A stretch of 40,476 bases of DNA from the IMG/VR virus record IMGVR_UViG_3300022688_000024, positions 1 through 40,476 of that record, one strand, 5' to 3'. Of this stretch, positions 1 through 40,476 are shown piece after piece. The stretch is from a virus. A program made the translations under genes and the position numbers. The notes under the pieces were generated by a model, which worked only from the letters and a program-made list of their open reading frames with translations, did no database searches and had not been told where the DNA came from. The first letter of the stretch is position 1. Each line of letters begins with the position of its first letter.

Positions 1-120
1 GGCGGCTACGGTTGGATCCAACTTTTTGGTCAAATGGTCGGCCCCAAAAATTTAAGAAAAATTATTTTCGCTAACACGTCGGCTTTTAACGGCCGTTAAT
101 TCGGCAGGGAGACAACGACA
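1..120 (+). promoter_or_regulatory. Leader of the late unit, with palindromes and an AT-rich tract
   Basis: No gene is seen here. The stretch holds a perfect 12-bp palindrome GTTGGATCCAAC (11-22) followed by five T, an A/T-rich tract (45-70) that stands out in this GC-rich sequence, and a perfect 14-bp palindrome TTAACGGCCGTTAA (86-99). A GGGAG ribosome-binding site lies about 10 bases before the ATG at 121. I infer a promoter/operator region for the packaging and structural genes. No -35/-10 pair is clear enough to place. Confidence 0.45.
86..99. promoter_or_regulatory. 14-bp perfect palindrome, operator candidate
   Basis: TTAACGGCCGTTAA reads identically on both strands and ends 21 bases before the first gene. 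A dyad in this position is typical of a dimeric repressor or activator site. The binding protein is unknown; the window encodes two ribbon-helix-helix-like candidates (4732-4908 minus and 28233-28412). Confidence 0.4.
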
Positions 121-681
121 ATGGAAGACACAGAATATTTTATGAACCTCGAACGCGAAGCGTCCAGGCTGCGCGATGAGATCAGGCAGGAGCGGGACCA
201 CAGCGCCGATCTGGCGAGACAACTGCGCATCGTGCGCGAGTGGATGGCGCGGCATTCACACAGCGGCAGTCAAAGCGTTTGCGCAGCCGTTGAGACATTG
301 TCCTGCGCATTACTGTGGAGCGACGACGCAGAGCAGCCTGAGCAGACAATCACCGCGTCGGAACCGTGCGGTGATGTCATAGTGCGGGCAAGGCCAGGTC
401 ACCCGCAACAGAGGATCTGGAAGGTACACGAGGATGACGACATGGCCGACGCTATCAGAGGCATAGCGCCCCAGCCCGTCGAGGAAGCAGTGCGGCACAC
501 TGTATCCCCCGGCGCCATCGCTGTCACCGCGTCGCTGTTCGAGCGCGTGGCCGACCTCGAGCAGGAGTTGGTCAAGCTCGGCGACAAGTTGCACATGCTC
601 GACGGCGACCTCAACAGGCAGATCCAGTCGCTCACCGAGGCGCTGCGCGATGTGGCAGACATACACCCGGAGGGACTATGA
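121..681 (+). CDS. Hypothetical protein with predicted coiled coils
   Basis: This 186-aa protein of unknown function is the first gene of the late unit. Residues 10-45 are a charged, heptad-rich helix (EREASRLRDEIRQERD...). A second helical stretch near the C-terminus (about 137-180) is again leucine/charge rich. The middle is less structured. The start is set by a GGGAG site 10 bases upstream. The stop overlaps the next start in an ATGA junction, so the two are probably translationally coupled. Position upstream of the terminase genes would fit an accessory packaging or regulatory factor, but nothing in the sequence proves this. Confidence 0.65.
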   Translation: MEDTEYFMNLEREASRLRDEIRQERDHSADLARQLRIVREWMARHSHSGSQSVCAAVETLSCALLWSDDAEQPEQTITASEPCGDVIVRARPGHPQQRIWKVHEDDDMADAIRGIAPQPVEEAVRHTVSPGAIAVTASLFERVADLEQELVKLGDKLHMLDGDLNRQIQSLTEALRDVADIHPEGL

Positions 682-872
682 GCACTGCCAGAAAATACAA
701 GCGCCGCAACCAGCGCGCCGCGTCGATTGTGAGCCGCCCACCATGTCCGCGATGCAAGCTGCGCCGCAACCCAAAGCGCACGCTTATGGACCGTCGCCAA
801 GATCTCGGCGCGTGGCTCTGCCGCTCGTGCGGCTGGCAGCTCCCCTTGACGACCCCAGGTGATGCGGACTAG
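678..872 (+). CDS. Small zinc-ribbon protein
   Basis: A 64-aa basic protein. Its core has two CxxC knuckles, CPRC near residue 23 and CRSC near residue 48, spaced like a one-zinc ribbon, after an Arg/Lys-rich N-terminus. Zinc-ribbon miniproteins are common next to phage terminases. The start overlaps the previous stop (ATGA). A nucleic-acid-binding role is inferred only from the fold pattern and charge. Confidence 0.65.
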   Translation: MSTARKYKRRNQRAASIVSRPPCPRCKLRRNPKRTLMDRRQDLGAWLCRSCGWQLPLTTPGDAD

Positions 873-881
873 GCTATACCC

Positions 882-1532
882 ATGAGCGGCGATGACATCA
901 GCGGCCGACCGTGGGCGCGCAGGCCGAAGGAATCAGCGAAGGCATACAAGGCCTTCGTGACCTATCTCGAGCTCGGCGCGGGCAGAAGCATCACAAAAGC
1001 CTTCCGTAAAATCGGCAATAAATCGGGCCAGGCTCGGCATTTCGAGAAATGGAGTTCTCAGTACGAGTGGGTTTCTCGCGCTCGTGCTTACGACTCCGAC
1101 CTCATGCAGGACCGGATCCAGGGCCGCAAGCTGCAACAGGAGCAGGGCCGCCAGCTCGCCATTGACGAGACGCCGGAAATGATGCAAGAGCTCCGCGAGC
1201 TCAGCCGGGGGTACATCCGGCCGGGGCAGCAGCGGGTCAAGCTCAACCGCGATGGCAAACCGATCACCTACCCGGTGCGCGACGATGACGGCGAACCCGT
1301 GCTCGACGACGACGGCGAGCCGGTCGTTGCGCCGGTGGTGGAGGAGATGGTTAACCCGAAGGTGCGCGCCATGATCCTCAAAGACCTGCTCGCTATCGGT
1401 GGAGTAATGGCGCCTGTCCGCACCGAGATCACCGGCGCCGATGGTGTGCCGCTCGGCCTCGACGAGGCGATCCAGAGTTGGGATCCCGAGATACTGGCGG
1501 CGATGATCAAGGCGGCAGGACTCGACCTGTGA
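882..1532 (+). CDS. terS: Terminase small subunit (putative)
   Basis: A 216-aa protein directly before the large terminase, with a 4-base overlap. Residues 25-70 have the helix-turn-helix look of small terminases: a segment repeating SITKAFRKIG, then WSSQYEWVSRARAYD, a tryptophan/arginine pattern seen in many phage TerS N-termini. The middle carries an acidic repeated motif (DDDGEPV occurs twice, residues 129-142). The family recognises the packaging site and hands DNA to TerL. The assignment rests on motif resemblance plus position, so it is good but not certain. Confidence 0.75.
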   Translation: MSGDDISGRPWARRPKESAKAYKAFVTYLELGAGRSITKAFRKIGNKSGQARHFEKWSSQYEWVSRARAYDSDLMQDRIQGRKLQQEQGRQLAIDETPEMMQELRELSRGYIRPGQQRVKLNRDGKPITYPVRDDDGEPVLDDDGEPVVAPVVEEMVNPKVRAMILKDLLAIGGVMAPVRTEITGADGVPLGLDEAIQSWDPEILAAMIKAAGLDL

Positions 1533-3121
1533 ACCTCGCCGAGTCGCTAGACGTAGCCCAACGCGCCGGACAGCAAGAGGTGCTCGACGCGATCGTGCGC
1601 CACGTCGCGACGATGCGTATGCGCAGCTTCGTCAAGCAGGCATGGCACTTTCACCACGAGGAAGAACCGCTTGGGTGGAATTGGCACATCGACTGCATCT
1701 GCGATCATCTCGAGGCGGTGATCAACGGCGACATCACCTGGTTACTGATCAATGTGCCGCCCGGGTTCGCGAAGTCGCTGCTGTGCAGTGTCTACTTCCC
1801 TGCGTGGGTCTGGCTCCAAAAGCCATGGTACAAATTCCTGTGCTCGAGCACTAACGACTATGTCACCCTACGCGACGCGCGACGGCACAAAAAACTGGTT
1901 GCGTCTGCGTGGTATCAACGGGTCTTCCGGCCTACGTGGCACCTGAGCCGCGGGCAGGCTGCCGACGGAAACTTCGGCAACAGTCGAAACGGTGAGCGAG
2001 TTAGTCGCACGGTGCGGTCGAGTATCATCGGGGCGCGCCCGCATATCAAGGTGCTCGACGATGCCAACGATCCGGAGAAAGGCGCCGACGAATGCGACAA
2101 GGTGAACCACTGGATCGAGACGGTGTACTTGAAACGCCGCACGGGCACGCTCGGAAAGCTCGTAGGGATCCAACAGCGCACCAGGGAGAATGACGCCACC
2201 GGCTACCTGATGGCGCGCGAGATGAATCCAGATCTCGTGCACCTGATGATGCCGAATCGGTACGAACCGAAGCGCACGTTTCACTCGACGGTGTTCAAAC
2301 ATGGGACGTTCGAAATCTGGACCGACCCGCGCACCGAAGTCGATGAGCTTTTATTCCCCTTGATTTTGGACGAAGCGACGACGGCGCAGGAGCGCGCAGC
2401 ACCGGGCGGCGACGTGATCGACGCTGCGCAGAATCAGCAGAATCCGACGCCGTCGGGCGGGATCATATTCGACCGGGCGAGCTTCAACCGGTGGAGCGTG
2501 GTGCCCAACATCGAAGAGTGGCGCAAGGCGCCGCGGATCCCGGACTACGAGAACAAGGTATATCCTACCTACCCGCTGCCAGAGAAATTCGACTACCTGA
2601 TTATCACGGTGGACCCCAACAACCTGAAGGATGAAAAAGCGACGCGCGGCACCGACTACGCCGTGATCGATCTGTGGGGTCGGGTCGGTAACCTGTACTA
2701 CCTCGTATCGCAGGTGCGGCAGAAGCTGAGCGTGAGCGGAACCATCGCCGCGGTGCACCAGTTGTATAAGCACCACACGACGCAGATCGCCGCCATCCTG
2801 ATCGAGTCAAAGGCGAACGGCCCGACGGTGATCAACAGCCTGCGCGCGATCATGGGCATAGCGTCGGAGGAGAAACTACCTAAGAGCTTCCAGCTCGTGC
2901 GGCCGTGGAATGTGCAGGGCGAAAAGAAGGAGCAGCGCGCCAAGGCCATCGCATACGTGCCTGACAGTGGCCGTGTGTTCACACCATGCGAGCGCGACAA
3001 CGACTACTGGCGGCACTGGTACAACGAGGTCACGGGCTTCCCCGCGCGCACGCGCGACGACGTTGTTGATACCATGACGATGGCGCTGACGTTTTTTGAA
3101 GGTGAAAGAAGATTCGGGTGA
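1529..3121 (+). CDS. terL: Terminase large subunit (packaging ATPase/nuclease)
   Basis: The motor that translocates DNA into the prohead and cuts the concatemer. I prefer the GTG start at 1529, which overlaps the terS stop (GTGA), over an in-frame ATG at 1478; this gives 530 aa, a normal size. Visible motifs are LGWNWHIDCICDHL then Walker A INVPPGFAKS (about 74-83), a Walker-B-like IKVLDDAND (173-181), and a C-terminal RNase-H-like nuclease with acidic residues in IITVDPN (358-364), AAILIESK (E426) and DDVVDTM (510-516). Next to Walker A the pattern NVPPxxxKS is the one common in phage terminases. After the stop a non-coding stretch with a pentamer repeat precedes the portal. Confidence 0.95.
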   Translation: MNLAESLDVAQRAGQQEVLDAIVRHVATMRMRSFVKQAWHFHHEEEPLGWNWHIDCICDHLEAVINGDITWLLINVPPGFAKSLLCSVYFPAWVWLQKPWYKFLCSSTNDYVTLRDARRHKKLVASAWYQRVFRPTWHLSRGQAADGNFGNSRNGERVSRTVRSSIIGARPHIKVLDDANDPEKGADECDKVNHWIETVYLKRRTGTLGKLVGIQQRTRENDATGYLMAREMNPDLVHLMMPNRYEPKRTFHSTVFKHGTFEIWTDPRTEVDELLFPLILDEATTAQERAAPGGDVIDAAQNQQNPTPSGGIIFDRASFNRWSVVPNIEEWRKAPRIPDYENKVYPTYPLPEKFDYLIITVDPNNLKDEKATRGTDYAVIDLWGRVGNLYYLVSQVRQKLSVSGTIAAVHQLYKHHTTQIAAILIESKANGPTVINSLRAIMGIASEEKLPKSFQLVRPWNVQGEKKEQRAKAIAYVPDSGRVFTPCERDNDYWRHWYNEVTGFPARTRDDVVDTMTMALTFFEGERRFG

Positions 3122-3304
3122 GATTCCATACCGCACCCCACCATACCTAGCCCTGCCCAACCAAACCAAATCCAACCACACCGTACCGAACCATTGCAGT
3201 GATCGGTAATAGCACCCACGGCATCACAAAGTCAATGGCTGGCGTCCGCACGCTTGCAAAACAATCCTGGTGCGGGTAGTTTGAGAGCAAAGGAGATCTG
3301 CCCC
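3122..3304. other. terL-portal intergenic region
   Basis: This stretch holds the pentamer repeat (3126-3192) and a weak promoter-like pair upstream of the portal: TTGCAA (3254-3259), a 17-base spacer, then TAGTTT (3277-3282). The match to consensus is poor. The AAGGAG ribosome-binding site at 3290-3295 belongs to the portal gene. Confidence 0.4.
3126..3192. repeat. Strict 5-bp periodic CCNNN repeat (GGNNN on the other strand)
   Basis: Between terL and the portal, CC recurs at exactly every fifth base from 3126 to 3192 (14 units). Only one unit is broken (TC at 3171-3172). The three intervening bases vary (ATA, GCA, CCA, ATA, TAG, CTG and so on). On the minus strand this is a run of GG pairs separated by three bases, a pattern able to form two-tetrad G-quadruplexes. 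It lies outside any supported gene. Function unknown; a packaging, replication or transcription signal are all possible. Confidence 0.85.
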
Positions 3305-4735
3305 ATGCCAGGATTGATCCAACGTTTCAAGCAGTGGCGCGGCAGGCGCCGAGCTACCAAGCTAGCCCGAAATCCGGCCACCCTCGACGCTGCGCTTGCC
3401 AAGCTCACACCGGGCGAGCGTGCGCAACTCGCATCGTTTTCATCGCCGACATGGGACGACGTGGAACAGCGCTATACCATGCTCGGGCCGATGACCCCGG
3501 TATATACCACCGGGTTTCAGGGCGACGAGATCGACAAGCTCCTGCGCGCGTCGGCCTGGTCCTGGGCGAGTATCAATGGCAACGCAAAGGCCATGGCGCA
3601 ACTCACGCCGATCGTGCAGGAGCGCAAGGCTGGCAAGTGGGAAACGGCACCGCCAGCGCACCCGCTCAACGATTTCCTGGCAGACCCGCTCGGCAGCGAC
3701 GAGACCTTCCCATATTGGTCATGGTCGCACCTGTACTATGTTCTGGCGCTGCACTATTACGCGGTCGGAAACTCCTACCTGCTGCCGGTGCAGACAATGG
3801 CGGGCGGCCTGCAAGTGATTCCGCTGTTGCACCCGGAAAGCATGGACGCCGAAGTTGACAGCGAATACGAGATCCCGACGCTCTATAAGTACAGCCGCCC
3901 CGGGCAGCCTGATCGCACGTGGAAGCCGAGCGAGATCGTCAACGTGCAGGCGCCCAACCCGTCGAGCTTCTGGCGTGGCGCGGCTCCGCTGCGAGCTGCT
4001 CTGCGCAGCACCGAGATCGACCAGGTCGCCAGCGAGAGGCAGCGGTACAACCTGCGAAACAAGGTCGCGGCCGGGTCTCCGATCTTCTCATTTGACCTGC
4101 CGCTCGGGCCGACGCCAGAACAAATCATAGCAGAAAAGACGCGCCTAGAAGCAGACTTCACCGACGTGCAGGACACTGGCAAGCCGCTGTTTTTGGGCAG
4201 CGGCGCGAAGGCGATCCCGGGGTTCAACTCTGAGGAGTTGCAGGTCTTCGAAACCAAGGGGTCGGCGCGCGAAGAGATCATAGCGACCATCGGCACGCAG
4301 CCCGCTGTCATGGGCCAACTCGACGGGGCGACATACAGCAACACCAAAGAGGCGACGGTGCTGTGGTTCTCGGCGAGTATCGGCCCGATCCTGCAGATCA
4401 TCTATGGGCATCTGAATGCGCAGCTTGTGCATCGGCAGTATGACACGTCGACGCGCCTGTGGTACTCGCACGCTGGATCCCATATCGGCATGCAACTGCT
4501 CAAGGCAAAGCTAGAGGTCGGCCTCGACCTGCAGAAGCTGGGCTACACTACCAACGACATCGACGCGCACCTCGAGATGGGGATGGGCGAAAAAGACTAC
4601 CTCAACAAGTCCACCGACGCGGCGACCATCGCCGGTCACGTCGAGCCGGTGATCGACGGCGACGAGCCCGACACCGAGGAAGACGACGACAGCACCGAGG
4701 CGCCACAGCCGTTCCCGGTCGCTGTCGCTGATTAG
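3305..4735 (+). CDS. Portal protein (HK97 family)
   Basis: The ring at the unique head vertex through which DNA enters and leaves, and the docking site for terminase. The start is the ATG at 3305, nine bases after AAGGAG; upstream in-frame TTG codons lack a ribosome-binding site. The 476-aa product has the HK97-portal layout: an N-terminal basic segment, ASINGNAKAMAQL in the helix that opens the core, LHPESMD in the wing, VAAGSPIFSF, and a C-terminal crown containing ETKGSAREEIIATIG and TYSNTKEATVLW. The TYSN...EA pattern with a preceding IPP/AVMG-like segment is typical. The C-terminal tail is acidic. It sits between terL and the protease, as in other HK97-type phages. Confidence 0.9.
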   Translation: MPGLIQRFKQWRGRRRATKLARNPATLDAALAKLTPGERAQLASFSSPTWDDVEQRYTMLGPMTPVYTTGFQGDEIDKLLRASAWSWASINGNAKAMAQLTPIVQERKAGKWETAPPAHPLNDFLADPLGSDETFPYWSWSHLYYVLALHYYAVGNSYLLPVQTMAGGLQVIPLLHPESMDAEVDSEYEIPTLYKYSRPGQPDRTWKPSEIVNVQAPNPSSFWRGAAPLRAALRSTEIDQVASERQRYNLRNKVAAGSPIFSFDLPLGPTPEQIIAEKTRLEADFTDVQDTGKPLFLGSGAKAIPGFNSEELQVFETKGSAREEIIATIGTQPAVMGQLDGATYSNTKEATVLWFSASIGPILQIIYGHLNAQLVHRQYDTSTRLWYSHAGSHIGMQLLKAKLEVGLDLQKLGYTTNDIDAHLEMGMGEKDYLNKSTDAATIAGHVEPVIDGDEPDTEEDDDSTEAPQPFPVAVAD

Positions 4736-4908
4736 TCCCTACCCTTCACCCTTTTCGCAGCGGAGAGCCACGCCTTGAGCGCGTCGCGGTCCCCTTGCTC
4801 GACCCGCGCCAGCACTTCGATAATTGAACAGTCAAGCTCGGCACCAGCGACCTTTAACGCCCATCTGGTGCGCGAGCGTACCCTGATCGAGTCGGTCTTT
4901 TTTTCCAT
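4732..4908 (-). CDS. Small antisense protein, ribbon-helix-helix-like
   Basis: A 58-aa ORF on the opposite strand fills the gap between portal and protease; it is the only plausible minus-strand gene. The ATG at 4908 starts MEKKTDSIRVRSR; an upstream in-frame ATG at 4938 would add ten residues and lies inside a 19-bp repeated element. The order of a short strand (DSIRVRS), a helix (RTRWALKVAGAEL), a turn (DCS) and a second helix (IIEVLARVEQG) fits the beta-alpha-alpha plan of Arc/MetJ-type repressors, but no family is recognised. It ends overlapping the portal stop. If real, it could regulate through the repeat at its own start. No strong ribosome-binding site is visible. Confidence 0.4.
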   Translation of the reverse strand: MEKKTDSIRVRSRTRWALKVAGAELDCSIIEVLARVEQGDRDALKAWLSAAKRVKGRD

Positions 4909-4927
4909 GCGCGCAGGGTAGCACACC

Positions 4928-4946
4928 AGCGCATACATTACCACCG
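4928..4946. repeat. 19-bp element, copy 1
   Basis: AGCGCATACATTACCACCG is identical at 19868-19886, both times in an intergenic gap of the late unit. Similarity continues on the right, with a one-base indel (GCAAC), and loosely on the left (a T-run followed by CAT). It lies 50 bases before the protease ATG on the + strand and spans an alternative ATG of the minus-strand RHH-like gene. Promoter, operator or minus-strand leader are all possible. Confidence 0.7.
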
Positions 4947-4995
4947 GCAACCTAGATCCCTTTCCGCCGCCGCCTGGCCCGGGTAGGTTTGTCGT

Positions 4996-5592
4996 ATGGC
5001 GTTCGCACCGATAGGAGAGATCGAGGTAGTCGACCCGAGCACCGTAGTGCTCAGCGGGTACGCCACGATCACCGGCGTGCAGTTCACGTATTTTGATCCC
5101 TACGAGTTTCGGTTGCGGCGTATGCAGTTCGACCGCGGCGCCTTCACGAATTGGCTTGATCGCAACAACGGGGCACCGCTGCCGGTGCACTGGTCGCATG
5201 GGTTGGACAACTTCCAGATCGCCGAGACCACCGACCTGGTCGAGGACGATCGCGGCTTGCGCTTTGAGTCGACGCCGATCGCATCGTCGGTCGGGATTGA
5301 CGCGCTCACCGTCATAGCCGGACGCAGGCGCACCGGCGCGTCGCTGGTATTCGACTTCGGCGACACCGTCGAAGACAGCGACGGGGTCGAGCACATTGTC
5401 GACGTGGTCGACGTGATAGAGCTCGGCCCGACCCCGCGCGGGGTCAATCCGCACGCCTTCGCTGTGCTCATTGATCGAGCCGCAGAAGAGAATCAACCGG
5501 CGCCCGCCACCGAGGCGCAAATATCAACTGACACTGGCGCCGCGTTGGCGGCGGAAATCTACCGGGCTATTGCCCACATCAGGAGTCTGTAA
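4996..5592 (+). CDS. Prohead maturation protease (HK97 family)
   Basis: A 198-aa serine protease of the HK97/herpes-assemblin type, expected to cleave capsid N-terminal scaffold segments during head maturation. The catalytic signature is visible: LPVHWSHG (His68 or His65 as the histidine) and RTGASLVFDF with Ser116, followed by the family's closing VDVIELGPTPRGVNP block (136-152). Length is normal. The start ATG has only a GGTAGG-like site. The downstream capsid gene begins two bases after the stop, and its long coiled-coil N-terminus is the probable substrate. Confidence 0.9.
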   Translation: MAFAPIGEIEVVDPSTVVLSGYATITGVQFTYFDPYEFRLRRMQFDRGAFTNWLDRNNGAPLPVHWSHGLDNFQIAETTDLVEDDRGLRFESTPIASSVGIDALTVIAGRRRTGASLVFDFGDTVEDSDGVEHIVDVVDVIELGPTPRGVNPHAFAVLIDRAAEENQPAPATEAQISTDTGAALAAEIYRAIAHIRSL

Positions 5593-5594
5593 AA

Positions 5595-7256
5595 ATGGGG
5601 ACCAAAAAGCCCACGACGAAACACAGTTTCACTAAGCCGCCCGCCAACCTGAGCGATCCGGCTCCGCCCGCCACCGACCCGACCGCCGCGCTCGCCGCGC
5701 TGAGCGCAGAGGTCACCACGCAGATCGGCGCCGTCGGCGAGCAGGTCGGCGAGCTCACCGAGCGGATCACCGCCAACGATAAGCGCTCTGCCAAATTCGA
5801 GCAGAGCGTGCACGACAAGTTCGAGGCGCTCAAGCAACTGCCCGACGCACACGCCGAGTTGGCCGACCGTCTGGAAAAAGACGAAGAGCTGATCAAGAAC
5901 CTCGACAAGGCGCACGCTCGCGCCGCGGCGATGGGAAGCAAGGCCGACGAGCCGCAGCTCTCCAACGCATTCGCCAACGAGATCGCCACCGGCGATGGGA
6001 TGGCCGAGTATCGCCGGATGTGCGAGGCCGCGCCCGCCCGCGAAAAGCGGATCACGCACCGTTTCAAGGTCAAAAATCCGATGCCCTTCACCAGGGCTCA
6101 CGGGTTCGCTGGCGAGTCGACGGTGATCATCAACAATGACCTGATCGGCGATGCTTCCGATCCGGTCGTGCAGGCTGGCCTCACCGAGCTGATTCGCGAT
6201 CCCATCGGCCTGGTCGACGTGGTCAACGAGGTGCCCGGCGTGCCCGACGCCGACCAGTTCAAGGAAATGGTCGAGGATCTGAAAAGCTCTATGGGCTTTG
6301 TCGTTGCCGCCGCCAACGGCGCGCAGACCGGCGGATCCAGCGCGCTCGACTACGTGACCGTTCATAACACCGAGGGTTTCTACGTCGGCCAGAAGATCTA
6401 CGTCTGGGCGACGGCCACCGGCCAGGAAGGCCCCTTCACCATCTCGGCGATCACCGCTGGCACGACGCTGACCTTCGCCACCAGCGTGATCGACTTCAAC
6501 GTCGCCGACGGCGACCTTGTCACCGGCGAAGAGTTCGTGGCGACGGCCGAGAGTGGGATCAAGCCCGCGGGCATGATCTCCGCGTCGATGAAAAGCGTCG
6601 ACATCCAGACGCTCGCTACGTACCTGATTCTGACGCGGCAGGCGCTGCGCCGTACCAACCTGTTCGACCTCGGCGCCTGGGCTGGCCAGCGGCTGCCCGT
6701 GCGACTGCGCGAAGTGATCGAGTGGCACCTGCTGTACGGCAGCGGCACCGCGCCGCAGCTTCACGGTTTCCTCAACTCAACGCAGATGACCGCATTCGGC
6801 GTCGAGACCGACACCTGGAGCACTGACCTCGAGTTGGGCGGCAACCGCGCCGACCTGCTCTTGTGGTCCGCTGCGAACATCCCCGGCAGCCGCCCGATCG
6901 TGTGTGTCATGCACAAGCTGGACTGGTTCAAGCTCACGAACGCCAAGAACCTGAACGGCGACTATGTGCACGGCGCGGGCGAAGGCCCGGCGATCATCAA
7001 TACCCCGATGCTCAAGGCCATCGGCGGCCTTCGCGTGGTCCTGTCGAGCAAGATCGCGCAGTCCTACGCGCTGGTCATGGACGCGGCGCAGGCCTCCAGC
7101 TTCGCCCGCATCAACGATGCCGAGATGGTGGTTGGTTACGTCAACGATCAGCTCATCAGCAACCAGCAGACCATGCTGTACGAGCAGAGTTTCGGTCACC
7201 TGCTCAAGGTCGGCACCGCCTGGCGCCGCGCCTACCTCAACGCGCCGCCCGTCTAA
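5595..7256 (+). CDS. Major capsid protein (HK97 fold) with scaffold-like N-terminus and an extra beta insert
   Basis: The main shell protein, 553 aa, longer than most HK97 capsid proteins. Residues 30-112 form a coiled-coil delta/scaffold domain (VGELTERITANDKRSAKFEQ), which the upstream protease should remove. The mature fold starts near 160. Residues about 248-312 are a beta-rich insertion (EGFYVGQKIYVWATATG, then ISAITAGTTLTFA) just before the E-loop (EEFVATAESGIKPAGM). The spine and A-domain follow (LRREVIEWHLLYGSGTAPQLHGFLN region and beyond). GGAG lies 10 bases before the start. No separate scaffold gene is seen, consistent with the fused delta domain. Confidence 0.92.
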   Translation: MGTKKPTTKHSFTKPPANLSDPAPPATDPTAALAALSAEVTTQIGAVGEQVGELTERITANDKRSAKFEQSVHDKFEALKQLPDAHAELADRLEKDEELIKNLDKAHARAAAMGSKADEPQLSNAFANEIATGDGMAEYRRMCEAAPAREKRITHRFKVKNPMPFTRAHGFAGESTVIINNDLIGDASDPVVQAGLTELIRDPIGLVDVVNEVPGVPDADQFKEMVEDLKSSMGFVVAAANGAQTGGSSALDYVTVHNTEGFYVGQKIYVWATATGQEGPFTISAITAGTTLTFATSVIDFNVADGDLVTGEEFVATAESGIKPAGMISASMKSVDIQTLATYLILTRQALRRTNLFDLGAWAGQRLPVRLREVIEWHLLYGSGTAPQLHGFLNSTQMTAFGVETDTWSTDLELGGNRADLLLWSAANIPGSRPIVCVMHKLDWFKLTNAKNLNGDYVHGAGEGPAIINTPMLKAIGGLRVVLSSKIAQSYALVMDAAQASSFARINDAEMVVGYVNDQLISNQQTMLYEQSFGHLLKVGTAWRRAYLNAPPV

Positions 7257-7282
7257 GGTCGCAACCGACTAAGGATTGACGC

Positions 7283-7579
7283 ATGAATTCCCCTCAATAT
7301 CGCCGCCGCAAGAGCAGACGCTACTGCAGAGCGGCTGATCCTTCCAAGCCCGTCGCCGATAAGCCGTTGGTTTCCCCTCCCGTGCCCGCGGCCTCGGCGA
7401 CGGCACTACCGCCCGACCCCGCACCGCCCCCCCCAGCGGATCCGGCGCCAGACATCGGCGACCTGACACGCAAAGAGATCATGCTGCAGCTCGACGAGCT
7501 CGGCGCGAAGTACAACAAACGCGCCACACGGCGCGAGCTCGGCGCACAACTGTGGACCGCGCTCATGGTGGCCGGATAG
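7283..7579 (+). CDS. Small proline-rich protein with a HeH/LEM-like C-terminus
   Basis: A 98-aa protein of three parts: a basic N-terminus, a Pro/Ala-rich flexible middle (45-65) and a helical C-terminus with DLTRKEIMLQLDELG and RATRRELGAQLW. The C-terminus resembles the HeH/LEM/SAP-like helix-extended-helix found in small phage proteins encoded just after the capsid gene. TAAGGA precedes the ATG. A role in head decoration or connector assembly is inferred from position only. Confidence 0.65.
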   Translation: MNSPQYRRRKSRRYCRAADPSKPVADKPLVSPPVPAASATALPPDPAPPPPADPAPDIGDLTRKEIMLQLDELGAKYNKRATRRELGAQLWTALMVAG

Positions 7580-7580
7580 C

Positions 7581-8021
7581 ATGCCGACCGCCGCCGCAAC
7601 ATACACCTGGGCAGACTACGAGACTAGCTTAAAGGCTTATCTCGGGATGGCTGGCGACGCGACGCGCGACGCGCAACTTGAGCCGCTACTGCTCGCCGCT
7701 GCCATCGACCTCGACGACTTCGCCGGGTGGTATTACACCGACACCGACGACGAGCAGGTCGATGAGACTCCGACCGCGGCGGAGTGGACGGCCGGAAAGC
7801 CCATGCTCGATCTCGGGATCTACGAGTGGGTAAAGGCTGCGCTGGCCATGTTCGATAGCGCGGCGAGCGAAGGCGTGCAGAGCGTCAAAACCGGCGCGCT
7901 GTCTGAACAGTATCAGGGCGGCGTTGGCGGTCTGAGCGTGGCAAGGCTTGCCCGTCGTGCCGCTCGGCCGCTGTGGTCGAGCGCCGTTACCAACATCTTG
8001 CGCACACCGAAAGTGAGCTGA
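7581..8021 (+). CDS. Head-tail connector protein (HK97 gp6-like, putative)
   Basis: A 146-aa protein in the connector position. It has the alpha-helical pattern of gp6-type adaptors: YETSLKAYLGMAG, LEPLLLAAAIDLDDFAG, then LGIYEWVKAALAMFDS and a C-terminal SLSARL-like arm (VARLARRAARPLW). Proteins of this family form a ring under the portal. One base separates its ATG from the previous stop. The call is from architecture and location. Confidence 0.65.
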   Translation: MPTAAATYTWADYETSLKAYLGMAGDATRDAQLEPLLLAAAIDLDDFAGWYYTDTDDEQVDETPTAAEWTAGKPMLDLGIYEWVKAALAMFDSAASEGVQSVKTGALSEQYQGGVGGLSVARLARRAARPLWSSAVTNILRTPKVS

Positions 8022-8024
8022 AAA

Positions 8025-8429
8025 ATGAGAGCGATCGTCTTGAAAGTCAACCTCCCCACGGGCAAGGGCAACCGCCGTTTGCTCAAGGGCCAGCGCGTGC
8101 GCGTGCGCGACGCTGACTATGCGCGCCTGGTGCCGCGGCTCGCCCATGACGCCGACGCATACTTTGCAGCCGACGCCGAGCGCAAGGCCGAGTACGAAAA
8201 GGCCAATCCAGACAAGGTCAAGGCGTTCAAGGAAATCCACGCCGCGCGCCGCGCCGCTGCAAAGCGTGAGCTTGACGCTCGCGCCGAGGCGAAGAAGGCA
8301 GCCGAGGCGAAGAAGGCCGCCGAGACCAAGGCCAGGCTCGACAGGATCCTAGCCAATGAGGCCGCCGCGAAGAAGGCCGCGAAGGCAGCCGAACTCGCCG
8401 CGAAGAAGGCCGCCGACGGGAACAAGTAG
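8025..8429 (+). CDS. Ala/Lys-rich structural-region protein
   Basis: A 134-aa protein of unknown function. The first 50 residues form a small mixed domain (VNLPTGKGNRRLLKGQRVRV). The rest is a long Ala/Lys/Glu helix with repeated AEAKKAA and AAAKKAAKAAE segments, encoded by near-repeats of gcgaagaaggc. It probably forms an extended single helix. Its stop overlaps the GTG start of the next gene. An accessory neck or capsid role is possible but unproven. Confidence 0.6.
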   Translation: MRAIVLKVNLPTGKGNRRLLKGQRVRVRDADYARLVPRLAHDADAYFAADAERKAEYEKANPDKVKAFKEIHAARRAAAKRELDARAEAKKAAEAKKAAETKARLDRILANEAAAKKAAKAAELAAKKAADGNK

Positions 8430-8923
8430 TGCAGCACGTCGAGGACAAAGATCTCGGCTTTCGCGACATGGTCCGCGCCGCGGCCAAAGTCGACGGGCTC
8501 GAGTTGCGCAACGGGATCCTCGACCATACCCTGCGCTATCCAAAGTCGGCCAATGCCAAGGGCCAGACGATCTCACGGGTGGCGATGATCAATCGCATCT
8601 ACGAGGCGATCTCGGCGGGCTACGATGCGCAGTCCGGAACCATCGACGCTGTCACGGCGAAGCTGTTGCGATACGTGCACGAGGGCGGCGACTTGCCCGC
8701 AGAGTTTATCCAGCGCGAGCTTGGTATCAAGATCCAGGCGAGCCAACGCGCAGCCCTGTCTAGCCTGATCCGCAAGCGCACCGGCAGGATGTGGAAGGCG
8801 ATCCGCTCTACCGTGTTCGAGGAAGGCCGGATCACCGGCGCCCGCGGTGCCCGGTCTGGCGCCAGCGGCAAAGTCGCCGCAGGCGATGACCCTAAGCGCC
8901 CCAAGCCCACGGAGTCGGTCTGA
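8429..8923 (+). CDS. Putative neck / tail-completion protein
   Basis: A 164-aa product started by GTG overlapping the previous TAG. It is predicted helical in the middle (VAMINRIYEAISAGYD, VTAKLLRYVHEG). Towards the C-terminus, RKRTGRMWKAIRSTV recalls the tG-x-(L/M)-x-x-(A/S)-I segment of HK97 gp10-like neck proteins, followed by a basic Gly/Ala tail. Between the connector and the tail terminator this position normally holds head-closure or tail-completion proteins. I cannot assign the family firmly. Confidence 0.55.
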   Translation: MQHVEDKDLGFRDMVRAAAKVDGLELRNGILDHTLRYPKSANAKGQTISRVAMINRIYEAISAGYDAQSGTIDAVTAKLLRYVHEGGDLPAEFIQRELGIKIQASQRAALSSLIRKRTGRMWKAIRSTVFEEGRITGARGARSGASGKVAAGDDPKRPKPTESV

Positions 8924-9270
8924 TGGGCAAGGTACTGGGCAGGGAACTCGTCACGGCAACGCCGCAGACCCGCGGCGACGACGGCGCCGGGATGGTCACC
9001 TGGACGCCGACCACGCCGGTGGTGAGCTTCTACGCGTCGGTTCAACCGGTCGGCCAATGGCAGATCGATCTGTTGCCCGAGCTGTCGCGCGAATCGGCGA
9101 AGTGGATCCTATACCCCGAAGGCGTGCCCGCGCTGGTCGAGGGTACGCGCTACCGGATCGCCTGCTCGAAGGGCACCTTGATGCCCGTGGGCTTTGTCGA
9201 CCTGAGCGTGCACGCCAGCGGCCTGCCGCACCTGGCGCCCGTCTGCATGGAAGTTGAGGCCGACGAATGA
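8923..9270 (+). CDS. Putative head-closure / neck protein
   Basis: A 115-aa, beta-rich protein with an SH3-like pattern (GRELVTATPQTRG, VVSFYASVQPVG, WILYPEGVPALVEGTRYR, MPVGFVDLSVHASG). It sits between connector and terminator genes, where stopper proteins lie in other contractile-tailed phages. The start overlaps the previous stop (TGATG) and the stop overlaps the next start. Function is inferred from order. Confidence 0.55.
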   Translation: MGKVLGRELVTATPQTRGDDGAGMVTWTPTTPVVSFYASVQPVGQWQIDLLPELSRESAKWILYPEGVPALVEGTRYRIACSKGTLMPVGFVDLSVHASGLPHLAPVCMEVEADE

Positions 9271-9809
9271 CGACGATCGTTCGCATGGCGCCATCGGCCG
9301 CGCTCGAGGCTTTTCGGCAATGGGTAGATCTCGCGTTGCCCACCTTGACCGAGGTTGTGCTGGCCAAACAGGACAAGGCCGACGCCACCCGCGCAGCGTT
9401 GCCCTATGCCACCGTCGAGCGCACGCGACTGACAGATCTTGCCAGTCCCTATCGGCGCGTCGGCGACACAAAGGATGGCGGCCCCACGGGTGAGACAAAC
9501 GAGCTTGAGCTAACGCAGGTCAAAGACCTGGTTGTCATGCTGTCGATCTACGGTGATGACGGCCCTGATCTGCTCGACCTGCTGCCGATGGCGCACGGGC
9601 GCACGGCGTCGCAGGCACTACTGGAAACGGCCGGGATAGCGGTGCGCGAGTTCGGCGACGCACAGAACACGCGCGAGTTGCGTAGCACCGTGCACGAGGC
9701 ATCGGCGTTTCAAGAATTCGCGGTGACATTCTGCCGCGAAGACTCGAGCACCGTCGGCACAATCGAAACGGCAGAAATCATGGGATACGATGCGATCCCG
9801 ACTGAATAG
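9267..9809 (+). CDS. Tail terminator (phage neck terminator, LIC_12616-like)
   Basis: A 180-aa protein matching the layout of neck-terminator proteins found upstream of DUF3383 sheaths: an N-terminal helix FRQWVDLALPTLTEVVLAKQD, then PYATVERTRLTDL and a long beta segment LTQVKDLVVMLSIYGDD. It ends in FQEFAVTFCREDSS, an antiparallel finish usual in this family. The protein would cap the completed tail and join it to the neck. The ATGA overlap with the previous gene supports co-translation. Confidence 0.7.
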   Translation: MTTIVRMAPSAALEAFRQWVDLALPTLTEVVLAKQDKADATRAALPYATVERTRLTDLASPYRRVGDTKDGGPTGETNELELTQVKDLVVMLSIYGDDGPDLLDLLPMAHGRTASQALLETAGIAVREFGDAQNTRELRSTVHEASAFQEFAVTFCREDSSTVGTIETAEIMGYDAIPTE

Positions 9810-9821
9810 GAGTTTGAAGTT

Positions 9822-10868
9822 ATGGCCACCTGGAATGTAGACGTTGACGTATCTGTTGTCGGCGAGTCGCAGTCGGTCAACATCAAGAACTTTGGCCGAC
9901 AGGTGCTTTGCACCGAGGATGTTGAGGTCGGATTCACCGAGGCCTATCGGGTCTACGAGAGCAACACCGAGGCGCAGAACGATAGTGATCTGAGCGCTGG
10001 TGCGAAGGCCGACGCCGCGGAGTTTTTCTCGCAGAACCTGCGCCCGAAGGTACTGATCATTGCCGCGGTGACCTATGCGTCGCTCAATACCGACCTCGAC
10101 GCGCTCCTGGTCGAGATGATCGACTTCTACGGCGTGAGTTGCGCCGACCGCACCGAGGCTACGCAGCTCCTGCTCGCCGCCTGGGCACTGGCAAACGAGC
10201 GGATCGCGTCGCTGCAATCCTCTGACGTCGCGATCACCGCGGGCACTCCTGGCAACTTGTTCCTCACGGTGCAGGCGCTCAGCAACAACCGCGCCTTCGG
10301 CACCTGGCACGACGACGACACCGAGAGCGTCGATGTGATGTGGCTCGCGACGATCCTGAGCGCGGACATGGACAGCCAAGCCAGCGTGGCGCATGACAAA
10401 GAGTTGACCGGCGCGTCGGCACCGCCGAGCACCGCGGTGGACTCGACCCAAAAGGCGGCCATCGTCGCCGCGGGCGGGAATATCTACCTTCCGTTTTTCG
10501 GTGACCCCGTCATGCGCCCCGGCGTCATGCTTGGCGGCGACTGGATCGAAGACACGATCCTCAACGATTGGCTCGAGGCGCGGCTCGGCGAAGCGATGGC
10601 GCGGTTGGCCAAGCGCAAGAGCAACGCGAACAGCAAGATCGAATACACCGATTCCGGTATCGCCGACGTTGAAGCCGAGATCCGCGGCGTGATCGATCAG
10701 GGAGTGCGGATCGGGCACTTCGAGCGCGATTCTCTGGTGCTCAACGTGCCGAAGCTCGCCGACATTTCGGCAGCCACGCGGGCGACCAAAACGATCACGA
10801 TCCCTGGCACGGTCCAGAAGACCGGCGGGATCAAGGACTTCGACATCAACTTTGCGGTAACCGTCTAG
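9822..10868 (+). CDS. Tail sheath protein (DUF3383 type)
   Basis: A 348-aa contractile sheath subunit, the feature that makes this a myovirus. It follows the DUF3383 pattern: an N-terminal strand block (VDVDVSVVGESQSVNI), FTEAYRVYESNTEA, AAEFFSQNLRPKVLIIAA, a central LLVEMIDFYGVSCADRTE, and a C-terminal domain containing RIGHFERDSLVLNVP and the tube-binding end (TITIPGTVQKTGGIKD). GGAG lies 8-12 bases before the ATG. Its partner tube gene follows 24 bases later. Confidence 0.88.
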   Translation: MATWNVDVDVSVVGESQSVNIKNFGRQVLCTEDVEVGFTEAYRVYESNTEAQNDSDLSAGAKADAAEFFSQNLRPKVLIIAAVTYASLNTDLDALLVEMIDFYGVSCADRTEATQLLLAAWALANERIASLQSSDVAITAGTPGNLFLTVQALSNNRAFGTWHDDDTESVDVMWLATILSADMDSQASVAHDKELTGASAPPSTAVDSTQKAAIVAAGGNIYLPFFGDPVMRPGVMLGGDWIEDTILNDWLEARLGEAMARLAKRKSNANSKIEYTDSGIADVEAEIRGVIDQGVRIGHFERDSLVLNVPKLADISAATRATKTITIPGTVQKTGGIKDFDINFAVTV

Positions 10869-10892
10869 GCGAACCGAGCAGGAGCAGCGAAC

Positions 10893-11342
10893 ATGTATCA
10901 CATCGACAGCGACCGGCAGAGCGCCGTGGTAATGGGGATCTCCCTGTTTGAATTCGGCAAGGGCGAGTACCTCACGCTTACGCCGCGCAACAAACCGTGG
11001 AATGAGGAAGAGGGTACTCACGGCAGCGTGATCCGCGTCGGCGCCCCGGCGCAGATGTACGACATCAAAGCCATGATTTTGAAGGGCTCGCCGGTCAACG
11101 GACAGATCAGCACTGCGATCAAAGCGGACACTAACCCGCTGACCAGCGGTGGTGCTCCCGGGCGATTGCTGATCAAGGATCTGGACGGAACCAGTTTGGT
11201 TGCAGCGGAGATCTCCTACTTCTATCCGCTGGCGATCAAGAACAGCACCGACCCCGTCATGAACGAATGGGAAGGCTTCGCCGCCATCCCGCCAACCGGT
11301 TGGTACGAGGGAGCCGCGCGCCTGCTCGTACCGACCGCCTAA
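10893..11342 (+). CDS. Tail tube protein (DUF3277 type)
   Basis: A 149-aa protein. It begins MYHIDSDRQSAVVMG and ISLFEFGKGEYLTLTP, a start typical of DUF3277 tube subunits that accompany DUF3383 sheaths. It carries the beta-barrel segments expected for stacked hexameric rings (AQMYDIKAMILKGS, GRLLIKDLDGTSLVAA, FAAIPPTGWYEGA). AGGAG lies 10 bases before the start. It should form the inner tube that penetrates the envelope on contraction. Confidence 0.85.
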   Translation: MYHIDSDRQSAVVMGISLFEFGKGEYLTLTPRNKPWNEEEGTHGSVIRVGAPAQMYDIKAMILKGSPVNGQISTAIKADTNPLTSGGAPGRLLIKDLDGTSLVAAEISYFYPLAIKNSTDPVMNEWEGFAAIPPTGWYEGAARLLVPTA

Positions 11343-11366
11343 CGTATCCCAAGGGAGGGATCAAGC

Positions 11367-11948
11367 ATGCGCAAGTTTGAAACGAAATTGACCGACGCCG
11401 AGGGAAACTCGATCCGATACGAGTGCAAGCCGTTTGGATTCGATCAGGCGTTTGACCTCGGGCTTGAGCTCGCAGCCGTAGTGGGCGGTCCGCTCGGCGA
11501 AGCGTTTAAGGGTCTGTTGCTTGGCGCCGACCTCGACGATGACCGGCTTGACGAAGCGGTGATCGGCAAAGCGTTGGCATCTGTCGGCGAGTTGCCAGAC
11601 CGTCTGATCGCCCGGGGCGGCTCCGAGCTCCTGGCCAAATTGCTCGCCAATGTGCAGCGCATGGGCAGCGACGAAGCTGGCACGGTGCGGCAACACATGA
11701 GCGACCCCGAAGATCGCGACGCGGCCTACGGTGGCGGCAACCTGCGCGAAGCGCTCGACGCTGCAAAGTGGGTGATCGAGATCAACTACGGCCCTTTTTT
11801 GACGGGTCTATTGGACGCCTTGCGTCCGCAATTGGAGGCGCTGATCGCGCCGGTGAATCCATCCCCAGAGGAGACAGCCCAGAGCAGCGCGCCACCGACG
11901 CCGCCGCTCAAGCCCGTCGAGCGGGTATCCTCGACCAGCTCGACCTAG
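11367..11948 (+). CDS. Tail assembly chaperone, unshifted form (G-like)
   Basis: A 193-aa protein encoded just before the tape measure, where phages place chaperones that coat it during tail assembly. N-terminal KFETKLTDAEGNSIRYECKP is followed by a helical body (FDQAFDLGLELAAVVGG, AGTVRQHMSDPEDRDAAYG). The C-terminal 45 residues are Pro/Ser-rich and probably disordered. At codons 142-145 the sequence has two overlapping slippery heptamers and a downstream stem-loop, so part of the ribosomes should shift to frame -1 and make the longer form. GGGAGG precedes the start. Confidence 0.8.
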   Translation: MRKFETKLTDAEGNSIRYECKPFGFDQAFDLGLELAAVVGGPLGEAFKGLLLGADLDDDRLDEAVIGKALASVGELPDRLIARGGSELLAKLLANVQRMGSDEAGTVRQHMSDPEDRDAAYGGGNLREALDAAKWVIEINYGPFLTGLLDALRPQLEALIAPVNPSPEETAQSSAPPTPPLKPVERVSSTSST

Positions 11949-12109
11949 ATCTGCCGGGTCCAGGTTGGCGCGGGTGGTACTTTTGGCGCGTAACAACCGG
12001 CGGTGGAGGATTCGACCCGGTGACGGTTTCTGACAAATGGCCCCTTTCAACTGTCGTTGAGACTGCTATGGGCCTGCTCCTGCGCGATGTGATCGAGGGG
12101 TTGCACTGA
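11768..12109 (+). CDS. -1 frameshift extension of the tail chaperone (GT-like)
   Basis: An open frame in -1 relative to the chaperone, overlapping it by 181 bases. If the ribosome slips at 11792-11801, the fusion spans 11367-12109 and has 247 aa. Its C-terminus then carries the sequence GPGWRGWYFWRV and ends DVIEGLH, just before the tape measure ATG. Expression from its own ATG at 11768 is possible but no good ribosome-binding site is seen. The arrangement matches the conserved G/GT pair of long-tailed phages, though the unshifted product here runs unusually far (50 codons) past the slip site. Confidence 0.7.
   Translation: MGDRDQLRPFFDGSIGRLASAIGGADRAGESIPRGDSPEQRATDAAAQARRAGILDQLDLDLPGPGWRGWYFWRVTTGGGGFDPVTVSDKWPLSTVVETAMGLLLRDVIEGLH
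11792..11832 (+). promoter_or_regulatory. Programmed -1 frameshift signal
   Basis: In the chaperone frame the bases read C CCT TTT TTG, so both C-CCT-TTT (11792-11798) and T-TTT-TTG (11795-11801) are perfect X-XXY-YYZ slippery heptamers. From 11813 a stem GGACGC / GCGTCC closes on a 3-base loop. An alternative, extended by ATTG/CAAT (11810-11832), starts 8 bases after the slip site, the usual spacing. A slip at either heptamer gives the same protein sequence (PFFDGS). Confidence 0.75.
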
Positions 12110-14031
12110 TGGCGGGCGGCGTTGTCAGAAGCCTGATCACGCGGATTCTTTTTAAGTCGGATCCGAGTGGACTGAAGACCGTCAAGACCCACGCGGCACA
12201 GGCGAAGCGCGAGATGCGCGCAGCCGGTCGCGCCGCGTTCACGCTGAAGCGACGCCTTCGCGCCGTCGGGCAAGACCTGCGGAATTGGGCTATCGGGCTC
12301 GGCGTCGGCGGGTTCGCGATCAAGAAATTGATCGACGGATTCGCGAAGGGGGCCGACGAGTCGGCGAAGTTTGCGCGCGGACTTGGTATCTCTGCGCAGG
12401 CGTACCAGGGCATGACGCACGCCGCGGCGCTGAGCGGGATCAGCGTGCAGGAACTCAACGTCGCGCTGCCGAAACTCGCCCAGAACGCGGGCAACGCGGC
12501 AGATGGATCGAAGGCTTCCGCGCTCGCCTTCCGTCGCGCCGGGGTAGATATCAAGGATGCGTCGGGAAAATTCAAGGATCCGACCAGGTTGATGCTCGAC
12601 CTCGCCGATAGCTTCAAGGAAGGCCGGATCCAGGGCAACCGCACACAGGTGTTGATGAACCTGTTTGGGCGCAGCGGTAAGAAGATGGGCACGCTTCTGG
12701 CGCAGGGCTCGGCGGGCATCAAAAAGGCGATGGTCGAGGCGAAGCGGCTCGGGATCGTCATGAGTACCAAGCAGCTCAAGGCGGCCGAGGACTACAACGA
12801 CGCCATGCTGCGCGCGAAAAGCGTGCTGCTCGGCGTGCGCAACACCATAGCCCTACACCTGATCCCGTCGATCACCGACGCGCTCGACAAGTTCAAGGCG
12901 TGGGCGCTCGAGGGTGACAACCTGAAAAAGGCGCTCGACCGATTGCGCATGGCGGGTAAGGCGCTGATTGTGGTGCTCGCACTGATCGCCGCTGCGAAGG
13001 TCGGGCAGACCCTGGCCAGCCTGGTCGCGGTCACAAAAAAAGCGATCTTCTGGACGCGGATCATGGGCAGGGCGACGCTCATGGCCTACGCCCCATACAT
13101 CGCACTAGCCGCTGCGATTGCCGCTGTCGCGCTGATCATTGAGTCGCTGGTCGTTTGGTCCAAGGGAGGCAAGTCGGCTGTCGGCGACCTGATCGAAAAG
13201 TTCGGGCTGGCCGACGGCGCGCGGAAGGTAATGCAGGCGCTCGGCAAGGCGTGGAAGGCGTTTGTCGCCATCCTGCCCGACGTGCTCAAGCATCTGCTGC
13301 GCGTGGCCGACGCGCTCAAGCGTGTTTTCGTGGCGCTGTGGGATGAGTTCGGCGACGACCTGATCGAGCTCGGCGCGGCGATCGTGGCGCTGTGGAAAGA
13401 AGTCTACCCTGAGATCGTATCCATCGCGCAGACCGGCACCGAGATGTTGATCGAGTTGATCGCCGTGCTGGGCAAGTCGTGGCGAGAGGACATCAAGCCG
13501 GCCGTTAAAGAGGTCGCCTCTGCGCTGTCAGACTTGTGGGTCACTGCAAAGCCGATCATTGACTGGCTCGTGAAGGCCAATAAAGAATGGCTGGCCATTT
13601 TATGGCAGTTCATTCTCGAGGCGATCCCGATCCTGGGGTCCATGGTATCCCGCACGTTCAAGGCGATCTCGTTGGCGATCAAGGCGTCCATTACGTCGCT
13701 CACGATCTTTATCAAGGGGGTCACCGCGGCGATCAGCGGTATCAAAAAGGCGATCAACTACACCCTCAAACTACTTGGCCTGCAGGGCAACACGGACTTG
13801 GGCGCCACCATTTCCAAGGCAGGGGTGAGGCCGAACGGTGGCACGAAGGCAGCCGGCGTAGGCCAGCAAAACAATACGCTGTCGGTGGGAACGCTGAGCG
13901 TTGCAGTGCAGGGCACCGCGAACATGACCCAGGCAGAATTCGAGGCTGCCGTGCGCGCTGGTGCTACGGGCGCGCTGCAGGATGAGATCAACAACGTGTT
14001 TTCTGGGATCCGATCTGTGGTGCCGACATGA
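12109..14031 (+). CDS. Tail tape measure protein
   Basis: A 640-aa rod that sets tail length. Its N-terminal 230 residues have the usual phage tape-measure look (FKSDPSGLKTVKTHAAQAKR, GISAQAYQGMTHAAALSGIS, LMNLFGRSGKKMGTLLAQGS). This is followed by hydrophobic helices near 280-350 (ALIVVLALIAAAKVGQTLAS, YIALAAAIAAVALIIESL) that could insert into the host membrane. A long helical C-terminal half ends in Gly/Asn-rich sequence. At about 1.5 angstrom per residue, 640 residues predict a tail of roughly 95 nm. The ATG overlaps the stop of the frameshift ORF (TGATG), so it follows the chaperone directly. Confidence 0.9.
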   Translation: MAGGVVRSLITRILFKSDPSGLKTVKTHAAQAKREMRAAGRAAFTLKRRLRAVGQDLRNWAIGLGVGGFAIKKLIDGFAKGADESAKFARGLGISAQAYQGMTHAAALSGISVQELNVALPKLAQNAGNAADGSKASALAFRRAGVDIKDASGKFKDPTRLMLDLADSFKEGRIQGNRTQVLMNLFGRSGKKMGTLLAQGSAGIKKAMVEAKRLGIVMSTKQLKAAEDYNDAMLRAKSVLLGVRNTIALHLIPSITDALDKFKAWALEGDNLKKALDRLRMAGKALIVVLALIAAAKVGQTLASLVAVTKKAIFWTRIMGRATLMAYAPYIALAAAIAAVALIIESLVVWSKGGKSAVGDLIEKFGLADGARKVMQALGKAWKAFVAILPDVLKHLLRVADALKRVFVALWDEFGDDLIELGAAIVALWKEVYPEIVSIAQTGTEMLIELIAVLGKSWREDIKPAVKEVASALSDLWVTAKPIIDWLVKANKEWLAILWQFILEAIPILGSMVSRTFKAISLAIKASITSLTIFIKGVTAAISGIKKAINYTLKLLGLQGNTDLGATISKAGVRPNGGTKAAGVGQQNNTLSVGTLSVAVQGTANMTQAEFEAAVRAGATGALQDEINNVFSGIRSVVPT

Positions 14032-14600
14032 GCGAAGTGATCCTATACAACCTCGAGACCTTCGCGGTGCTGTTCGAGTTTGACGCCGACACCAAAGAGC
14101 AACGCACCGGCGCTACCAAGTGGACCGACAAGCCCGTGGAGCAGGGCGCCGACCTGACGCTGTACGGGCACCGCAGGCCCGACAAGTATAGCGTCGAGGG
14201 CATCATTACCGCCTGGCCGTTCGGGCAACCACATAGCGCGCTGCGCGTCTCTAACGCCGACGCTGCGCTTAAGGCACTCGCCGAGCTCACGCAGCCGGTA
14301 GGCATCATAACCAAATGGTGGGCTGACACCGTCGTGATCTCGTCCGACAAGGCGAGCAATTCGAAGGGTGAAGGCGAGGCGCTGCGATTTTCGATCAGCG
14401 TCCAGACGATCAAACAGCCTACCACTGCATACACTCAAATCCCGGCGTCAAAGCTCAAGGCACGTGTGCGCAAGCGCAACCAAGGGCCGCCCGGTGCCGG
14501 AGGTGCTGCCGGAGGTGCTGCCGCGGGCAAGAAGCCGAAGAAGAAAACCGACCTGATTTACAAGGCGCTCGGCGCGTTCGGGATAGGACCGGCAGCATGA
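14028..14600 (+). CDS. Dit-like baseplate protein
   Basis: A 190-aa protein that starts the baseplate series. The pattern VEQGADLTLYGHRRPDKYSVEG, then KALAELTQPVGIITKWWADTVVISS, matches the Dit-like tail protein that follows the tape measure in the Pam3-like group of contractile phages. A low-complexity Gly/Ala/Lys C-terminus contains a tandem 12-bp DNA repeat (14499-14522). It should form the ring joining tube and hub. It overlaps its neighbours by 4 bases on both sides. Confidence 0.65.
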   Translation: MSEVILYNLETFAVLFEFDADTKEQRTGATKWTDKPVEQGADLTLYGHRRPDKYSVEGIITAWPFGQPHSALRVSNADAALKALAELTQPVGIITKWWADTVVISSDKASNSKGEGEALRFSISVQTIKQPTTAYTQIPASKLKARVRKRNQGPPGAGGAAGGAAAGKKPKKKTDLIYKALGAFGIGPAA

Positions 14601-14974
14601 TCCAGATGCCTCCATACGACGACGGCACCGAGCGCCAACCATGGTACGACTACACGATCACGCTCGAAGACGTGATGTATCGCGTCGAGCTGAAATACAA
14701 GGATCGTCTGGGGCGGTGGTACCTGTATCTGTACGACGCCGACGACAACGCGCTCCTGCTCGGTAAAAAGCTGAGCGTCAACGTCGACCTGCTCGCGCAG
14801 TATGAGATCGACGGGTTGCCGCCCGGTGGTATTGTGCTGTGGGATAGCTCAGGCGCCGAGGCCGAGTGCGGGTACGATGATCTCGGCGTGCGCTGCGTGC
14901 TACTGTATCTCACCGAGGCCGAGGCCGCGCCGGTCGCCACCGATCCGGACATCACGATCGAGGCCGCGCCATGA
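14597..14974 (+). CDS. Baseplate plug protein (Pam3 gp18-like)
   Basis: A 125-aa protein with the compact pattern PWYDYTITLEDVMYRVEL, RWYLYLYDADDNALL and a C-terminal GLPPGGIVLWDSSG. This order (YxxxV, W-Y-L-x-L-YD-x-D, pGG-x-(L/V)) is that of the phage baseplate plug family described from cyanophage Pam3. The plug closes the tube tip in the assembled baseplate. Call based on recalled family pattern and gene order. Confidence 0.65.
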   Translation: MIQMPPYDDGTERQPWYDYTITLEDVMYRVELKYKDRLGRWYLYLYDADDNALLLGKKLSVNVDLLAQYEIDGLPPGGIVLWDSSGAEAECGYDDLGVRCVLLYLTEAEAAPVATDPDITIEAAP

Positions 14975-15780
14975 CCGTGATCCTACCTCGCATCGTACAG
15001 ATTGACGTGGGCTTGTCCGGCGCCATCGGCAGATCGTGGAATCAAGACTTCTACATCCGGGGCGAGGTCAAGCGATCTGGCGGGCGCACGCCGAACAGTG
15101 CGAAGATCGAGATCTACAATCTCGCGCCGCCGTCGCTGCTGTTCCTCGAGCAGCCGCTGCTGCAGATGACGGTGAGCATCGGCACGGCCGTGCCCCGGGT
15201 GATCTTCCACGGTGGGGTCAAAAAGGGCGGCGTTCGTACGAAGATCGCTCACCCGAATCAGGTCACGACAATCGAAGCCCAGGACGGGGGCCGAATCATG
15301 CAATCGGCCTATTTCGCCGGGAGCTATCCGGCGGGCACGACACGCTCTCAGATCCTCACCGACGCGCTCGCAGCCAACGCTATCGGCCGCGGTCACGTCG
15401 CAGCGTTGCCGGAGCGGGTATATCAGGCGGCGACAGCCTACGCCGCACCGCTGCCCGACGTGCTCGACGAGCTGTACTCCGGCGAGCCTGTCGAGTGGTC
15501 GCTGCAGTCGCGGATCTTTACCCTGCTGCACGACGACCAGCCGACCCCGGGAAACGCGCTCGCCATTAGCACCGCCACGGGCATGATCGGCAGCCCTGAG
15601 CGCACCGACAAGGGGATCAAGGTGTCGACAGTACAGTGCGGCCTGACTGCTCCTGGCGCCCCGTTTACGGTCACATCGCGCCTGGTCAATGGGTCGTACA
15701 AATGCAGCGCCGTTACCGATAGATTCGACACCGAGGTCGAGTGGCAGGCCGACCTTATCGGCACCGAGCTGGCATCATGA
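14971..15780 (+). CDS. Baseplate hub protein
   Basis: A 269-aa, beta-rich protein between plug and spike, where phages encode the trimeric hub. Visible blocks are SWNQDFYIRGEVKRSGG, KIEIYNLAPPSLLFLEQPLL, PRVIFHGGVKKGGV, IEAQDGGRIMQSAYFAG, and a C-terminal SRLVNGSYKCSAVTDRFDT. The SRLV-NG-Y-K-(V)-x-HxGD-like ending recalls gp27-like hub domains. The hub holds the spike and directs tube assembly. Confidence 0.65.
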   Translation: MTVILPRIVQIDVGLSGAIGRSWNQDFYIRGEVKRSGGRTPNSAKIEIYNLAPPSLLFLEQPLLQMTVSIGTAVPRVIFHGGVKKGGVRTKIAHPNQVTTIEAQDGGRIMQSAYFAGSYPAGTTRSQILTDALAANAIGRGHVAALPERVYQAATAYAAPLPDVLDELYSGEPVEWSLQSRIFTLLHDDQPTPGNALAISTATGMIGSPERTDKGIKVSTVQCGLTAPGAPFTVTSRLVNGSYKCSAVTDRFDTEVEWQADLIGTELAS

Positions 15781-16424
15781 CTGACGCGCTAGATCCTACG
15801 CTCGACGATCTGCTTCGGGTTGCGTCAAAGCGCTACTCGAAAGAGCAGAGCTATACCGATATCCCGGGCAAGGTGCTGGCGTACAACGCCGCCACGCAGA
15901 CGGCAGACGTGCAGCCGCTGGTACTGGTGCCGCGCAATGAGCAATTGCGCCCGGTCGGGATCCTGCGCGACGTACAAGTGCGCTGGCCCGCTGGCTCGAC
16001 CTGGTCAATCGTCGGCGAGCTCACCGCGGGGGACTTCGGCTGGCTCCGATTCGCAGGCGCCGATATCAGCGCCTGGAAAATGCAAGGCACCGAGCTTGAC
16101 CCCACGGCGATCCCGCGTTCGGGGTCGGTGTCCGACGCGATATTCGAACCGGGGTCGCAACCGGTGAGCGTGCCGCTGGCCGCCGATGCCTACGCCGCGG
16201 GTGCGTTGGTAGTCAAAGCTGCGTCGCTCCTGCTCGGCGACTCCACGGCGACTGATTACGTTGCACTGGCGGCTAAGACGCTATCCGAACTGGAGAATAT
16301 AACTGACTGGGCGACGGGGCACGTACACACGGGGGTTCTAACCGGGGGAGGCAGCACCGGGGCACCGGCAACCCCGCCGACTGCGCCCGCCAGTGTCGCG
16401 GCTACTAAGGTTAAAGCCAAATGA
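15777..16424 (+). CDS. Baseplate spike protein (Gp138-like OB fold)
   Basis: A 215-aa protein; the correct start is the ATG at 15777 overlapping the hub stop, not an upstream ATG at 15741. Residues 20-105 contain an OB-like segment (DIPGKVLAYNAATQTADVQP, WPAGSTWSIVGELTAGDFGW) typical of Gp138-family spikes. The rest includes repeats of Ala/Gly and a His-containing VHTGVLTGGGSTGAPATPP, which recalls the metal-binding apex of such spikes (H-x-H would be expected; here GHVHTG is visible). It would puncture the outer envelope. Confidence 0.7.
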   Translation: MTDALDPTLDDLLRVASKRYSKEQSYTDIPGKVLAYNAATQTADVQPLVLVPRNEQLRPVGILRDVQVRWPAGSTWSIVGELTAGDFGWLRFAGADISAWKMQGTELDPTAIPRSGSVSDAIFEPGSQPVSVPLAADAYAAGALVVKAASLLLGDSTATDYVALAAKTLSELENITDWATGHVHTGVLTGGGSTGAPATPPTAPASVAATKVKAK

Positions 16425-16765
16425 CTGACATCCTACTGGACTCGCTCGGCGATATCGCATACAGCAACGGGCTGATCTCCACCGTCGAGGGCGACGATGA
16501 GGTCCTACAGCGCCTTTGGATCGCGCTCAACACCGGGCTCGGCGAGTGGGCTTTTGACACTTCCTTCGGTTTTCCATACAAGCAGATTTCTCAGCAGGGC
16601 AAGCTGCTCGATCGTGTCTACGTCGAGGGCGCAGTGCGCGCCGTCGCCGAGCCGATCATTGGTCAAGGCGCGATCACCGAGATCGATATCGACCACAACG
16701 CGGCAACGCAGGTGCTCACAATTTCAGTTGACTCTATTTATGGGTCGGTCACGGCGGTTTTCTGA
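16421..16765 (+). CDS. Baseplate wedge protein, gp25-like (GPW/gp25, DUF2634 type)
   Basis: A 114-aa protein with the diagnostic LGDIAYSNGLISTVEGDDEVLQRLW, EWAFDTSFGFPYKQ and a following helix. The EWxxDxxxG-(F)P pattern is the gp25/W lysozyme-like fold that lost enzyme activity and starts sheath polymerisation. It is embedded in a chain of overlapping baseplate genes. Confidence 0.8.
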   Translation: MTDILLDSLGDIAYSNGLISTVEGDDEVLQRLWIALNTGLGEWAFDTSFGFPYKQISQQGKLLDRVYVEGAVRAVAEPIIGQGAITEIDIDHNAATQVLTISVDSIYGSVTAVF

Positions 16766-17949
16766 TGGCGACGACACCGACATACGATGGCAGCGGAAGC
16801 AATTTCAACAGCTCGGCAGAGTGGCGCGCGAACGTCGACGAAGCGATCCAGGGGTCAAGCGAGTTCGGGCCAGAGGCGCAGCTCGAGGCCGATAAAGCCC
16901 TTGCGCAGATCGTCGACCCGCCGATGGATCAGCTCGGGCAGGTATCCGACGCGGTGCAGGAGTCGATCGACGCGCGGGATCCCGACGCGGCCGAGGGCGT
17001 GCACCTGGACAACCTGTGCGCGCTGGTTGGAGTCGTTCGTCAGCCTGCAACTGCGTCGACTGTTACGCTCCGGTTGGGCGGCACACCGGCGACGGTGATC
17101 GCCGCTGGTAAGCGCGCCCGCGTACCAGGGACCACGGTATATTGGACGCCAGCGGCCGACGCCACGATCCCGGGCGGGGGCACCATTGACGTTGCCGGAG
17201 TCTGCACGACGACCGGCGCCACCGAGGCTACCACTGGATCAGTCACCGAAATAGTCGACGCAGTGGCCGGGTGGACGTCTGTTACCAACGTCGGCGCGGC
17301 GGTTCCAGGCGACGAGATCGAGACCGACAGCGCGCTGCGCCGCCGCCGCAAGCTCAGCCTGAGCGCTGGCGGCACCGCCCGCGCCGCAGCGATCCGCGCG
17401 GTGCTCGAGGCGCTCGACAGCGTCACCGCCGCCGCGGTGATCGAAAACACGAGCATGGTTACGGACGCAGACGGGATCCCGCCGAAATCCTACAGGCCGA
17501 TCGTCTGGCCGACCGGACTGTCAGCGGCGCAGGAAGAGGAGATCGTCGAGGCGATCTGGGGCGTGACCCCGGCTGGTATCTACGTCGACGGATCGGAGCG
17601 ATACAACGTCACCGACGATCAAGGGTACGAACAAGACATCGGGTTCGAATATGGATCGCAGGTCGAGATCTACGCGGTGTTGACGCTCACCGTTGACAGC
17701 GACTATCCGACCACTGGTGACGCCGACGTCGAAGCGGCGCTCAAGGTCTACGATAACGACTACTCGCTGGGGTCGGCCGTGATCCCTGACGACATCGTGC
17801 CCTATGTCCGCGCAGAGGTACCCGGGATCGTCAACGTCGTTTTCCAACTCAAGTTCGGCGGCGCGCCTGGTGCCGGTGACATCGTGCCGCTATACCCCGA
17901 CGCCGACCAGGTGCCCGCGTTCTTGACTAACGTCACGGTGAACAGCTAA
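16765..17949 (+). CDS. Baseplate J-like protein
   Basis: A 394-aa wedge protein of the gpJ family. The start (NFNSSAEWRANVDEAIQGS) is followed by LDNLCALVGVVRQPATAST, the VPGTTVYWTPAADATIPGGG beta segment, VTNVGAAVPGDEIETDSALR with the DxxLRxR-like repeat (ALRRRRKLSL), and a late PLYPDADQVPAF. This is the normal J-like order. It shapes the baseplate ring together with gp25 and the next protein. Confidence 0.85.
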   Translation: MATTPTYDGSGSNFNSSAEWRANVDEAIQGSSEFGPEAQLEADKALAQIVDPPMDQLGQVSDAVQESIDARDPDAAEGVHLDNLCALVGVVRQPATASTVTLRLGGTPATVIAAGKRARVPGTTVYWTPAADATIPGGGTIDVAGVCTTTGATEATTGSVTEIVDAVAGWTSVTNVGAAVPGDEIETDSALRRRRKLSLSAGGTARAAAIRAVLEALDSVTAAAVIENTSMVTDADGIPPKSYRPIVWPTGLSAAQEEEIVEAIWGVTPAGIYVDGSERYNVTDDQGYEQDIGFEYGSQVEIYAVLTLTVDSDYPTTGDADVEAALKVYDNDYSLGSAVIPDDIVPYVRAEVPGIVNVVFQLKFGGAPGAGDIVPLYPDADQVPAFLTNVTVNS

Positions 17950-18509
17950 TGACAGCATCCAAAATCACCGACCACGCGGTCGAGGCGCTGGCGACGCAAA
18001 GCACATGGACGCATACGCGGCCGAAGATCCGAAAACTCTGCGAGCTCATCGCCGACCAGGTGCAACTGATGGAAGATGTGACCTGGGAAGTGCTGGTCAA
18101 TTCGATCCTCGATAATGCCGACGGCGTGATCCTCGACGAGTACGGCAAGATCTTCGATCACCAGCGCGGCAGCCTTGGCGATGACGACTACCGGCGAGCC
18201 CTAAACACTGTGATCGCTGCGCACCAGAGCGACGGCACCGCGGGTGAAGTGATCTATCTGGCGAGCACGCTGATTGACGAGTCGGTCAAATATCAGCAGT
18301 ACGTGCCCGCTCACTATCGCCTCGAATACGAGATCCGCACCCCGATCAGCGGCGACTGGCAAGCTCGCGTGTTGCAGATCCTCGAGACCTGCCGCCCCGC
18401 TGGCGTTAGCATGCAGCTCGTTGAGGGCACTACAGCCGACGACGGCGCATTTCAGTTCGACAGCGGCCCCGGATTTGACAAGGGCCACCTTGCAAGGAGA
18501 GTGATCTGA
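17949..18509 (+). CDS. Baseplate wedge / tail-fibre connector (DUF2612-like)
   Basis: A 186-aa protein after the J-like gene, the usual place of gpI or DUF2612 proteins that attach fibres. Residues 45-100 (VNSILDNADGVILDEYGKIFDHQRGSLGDDDYR) carry the L(D/N)xxGxxxGxxR-like signature with the following (D)xxYRxxL. The C-terminus from residue 120 contains YRLEYEIRTPISGDW and a helix. Start TAATG overlaps the previous stop. Confidence 0.7.
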   Translation: MTASKITDHAVEALATQSTWTHTRPKIRKLCELIADQVQLMEDVTWEVLVNSILDNADGVILDEYGKIFDHQRGSLGDDDYRRALNTVIAAHQSDGTAGEVIYLASTLIDESVKYQQYVPAHYRLEYEIRTPISGDWQARVLQILETCRPAGVSMQLVEGTTADDGAFQFDSGPGFDKGHLARRVI

Positions 18510-19780
18510 TGAGCGAAAAAAGCGCAAGGCCGGCGACGGCAGACAACATTGGTTGGAACACTACGCCGACAAATCCGAGTACTGATCCAGGTGGCGCGGT
18601 GCGCGCGGCCGGATGGGCAAAAGACGCGATTCCCGGATCGGACGAGTTCAACTACCTGCAGACGATGTGGGGTGACTTCCTGCAGTGGTTGGAGTCTACA
18701 AACGCACGCGAGTGGCTGGACGTTTCCGAGGGGATCGCTGCCACAAGCACCTTCCGCGATCTGTTCCGCGTTATCCCTCTGACATCGCTCGGCGCGATCT
18801 CGGATCGATACTACGAGCTTTTCAATATCGCCAACACGGGCGCCAGCGGCAACCCCTCGCACTTGTGCACCGACGGCGAACAGATGTATTATATCAGCGG
18901 AGCACTCGATCAATACCTGATCGCGGCAAGCCCGTTAGCTGGGACAGAGATCTTCGACGTAGACACCGGCATACAGATCATGTCGATCTGTTGTGACGGT
19001 CAGGCCGTCTATGCCAACACCTATAGCAATTCCGGCCTGTACGTCTATGATCGCGACACCGGTGCTTATTCAACCAAGGGCGGGACGGAATACGCCTGCA
19101 CCGCGCTCCGGACAAATGGGGAGTATTGCGTCGGGATCCGGCCGAATAGCTCCACGTCGAAGATCGTATTTTGGACGGTCGCAACCCCAACAGAAACCGG
19201 CACCGTCACGATCACCCCACTGAACGGTGTCGCAATCGACGCCGATCAATGCTACGTCGGTGGCACCCGCGCCACATACGATGTATGGGCATACACCCTG
19301 AGCTCACGAGCGGTGGCCTGGCAGGTTACGCTCGCCACAAGCTCGGCGCCAACGGTCAATGCAATCGCGGCGGACGGCGATTTTGTCTACGTCTGCACCG
19401 ACCGCGTGGCGCTCACCGCCGGCGGAAACGCAAACCTGTTTTGCCTGAGTCGGTACGATGGGGCCACCCTTTGGACAATGGACGTTGGCAGCACAGTCAA
19501 CCTGGACTATTGCGCCGTTGACGACAAGTATCTCCACGTCACCGACGACGCCGATCTTACCTACATGATCAAGCTCGGCGCGCCGGTGCCCCATGTGGTT
19601 GCGACCGTGGCAGACCTGATCGTCCAGTGTTGCGACGGGATCGGGGTCGGGATGCTTGACGCTGCCACAGCGGCGAACTTCGCGCGCCACCATGTCGGCC
19701 ACCCGACCAAAACTTTCATGCGGGCCGCGGCGGACGATCCCAACCGGCGCCCATTCCACACGTTGGCGGTGCCGGTGTAG
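18509..19780 (+). CDS. Tail fibre / beta-propeller protein
   Basis: A 423-aa protein whose first 60 residues look like a fibre attachment domain (IPGSDEFNYLQTMWGDFLQW). From about residue 110 it has repeated blade-like units (LYVYDRDTGAYS, VWAYTLSSRAVAWQVTL, LFCLSRYDGATLWTMDVG), each pairing a strand with a W/T-D-x-G turn, typical of PQQ/WD-type propellers. These blades often bind sugars or proteins. It is followed by a 198-base gap. I infer a host-recognition fibre; propellers in tail fibres are uncommon, so the fold is a hypothesis. Confidence 0.65.
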   Translation: MSEKSARPATADNIGWNTTPTNPSTDPGGAVRAAGWAKDAIPGSDEFNYLQTMWGDFLQWLESTNAREWLDVSEGIAATSTFRDLFRVIPLTSLGAISDRYYELFNIANTGASGNPSHLCTDGEQMYYISGALDQYLIAASPLAGTEIFDVDTGIQIMSICCDGQAVYANTYSNSGLYVYDRDTGAYSTKGGTEYACTALRTNGEYCVGIRPNSSTSKIVFWTVATPTETGTVTITPLNGVAIDADQCYVGGTRATYDVWAYTLSSRAVAWQVTLATSSAPTVNAIAADGDFVYVCTDRVALTAGGNANLFCLSRYDGATLWTMDVGSTVNLDYCAVDDKYLHVTDDADLTYMIKLGAPVPHVVATVADLIVQCCDGIGVGMLDAATAANFARHHVGHPTKTFMRAAADDPNRRPFHTLAVPV

Positions 19781-19978
19781 ACAACATCACAGCCCCGGGT
19801 TGATTCGGGAAGGTACTGGGCAACGATGCGAACCGCCGGCCATTTTTTCATCTCGCTATCCCTACATAGCGCATACATTACCACCGAGCAACGGTGCGGG
19901 TATCGCATCGACCCAACCCGTGGGACTATCTAACCACGTAGGTACAAACACGTGAAGCAAACCACAGGAGTGTAACTC
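19781..19978. other. Intergenic gap of the late unit with repeated element
   Basis: No convincing gene. The gap contains the second copy of the 19-bp element (19868-19886) and an 8-bp inverted pair CGATGCGA / TCGCATCG about 70 bases apart. An AGGAG site belongs to the next gene. A minus-strand frame begins here (ATG 19851, MKKWPAVRIV) but runs into the propeller gene, so I do not call it. Confidence 0.5.
19868..19886. repeat. 19-bp element, copy 2
   Basis: Identical to 4928-4946. On the minus strand it again puts an ATG and MYAL in the same place, with a second ATG followed by A-rich codons further on. On the + strand it lies 93 bases before the next gene. Confidence 0.7.
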
Positions 19979-20410
19979 ATGGCCTATCGCAATTCTCCCC
20001 TTTCCGTCAATCCCGCGGATTCGACCGACTACGAAGTGCCGCTGACCGCTGCCAACGGCGCACCGTCTGGCGTCGGCACCGTGCACGCCACCTATGCGCC
20101 GCAGTCTGGTGCCGAGGTCAAAAAGGTGCGCCGCGCGCCTAAGAAGATTCAAATCCAGGGCAAATTTACCGGCTCGGCTGCCGCGTCTGCAGAGTGGGTT
20201 TGCGCCTACTGGTCATACAACCCAGATACCGAGCGTTGGGTGAGCTCGGAACACTTCACCTTGGTTGGCGACGATGCGCGAAGCGCGACGCTCGGCCAGG
20301 TCAAAAACCTGGACCACGATCCCAACGCCCGCTATGGGTATATCGAAGTGGTCAGCGGCGTGCTCGCCAACCAGGTGCTCGAGGCAACGATCGTCGTGCA
20401 GGAGTGGTAG
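19979..20410 (+). CDS. Hypothetical virion-region protein
   Basis: A 143-aa, strand-rich protein without recognised family. It shows alternating hydrophobic stretches (KIQIQGKFTGSAAASAEWV, YGYIEVVSGVLANQVLEATI), no signal peptide and no cysteine pattern. AGGAG precedes the ATG, so it starts a new translational block after the intergenic gap. Its place beside the surface proteins suggests a virion accessory or fibre-associated protein. Confidence 0.55.
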   Translation: MAYRNSPLSVNPADSTDYEVPLTAANGAPSGVGTVHATYAPQSGAEVKKVRRAPKKIQIQGKFTGSAAASAEWVCAYWSYNPDTERWVSSEHFTLVGDDARSATLGQVKNLDHDPNARYGYIEVVSGVLANQVLEATIVVQEW

Positions 20411-20413
20411 GCC

Positions 20414-21376
20414 ATGAAGACCCGCAATAAAGTAGTAGCGGGTGTGGTGTCTGCCGCCGCTGCCGTGGCGATTGTTGTAGGCATTGTGTCAGGCGGTGGC
20501 GGTTCGGGCCACATTGGCACAAGCCTTGACGCCAGCACTTCGACCACGCCTCCGCGCGACTGGGCCAAGGGCTATACGCGCACCGGGGCGATCTGCTATT
20601 CGCAGGATGCCACCGGGACCACGTCCGCGTGCTTCGCGTCCAATGTGCTGCCGTACACCACCGACGCCACCGACACCGGCTGGCCCATTGAACCGGCGCA
20701 AAACAACCGCTTCCCGATCAACCAAGGTGGCGCGTGCGGCGGGGCCCCGTGGGTCTGCGCCACAGCCACCATGGATAGCACCGCCACCGCCCCCGACGGA
20801 GGCGCCGACGCGATTGACGTGACCTTTGGCGGCGGCACTATCGACGCCACGGCCACGGGCTACAGCAACTCCACCGGGCTTGACCTGCGCTTTTACGCAA
20901 AGTGCCCTGGCAACGGCACGCTGACGGTTGCCCACCAGGGGGGCACCGGATCCTGGACGGTGGACGCCACGGCGATGGGAAGCGGGTGGAACCTGCTGTA
21001 TCCCAGCGCCGCGGTGGTTACCGAGGGCGCCGCCATGCAGTCGGATGGATCGGGTAACTTCCGCTTGCGCTTGTCTGGCGTTGACTGCGCATTCTGGGGC
21101 TTCACGGCCACCGAGGTGACAGCCTACCCGCGGTCCACCCGTTTCCTCGGGACCATCCCGACCACCGACGCCACCGGCTCGAGCGTGGGCGCCACGGCCT
21201 GGACTGTGGACAACTCCAGCGGCGCGTACTGGGCAGCGTCCGGAGTGGACAAGACCGAGACCGGCACGATCCACAACGGGACGTGTTGGAGTTACACCGA
21301 GCCCACGATCACGCTATCGGGGGCGAGCACCTGCCACGGGATCCGCTATGCGCTATCCCTGACGTGGCAGGACTGA
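20414..21376 (+). CDS. Membrane-anchored surface protein, paralogue of 21870-23588
   Basis: A 320-aa protein with a short positive N-terminus and a hydrophobic helix (residues 7-26, VVAGVVSAAAAVAIVVGIVS), then a Gly linker and a Thr/Gly/Ala-rich beta region. Residues about 85-240 are clearly related to the C-terminal half of the protein at 21870-23588: both share GTLT(V/I)AHQGG(T/V)GSWTVD, the TGWPIEP/LGWVVEP turn and the WVCATATM/WTCATSTI block. Cysteines are frequent. The fold looks like a lectin or jelly-roll. An N-terminal anchor is odd for a tail fibre, so it may act on the cell surface or be a type II membrane protein. No lipobox is seen. Confidence 0.65.
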   Translation: MKTRNKVVAGVVSAAAAVAIVVGIVSGGGGSGHIGTSLDASTSTTPPRDWAKGYTRTGAICYSQDATGTTSACFASNVLPYTTDATDTGWPIEPAQNNRFPINQGGACGGAPWVCATATMDSTATAPDGGADAIDVTFGGGTIDATATGYSNSTGLDLRFYAKCPGNGTLTVAHQGGTGSWTVDATAMGSGWNLLYPSAAVVTEGAAMQSDGSGNFRLRLSGVDCAFWGFTATEVTAYPRSTRFLGTIPTTDATGSSVGATAWTVDNSSGAYWAASGVDKTETGTIHNGTCWSYTEPTITLSGASTCHGIRYALSLTWQD

Positions 21377-21385
21377 GGGGGCACA

Positions 21386-21868
21386 ATGTCCAATCCTATG
21401 CGAAAGCAGACGGCCTACGCACGACAGCCCCTGACGTACTCCACCGGCACGACTGCGGGCGAACAAGAGATCAGCGGAGCGACCACCGCGCCGAGCACGT
21501 CGGCGCATGGCTTCGCCCTTGCCGGCACCGACTCCAACGCCGGCGATGCGCAGTACGCGGCGCCGCGCTACATGGATCTGATCGTGGAGTTGGCAAACGA
21601 CGGCGCCAGCCCCGACGCGCTGCAGGAAAACTTCTCGATCTGGTTCTATTTCCCCGACGCCGACACCGCAAACAAGTGGCGGGAGACCGGGCCCTTTGTC
21701 GCCAGCGGGATCGATAAGCGCGGGGCCAAGGGCGCCGACGCCGGGGAAGACCCGGCCGGCAACATCTACAAGATTGACGTGCCGCAGGGCGCCACCCGCG
21801 CCTTTGTCCATTTCCAGACGCTCACCGCGTCGATCACCGCGCACGTCCTGGCCTACCCGGACAACTAG
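21386..21868 (+). CDS. Hypothetical surface-region protein
   Basis: A 160-aa protein without recognised family, encoded between the two paralogous anchored proteins. It has alternating strands (YMDLIVELANDG, FSIWFYFPDADTAN, IYKIDVPQGATRAFVHFQT) consistent with a small beta sandwich. It lacks a signal or membrane segment. A GAGGGGG site precedes the ATG. Its stop is one base before the next start. Its place within the cluster suggests a partner of the anchored proteins. Confidence 0.6.
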   Translation: MSNPMRKQTAYARQPLTYSTGTTAGEQEISGATTAPSTSAHGFALAGTDSNAGDAQYAAPRYMDLIVELANDGASPDALQENFSIWFYFPDADTANKWRETGPFVASGIDKRGAKGADAGEDPAGNIYKIDVPQGATRAFVHFQTLTASITAHVLAYPDN

Positions 21869-21869
21869 C

Positions 21870-23588
21870 ATGAGCCCCCGGCGCAAGGGTACAATCTCTA
21901 GCCGGCGCCGCAACTCCCTGATCGGGGGTGCGGCTGCGCTTGCTACCGCTGCCACCGTGGCGGTGATCGCCATTGTTGGCACCGGCGGCGACGAGGAATT
22001 GATCCCGCCCGGCGCGGGTTGGGGCAACGTCGGCACCGTGCGGGTTGATCTGCTCGCCACCCGGGACATGGGGGCGCTCCCAGACCGTACGACGTTCTGC
22101 AGCGGGGCGGAACACTGCTGGGTCTTCCAGCAGGCGAGCGGCGATGCTCCCGACACGGGCTCCCCTGGTGGTTGGCCACTGACCCCTGGCAACTCTCCCC
22201 GTGTGGACGTTTCTACGGGGCTGTCTGTGACGGACGGTGCCACGGTGGAGCTGACCAGCGAAAAGGGGGTCCACAGCGCAGCGGCTGACAATAGCTATTT
22301 TCGCGAGACATCGGTCAGGGTGGACGCTACAGACGTCCTGTCAATTACCTACGTCGCGCAGTACGGATCTGCGCCCACCCTTGCGCGGTACATCTGGTAT
22401 CACATCCACACCAAAGGCACCCGCATCTACACCACTGGTGCCGGCGTAGGAAACGCGATTGGCACCGGTACTGGTGGCGCCAACACGATGTTTTGGACGG
22501 ACCCCACTGATGGGGCGTGGCACTGTACAACCGTGGTTTTTGACGCCCGCACATCCAACGCAGGTAAGGTGTTTCGCGACGGGGCTGCGCTGTCACCCAG
22601 CAACACGGACTATTCGGGCACGGTCAACTTCAGGCCAGACGCAGCAACCAACGTGTTTATCGGCTCAAATGGCGCCAACCACTGGCCGGGAGGTTTTGCC
22701 CGGTTGCGGGTGGACGAGTCGGCGTTGACCCTGGCAGAACACTCGGCGATCTGCGGTGGGTATAGCCAGGAGCCAGCGGGCGGGTCGGGTGACAATAGGC
22801 CGGCGCAGTCGGACAACACATGGACCCAGACGGGTGGCGCCGCCTGCTACCCCGTAAGCGCCACGGAGGCAATTTGCCAGGGAGGCGGGGAGCCAAAATA
22901 CACAGTCGACGCAACGGGTCTTGGCTGGGTTGTAGAGCCGGACGCCGTCAATCGCATCCTGTATTCAACGGCCCCCGACTGCACCAACTGGACGTGCGCT
23001 ACCAGCACCATCGCCGCGGCGATTGCGCCGGATGGCAGCAAGACAGCCGGGGCCATCACCCACAGCGGCGGGACCGTAGACGCAGCGGGTACTGGCTACA
23101 CTGGCAGCGCAACTGTCTATCCCCGGGTCTGGGCAAACTGCTCATCCGGCACCCTGACAATAGCACACCAGGGCGGAGTTGGAAGCTGGACCGTCGATTG
23201 CACCACCGTGGGCGGTGTGTGGGCGCTGCTAACTCCGACTCATGCCGCTGTGACTGTGGGCGCCGCCTGGACTGCCACGGCAGGCGGGGCGGTGACGATG
23301 CGATTCAGCGGGGCCGATGCGTCTGTGTGGGCCCCGACCGTGACAGAGGAACCGGGCACCGGGCTTGCCGTGATCCCCACGGGGGCTAGTGCCGTAAGCA
23401 CCGGCGACATCGCATGGGTGATTGACAACACATCCGGCAACTACTACAAGGCAGGCGACACCGTGACCCAGCTCATCACCGAGATCAGCGGGACGTGCTG
23501 GGTAGTGAGCGGGACCGACCTACTGCTGACCGGCTCCCCGGGCTCCGAGTGTGCGGGCGTATGGTACGGTCTGGAGGTTGGCAGATGA
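21870..23588 (+). CDS. Membrane-anchored LamG-like/lectin-like surface protein
   Basis: A 572-aa protein. The real start is the ATG at 21870 directly after the previous stop; the frame is open upstream but reads through another gene there. It has a basic N-terminus (MSPRRKGTISSRRRN), then a hydrophobic helix (about 18-37). Residues 85-300 resemble a LamG/concanavalin-like sandwich (SITYVAQYGSAPTLARYIWY, GAWHCTTVVFDARTSNAG, TNVFIGSNGANHWPGGFARL). The C-terminal 250 residues duplicate the domain of the 20414 protein. Host attachment, or alteration of the host cell surface, are the two readings. I favour surface binding. Confidence 0.7.
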   Translation: MSPRRKGTISSRRRNSLIGGAAALATAATVAVIAIVGTGGDEELIPPGAGWGNVGTVRVDLLATRDMGALPDRTTFCSGAEHCWVFQQASGDAPDTGSPGGWPLTPGNSPRVDVSTGLSVTDGATVELTSEKGVHSAAADNSYFRETSVRVDATDVLSITYVAQYGSAPTLARYIWYHIHTKGTRIYTTGAGVGNAIGTGTGGANTMFWTDPTDGAWHCTTVVFDARTSNAGKVFRDGAALSPSNTDYSGTVNFRPDAATNVFIGSNGANHWPGGFARLRVDESALTLAEHSAICGGYSQEPAGGSGDNRPAQSDNTWTQTGGAACYPVSATEAICQGGGEPKYTVDATGLGWVVEPDAVNRILYSTAPDCTNWTCATSTIAAAIAPDGSKTAGAITHSGGTVDAAGTGYTGSATVYPRVWANCSSGTLTIAHQGGVGSWTVDCTTVGGVWALLTPTHAAVTVGAAWTATAGGAVTMRFSGADASVWAPTVTEEPGTGLAVIPTGASAVSTGDIAWVIDNTSGNYYKAGDTVTQLITEISGTCWVVSGTDLLLTGSPGSECAGVWYGLEVGR

Positions 23589-24121
23589 CAGCCGCAATAA
23601 TCGCCCTGGCCATCCTGAGTCAGCCCGCGCCCGTGCCGATGGTCTACGGCGTCGTGGAGTGCAGTTCATGGCCACTGAGCCGAGGCCAGCTCGCCGACGA
23701 CGGGATCCGGGTGCTGTCGGTACACCAGCGCGCGCGCCGAGTCATGGCCAGGCTGTATCACCCGGCCACAAAGCGCCGGGCCAACCTCGTGGCATTCCGT
23801 TTGGGGAGCCGTGAGGCGGGCTGGACCGTGTGGAGCGTGCGCGCCCCGTCCAGGGTGGCAGCCATGATCGCAGCGTCGCCGGTGTGCCGGGCCGCGTACA
23901 CCTACGCGCAAGTGGTGGGGTTGCCCGTCGCGGTGCGCAACTGGATCGCCGAGCGGAGCACGTGCTACGGTGCGGCCACATGGCGCGGGCGCGCCTATTC
24001 GGTCTGGCCGTGTCGGTGGAGCATCACCCGCAGCGGACAGGGCAGCGTGTCAAACCTAGCCGGCATCGGGCCCGGCGTAATGGCCGGGGGCGACGGCGCC
24101 GCCGCCGCAGGAGTGCAATGA
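23585..24121 (+). CDS. Hypothetical protein with possible signal peptide
   Basis: A 178-aa protein of unknown function, starting at ATG 23585, which overlaps the previous stop. The N-terminus (MTAAIIALAILSQPAPVPM) resembles a short signal peptide. The rest is Arg/Ala/Trp-rich with conserved-looking CSSWPLSRGQL and CYGAATWRGRAYSVWPCRW. Cysteines near positions 26, 97, 124 and 141 could form disulfides if exported. Placed just before the lysis genes. Confidence 0.5.
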   Translation: MTAAIIALAILSQPAPVPMVYGVVECSSWPLSRGQLADDGIRVLSVHQRARRVMARLYHPATKRRANLVAFRLGSREAGWTVWSVRAPSRVAAMIAASPVCRAAYTYAQVVGLPVAVRNWIAERSTCYGAATWRGRAYSVWPCRWSITRSGQGSVSNLAGIGPGVMAGGDGAAAAGVQ

Positions 24122-24327
24122 TGGACAACATGATTCCCGACAACTATAAGCGCTGGGCCGGGCTGATTATCAGTCTAGTGGTCGCCGTGCTCGCGGTGGC
24201 GATGGAGTGGCAGGACATGGGGCCGACGTTTGCGGTGTGGGCAGGCCGCGCGTTTGCGCTGCTGGTCGTGGTTTCGAACGTGCTCGGGCTCAAGGTGTCC
24301 AATCCCAGGGCGGGAGGGCAAAAATGA
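24118..24327 (+). CDS. Two-helix membrane protein, holin candidate
   Basis: A 69-aa protein with two hydrophobic segments (WAGLIISLVVAVLAVAMEW and FALLVVVSNVLGLKV) separated by a short loop, as in class II holins, and a basic C-terminal tail. Start ATG 24118 overlaps the previous stop. It opens a row of small membrane genes before two lysins, which supports a role in releasing them, but small membrane proteins are hard to assign from sequence. Confidence 0.55.
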   Translation: MMDNMIPDNYKRWAGLIISLVVAVLAVAMEWQDMGPTFAVWAGRAFALLVVVSNVLGLKVSNPRAGGQK

Positions 24328-24806
24328 ATCGCATCACTCACGCCGGATGGACAGTGCTGGCAATCGTCGGTGTGTGCCTCGTATGGCTCGGGCTATCCGG
24401 TTGCCCTGGCGCCGGTTGGCGGGCGCTGGACGCGACGCAGAAGGCGCGGGCCATCACCGCAAAGCAGCTCGCCACGGCGGTCAAAACAAAGCACGCCGCG
24501 TGTCTCAAGACCCACGGCGCGCAGACCGCCGAATACGCCGAGTGCATCAAAACGCACCGCGACGCGCTGCGGACATGGCGCCGAGTGGTGCGCCCCGCCG
24601 TAAACAGCTCCGTGGCAATCACCGCCGCCGCGCTGCAGATCTACGACAAGGCCGGGGGCGATAAGCCCGACTGGATCGCGTTGATCAAGCCGGCCGTTTG
24701 CGCGCTGTCTCGGGGTGTCAAGTCGTGGTCCGTGTGGTTTGGCGACAAGGGCGCCGCCGCGCTGTCTGCTCTCAAGATGATCGAAGGGGTAACGTGCCAT
24801 GAGTGA
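24324..24806 (+). CDS. Lipoprotein, lysis-region
   Basis: A 160-aa protein with a signal peptide ending in lipobox LSGC (residues 24-27), so Cys27 should be lipidated. The mature part is helical and charged, with two further pairs of cysteines (AACLKTHGAQ, YAECIKTH) and VTCHE at the end. In this position it could be an outer spanin, but 130 mature residues is long for one and no partner is certain. ATGA overlap with the preceding gene. Confidence 0.6.
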   Translation: MNRITHAGWTVLAIVGVCLVWLGLSGCPGAGWRALDATQKARAITAKQLATAVKTKHAACLKTHGAQTAEYAECIKTHRDALRTWRRVVRPAVNSSVAITAAALQIYDKAGGDKPDWIALIKPAVCALSRGVKSWSVWFGDKGAAALSALKMIEGVTCHE

Positions 24807-25005
24807 TAACACCCAACTGATAACCGGCATCGCTGGCGCCATCGGGCTGCTGATCAAAGCTGTCGCCGAGATGGTAGGCGAGCCCGTGGCCGACGTGCGT
24901 AAGCGCGTGCTCGCACAGATCGCCAAAGACGCGGCCGACCCGAGCGACGAGACCGACGCCGTGGCAGACGCGATTGACGCGAGCCTACCGAAAAGCGAAC
25001 GATAG
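24799..25005 (+). CDS. Small amphipathic/membrane protein
   Basis: A 68-aa protein with an N-terminal hydrophobic stretch (LITGIAGAIGLLIKAVAEMV) and an acidic C-terminal half (DAADPSDETDAVADAIDAS). Overlaps the lipoprotein gene by 8 bases. Could be a second lysis membrane protein. Family unknown. Confidence 0.55.
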   Translation: MSDNTQLITGIAGAIGLLIKAVAEMVGEPVADVRKRVLAQIAKDAADPSDETDAVADAIDASLPKSER

Positions 25006-25006
25006 C

Positions 25007-25252
25007 ATGGAACCCTATATCGGCCACATCCTGACGGTGCTCCTGATGCTGGGCGGGCTTGCTGGGGTCTACGTAAAAATCTCCACCAGGCTAACGGCGA
25101 TTGAAACGCGGCTGCAGATAGATGACAACGGAAAATCCGACGCATGCAAGTTGCGGCACGCTGAGATGGGTGAGCGCATCAGAGGACACGAGATGGACTG
25201 TGCTAACTACGAGCGCAACACCGGCGTGATTACGCATCCGCCGACCAGGTAG
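25007..25252 (+). CDS. Small protein with N-terminal membrane helix and coiled tail
   Basis: An 81-aa protein starting at ATG 25007: a hydrophobic helix (HILTVLLMLGGLAGVYVKIS) followed by a helix with heptads (STRLTAIETRLQID) and a charged tail with two cysteines. The layout recalls holin/XhlA-type or inner-spanin-like proteins. It is one base downstream of the preceding stop and seven bases before the lysin. Confidence 0.55.
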   Translation: MEPYIGHILTVLLMLGGLAGVYVKISTRLTAIETRLQIDDNGKSDACKLRHAEMGERIRGHEMDCANYERNTGVITHPPTR

Positions 25253-25258
25253 GCACCA

Positions 25259-26023
25259 ATGGACGTCGTACTATTTCGGCCTCCACCGGGCGCGTGGCGG
25301 GCGTTCGACACCGCTGGAGACGACGATTCCCCCGGGTGCGTTGTCACACCGGAACTCGCCGCAGCGTTTCGCGCGGACGGCTACCGCGCCGTGTTTCGGT
25401 ACACCGCGCCTGACGGGATTGTGCCATCCAACCCGGTGCCCGGTGGCGACTGGCAGGGGGTCTACAAGCTCAGTTTGGCCGAGCGCGACTGGATATTAGA
25501 GGGCGGGCTCGCAATCGGACTCGTGCAGTTCGGTGTTTTCGGTGATGCGAGCTACGCTAGGCGCAACGGCATGGCTGCCGCAAAGTGCGCCCGGCTGCTC
25601 GGGTGTCCCCCTGGGGTGACGCATTTTATGGACGTGGAGGGCGGGAAGCCCGCCGCGGCGGGCCCGGCGGCGTGCCGTCGGTACGCCGAGACGTGGGCCA
25701 AGCATAACAACGCCGGCGGCGACCTCACTGGGTTGTACCGCAACGGGCTTGTGCCTCTGGACAGCCGGCAAACCTACGGGCTGGCCGGGGTTACCTCGTA
25801 TTGGACGGGCTGGCCGGTGAGCCCCAACCCGTTGCCGCGCGGCGAATGCGTGCTGCAGGATTTTCCGACGCGCGAGCATGGCATCAAAATCGACCCCGAC
25901 ACGATCATCACGGACGGCCGGGGCTCCGGCCCGGTGTTGATCGGTACGCGCGACATCGTGGTGCAGTGGTATACAGACGCCATGTTGGGCACCGCGTCTG
26001 CGATGTCCGACTATCTAGCCTGA
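25259..26023 (+). CDS. Endolysin candidate, DUF1906 (glycoside-hydrolase-like)
   Basis: A 254-aa enzyme with the pattern of Rv2525c/DUF1906 proteins, a TIM-barrel-like fold related to glycosidases. Visible are RAFDTAG (Asp17), AVFRYTAPDG, and the acidic pair HFMDVEGG (Asp126, Glu128). These are followed by TGLYRNG, TSYWTGWP, and QDFPTREHGIKIDPDTI, where the ending W/Q..D tract is usual. No signal peptide, so it would need a holin. In phages such genes lie in lysis cassettes, as here. I infer peptidoglycan degradation; the exact bond is unknown. Confidence 0.75.
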   Translation: MDVVLFRPPPGAWRAFDTAGDDDSPGCVVTPELAAAFRADGYRAVFRYTAPDGIVPSNPVPGGDWQGVYKLSLAERDWILEGGLAIGLVQFGVFGDASYARRNGMAAAKCARLLGCPPGVTHFMDVEGGKPAAAGPAACRRYAETWAKHNNAGGDLTGLYRNGLVPLDSRQTYGLAGVTSYWTGWPVSPNPLPRGECVLQDFPTREHGIKIDPDTIITDGRGSGPVLIGTRDIVVQWYTDAMLGTASAMSDYLA

Positions 26024-26033
26024 GGACAAATCA

Positions 26034-26615
26034 ATGCACGCGATAATGATCGCCGTGGCGCTCGCTGCGTCCGGCCCGATACACACGCCCGAGACCCAAC
26101 TCGCCCGACTCACCTCGTTCGTTTCGCGAGTCAACCCGGAGGCCGATGACTACGCGGAGCACCTAGCCGGTGCGATCATCGGCGCAGCTCGCAGGCACCA
26201 CCTAGACCCCAACGTGCTCGCGGCGATCTGCTGGAGCGAGTCGTATTACCAGACAGACGTGGATGGTGCGAGCGGGGAACGCGGGCCATGGCAGCTCATG
26301 CGCGGTATGGACATCATGGCCGGCGCGTGGAATGACGTCGGCGCCGCGATGCACGGACTGCCAGACTATCCTGACGCAGACTGGGGCGACATGCCTCGAG
26401 ACGATCAGGATAGAGCGATGCGTGATCCGGTGTTGTCAACCTACATGGCCGCCGTCCTGGTGGCGTGGCACCGGGCGCGGTGCGAGTACCCCACCACCGC
26501 CACATGCTACGCACGGTACAACAGCGGCGGACCCCGGGTGCGCTGGGGCTACGTCCGAGCTCTGGCCCGGCGCGCCTATCTGGTGCGGCGATACGTTGAC
26601 GCGGACGTGATGTGA
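26034..26615 (+). CDS. Lytic transglycosylase (SLT-like) with signal peptide
   Basis: A 193-aa protein. Its N-terminus (MHAIMIAVALAASGPIHTPE) looks like a short signal peptide. The catalytic part shows the SLT motifs: AAICWSESYYQTD, with Glu69 as the likely acid, then GERGPWQLM, and YARYNSGG. These cleave the glycan chain of peptidoglycan with anhydro-muramyl ends. A second wall-degrading enzyme beside the DUF1906 lysin is unusual; it may act in the virion or as an exported lysin. GAGGA precedes the start. Confidence 0.8.
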   Translation: MHAIMIAVALAASGPIHTPETQLARLTSFVSRVNPEADDYAEHLAGAIIGAARRHHLDPNVLAAICWSESYYQTDVDGASGERGPWQLMRGMDIMAGAWNDVGAAMHGLPDYPDADWGDMPRDDQDRAMRDPVLSTYMAAVLVAWHRARCEYPTTATCYARYNSGGPRVRWGYVRALARRAYLVRRYVDADVM

Positions 26616-26797
26616 TGGCGGCGGGGAATCACTGGCATGTGCCACCGCGTCCACTAGCGCCAGCGTCAGAGGCCCTGATACGATCTCTGTGCCGTCTGGC
26701 TGCTATGTGGGCCCTGGGCCCAGCCCACCCTGGTATCGACGCCCTGGCCGCGTCTCTGGCCCACAGAGCCCTGTCCTACGGCAGACGCCGGCCCTAG
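26615..26797 (+). CDS. Hypothetical small protein (weak)
   Basis: A 60-aa ORF overlapping the end of the transglycosylase (TGATG). It contains helical Ala/Leu-rich stretches (APASEALIRSLCRLAAMWAL, GIDALAASLAHRALSYG). It may be the last gene of the late unit, but there is no family and no independent ribosome-binding site, and the region is high GC, so it may be spurious. Confidence 0.35.
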   Translation: MAAGNHWHVPPRPLAPASEALIRSLCRLAAMWALGPAHPGIDALAASLAHRALSYGRRRP

Positions 26798-26992
26798 TCC
26801 TGGGCTCGCGCGCGTCCATTATTGCCCGATATTCACCGGGGCCGAGACAGTTTAAAAAAAATAGTGTTGTGTTGTCGCGTGGTTGCGGGCCACATCCAAC
26901 TTTTTTGAAAAAAGGGGTTGCGTATGCTCGCCGTATGCCGTATATATATAGACATGAGCGACACACAAAACACCAACCAAACGGAGGACAGC
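26798..26992 (+). promoter_or_regulatory. Early-unit control region
   Basis: No gene is called in this 195-base gap between the late and early units. It is AT-rich for this genome, with runs such as AGTTTAAAAAAAATAG (26849-26864) and TTTTTTGAAAAAA (26901-26913). It contains ATCCAACTTTTT (26894-26905), also found at 16-27 upstream of the first late gene, and the promoter at 26918-26946. A weak GTGG/CCAC hairpin near 26880-26893 precedes the T-run, possibly a terminator of the late unit. Confidence 0.6.
26918..26946 (+). promoter_or_regulatory. Sigma70-like promoter of the early unit
   Basis: TTGCGT (26918-26923), a spacer of 17 bases and TATATA (26941-26946, continuing TATATATATA). Both hexamers are close to consensus. 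Transcription would begin near 26953, about 40 bases before the ATG at 26993, which has a strong GGAGG site (26983-26987). Confidence 0.7.
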
Positions 26993-27589
26993 ATGGAACA
27001 TCAGGCCAAAAAAACGACGGACGCGGATACCGTACACTACGTAGGCCCGGCACTGGACCACGATTACACCCTGGCCGAGTTGGTGGGCCTCCCCGCCTGG
27101 CGCCTGGTGCTGGTGTGCGACTGGGGCGAGCGGACCATGGTTTTTGACAGCCGGTTGGCCAGCGACAACGGCACCCCCGGCGACGAATGGCACGGCCATG
27201 CCCAGGCCTTCTTTTTGGAGCCCATGACCAGGGCCGATGCGCTGCAACTCCTCGAGGAGCTCACCCCCCTGGTGGGCAAGGTGTGCGACGGCTACGCCAG
27301 CGAATGGAATGGAAGAAACCATGTCGGCGAACTCACGGCCGACGCCCGGGACGCCGTCGATGAGATCGAGTACACGATCCACTCCTGGCAGTACGATCAC
27401 CCGTCTGGCGCCGGGGAGCTGTGGCCCGCAGCTGAATGGTTCGACGCATTCCCGCCCACGGTGGCGGCCAGCGCGACGGATAGCGACCTCGAAGCGCTGG
27501 CCGGGGAATTGCAGGCCGACGCCCACGCCGATGGCATCCACCTGCACGGCCTAGACGAGTACCTCGAGGGGTTGCGCGCCGAGGCATAG
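26993..27589 (+). CDS. First early gene, hypothetical acidic protein
   Basis: A 198-aa protein of unknown family, strongly acidic (many D/E, e.g. DARDAVDEIEYTI and ATDSDLEALAGELQAD), with WRLVLVCDWGERTMVFDS near residue 38. I choose the ATG at 26993 with GGAGG five bases upstream over the in-frame ATG at 26954, which would lie at the very start of the mRNA. As the first gene after the strong promoter it is probably an immediate-early product. Acidic early phage proteins often counter host DNA-binding systems; here that is only a suggestion. Confidence 0.7.
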   Translation: MEHQAKKTTDADTVHYVGPALDHDYTLAELVGLPAWRLVLVCDWGERTMVFDSRLASDNGTPGDEWHGHAQAFFLEPMTRADALQLLEELTPLVGKVCDGYASEWNGRNHVGELTADARDAVDEIEYTIHSWQYDHPSGAGELWPAAEWFDAFPPTVAASATDSDLEALAGELQADAHADGIHLHGLDEYLEGLRAEA

Positions 27590-27622
27590 GAGTAGACGCC
27601 CACCGGGGCACAGGAGATCAAC

Positions 27623-27799
27623 ATGAACACACCAATGGACGCAGCCCGCCGCAAGATGGACGAGATCCACACCGAGATGGCGCGGCTCGAAAAAGCCATC
27701 CGCAAGCTCGGCGAACGCACGAACCCAAATTGGGCCGACGTGGGCGACATGACACAGACCCTCGACCACATCACCGCTGCCGCCGAGTGGATGGAGTAG
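27623..27799 (+). CDS. Small hypothetical protein
   Basis: A 58-aa, mostly helical protein (MNTPMDAARRKMDEIHTEM..., ending in ITAAAEWME) with AGGAG at 27612. Charged heptads in residues 5-30 suggest a coiled coil. It lies between two early genes in the same direction. The sequence GGAGTAGACGCC directly follows the stop of the previous gene and spans the stop of this one (27589-27600, 27793-27804), a 12-bp direct repeat. Confidence 0.65.
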   Translation: MNTPMDAARRKMDEIHTEMARLEKAIRKLGERTNPNWADVGDMTQTLDHITAAAEWME

Positions 27800-27804
27800 A
27801 CGCC

Positions 27805-28236
27805 ATGACGCCAACCAACGGATACACGATAGAACCCGGCGCCGACCTGCGGGGCGCCGAGCTGCGGTACGCCGACCTGCGGAGCGCCGACCTGCGGGGC
27901 GCCAACCTGCGGGGCGCCGAGCTGCGGTACGCCAGATATAGCATTTCGGCGATCATGACGGCGAACTGGGGCGACTGTCCACCGGACGTCACGGCCCAGC
28001 TCCAGCGACTCGTCGCGGAGGCCATGCCCCACGGCCACAGGCTAATGGATCAGTGGGCGGCGTCCGATGACGGTCCGTGTCCGCTGCAACGGACAACATA
28101 TGATCGCGTCGCCCTGTTCGCCGAGCGCCGTGAATGCTGGCCGCCTCGGGGGCTGCCCTGGACACTGTGGCAAATCTGGCAACGACTCGCCCAGGCCATG
28201 GGCGTCAAAATCTCCATGCCATGGAGCGACCAATGA
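27805..28236 (+). CDS. Pentapeptide-repeat-containing protein
   Basis: A 143-aa early protein. Residues 13-42 are six tandem pentapeptides (ADLRG, AELRY, ADLRS, ADLRG, ANLRG, AELRY) encoded by six exact 15-base units. Six units give only about one and a half turns of a beta helix, too short for a DNA-mimic helix like MfpA or Qnr. The following 100 residues (TANWGDCPPDVTAQLQRLV, RLMDQWAASDDGPCPLQR) have no known family, with a W/C-rich C-terminal end. The ATG has GGAG eight bases upstream. DNA-unit homogeneity suggests recent expansion. Confidence 0.7.
   Translation: MTPTNGYTIEPGADLRGAELRYADLRSADLRGANLRGAELRYARYSISAIMTANWGDCPPDVTAQLQRLVAEAMPHGHRLMDQWAASDDGPCPLQRTTYDRVALFAERRECWPPRGLPWTLWQIWQRLAQAMGVKISMPWSDQ
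27841..27930 (+). repeat. Six tandem 15-bp repeats coding pentapeptides
   Basis: Units of the type GCCGACCTGCGGGGC repeat six times without gaps. Units 2 and 6 are identical (GCCGAGCTGCGGTAC), and units 1 and 4 are identical. Such homogeneity favours slippage or unequal exchange, so copy number may vary between relatives. Confidence 0.9.
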
Positions 28237-28412
28237 CCATGATCCCGAAGCTGATACTGTTCCCCGCCGACCTGCTCTCCCACCTCGAGACGGAGGCCCA
28301 GCGCGACGCGGAAAAAACAGGCGGCCAGCCCAACGTGTCCGCCACCATTCGACGGCTGCTCATCGCAGCGCTGCGCAAAAAGGGCTTGACATCGACCGAC
28401 AGCGGCGTGTAA
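28233..28412 (+). CDS. Ribbon-helix-helix regulator (putative)
   Basis: A 59-aa protein with the order strand-helix-helix: KLILFPADLLSHLETEAQRD, then NVSATIRRLLIAALRKKGL. The NvSatIRrLL segment is the usual RHH second helix with a conserved serine and basic face. It would bind DNA as a dimer of dimers. Its stop lies within the promoter at 28386-28415, so it may control the following genes or itself. Start ATG overlaps the pentapeptide gene stop. Confidence 0.7.
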   Translation: MTMIPKLILFPADLLSHLETEAQRDAEKTGGQPNVSATIRRLLIAALRKKGLTSTDSGV

Positions 28413-28415
28413 ATT
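28386..28415 (+). promoter_or_regulatory. Sigma70-like promoter, internal to the early unit
   Basis: TTGACA (28386-28391), 18 bases, TAAATT (28410-28415). The -35 hexamer is the perfect consensus. It overlaps the 3-prime end of the RHH gene. Transcripts would start near 28422 and carry a roughly 100-base leader before the ATG at 28525. Confidence 0.65.
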
Positions 28416-28455
28416 GACCGTAGTGCGACACACCCAGACAATCTGATTCTTGTCG

Positions 28456-28505
28456 TCGGCCCGGTGGCAGCCCGCAGCGTCGCACCTGCACCGCCACCGG
28501 GTCGG
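28456..28505 (+). promoter_or_regulatory. Stem-loop in a leader RNA
   Basis: CCCGGTGGC (28460-28468) and GCCACCGGG (28493-28501) are perfect 9-bp inverted repeats with 24 bases between. Flanking pairs, including G-U pairs, can lengthen the stem to about 13. The structure ends 8 bases before the GGAG ribosome-binding site of the gene at 28525, so it could control its translation. No known riboswitch is recognised. Confidence 0.5.
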
Positions 28506-28524
28506 CGATCCTTTGGAGTGCGAC

Positions 28525-28701
28525 ATGCAACGAATTTGCGCCTGGTGTAAGGCACCATTACCCGCCCAACCCATTGATGACCCGACCGTGCTAGAGGTGT
28601 CGCATGGCATCTGTGCCGACTGCGCCGCGAAGCTCGAGGATGACGCGCGCAAGGCCGGGATCCGGATCAACGCGACGGTGCACACGACTGGAGGTAAGTG
28701 A
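28525..28701 (+). CDS. Small zinc-finger protein
   Basis: A 58-aa protein with CAWC (residues 5-8) and CADC (residues 30-33) knuckles, a one-zinc ribbon reminiscent of DksA/TraR-like or phage zinc knuckles, then a helix (AAKLEDDARKAGIRI). Preceded by GGAG and the structured leader. The stop overlaps the exonuclease start (TGATG). Function unknown, probably nucleic-acid or protein binding. Confidence 0.65.
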   Translation: MQRICAWCKAPLPAQPIDDPTVLEVSHGICADCAAKLEDDARKAGIRINATVHTTGGK

Positions 28702-29591
28702 TGGTACTCACAGACGCCCAGAAAACCGACATCGGCCTGCAGCCAGGGCCGGGGATCTATCTCAACGTCCCGGCTGCGCAGTATTTCGCGTGGCCGTACC
28801 TCAGCAAGTCGGGGCTGAGCGACTTCGCCAAGTCGCCCGCGCTGTGGTACGGGCGGCAGACCGGCGCGATCAAACGCAAGGCATCGGCGAGCTTCGCGCT
28901 GGGCTCAGCCGTGGACATGCTATGGGTCGAGCGGCGCCCGCTGAATCCGCGATTCGGATTTCAGGTGATCCCGAAAGTCAACCCGATGACCGGGCAGGAC
29001 ATGCCGGCCAGCGGCAAGGCTCGGCAGGAGTACCTCGACAGCCTGCCGGAGGGGACCACGGCGATCAGCGCGGCCGTTGAGCGCACGGCGCTGCGCATGG
29101 CGACCGCGCTCGACAACAACGACAGGGCGCAGCGGCTGCACGCGGGCGCCATGGCGCAGGTGTCGTTGGTCTGGCGCTGCCCGCACACGGGGATCATGCT
29201 GAAGGGCAGGCCCGACTTGGTCAACTTCGATCGGCACGTACTATCGGACCTCAAAACCACGAAGGATATCAGCCCATGGGCTTTCGACCGCGACGCGAGC
29301 CAGTACAACTACCACTGGCAGCTCTATCTCTATACACAGGGACTCGTCGCCAATGGTGCCGGTGACTATGACGACTGGACCCACTGGCTGATCACCGTCG
29401 CCAACGTGGAGCCCCACGGCGTCGCTTGCAGGCCGATGCCCGCCAGCGCGCTGGAGCTCGCCGCCGAAGAGACCGCGTACCACATCCGGCGATGGTGCGA
29501 GTGCAGAGACAACAACCATTGGCCGGCCGACATCCTCGACGAAAAACCGATCGAGCTGCCGCGCTGGCGATTTCAGAGGGAGGTGGGGTGA
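28701..29591 (+). CDS. PD-(D/E)XK exonuclease (PF12684-like, RecE/RecB family)
   Basis: A 296-aa nuclease. Core elements: FALGSAVD (about 65-72), LKGRPDLVN (168-175, with Asp172), LSDLKTTKD (181-189, the D-x-K of the active site), and YHWQLYLYTQG (204-214), the Q-x-x-x-Y motif of RecB-type nucleases. Such phage enzymes chew one strand from DNA ends for annealing-based recombination. The start ATG at 28701 (TGATG) is preferred to a GTG one codon earlier. Its usual RecT-like partner could be the gp3-like gene at 31136. Confidence 0.85.
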   Translation: MVLTDAQKTDIGLQPGPGIYLNVPAAQYFAWPYLSKSGLSDFAKSPALWYGRQTGAIKRKASASFALGSAVDMLWVERRPLNPRFGFQVIPKVNPMTGQDMPASGKARQEYLDSLPEGTTAISAAVERTALRMATALDNNDRAQRLHAGAMAQVSLVWRCPHTGIMLKGRPDLVNFDRHVLSDLKTTKDISPWAFDRDASQYNYHWQLYLYTQGLVANGAGDYDDWTHWLITVANVEPHGVACRPMPASALELAAEETAYHIRRWCECRDNNHWPADILDEKPIELPRWRFQREVG

Positions 29592-30307
29592 TGAGTGACA
29601 TTAGTATCACCGCAGTGAGCACTGACGGAGGAACGCAGGCGCGTGCCAGGCTATGCGAGGACACAGTCAGCGAGTACGCCGCCGCGATGGAACGCGGCGA
29701 CGAGTTCCCGCCTGTGGTGGCGTTCTATGACGGCACAGAATACTGGATGGCTGACGGCTTCCATCGGTCCGAAGCCGCGTGCCGTGCCAATCGTGAGATC
29801 GCCGTTGAGGTACGACAAGGGACCAGGCGTGATGCGATCCTGTTTGCAGTCGGTGCCAACGACGCCCACGGGCTCCGCCGTACAAACGCCGACAAACGCC
29901 GAGCTGTAGAGACACTGCTACGGGACGACGAGTGGTCGCAGTGGAGCAACCGCGAGATCGCGCGACGGTGCAGGGTGAGCAACCACCTAGTCGCCGATGT
30001 CAAGAGGGTTCTCACTGGGAATTCTCCTAGTGACAACGAGCCCAGGACCTACACAACGAAACACGGCACGGAGGCGACCATGAAAACGGAGAACATCGGG
30101 AAGGGGCGGACGGCAGCCGCGCCGGAGAATCCGGCCGCCGAAAGCAACGAGCCCCCGGCCAAGCCTAGCAGGCCGCGTACGTCAATGGGGGACACGGTGG
30201 CAAGGAACTGTATCAAGTGGCTGAAGCAGGTGACCAGGACCGATAAGTACCGAAAAGAATGCTTCGAGATGATGCGAGAATTCATGAAGACAAGGGAGGA
30301 TTGGTAG
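29591..30307 (+). CDS. ParB-like protein with HTH
   Basis: A 238-aa protein. The N-terminus matches the ParB/Srx-like domain: VVAFYDGTEYWMADGFHRSEA, with the DGFHR box (55-59) where ParB has (D)G.HR. A helix-turn-helix follows (NREIARRCRVSNHLVADVKR, about 120-139). Residues after 150 are Pro/Thr/Lys-rich and end in a helix. At 30080 an in-frame ATG has a perfect GGAGG five bases upstream, so a separate 75-aa C-terminal product is likely made too. Codon use changes near here. Usual roles of this family range from DNA partition to nuclease-like regulation. Which applies here is open. Confidence 0.75.
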   Translation: MSDISITAVSTDGGTQARARLCEDTVSEYAAAMERGDEFPPVVAFYDGTEYWMADGFHRSEAACRANREIAVEVRQGTRRDAILFAVGANDAHGLRRTNADKRRAVETLLRDDEWSQWSNREIARRCRVSNHLVADVKRVLTGNSPSDNEPRTYTTKHGTEATMKTENIGKGRTAAAPENPAAESNEPPAKPSRPRTSMGDTVARNCIKWLKQVTRTDKYRKECFEMMREFMKTREDW

Positions 30308-30308
30308 G

Positions 30309-31139
30309 ATGAAAACGCAAACGAGCACAAATTACTCACGGTTCGATCTGGAGACGTTCAACAGGGAACTGACCAGGGGGCACATATTTGAGATTGCGGA
30401 GAACATGCGTCTCAACGGATTCAAGGAGTCCGAGGCGATCCTTGTGTATCCAGACCCAGCCAACCCGAGGACGCTGCAAGTCGTCGACGGGCACCACAGG
30501 TTCCTCGCTGCCAAGGATCTCGGTCTGCCGATCAAGTTCAAGGTCCTTCCGCCGGGGTCCAACCCGACCCAGGAGTTGCTCGACAAGGTGCTTCTCCAGA
30601 AGTCATGGACCATCAACGACCTGGTGGACCTGCACGCTGAGAGCATTGGCGACTACTCCGAACTGCGAGAGTTTCATTCGTCCACTGGCATCGGTTACTG
30701 TGTCGCAGCCAAACTGTACTCCGGCGGCATCGCCGGGAAGAAACTTTCCCGCGCGCTCAAAAATGGCACGTGGCGGATCTCAGATTACGCCTTCGCTAGC
30801 AGGGTCGCTCACATAGTCAGTGCTATCGCCGGGTGGCATGGGAGACGGTTCGCGTCTCGGACCGGACTGGTTAATGCCATATCGGCATTGTGTTCGGTCG
30901 CCTTCTTCGCCGACGATTACATGATCGCTGCGATCGACAAGAACGCCAAGCTACTGCTTCCGGTGGCACCCATGCACGACAACCTTGAGCAGCTTGACAG
31001 GATCTATAATAAGGGGCGCGGGGTAATGTCGTTGCCGTTGAGCGAGACGGCCGCAGCGGTCATGGACCTCAGGCGCCGGGCGAAGGGGAACAGGGCCAAA
31101 TATCACGAGTTCGACATTCTCAGGGAGGAAGCCAAATGA
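30309..31139 (+). CDS. Second ParB-like protein
   Basis: A 276-aa protein starting one base after the previous stop with MKTQTSTNYSRFDLETFN. Its ParB core, VDGHHRFLAAKDLGL (60-74), has the G-H-H-R motif of the nucleotide-binding domain, with ILVYPDPANPRTLQVVD before it. The rest is helical (LRALKNGTWRISDYAFASR region) and unlike the first ParB-like protein. Arg codons AGG are more frequent than in neighbours, a hint of separate origin. ATGA overlap with the next gene. Confidence 0.75.
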   Translation: MKTQTSTNYSRFDLETFNRELTRGHIFEIAENMRLNGFKESEAILVYPDPANPRTLQVVDGHHRFLAAKDLGLPIKFKVLPPGSNPTQELLDKVLLQKSWTINDLVDLHAESIGDYSELREFHSSTGIGYCVAAKLYSGGIAGKKLSRALKNGTWRISDYAFASRVAHIVSAIAGWHGRRFASRTGLVNAISALCSVAFFADDYMIAAIDKNAKLLLPVAPMHDNLEQLDRIYNKGRGVMSLPLSETAAAVMDLRRRAKGNRAKYHEFDILREEAK

Positions 31140-32509
31140 TCAAAAATCTACGAGCAAGCCTAGCGCAAGCGGGCCACATCAAAATCGGCGGCAAGGGTAA
31201 AATGATCCGGTCGTCGCGCGGCAACGAATTCCGACCGCCGCAGAAGCACGATCACTTCACGATCACGACACTGCAACGCGAGGGCGGCACAAAGGACGGC
31301 AACCTCATCACCGACGAGAAGATCATGTCGCAGCTCGCCGCCGAATACGCCGACCAGGACGGCAAGATCCGCACGTTGCCGATCGTCGTGCATAGCGATG
31401 ATATCGACCTCGTGTTTCCCACTGCCTATGTGAGCTATCGCGGTCGGTCGGTGTACTGCCGCGGCGACGGCGAGACGGCCGAGCGGCGCGTGTACGATGA
31501 CCGCGGCGAGTGGCACGGTGAGGTCAAGACCGTTGACTGCCCGTGCGACCTGCTGCAGCCCGACGCCAAGGGCAACCGGCGCTGCAAGTACAGCGGCGCG
31601 CTGCACTGCTCACTGCGCGTGCCTGGGCAGGCCGTGGCCGGCGCCGTGCACCGCTGGCGCACTACGTCGCAGATCTCCTGTGAGCAGATGTACGGCTCGC
31701 TACTGCAGATCATCGAGACGGTGGGGATCCTCAAAGGGCTGCCGTTGGTGCTGCGCGTGCGTCCGGTCCAGGTCGACCCAGTCGGCGGGCGGCCGTCGAC
31801 TGTGTACGTCTGTCACGTGGAGCTCCGCGCCGAGAATTTGCAGGCCGTTCAGCGGCAGGCGCTTGAGCTCGCCCAGATGCGCGGCGCGCTCAACAACCAG
31901 ATCGCACAGGCGCAAGCTGGCAGCTACCGCGCCATGTTGCAAGAGCCCGGCACCGGCAGCGCCGAAGACCTCGAGGCCGAAGGCGAAGAGTTCTACCCCG
32001 ACGCCATCGACGCCGCGGCCGATCCTGTCGCCACCGAGCAGCCGAGCTACGCCGATGCGCCGCTGGCGGGAATCATGCCGCCTGCCGAGACCACGGCGCC
32101 CGCACCGGTGCCACCGGCAGCGCCGGCAACGCCCGAGCCCGAGCCGCCGAAGAAACGCACGCGCCGGACCACGTGCAAGAGTTGCGGTGAAAAATTCGGG
32201 CCGGGCATCGTCAAGAACGGCCAGTGCACCGATTGCCGAGCCAAGGCGAGCGCGCCCGACGCCGAACCGGAGCCACCAGCCAGGCCCGCCGACCCCGCAC
32301 CGGAAATCGGCAACGGCCCGCCCGCGACGCCCTACCAGCGTATGCAAGCGATGGTCCGAGACACGATCCAAAATCGGGGCGTCGACCAAGGCAAAGTGGT
32401 TGCCGCTATCGCGCAGGCCTGGCCGGACTACGAGGCGCGCACGAAGGCGCAGTCGTGGACCGATGACGACATCGACATCATGGAAGGCGTGCTTGGGGGG
32501 CTCGAATGA
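31136..32509 (+). CDS. gp3-like protein (recombination directionality factor-like)
   Basis: A 457-aa protein. Residues 1-240 follow the layout of the gp3/RDF-like family: HIKIGGKGKMIRSSRG, HFTITTLQREGGTKDGNLI, IRTLPIVVHSDDIDLVFPTA, the CRGDG box (108-112), a cysteine cluster VDCPCD...RRCKYSGALHC (133-158), then TTSQISCEQMYGSLLQIIE and LPLVLRVRP. The family includes phiC31 gp3, which steers integrase, and other members thought to bind single-stranded DNA. After a Pro/Ala linker a zinc ribbon follows (CKSCG...CTDC). A C-terminal helical region closes it. No integrase is present here. Confidence 0.7.
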   Translation: MIKNLRASLAQAGHIKIGGKGKMIRSSRGNEFRPPQKHDHFTITTLQREGGTKDGNLITDEKIMSQLAAEYADQDGKIRTLPIVVHSDDIDLVFPTAYVSYRGRSVYCRGDGETAERRVYDDRGEWHGEVKTVDCPCDLLQPDAKGNRRCKYSGALHCSLRVPGQAVAGAVHRWRTTSQISCEQMYGSLLQIIETVGILKGLPLVLRVRPVQVDPVGGRPSTVYVCHVELRAENLQAVQRQALELAQMRGALNNQIAQAQAGSYRAMLQEPGTGSAEDLEAEGEEFYPDAIDAAADPVATEQPSYADAPLAGIMPPAETTAPAPVPPAAPATPEPEPPKKRTRRTTCKSCGEKFGPGIVKNGQCTDCRAKASAPDAEPEPPARPADPAPEIGNGPPATPYQRMQAMVRDTIQNRGVDQGKVVAAIAQAWPDYEARTKAQSWTDDDIDIMEGVLGGLE

Positions 32510-32739
32510 CCATCGACGCAGAGCGGGTGATCGTCGCTGCCGAACGGCTCTACAGCACTGCCTGCGCGCTGCGCGAGTGGGCGACCAAACACCCTCAGAT
32601 CGACGGACTGCCGAAGCCGATCCGCGCCGTCATCGACGCGGCGGAGTGGTACGCCGACCATCTCGAAAACTACGAACAAAGCGAGCAAACCGAAACGCCA
32701 AAAGAGAAAGGAGAACCTCGTCTGGATGTCAGCCGGTAG
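32506..32739 (+). CDS. Small hypothetical protein
   Basis: A 77-aa helical protein (VIVAAERLYSTACALREWA, IRAVIDAAEWYADHLENYEQ) with a charged C-terminus, overlapping the previous stop by 4 bases. No family recognised. Sits in the recombination block, so it may be an accessory of the gp3-like or resolvase genes. Confidence 0.6.
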   Translation: MTIDAERVIVAAERLYSTACALREWATKHPQIDGLPKPIRAVIDAAEWYADHLENYEQSEQTETPKEKGEPRLDVSR

Positions 32740-32869
32740 TGCCCGGGCGCAACAAAAAGCACAACAACGCTCGCAGCTCGCGCAGGTCGCCCCATTCGGG
32801 CCGGGCTTCGATGCCCGGGCGAGCATATGGACGACGGATGGAATCATGTACTGGCGGTGTGCGCAATGA
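32726..32869 (+). CDS. Very small ORF in the gap
   Basis: A 47-aa ORF (MSAGSARAQQKAQQRSQL..., ending YWRCAQ) that fills most of the space before 32909. It overlaps the previous gene by 14 bases. AGGAG lies about 13 bases upstream. Composition is plausible (Gln/Ala-rich N-terminus, aromatic C-terminus) but nothing else supports it. Confidence 0.35.
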   Translation: MSAGSARAQQKAQQRSQLAQVAPFGPGFDARASIWTTDGIMYWRCAQ

Positions 32870-32908
32870 CGCGCGCCGAGCGTCTGCGCGCAATGAGATG
32901 AGAGCAGG

Positions 32909-33118
32909 ATGCCGATACAACCGAAGACGCTGAAGCGCGGCGAAAGGCTCAGATGGTACGCGCTGACAGTGAAGGTGACAGAGTTCGTGCGGATATGGAG
33001 CAAGGGCCGAGTGGTCTGCGGGACGGTCTGGGCGAGCGGCAGACCGAGAGCAGATCAACCGCTGGATCTGATGGAGTTCTGCGCGGCGGCGAAGCGGCCG
33101 AGAAAGGCAAGGCGATGA
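32909..33118 (+). CDS. Small basic hypothetical protein
   Basis: A 69-aa basic protein (PKTLKRGERLRWYALTVKV, ending RPRKARR). A strand-rich core with a Trp and a Lys/Arg tail could bind nucleic acid. The start has only a weak GAGCAGG site. Its stop overlaps the next ATG (ATGA), which supports that it is translated. Confidence 0.5.
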   Translation: MPIQPKTLKRGERLRWYALTVKVTEFVRIWSKGRVVCGTVWASGRPRADQPLDLMEFCAAAKRPRKARR

Positions 33119-33378
33119 CAGGCGACGACATCAAAAAGGGGCGCTACTACCGCGCCGTCAATACCGTGTGGTACGTGCTGCATATCTGGGAGCCGAGCGA
33201 TAGCAGCTCGACCCGCGAGTGCGAGGTTATCCGGGTTAAGGACCCGACGAGGCCGGCGACCTCGCAGATCATGGACTGCAGCGCGCTCGCCGCGGTGGTC
33301 CGGTGCGAAGTGCTGCCGACGTTCGCCGACGTGGAGGAACCGCAGCCGGATAGCTTTATTGCGGGGTTGCTCGGATGA
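33115..33378 (+). CDS. Small hypothetical protein ending in GLLG
   Basis: An 87-aa protein starting at ATG 33115, which overlaps the previous stop. The core is a small beta pattern (GRYYRAVNTVWYVLHIWEP, CEVIRVKDPTRPAT). The last residues (FADVEEPQPDSFIAGLLG) resemble those of the next protein. No family is known. Confidence 0.6.
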   Translation: MTGDDIKKGRYYRAVNTVWYVLHIWEPSDSSSTRECEVIRVKDPTRPATSQIMDCSALAAVVRCEVLPTFADVEEPQPDSFIAGLLG

Positions 33379-33584
33379 TACGCGCACCATCCCGCATCGA
33401 GGCGCTAGCAGTCCTGCGCGGCGAGCTCGCCGCATACCCGGAGCACAGCGCCGAGGCACGAGCACTGCAGCGCGTGATCGACGTGCTGGTCAACCAGGCG
33501 CAACCGTCGGCGCCGTCACCGAGCGCTGATCCGGGGGTCGGGCGACGCGGCGAAGATCGATTTCTGAAGGGGTTGCTCGGATGA
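33375..33584 (+). CDS. Small hypothetical protein ending in GLLG
   Basis: A 69-aa, helix-rich protein (IEALAVLRGELAAYPEH, ARALQRVIDVLVNQ) with a flexible Pro/Ser stretch and a C-terminus EDRFLKGLLG. The last 12 bases plus the next start codon repeat the junction upstream: GGGGTTGCTCGGATGA at 33363-33378 and 33569-33584. Probably a binding tail shared by two proteins. Confidence 0.6.
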   Translation: MIRAPSRIEALAVLRGELAAYPEHSAEARALQRVIDVLVNQAQPSAPSPSADPGVGRRGEDRFLKGLLG

Positions 33585-34126
33585 AATACACCGGACACGA
33601 GAGCCTGCCTGGCGGATGGATTCTTTCGTCGTCGTCTGACCCGGCTGCGCTGGCAGTGGTCGACGGTCTCGGCGAGTTCGCTAAGTACGGACCGCATTAT
33701 TCCCGGCGCACCCCAGGCAGTAAGACATTCACTGGCGTAGGACAGGAAGTCGTGTTGATACACGAGTCAGGCGCTGCAGTGTGGGCAGTCGTGCGGCAAC
33801 GCACGCCGAGCAGGCGCGGATCTGGTGGGTCTCGCGGGCGCACCGGATCGACTGACTCTGCACCGAAGTACGTCTGGCGCAACATGCTATTCCGCAGACT
33901 ACCGGAGTGCGCAGCGCTGGCGAGCGATCTTATCTCCACTGCTACCGCCGCAACGTATGCAGTATGGGCGTGGCGCTATGGCGAGCTACCAGCCGAGCGA
34001 CTGCGGACCGAGGTAGACATCAGGCGCGTCAAATCAAGCAACCCTGGATACTGTTACAAGGTCGCCGGCTACACGCCACTGCGCACTGTGCGCGGAAAGC
34101 TGTATTTGGAGGCACCACATGGGTAA
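33581..34126 (+). CDS. GNAT/Mom-like protein (putative DNA modification)
   Basis: A 181-aa protein. The order of motifs resembles a phage family sometimes linked to Mom, the GNAT-like enzyme that modifies adenine in DNA: GQEVVLIHESGAAVWAVVRQ, KYVWRNMLFRRLPECAALAS, DLISTATAATYAVWAWRYGE, LRTEVDIRRVKSSNPGYCYK and VAGYTPLRTVRGKLYLEAP. The last two blocks (TxVDxxxVxxxNPGYCYxxAGY) are the best hint. I recall this pattern from phage proteins, but catalysis is unproven. If right, the phage could protect its DNA from restriction. Confidence 0.5.
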   Translation: MKYTGHESLPGGWILSSSSDPAALAVVDGLGEFAKYGPHYSRRTPGSKTFTGVGQEVVLIHESGAAVWAVVRQRTPSRRGSGGSRGRTGSTDSAPKYVWRNMLFRRLPECAALASDLISTATAATYAVWAWRYGELPAERLRTEVDIRRVKSSNPGYCYKVAGYTPLRTVRGKLYLEAPHG

Positions 34127-34460
34127 AGCCAGCCGAGCAAAGGGCGTGCGCGGAGAGCTCCATTGCCGCGACCTCATGCGCCGCGTGTGGCCGAAATCGT
34201 ACCGCAGCGGCGACCAATGGGGCCAGGGGCAGCACTGCGACGTTGAGGGCACGCCGTTCTGGATTGAGTGCAAGCACGGCGCTCGGATCAACCTCTGGGC
34301 CGCACTCAGGCAAGCCGAAGAGGACAGCGCCGCCGCCGGTGATGACCGGCCCATAGTGTTATACCTGCGCCTTGACCGCCGCCCGCCGGTGATCGTCATG
34401 CGCGCCAACGACTGGATCGACCGCGAGGCCGCGGCGGTCCTGGGGAGGATTTTCGGATGA
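34119..34460 (+). CDS. Holliday-junction-resolvase-like nuclease (PD-(D/E)XK)
   Basis: A 113-aa nuclease. Small phage resolvases of this size carry the pattern RGELHCRDLMRRVW (Glu13), QHCDVEGTPFWIECKHG (Asp41, then Glu50-Cys-Lys52) and a short C-terminal helix. The E...D...ExK set is the classical PD-(D/E)XK triad. It would cut branched DNA before packaging or in recombination. It overlaps its neighbours by 8 and 4 bases. Confidence 0.75.
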   Translation: MGKASRAKGVRGELHCRDLMRRVWPKSYRSGDQWGQGQHCDVEGTPFWIECKHGARINLWAALRQAEEDSAAAGDDRPIVLYLRLDRRPPVIVMRANDWIDREAAAVLGRIFG

Positions 34461-34738
34461 GAGGACGAAAACGACACCGCAAAAAAGCGCTCAAAGGCGA
34501 CAGGCGCAGGCTGCGCCGGGCGATGAAACGGCACCTGAACAATCGGCTATGGCGTCACCGTCGCGGGATCAAATTCTGTGGTCGGTTCGATGCGCTCAGC
34601 GATTTCATGCGCTGGGATTGCGTCGGCGGGATAGATCTCGGGTGGGGATGGCACAACACTGTGATCGCTCAGCAGCTCGAGGACGTGAATAGCGGCAAGG
34701 TTAAGTCGTTGCTGGTCAACGTGCCGAGGCGGAAATGA
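34457..34738 (+). CDS. Terminase-like N-terminal fragment (truncated)
   Basis: A 93-aa protein. The first 40 residues are strongly basic (Arg/Lys/His-rich). Then LGWGWHNTVIAQQLEDVN followed by GKVKSLLVNVPRRK matches the region of TerL that leads into Walker A: in terL LGWNWHIDCICDHLEAVING, then DITWLLINVPPGFAKS. The ORF stops exactly where the P-loop glycine-lysine-serine should be, so no ATPase can form. It could be a leftover of recombination with another phage's terminase, or a small regulator. Its stop overlaps the helicase start (ATGA). Confidence 0.6.
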   Translation: MRGRKRHRKKALKGDRRRLRRAMKRHLNNRLWRHRRGIKFCGRFDALSDFMRWDCVGGIDLGWGWHNTVIAQQLEDVNSGKVKSLLVNVPRRK

Positions 34739-36102
34739 GGATTGAGCACACAAGCGGCGAGATCGAGATCTTCGATTGCGGCGGCGCCGCTATGCGCGAG
34801 ATCAAGACCCGGCTCACGTTACCCAACCCGCGATACATCGGCGCAGTGAAGGCGGGCAAAAAGCCGTTCGGGATCCCGAAGGTGCTCGAATACTACACGG
34901 CGCACGGCGACACCGGGTTGACCATCCCGGGCGGCTGCATGCAAATGGCGCTCACCGCCGCCGACCGCGCGGGCGAAGCCGTCGATGCTGAGACGCAACT
35001 GCAGACGCTGCCGGAAGTCAACTACACGTTTCGCGGCGACCTGCGACTGTACCAGCTCGCCGCGCTGGCTCAGGTCACGCGGCAGGATTTCGGCGTGCTC
35101 GAGGCCCCGACCGGCAGCGGCAAAACGGTGATGGGTTGCTACGCCATCGCGCAGCGACGCCAGCCCGCGCTGATCACGGTGCACAACAAGATGTTGCAAG
35201 CGCAATGGGTCGAGGCGGTGCAACGGTTTCTCGGCATCGAAGCGGGGACCATCGGCGGCGGCAAACCCCGGCACATGAGCAGCCCGGTCATCGTCGCGAT
35301 CATCAATTCGCTGTCCAAGTGTGCCGACGTGCTGGACGAGGATATCGGGCACCTGGTCGCTGACGAGTGTCATAGAGTGGTTAGCCCTGTTTGGTGGCAC
35401 ACCATAAAGCACTTCGGTTGCCGATATCGGCTGGGCCTATCGGCTACGCCGTACCGGCGCGACGGGCTCACTGACGCCATAGGCTGGGCGCTCGGCCCGA
35501 CTACCACCGTCGAGCGGGAGCTCCTCGTGCGCAGCGGTCATGTACTGCCCACCGAGGTGGAGCAAGTGGGGACCGATTTTGTTACCGACATCGACCCGAG
35601 CGAGCACTACCAGGCGGTGATCTCCGCTGTGGTGACCGATGGCGACCGCAACAGGCAGATCGTCGACCAGGCGGCGAGCGCCTGCGCCGATGGGCTCGTG
35701 CTCGTACTGAGTGACCGCGTCGAGCACCTTGAGATGATCAACTATCACACGCGCACGGGCGGCGGCGTCATGCTCCACGGGCAGCTTGGCGCGGCTGCGC
35801 GACGCGACGCCGAGGCGAAGATCGCGGCAGGCAAGGCACCCGTCATTCTGGCCACGACACAGCTCGTGGGTGAGGGATTCAATCTGCCGGCTGCCTCCAC
35901 CGCGATACTGGCGACGCCGATCAAGTGGTCGGGCAGACTATTGCAGGCGATCGGGCGCGTGTTGCGTCCGGCGCCGGGGAAAACACACGGTCGAATCATC
36001 GACCTATGCGACTGGAACGTCCCGATATTGGCCAACGGCGCAAGGGCGCGGGCGAGAGTCTACCGCGAGCTTGCCGAGGCCGAGGGAGGCAAAACGAAAT
36101 GA
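34735..36102 (+). CDS. SF2 DNA helicase (DEAH/UvsW-like)
   Basis: A 455-aa ATP-dependent helicase. The motifs in order: LYQLAALAQ (105-113), Walker A APTGSGKT (124-131), the ADECHR box (209-214), SATPYRRDG (236-244), GEGFNLP (379-385) and QAIGRVLRP (404-412). Residues 1-100 are an N-terminal domain of unknown type, in which FGIPKVLEYY and LRLYQ are recognisable in the T4 UvsW/Pfam ResIII group. Such enzymes remodel branched DNA and support recombination-dependent replication and stalled-fork rescue. It forms a block with the resolvase and the primase-helicase. Confidence 0.9.
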   Translation: MRIEHTSGEIEIFDCGGAAMREIKTRLTLPNPRYIGAVKAGKKPFGIPKVLEYYTAHGDTGLTIPGGCMQMALTAADRAGEAVDAETQLQTLPEVNYTFRGDLRLYQLAALAQVTRQDFGVLEAPTGSGKTVMGCYAIAQRRQPALITVHNKMLQAQWVEAVQRFLGIEAGTIGGGKPRHMSSPVIVAIINSLSKCADVLDEDIGHLVADECHRVVSPVWWHTIKHFGCRYRLGLSATPYRRDGLTDAIGWALGPTTTVERELLVRSGHVLPTEVEQVGTDFVTDIDPSEHYQAVISAVVTDGDRNRQIVDQAASACADGLVLVLSDRVEHLEMINYHTRTGGGVMLHGQLGAAARRDAEAKIAAGKAPVILATTQLVGEGFNLPAASTAILATPIKWSGRLLQAIGRVLRPAPGKTHGRIIDLCDWNVPILANGARARARVYRELAEAEGGKTK

Positions 36103-36380
36103 AACTCACACGCGCAACGATCCCGATGTGTCCCGAGTGCGGGGCAGAGTTGGACGATAGCCGCAGTATGTGGGACTGGGACTGCGAATGTGGGGCTGAG
36201 CTCTACCACGCGCATGCCCATTGGGGCTACTACGCCCCCGACGTGGATGGGGTGGCCGCTGAGCTAAGGAACGTAGCGAGCAGATGGTACGATGGCTATA
36301 TGCATGTAGCGTCTGTAATTGCGCTTTTGCGGGACCTTGCCAACCGCCTATCCCCGGAGCGGAAGGACGGTGAAGGATGA
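36099..36380 (+). CDS. Small zinc-ribbon protein
   Basis: A 93-aa protein starting at ATG 36099 (ATGA overlap). CPECG (residues 11-15) and CECG (about 29-32) bracket a Trp-rich turn, a single zinc ribbon. The second half is a helix (VDGVAAELRNVASRWYDGYMH). First of three zinc-binding proteins in a row. Nucleic-acid or protein binding is likely, the exact job unknown. Confidence 0.65.
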   Translation: MKLTRATIPMCPECGAELDDSRSMWDWDCECGAELYHAHAHWGYYAPDVDGVAAELRNVASRWYDGYMHVASVIALLRDLANRLSPERKDGEG

Positions 36381-36625
36381 GCGGTGAAGCGTGGAAAAGA
36401 TATGGGCGGCCCCGATCCGCTGATATTTTAACGCGCCGTCAGTGGGTTGAGTCGTGGGTTGATTCGCATTGCAGGAGCGGCGATGAACCGAGAGATCGTG
36501 CGGTAGCCGATGAACTCCGCGCCCTATGGGCCGTGTTGGACGCGGCAGAGGATATTGATCTCCATTGCTACACAGTAACACAGGATGCGTTGCGTGACGC
36601 CATAGACGCCTATTATGGGGGATGA
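36377..36625 (+). CDS. Small hypothetical protein
   Basis: An 82-aa helical protein (RAVADELRALWAVLDAAEDIDL, DALRDAIDAYYGG) overlapping its neighbours by four bases or fewer. It lacks metal motifs. Embedded between two zinc-ribbon genes of the replication block. Confidence 0.6.
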   Translation: MSGEAWKRYGRPRSADILTRRQWVESWVDSHCRSGDEPRDRAVADELRALWAVLDAAEDIDLHCYTVTQDALRDAIDAYYGG

Positions 36626-36626
36626 G

Positions 36627-36812
36627 ATGAGTGAGGTATGGGACGAGTGCCCAGTATGCGGGCTTGGCGTGCGATACGACCACGGGGACGGCATGGTGCA
36701 ACCCGATGAGGACATCATTTGCGAGGACTGCGGCTGTGCTGGTGTGGTCGAGTATGACGACATCACCGGCGACACGTGGGTGTCCTGGTGTGAGACGCTG
36801 GAGGATGAGTAA
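36627..36812 (+). CDS. Small zinc-ribbon protein
   Basis: A 61-aa acidic protein with CPVCG (about 8-12) and CEDCG (about 32-36), a zinc ribbon with acidic surfaces and a C-terminal DTWVSWCETLEDE. The ATG at 36627 lies behind a GGGGGATGAG stretch. The last base overlaps the next gene (TAATG). Confidence 0.6.
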   Translation: MSEVWDECPVCGLGVRYDHGDGMVQPDEDIICEDCGCAGVVEYDDITGDTWVSWCETLEDE

Positions 36813-37873
36813 TGACTGAACCAACCGGAAAATCCCTGTTGCCGTGTCCTATCTGTGGGGGCGAGGCGGATGGAACCTATCCCGTGAGTGACACCGAGAG
36901 CTGGGTTGCGTGTAGCAACTGCGAGCCAATGGGCCGACAACCGATACCGCTGGCAGCCTGGCAATCCCTCCCCCGCGTATCTGATGCCGTGCGGGAGGTG
37001 GCCAGAGAGATGCGGGAACTTGAGCGCGGCATCGTGGGTGAAATTGGCTACGGTGTTTGGTACACGATGAAGCTGCGGAAACTCGCCGCCCGCCTCGAGA
37101 CAGCCGGGCAGGGGGGAGAGTCGTGGTGTGAATCATGTGGGCGAGAAATCACAATGGACGGTGCGTATCAGGTCTGTGTCGAATGCTCCCGCCCCGCTGT
37201 ACCGGCTGAGGTGAGCGTAATCATTTGGGACAAGCCGGGGTGGCATGACGTGGAGTGTTACTCTGATGAGCAGGCCGCATACGACAGGGCAAACAACGGA
37301 GATAAAACTGGGCACGTGCAAATCCGGCGTGTCCCCGTCCACGGTGTTCCGGAACCACGGGAGACCGACCCGTACAAAGATGAGTGGATTTGCTCAGACT
37401 GTGGCGCGCGGTTGTCGGATGGCATGGATGCAGCGTGGCGGTGGAACGGGGACATCATGGAACACAAGTGCCCTGGGTATAGCCCACAATGTGGATACAG
37501 CCCGGCGCGTAGGTTTGCAGGCACGGAGCCACGGGATACGTGCGGGGAGTGCAGAACAGACCCGTGCGGCTGTGGAGACTATGAGCCGTGTGACGAGTGC
37601 GAAATGCCGGAGCAGTGGGAGCGGCTACACGAGCGGATTGCGGAGTTGGAGGACGCATACACGACAGCGGACGCCGACGCGGAAGGATGGGCTACAATGG
37701 CGGACGCGCTCGCAGCCGAGCGCGACGCAGCACGGGCTGAGGTGGAGCAACTGCGGGCTGGGATACTACGCGCCGAGAAACTGATACCCGGGTGCGATCC
37801 GGGGAGCATCAAAACCAAGGCCGAGCTGCGGGAACTGGCGGACGGCGAGGGGCTGGAGGGCGACGAAGAATGA
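36812..37873 (+). CDS. Multi-zinc-knuckle protein with Lar-like N-terminus
   Basis: A 353-aa protein. The first 60 residues, LLPCPICGGEA...WVACSNC...PLAAWQSLP, match the Lar restriction-alleviation pattern (LxPCPxCGG ... CxxC ... AxxxWN). Further zinc knuckles follow: CESCG and CVEC (about 109-127), CSDCG (about 194), a Cys/Gly-rich CGECRTDPCGCGDYEPC DEC near 244-266. The C-terminal 90 residues are a coiled coil (LHERIAELEDAYTTADADAE, RDAARAEVEQLRAG). It may be anti-restriction or a scaffold of the replisome. The stop overlaps the primase start. Confidence 0.6.
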   Translation: MTEPTGKSLLPCPICGGEADGTYPVSDTESWVACSNCEPMGRQPIPLAAWQSLPRVSDAVREVAREMRELERGIVGEIGYGVWYTMKLRKLAARLETAGQGGESWCESCGREITMDGAYQVCVECSRPAVPAEVSVIIWDKPGWHDVECYSDEQAAYDRANNGDKTGHVQIRRVPVHGVPEPRETDPYKDEWICSDCGARLSDGMDAAWRWNGDIMEHKCPGYSPQCGYSPARRFAGTEPRDTCGECRTDPCGCGDYEPCDECEMPEQWERLHERIAELEDAYTTADADAEGWATMADALAAERDAARAEVEQLRAGILRAEKLIPGCDPGSIKTKAELRELADGEGLEGDEE

Positions 37874-40326
37874 CCCCCCTCGAATACACCGATCTCGGCT
37901 ATGAGGTTTTCCCGTGCGCCGGCAAGCGCCCGGCGCGCTGTTCCACGTGGCCCAACACTGAGGATTTTCGCGATGGCGACAACATCGGCCTAGTCGTGCC
38001 ATTGGGCGCGGTGGTCATCGACTGCGATATCAAGCCCGAGCTGGATGGTGTGCAGGCATTGTCGAGACTTGCCCCGGCAGGATGGCGCTACAAAGGCCCC
38101 CGGGCAGCAACGGGCGGCGGCGGGCTGCACTTGTGGTTCCGTGTGTCGTCGCTTTTAGGCATCGGCAACGGGCGCGGCAGCCTACCACCTGGGATCGATG
38201 TGCGCGGCGGCGGCAAGGGCTACGTAATCGCGCCGCCGTCCTACCACCCGACCACCGGCGCCCAATACGAATGGCGTGAGCCGCTGGTGCCCGTGGAACA
38301 GCTCCCACCGGTGCCCGACTGGCTCCTGCATCACCTGCTCGGCAAGCCTGCGCACGTGGAGCGGCCTGCACCGACGTACACCGCAACGCGAGACCTTGAC
38401 CCGTACATACTGGCAGCGCTCGACGGTGAGGCGCAGGCCGTGCGTGACGCGCCGATTGGCACTGGCAACGACGCGATCAACCGCGCAGCATTCAACCTGG
38501 GCACATTGGCAAGCCATGGGCTCGCGTACAGCGACGCGCGGCGCACCGTTGCCGATGCCCTGGCCGGGTGGTCATGGGCGCAGCCGGGCGATGAGCGCGC
38601 AGCGTGGCGCACGTTCGACAGCGGGTGGCGTGGCGGCGAGCGCATGCCGCGGGCCATACCCGATAGATCGTACTCTCCCGGCGCGGCACCGTCCGGCGAG
38701 GGTACACATGGGGTCCACCCGGAAGACAATGATTCCGGGGGGCTACCCCCGGAATCTGCCGATGAGGGATCCACCCCCGAAATAGTCGTCGGCGTCGATG
38801 AGCAGCGGGTCAACGACGAAGCGATCGCCGCGCTGGCCGTGGGCGACTACGCCGACCTATACCAGCGCTCCGGCGAGCTCGTGCGCGTCATCAGGAGCAC
38901 GCCACCGGCAGAGCAGGACGCCAAAAAGCTCAGGCTGCCGGCAGGCACCCCGATCGTGAGGCCAATTAGTATGGCGACGCTTCGGGAGCGGATGACCGAT
39001 GCCGCGCTATGGCAACGGTACGACGTCAAAGCTAAGGGCAACGTACCGACTCACCCGCCACAGTGGAGCGTCGCTGCAGTCATGGATCGAGGCGACTATC
39101 CCGGGATCCAGACCCTCCGAGGGATCGCAGGCTACCCAATGATCCGCCCCGACGGGTCGATTTCGTGCTCCCCCGGCTACGATGAGCAAACCGGCTTCTT
39201 TCTCGGCGATATGCCCGGCGACCTCAAGATCCGCGACACGGCGACCAGGTACGACGCCGAGGCCGCTGCAGGGCGACTGCTGCAGATCGTCGACGATTTT
39301 CCGTTCCGCAGCGACACTGATCGAGCCGCCTGGCTGGCCTACCTGATAACCCCCCTCGCCCGCGCCGTCATCAATGGGCCGACCCCCCTTTTCGTCATAG
39401 AAGCCAATGTGCGAGGTTCAGGCAAGACCCTTTTAGCCGACGTCGCCGGCCTCGCGCTCACGGGTAAACCACTCCCGGCCCAAACGTACCCCTATCGCGA
39501 GGAAGAGCTCGAAAAGGTCCTCGTGAGCGTCGCCCGATATGGCCTACCGATCCTGTGCTTTGACAACGTGGGCAATTCCATCGGCGGGCCAGTCTTGGAC
39601 AAGTGGTTGACCAGCACGAGCCCGACGGGGCGGATCCTCGGCTCCAACGACCTGCCGCAGTTCGATTGGTCAACGGTGATGGTGGCGACCGCCAACAATG
39701 CCAGCGTGCACGGCGACACCGACCGCAGGTCAATCTACGTTGGCCTGGAAACGGACGAAGAGCGCCCGGAACTCCGGAGCGACTTCGCGATCCCAGACCT
39801 GCCCGCGTACCTGGTCGAACACCGCGGCGACATCCTGAGCGACGCCCTGACCATCCTGCAAGCGCACTATGCGGCAGGCTGCCCGATCGTCGACGGAGCT
39901 CTGGCAAAGGGCACTTTTGAGGGCTGGGCAGCCCGGGTCAGGGATGCTGTGATGTACGCTGGCCTACCCGACGCCGAGCGGCCGGCCGACGATCCGACGC
40001 GCCCCCAGGACGCCGATACCGACGAATTAGGTGCGCTCCTGGCCGGCGTCAGAGAGCATTTCCAGGGAGCACAATGGACGGCAGGCGAGCTTATCGACGC
40101 CTGTTTCGGGTCCGATATCGTGCCCAGTACGGCGCGAGATCTGCGTGAAGTGCTATCCAGCATGGCCACTCGAGGGGACCGGCCCACCCGGCAGATGGTC
40201 GGGAAACGTCTTGCGCGTTACAGAAATCGGTGGTTGAATAATTTAGCGTTATTTAGCGAGCGCGATAACCATCGCAGGATCCAGGTATGGCGAATTAAGG
40301 AACGTAGTGAGGATTACAAAAAGTGA
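37870..40326 (+). CDS. Primase-polymerase / helicase replication protein
   Basis: An 818-aa protein, ATG 37870 overlapping the previous stop. Residues 5-145 form a bifunctional primase-polymerase domain: YEVFPCAGKRP, VVIDCDIKPELDG (acidic Asp51, Asp53), TGGGGLHLWF (His87), GIDVRGGGKGYVIAPPSYH. A Pro/Gly/Ser linker (about 260-305) follows, holding a perfect DNA hairpin. The C-terminal AAA+/SF3-like helicase has Walker A ANVRGSGKT (512-520), Walker B ILCFDNV (561-567), sensor VMVATANN (603-610) and DTDRRSIY (617-623). It should open the origin and make primers, the only replicase seen; chain extension must use the host polymerase. The last residues are basic. Confidence 0.85.
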   Translation: MTPLEYTDLGYEVFPCAGKRPARCSTWPNTEDFRDGDNIGLVVPLGAVVIDCDIKPELDGVQALSRLAPAGWRYKGPRAATGGGGLHLWFRVSSLLGIGNGRGSLPPGIDVRGGGKGYVIAPPSYHPTTGAQYEWREPLVPVEQLPPVPDWLLHHLLGKPAHVERPAPTYTATRDLDPYILAALDGEAQAVRDAPIGTGNDAINRAAFNLGTLASHGLAYSDARRTVADALAGWSWAQPGDERAAWRTFDSGWRGGERMPRAIPDRSYSPGAAPSGEGTHGVHPEDNDSGGLPPESADEGSTPEIVVGVDEQRVNDEAIAALAVGDYADLYQRSGELVRVIRSTPPAEQDAKKLRLPAGTPIVRPISMATLRERMTDAALWQRYDVKAKGNVPTHPPQWSVAAVMDRGDYPGIQTLRGIAGYPMIRPDGSISCSPGYDEQTGFFLGDMPGDLKIRDTATRYDAEAAAGRLLQIVDDFPFRSDTDRAAWLAYLITPLARAVINGPTPLFVIEANVRGSGKTLLADVAGLALTGKPLPAQTYPYREEELEKVLVSVARYGLPILCFDNVGNSIGGPVLDKWLTSTSPTGRILGSNDLPQFDWSTVMVATANNASVHGDTDRRSIYVGLETDEERPELRSDFAIPDLPAYLVEHRGDILSDALTILQAHYAAGCPIVDGALAKGTFEGWAARVRDAVMYAGLPDAERPADDPTRPQDADTDELGALLAGVREHFQGAQWTAGELIDACFGSDIVPSTARDLREVLSSMATRGDRPTRQMVGKRLARYRNRWLNNLALFSERDNHRRIQVWRIKERSEDYKK
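38731..38756 (+). repeat. Perfect 11-bp hairpin within the primase linker
   Basis: GATTCCGGGGG (38731-38741) and CCCCCGGAATC (38746-38756) are perfect inverted copies around a 4-base loop GCTA. It codes DSGGLPPESA in the disordered region between the primase and helicase domains. Similar short sequence (G-G-[AG]-T-C-C-A-C-C-C) flanks it on both sides. Such GC-rich stems can pause transcription or act as priming/recognition sites, or mark a domain joint. Confidence 0.7.
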
Positions 40327-40333
40327 GAAGATC

Positions 40334-40449
40334 TGCGTGTAGTGCGTGTAGTTTGCGTGTATTCCCGGAGTCCTTGTGAGATTTCAAGTCAAATCCTGTG
40401 ATCGTATAAGGGCACCAGGAATACACGCAAACTACACGCAATACACGCA
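40334..40449. repeat. Inverted repeat with TGCGTGTA iterons, origin or terminator candidate
   Basis: After the last gene, two 32-base arms (40334-40365, 40418-40449) are inverted copies with one mismatch, around a 52-base loop. Each arm contains three TGCGTGTA units (left arm at 40334, 40343 and 40354; spacing 9 and 11 bases). Each unit is nearly a palindrome-free iteron, so the six copies face both ways. This is compatible with a replication origin for the neighbouring primase-helicase, or a large terminator. The loop is not AT-rich. The remaining bases to 40476 hold no gene. Confidence 0.7.
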
Positions 40450-40476
40450 ATGGTTCAGTTTTACAGTGGAGGTGGA

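Follow-up and report, generated by a model that had tools for sequence, protein, structure and literature searches.

Gene content of the window and the terL–portal gap

The window, by which we mean the whole 40,476-nucleotide stretch of viral DNA analysed here, encodes terminase, portal, protease, capsid, sheath, tape measure, baseplate and SLT lysozyme-like proteins as well as exonuclease VIII, ParB-like, RusA, helicase and primase proteins. Judged from this gene content the 40.5-kb stretch appears to be close to a whole myovirus, since head, tail, lysis-like and replication modules are all present. No DNA-level relatives of the window were found among phages, and viral relatives of its TerL, none of which were recovered with a single TerL query, were found with an alignment. 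The window gave no Rfam match and no tRNA. A Gp3-like recombination directionality factor (RDF) domain (PF18897) is encoded at 31136–32506 and no integrase is recognised in the window, which leaves room for a missing piece of the genome. Two ParB-like genes are adjacent at 29591–30304 and 30309–31136, the first of them overlapped by spurious minus-strand open reading frames, and a 15-base tandem repeat of six units at 27838–27933 probably encodes a pentapeptide-type repeat. The features with which this study is concerned are the following:

1478–3121, plus strand: terminase large subunit gene (terL); the array ends 4 bases past its stop codon
3122–3304, no strand assigned: 183-base terL–portal gap, the insert that holds the array and its promoter
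3125–3194, minus strand: vrRNA-like variable tract of 14 NN-GGY units, with one internal deviation and a final unit GGA
3206–3235, minus strand: sigma-70-like promoter, −35 TTGACT (3235–3230), 18-base spacer, −10 TATTAC (3211–3206)
3305–4735, plus strand: portal protein gene; ATG at 3305 with AAAGGAG upstream, TTG at 3254 as alternative start

On the plus strand, CC recurs every 5 bases from 3126 to 3192 in 13 of 14 phases (3126, 3131, 3136 and so on to 3191), the sole exception being TC at 3171, and the array lies outside genes, between the TerL stop codon (3119–3121) and the portal start (~3305); in both respects the first-pass annotation of this DNA was accurate. The array is not a product of chance: when the whole window was simulated 300 times with a third-order Markov model, the maximum was 6–10 and never 13 of 14, and the best 5-base-phase count of CC or GG elsewhere in the window is 7 of 14. 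The three bases between successive CC dinucleotides had been described as free, and this is mostly true but fails for the base that precedes CC, which is A in ten units and G in two. The real unit is RCCNN, or NN-GGY when read on the minus strand, rather than CCNNN. Read 5′ to 3′ on that strand, units 1–7 are AT-GGT, TC-GGT, AC-GGT, GT-GGT, TG-GAT, TT-GGT and TT-GGT, and units 8–14 are TG-GGC, AG-GGC, TA-GGT, AT-GGT, GG-GGT, GC-GGT and AT-GGA. A pyrimidine follows GG in 12 of 13 cases (p = 0.03 taken alone) and T follows it in 10 of 13, where the background frequency is 0.27 (p = 3e-4); T and C at this position thus stand at 10:2, and the window's own background favours C. The NN positions hold 10 distinct dinucleotides among the 14 units. 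A coding origin was rejected, as the NN include TA and TG, which lead to stop codons, and the arrays are intergenic.

Likeness of the array to VIPR guide RNAs

VIPR, as described in a 2026 preprint (PMC13142463), combines a RAMP-family protein, Vipr, with vrRNAs of 9–16 YNNGG repeats; it is phage-borne and is proposed there as an ancestor of CRISPR. The main text of the preprint gives the rule by which vrRNAs read DNA as NN-skip one-NN, names phage SUSP1 and a Pseudomonas fulva prophage as examples, and mentions satellites that carry vrRNAs of their own as well as “staggered arrays with overlapping vrRNAs” (PMC13142463). A vrRNA of this kind is a small RNA whose 3′ tail is structured and does not vary, and its target lies in a competing element. 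It is the only description of such an array in a phage that we found, and the earlier remark that none was known was a fair one.

The window array has two of the features of a vrRNA, namely 9–16 tandem NN-GGY units (here 14 units, 13 of them with GG and 12 with GGY) in which hypervariable NN accompany a fixed GGY. The same detector applied to the SUSP1 VIPR locus as a positive control found three arrays, of the four vrRNAs reported there (PMC13142463), with scores of 11.2, 10.8 and 5.4, and the window array scores 11.0 and has fewer deviations than two of those three. As a negative control, 714 kb of other viral DNA held no array at a score of ≥5, and the window read backwards gave one chance score of 8.6, which is the same array reversed with NN and GG still in phase. 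The T:C ratio at Y, roughly 5:1, is the same in 353 other arrays; where a unit in those arrays lacks GG it is most often GAT, the internal deviation of the window array, and their quartiles of 11–17 units take in the window's 14. The GGY grammar, the preference for T over C, the GAT deviation, the SUSP1-level score and the empty controls together make a vrRNA-type sequence very probable, and we regard the window array with considerable confidence as a VIPR-type vrRNA gene.

Arrays in other records and their protein partner

When viral contigs were scanned by grammar alone, at least 120 loci with six ACCNN units were obtained. Microsatellites and coding repeats among the first matches were set apart by NN entropy and open frames, and about 40 of the loci listed are neither, being diverse, intergenic and often several to a contig; contigs with several arrays have identical spacers and entirely different NN. 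A stricter pattern that omits simple repeats matched 65 viral loci; across 257 billion bases from bacterial and archaeal genomes it matched only 8. All arrays of a given record share a strand, and there are hardly any hits to the reversed pattern. A strand polarity of the DNA itself was rejected as the reason, since gene context shows that the arrays follow the local genes; read as GGYNN, arrays elsewhere are sense with their neighbouring genes. In all, about 75 viral array records were found without prior knowledge of VIPR.

Clustering of the genes that flank arrays gave one dominant family of ~185–225 aa (105 flank entries, 70 distinct proteins), which matched no Pfam family, is phrog_4652 (function unannotated there) and matches PDB entry 36pp, “SUSP1 Vipr protein” (E 1.3e-9). 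A profile built from 45 Viprs finds a homologue in 66 of 75 other array-bearing viral records, usually beside the array; most of the 45 members came from array-bearing records, so this figure is a survey of co-occurrence and not an independent test of the profile. The profile reaches very divergent members, at E values of 1e-17 to 1e-23.

Several further features stand out among the array-bearing records. Six of them, including IMGVR_UViG_3300025122_000199, contain arrays of arrays, with as many as 18 consecutive vrRNA-like tracts whose headers or spacers are identical and whose NN are wholly different, which implies that NN alone either diversifies fast or is selected to differ. In five others (one of them 112 kb long) GGYNN recurs 40 to 116 times within a single tract, far above the published 9–16, and these tracts may correspond to the “staggered arrays with overlapping vrRNAs” of the preprint (PMC13142463). 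No Vipr was detectable in array-bearing records of 105, 67, 56, 18 and 20 kb, and in the 56-kb record the arrays have beside them a 160-aa protein whose family recurs at array flanks; the three largest of these records may belong to a small class, either of orphan arrays or of a Vipr type that still escapes detection. Recurrent array-neighbour families of ~150–230 aa that have no clear annotation, one of them phosphoesterase-like and one ParB-like, were seen in five records among others and are candidate vap accessory proteins. A few cellular contigs, bacterial and archaeal, also match the pattern: a Paludibacter MAG, which is one of the six records above and has 10 arrays in 0.9 kb, a Thermoplasmatota MAG and three more.

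An inserted unit with a promoter-like site

The spacer of the promoter-like site at 3235–3206 ends in an extended −10 TGC, the −10 element ends 12 bases before the first unit, and the predicted start, at ~3199, is 5 bases ahead of that unit. The site ranks fourth in the window, both strands considered, with a weight matrix entered by hand, and it is absent from a stricter scan that requires T at the last −10 position; for these two reasons we treat the promoter as moderate evidence.

In the closest TerL relative found (44%) the terL stop codon touches the portal start, and the gap after terL is ≤94 bases in 44 of 49 relatives versus 183 bases in the window. The surroundings of related terL genes, 565 kb in all, hold no array at a score of ≥5. 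The first-pass annotation would have counted loss of the period in relatives against the array; the period does vanish there, and its absence marks the array as an insert, not an artefact. With the relatives' gap short or nonexistent and their terL surroundings free of arrays, the array and promoter form a small inserted cassette, and a self-contained unit with its own promoter would have the architecture of a moron.

The array is antisense to both of its neighbours, terL and portal, and, since it ends 4 bases after the terL stop codon, any 3′ tail of its RNA would run antisense into the end of terL. No terminal unit or stem-loop tail like those of SUSP1 is visible at the window array, which is present here in a single copy, and no stable fold of the array RNA was found (z = +1.2 versus shuffles).

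Searches for vipr, vap and targets

Neither a profile HMM (best E ~6) nor phrog_4652 nor profile-profile comparison (probability <1%, where the control gave 99%) revealed a Vipr in the window. No vap accessory gene was found near the array; the sole match to an array-flanking family is the generic ParB-like protein at 29591–30304, 26 kb away. As neither vipr nor vap is detectable, we do not class the window as a complete VIPR system. Target scans of all viral contigs with units 1–9, 5–13, 4–11 and 7–14 gave chance-level matches only, at best 23 of 28 positions, and the best self-target in the window (18 of 28) is also at chance level.

Proposed function and alternatives

We favour the reading, to which we assign a probability of roughly 0.6, that the array is a stand-alone vrRNA moron which uses a Vipr supplied in trans. 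Minus strand 3125–3199 would be a vrRNA gene transcribed from its own promoter (3235–3206) towards terL; each GGY would be held by one subunit of Vipr, a Cas7-like RAMP protein polymerising along the RNA, and the 14 NN would jointly pair with a DNA target of the form ATxTCxACxGTxTGxTTxTTxTGxAGxTAxATxGGxGCxAT. Because none was detected in the window, the partner Vipr has to be assumed, and the RNA might be loaded onto one from a co-resident prophage, a satellite, a co-infecting phage or the host, so redirecting it to repress a competitor. For the narrower claim that the window vrRNA works as a guide in trans we see even odds. We put at about one half the chance of the general proposition that phages carry solitary, promoter-driven vrRNA cassettes without vipr, which either commandeer the Vipr of another element or jam a hostile one as decoys.

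The best-surviving alternative, which we nonetheless think unlikely, is that the array belongs to a complete VIPR system and that its vipr and vap either sit in a stretch of genome absent from the record or have diverged beyond detection. The record is classed as linear and may be incomplete, the RDF-like gene (PF18897) suggests an unrecognised integrase, the preprint describes seven VIPR types and great diversity among Viprs (PMC13142463), and the 105-, 67- and 56-kb records likewise have arrays and no detectable Vipr. However, the window already has the modules of a 40-kb myovirus (head, tail, lysis-like, replication), and vipr usually adjoins the arrays elsewhere while the neighbours here are terL and portal; excessive divergence is also difficult to reconcile with the reach of the Vipr profile and the 99% profile-profile control.

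A somewhat less probable alternative is an RNA anti-VIPR decoy, in which a vrRNA mimic would occupy a hostile Vipr as Racrs do with Cas proteins (PMC10651486). Such a role would suit a unit that stands alone behind its own promoter, with no vipr and no 3′ tail in evidence and with no target found, but a decoy needs GGY and not varied NN, of which there are 10 in 14 units, and the precedent concerns CRISPR only. Slightly less probable again, the array could be a relic or a passively carried fragment of a VIPR locus that has lost expression. The lack of vipr and of an evident tail and the antisense position are in keeping with decay, but the array deviates less from the grammar than two of the three SUSP1 arrays do, and a good promoter-like site is rightly placed.

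Readings outside VIPR (two-tetrad G-quadruplexes, a decayed pentamer microsatellite, a plus-strand Rho-utilisation site or a site for a TRAP-like ring protein) are very improbable. The first-pass annotation had judged correctly that the G-rich minus strand is the relevant one and that something probably reads the array in 5-base steps; GG at such steps could stack, and Rho sites are C-rich and G-poor, as is the plus strand over the 70 bases of the array. Its own proposals, two-tetrad G-quadruplexes or a protein bound at each half turn of the DNA, are not supported: neither predicts the pyrimidine after GG, the co-occurrence of arrays with Vipr in 66 of 75 records or the minus-strand promoter just upstream. 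More generally, the non-VIPR readings leave the GGY, the preference for T over C, the promoter and the link to vipr unpredicted, a recent microsatellite would have less diverse units, and such arrays are absent from the 714 kb of unrelated viral DNA. TRAP sites consist of 11 GAG/UAG-NN repeats and resemble the window array in their 5-base RNA period and in joining a fixed triplet to a free dinucleotide; a TRAP-like ring protein was rejected, as PF02081 is absent from all 39 records searched and the triplet is GGY, not GAG or UAG.

The RNA-guided VIPR system has been described only recently; its code is noncontiguous, and it is proposed to be older than CRISPR. If the window represents a phage that lacks Vipr and carries a vrRNA cassette of its own, this would show that guides travel apart from the protein, as with mini-CRISPR arrays and RNA anti-CRISPRs. 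The window cassette, with one RNA of ~75 bases and one predicted target, offers a simple test of trans-loading or decoy action, and the ~75 array-bearing viral records provide material on how the NN code diversifies.

Comparison with known systems

Racrs are solitary phage-borne RNA units that mimic the guide scaffold of a CRISPR effector (PMC10651486), and the window unit is likewise solitary and phage-borne; what Racrs mimic are CRISPR repeats, and a decoy role for the window unit is a candidate only. Virus-borne mini-CRISPR arrays (PMC6858448), which act in virus–virus conflict, resemble the window in being a viral guide-RNA locus without effector genes, but they consist of CRISPR repeats and contiguous spacers whereas the window has a noncontiguous pentamer code, so that only the logic is common to the two.

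With VIPR itself the window shares NN-GGY pentamers, the number of units, the preference for GGT over GGC, hypervariable NN, carriage by a phage and an array of SUSP1-like quality. It differs in that no vipr or vap was found in it, in its antisense orientation to its neighbours, in its position as an insert between terL and portal, in its lack of a SUSP1-like tail and in having a single array. The kind of system has been known since 2026, and a Vipr-less, promoter-driven terL–portal cassette is a variant that goes beyond the main text of that preprint (PMC13142463).
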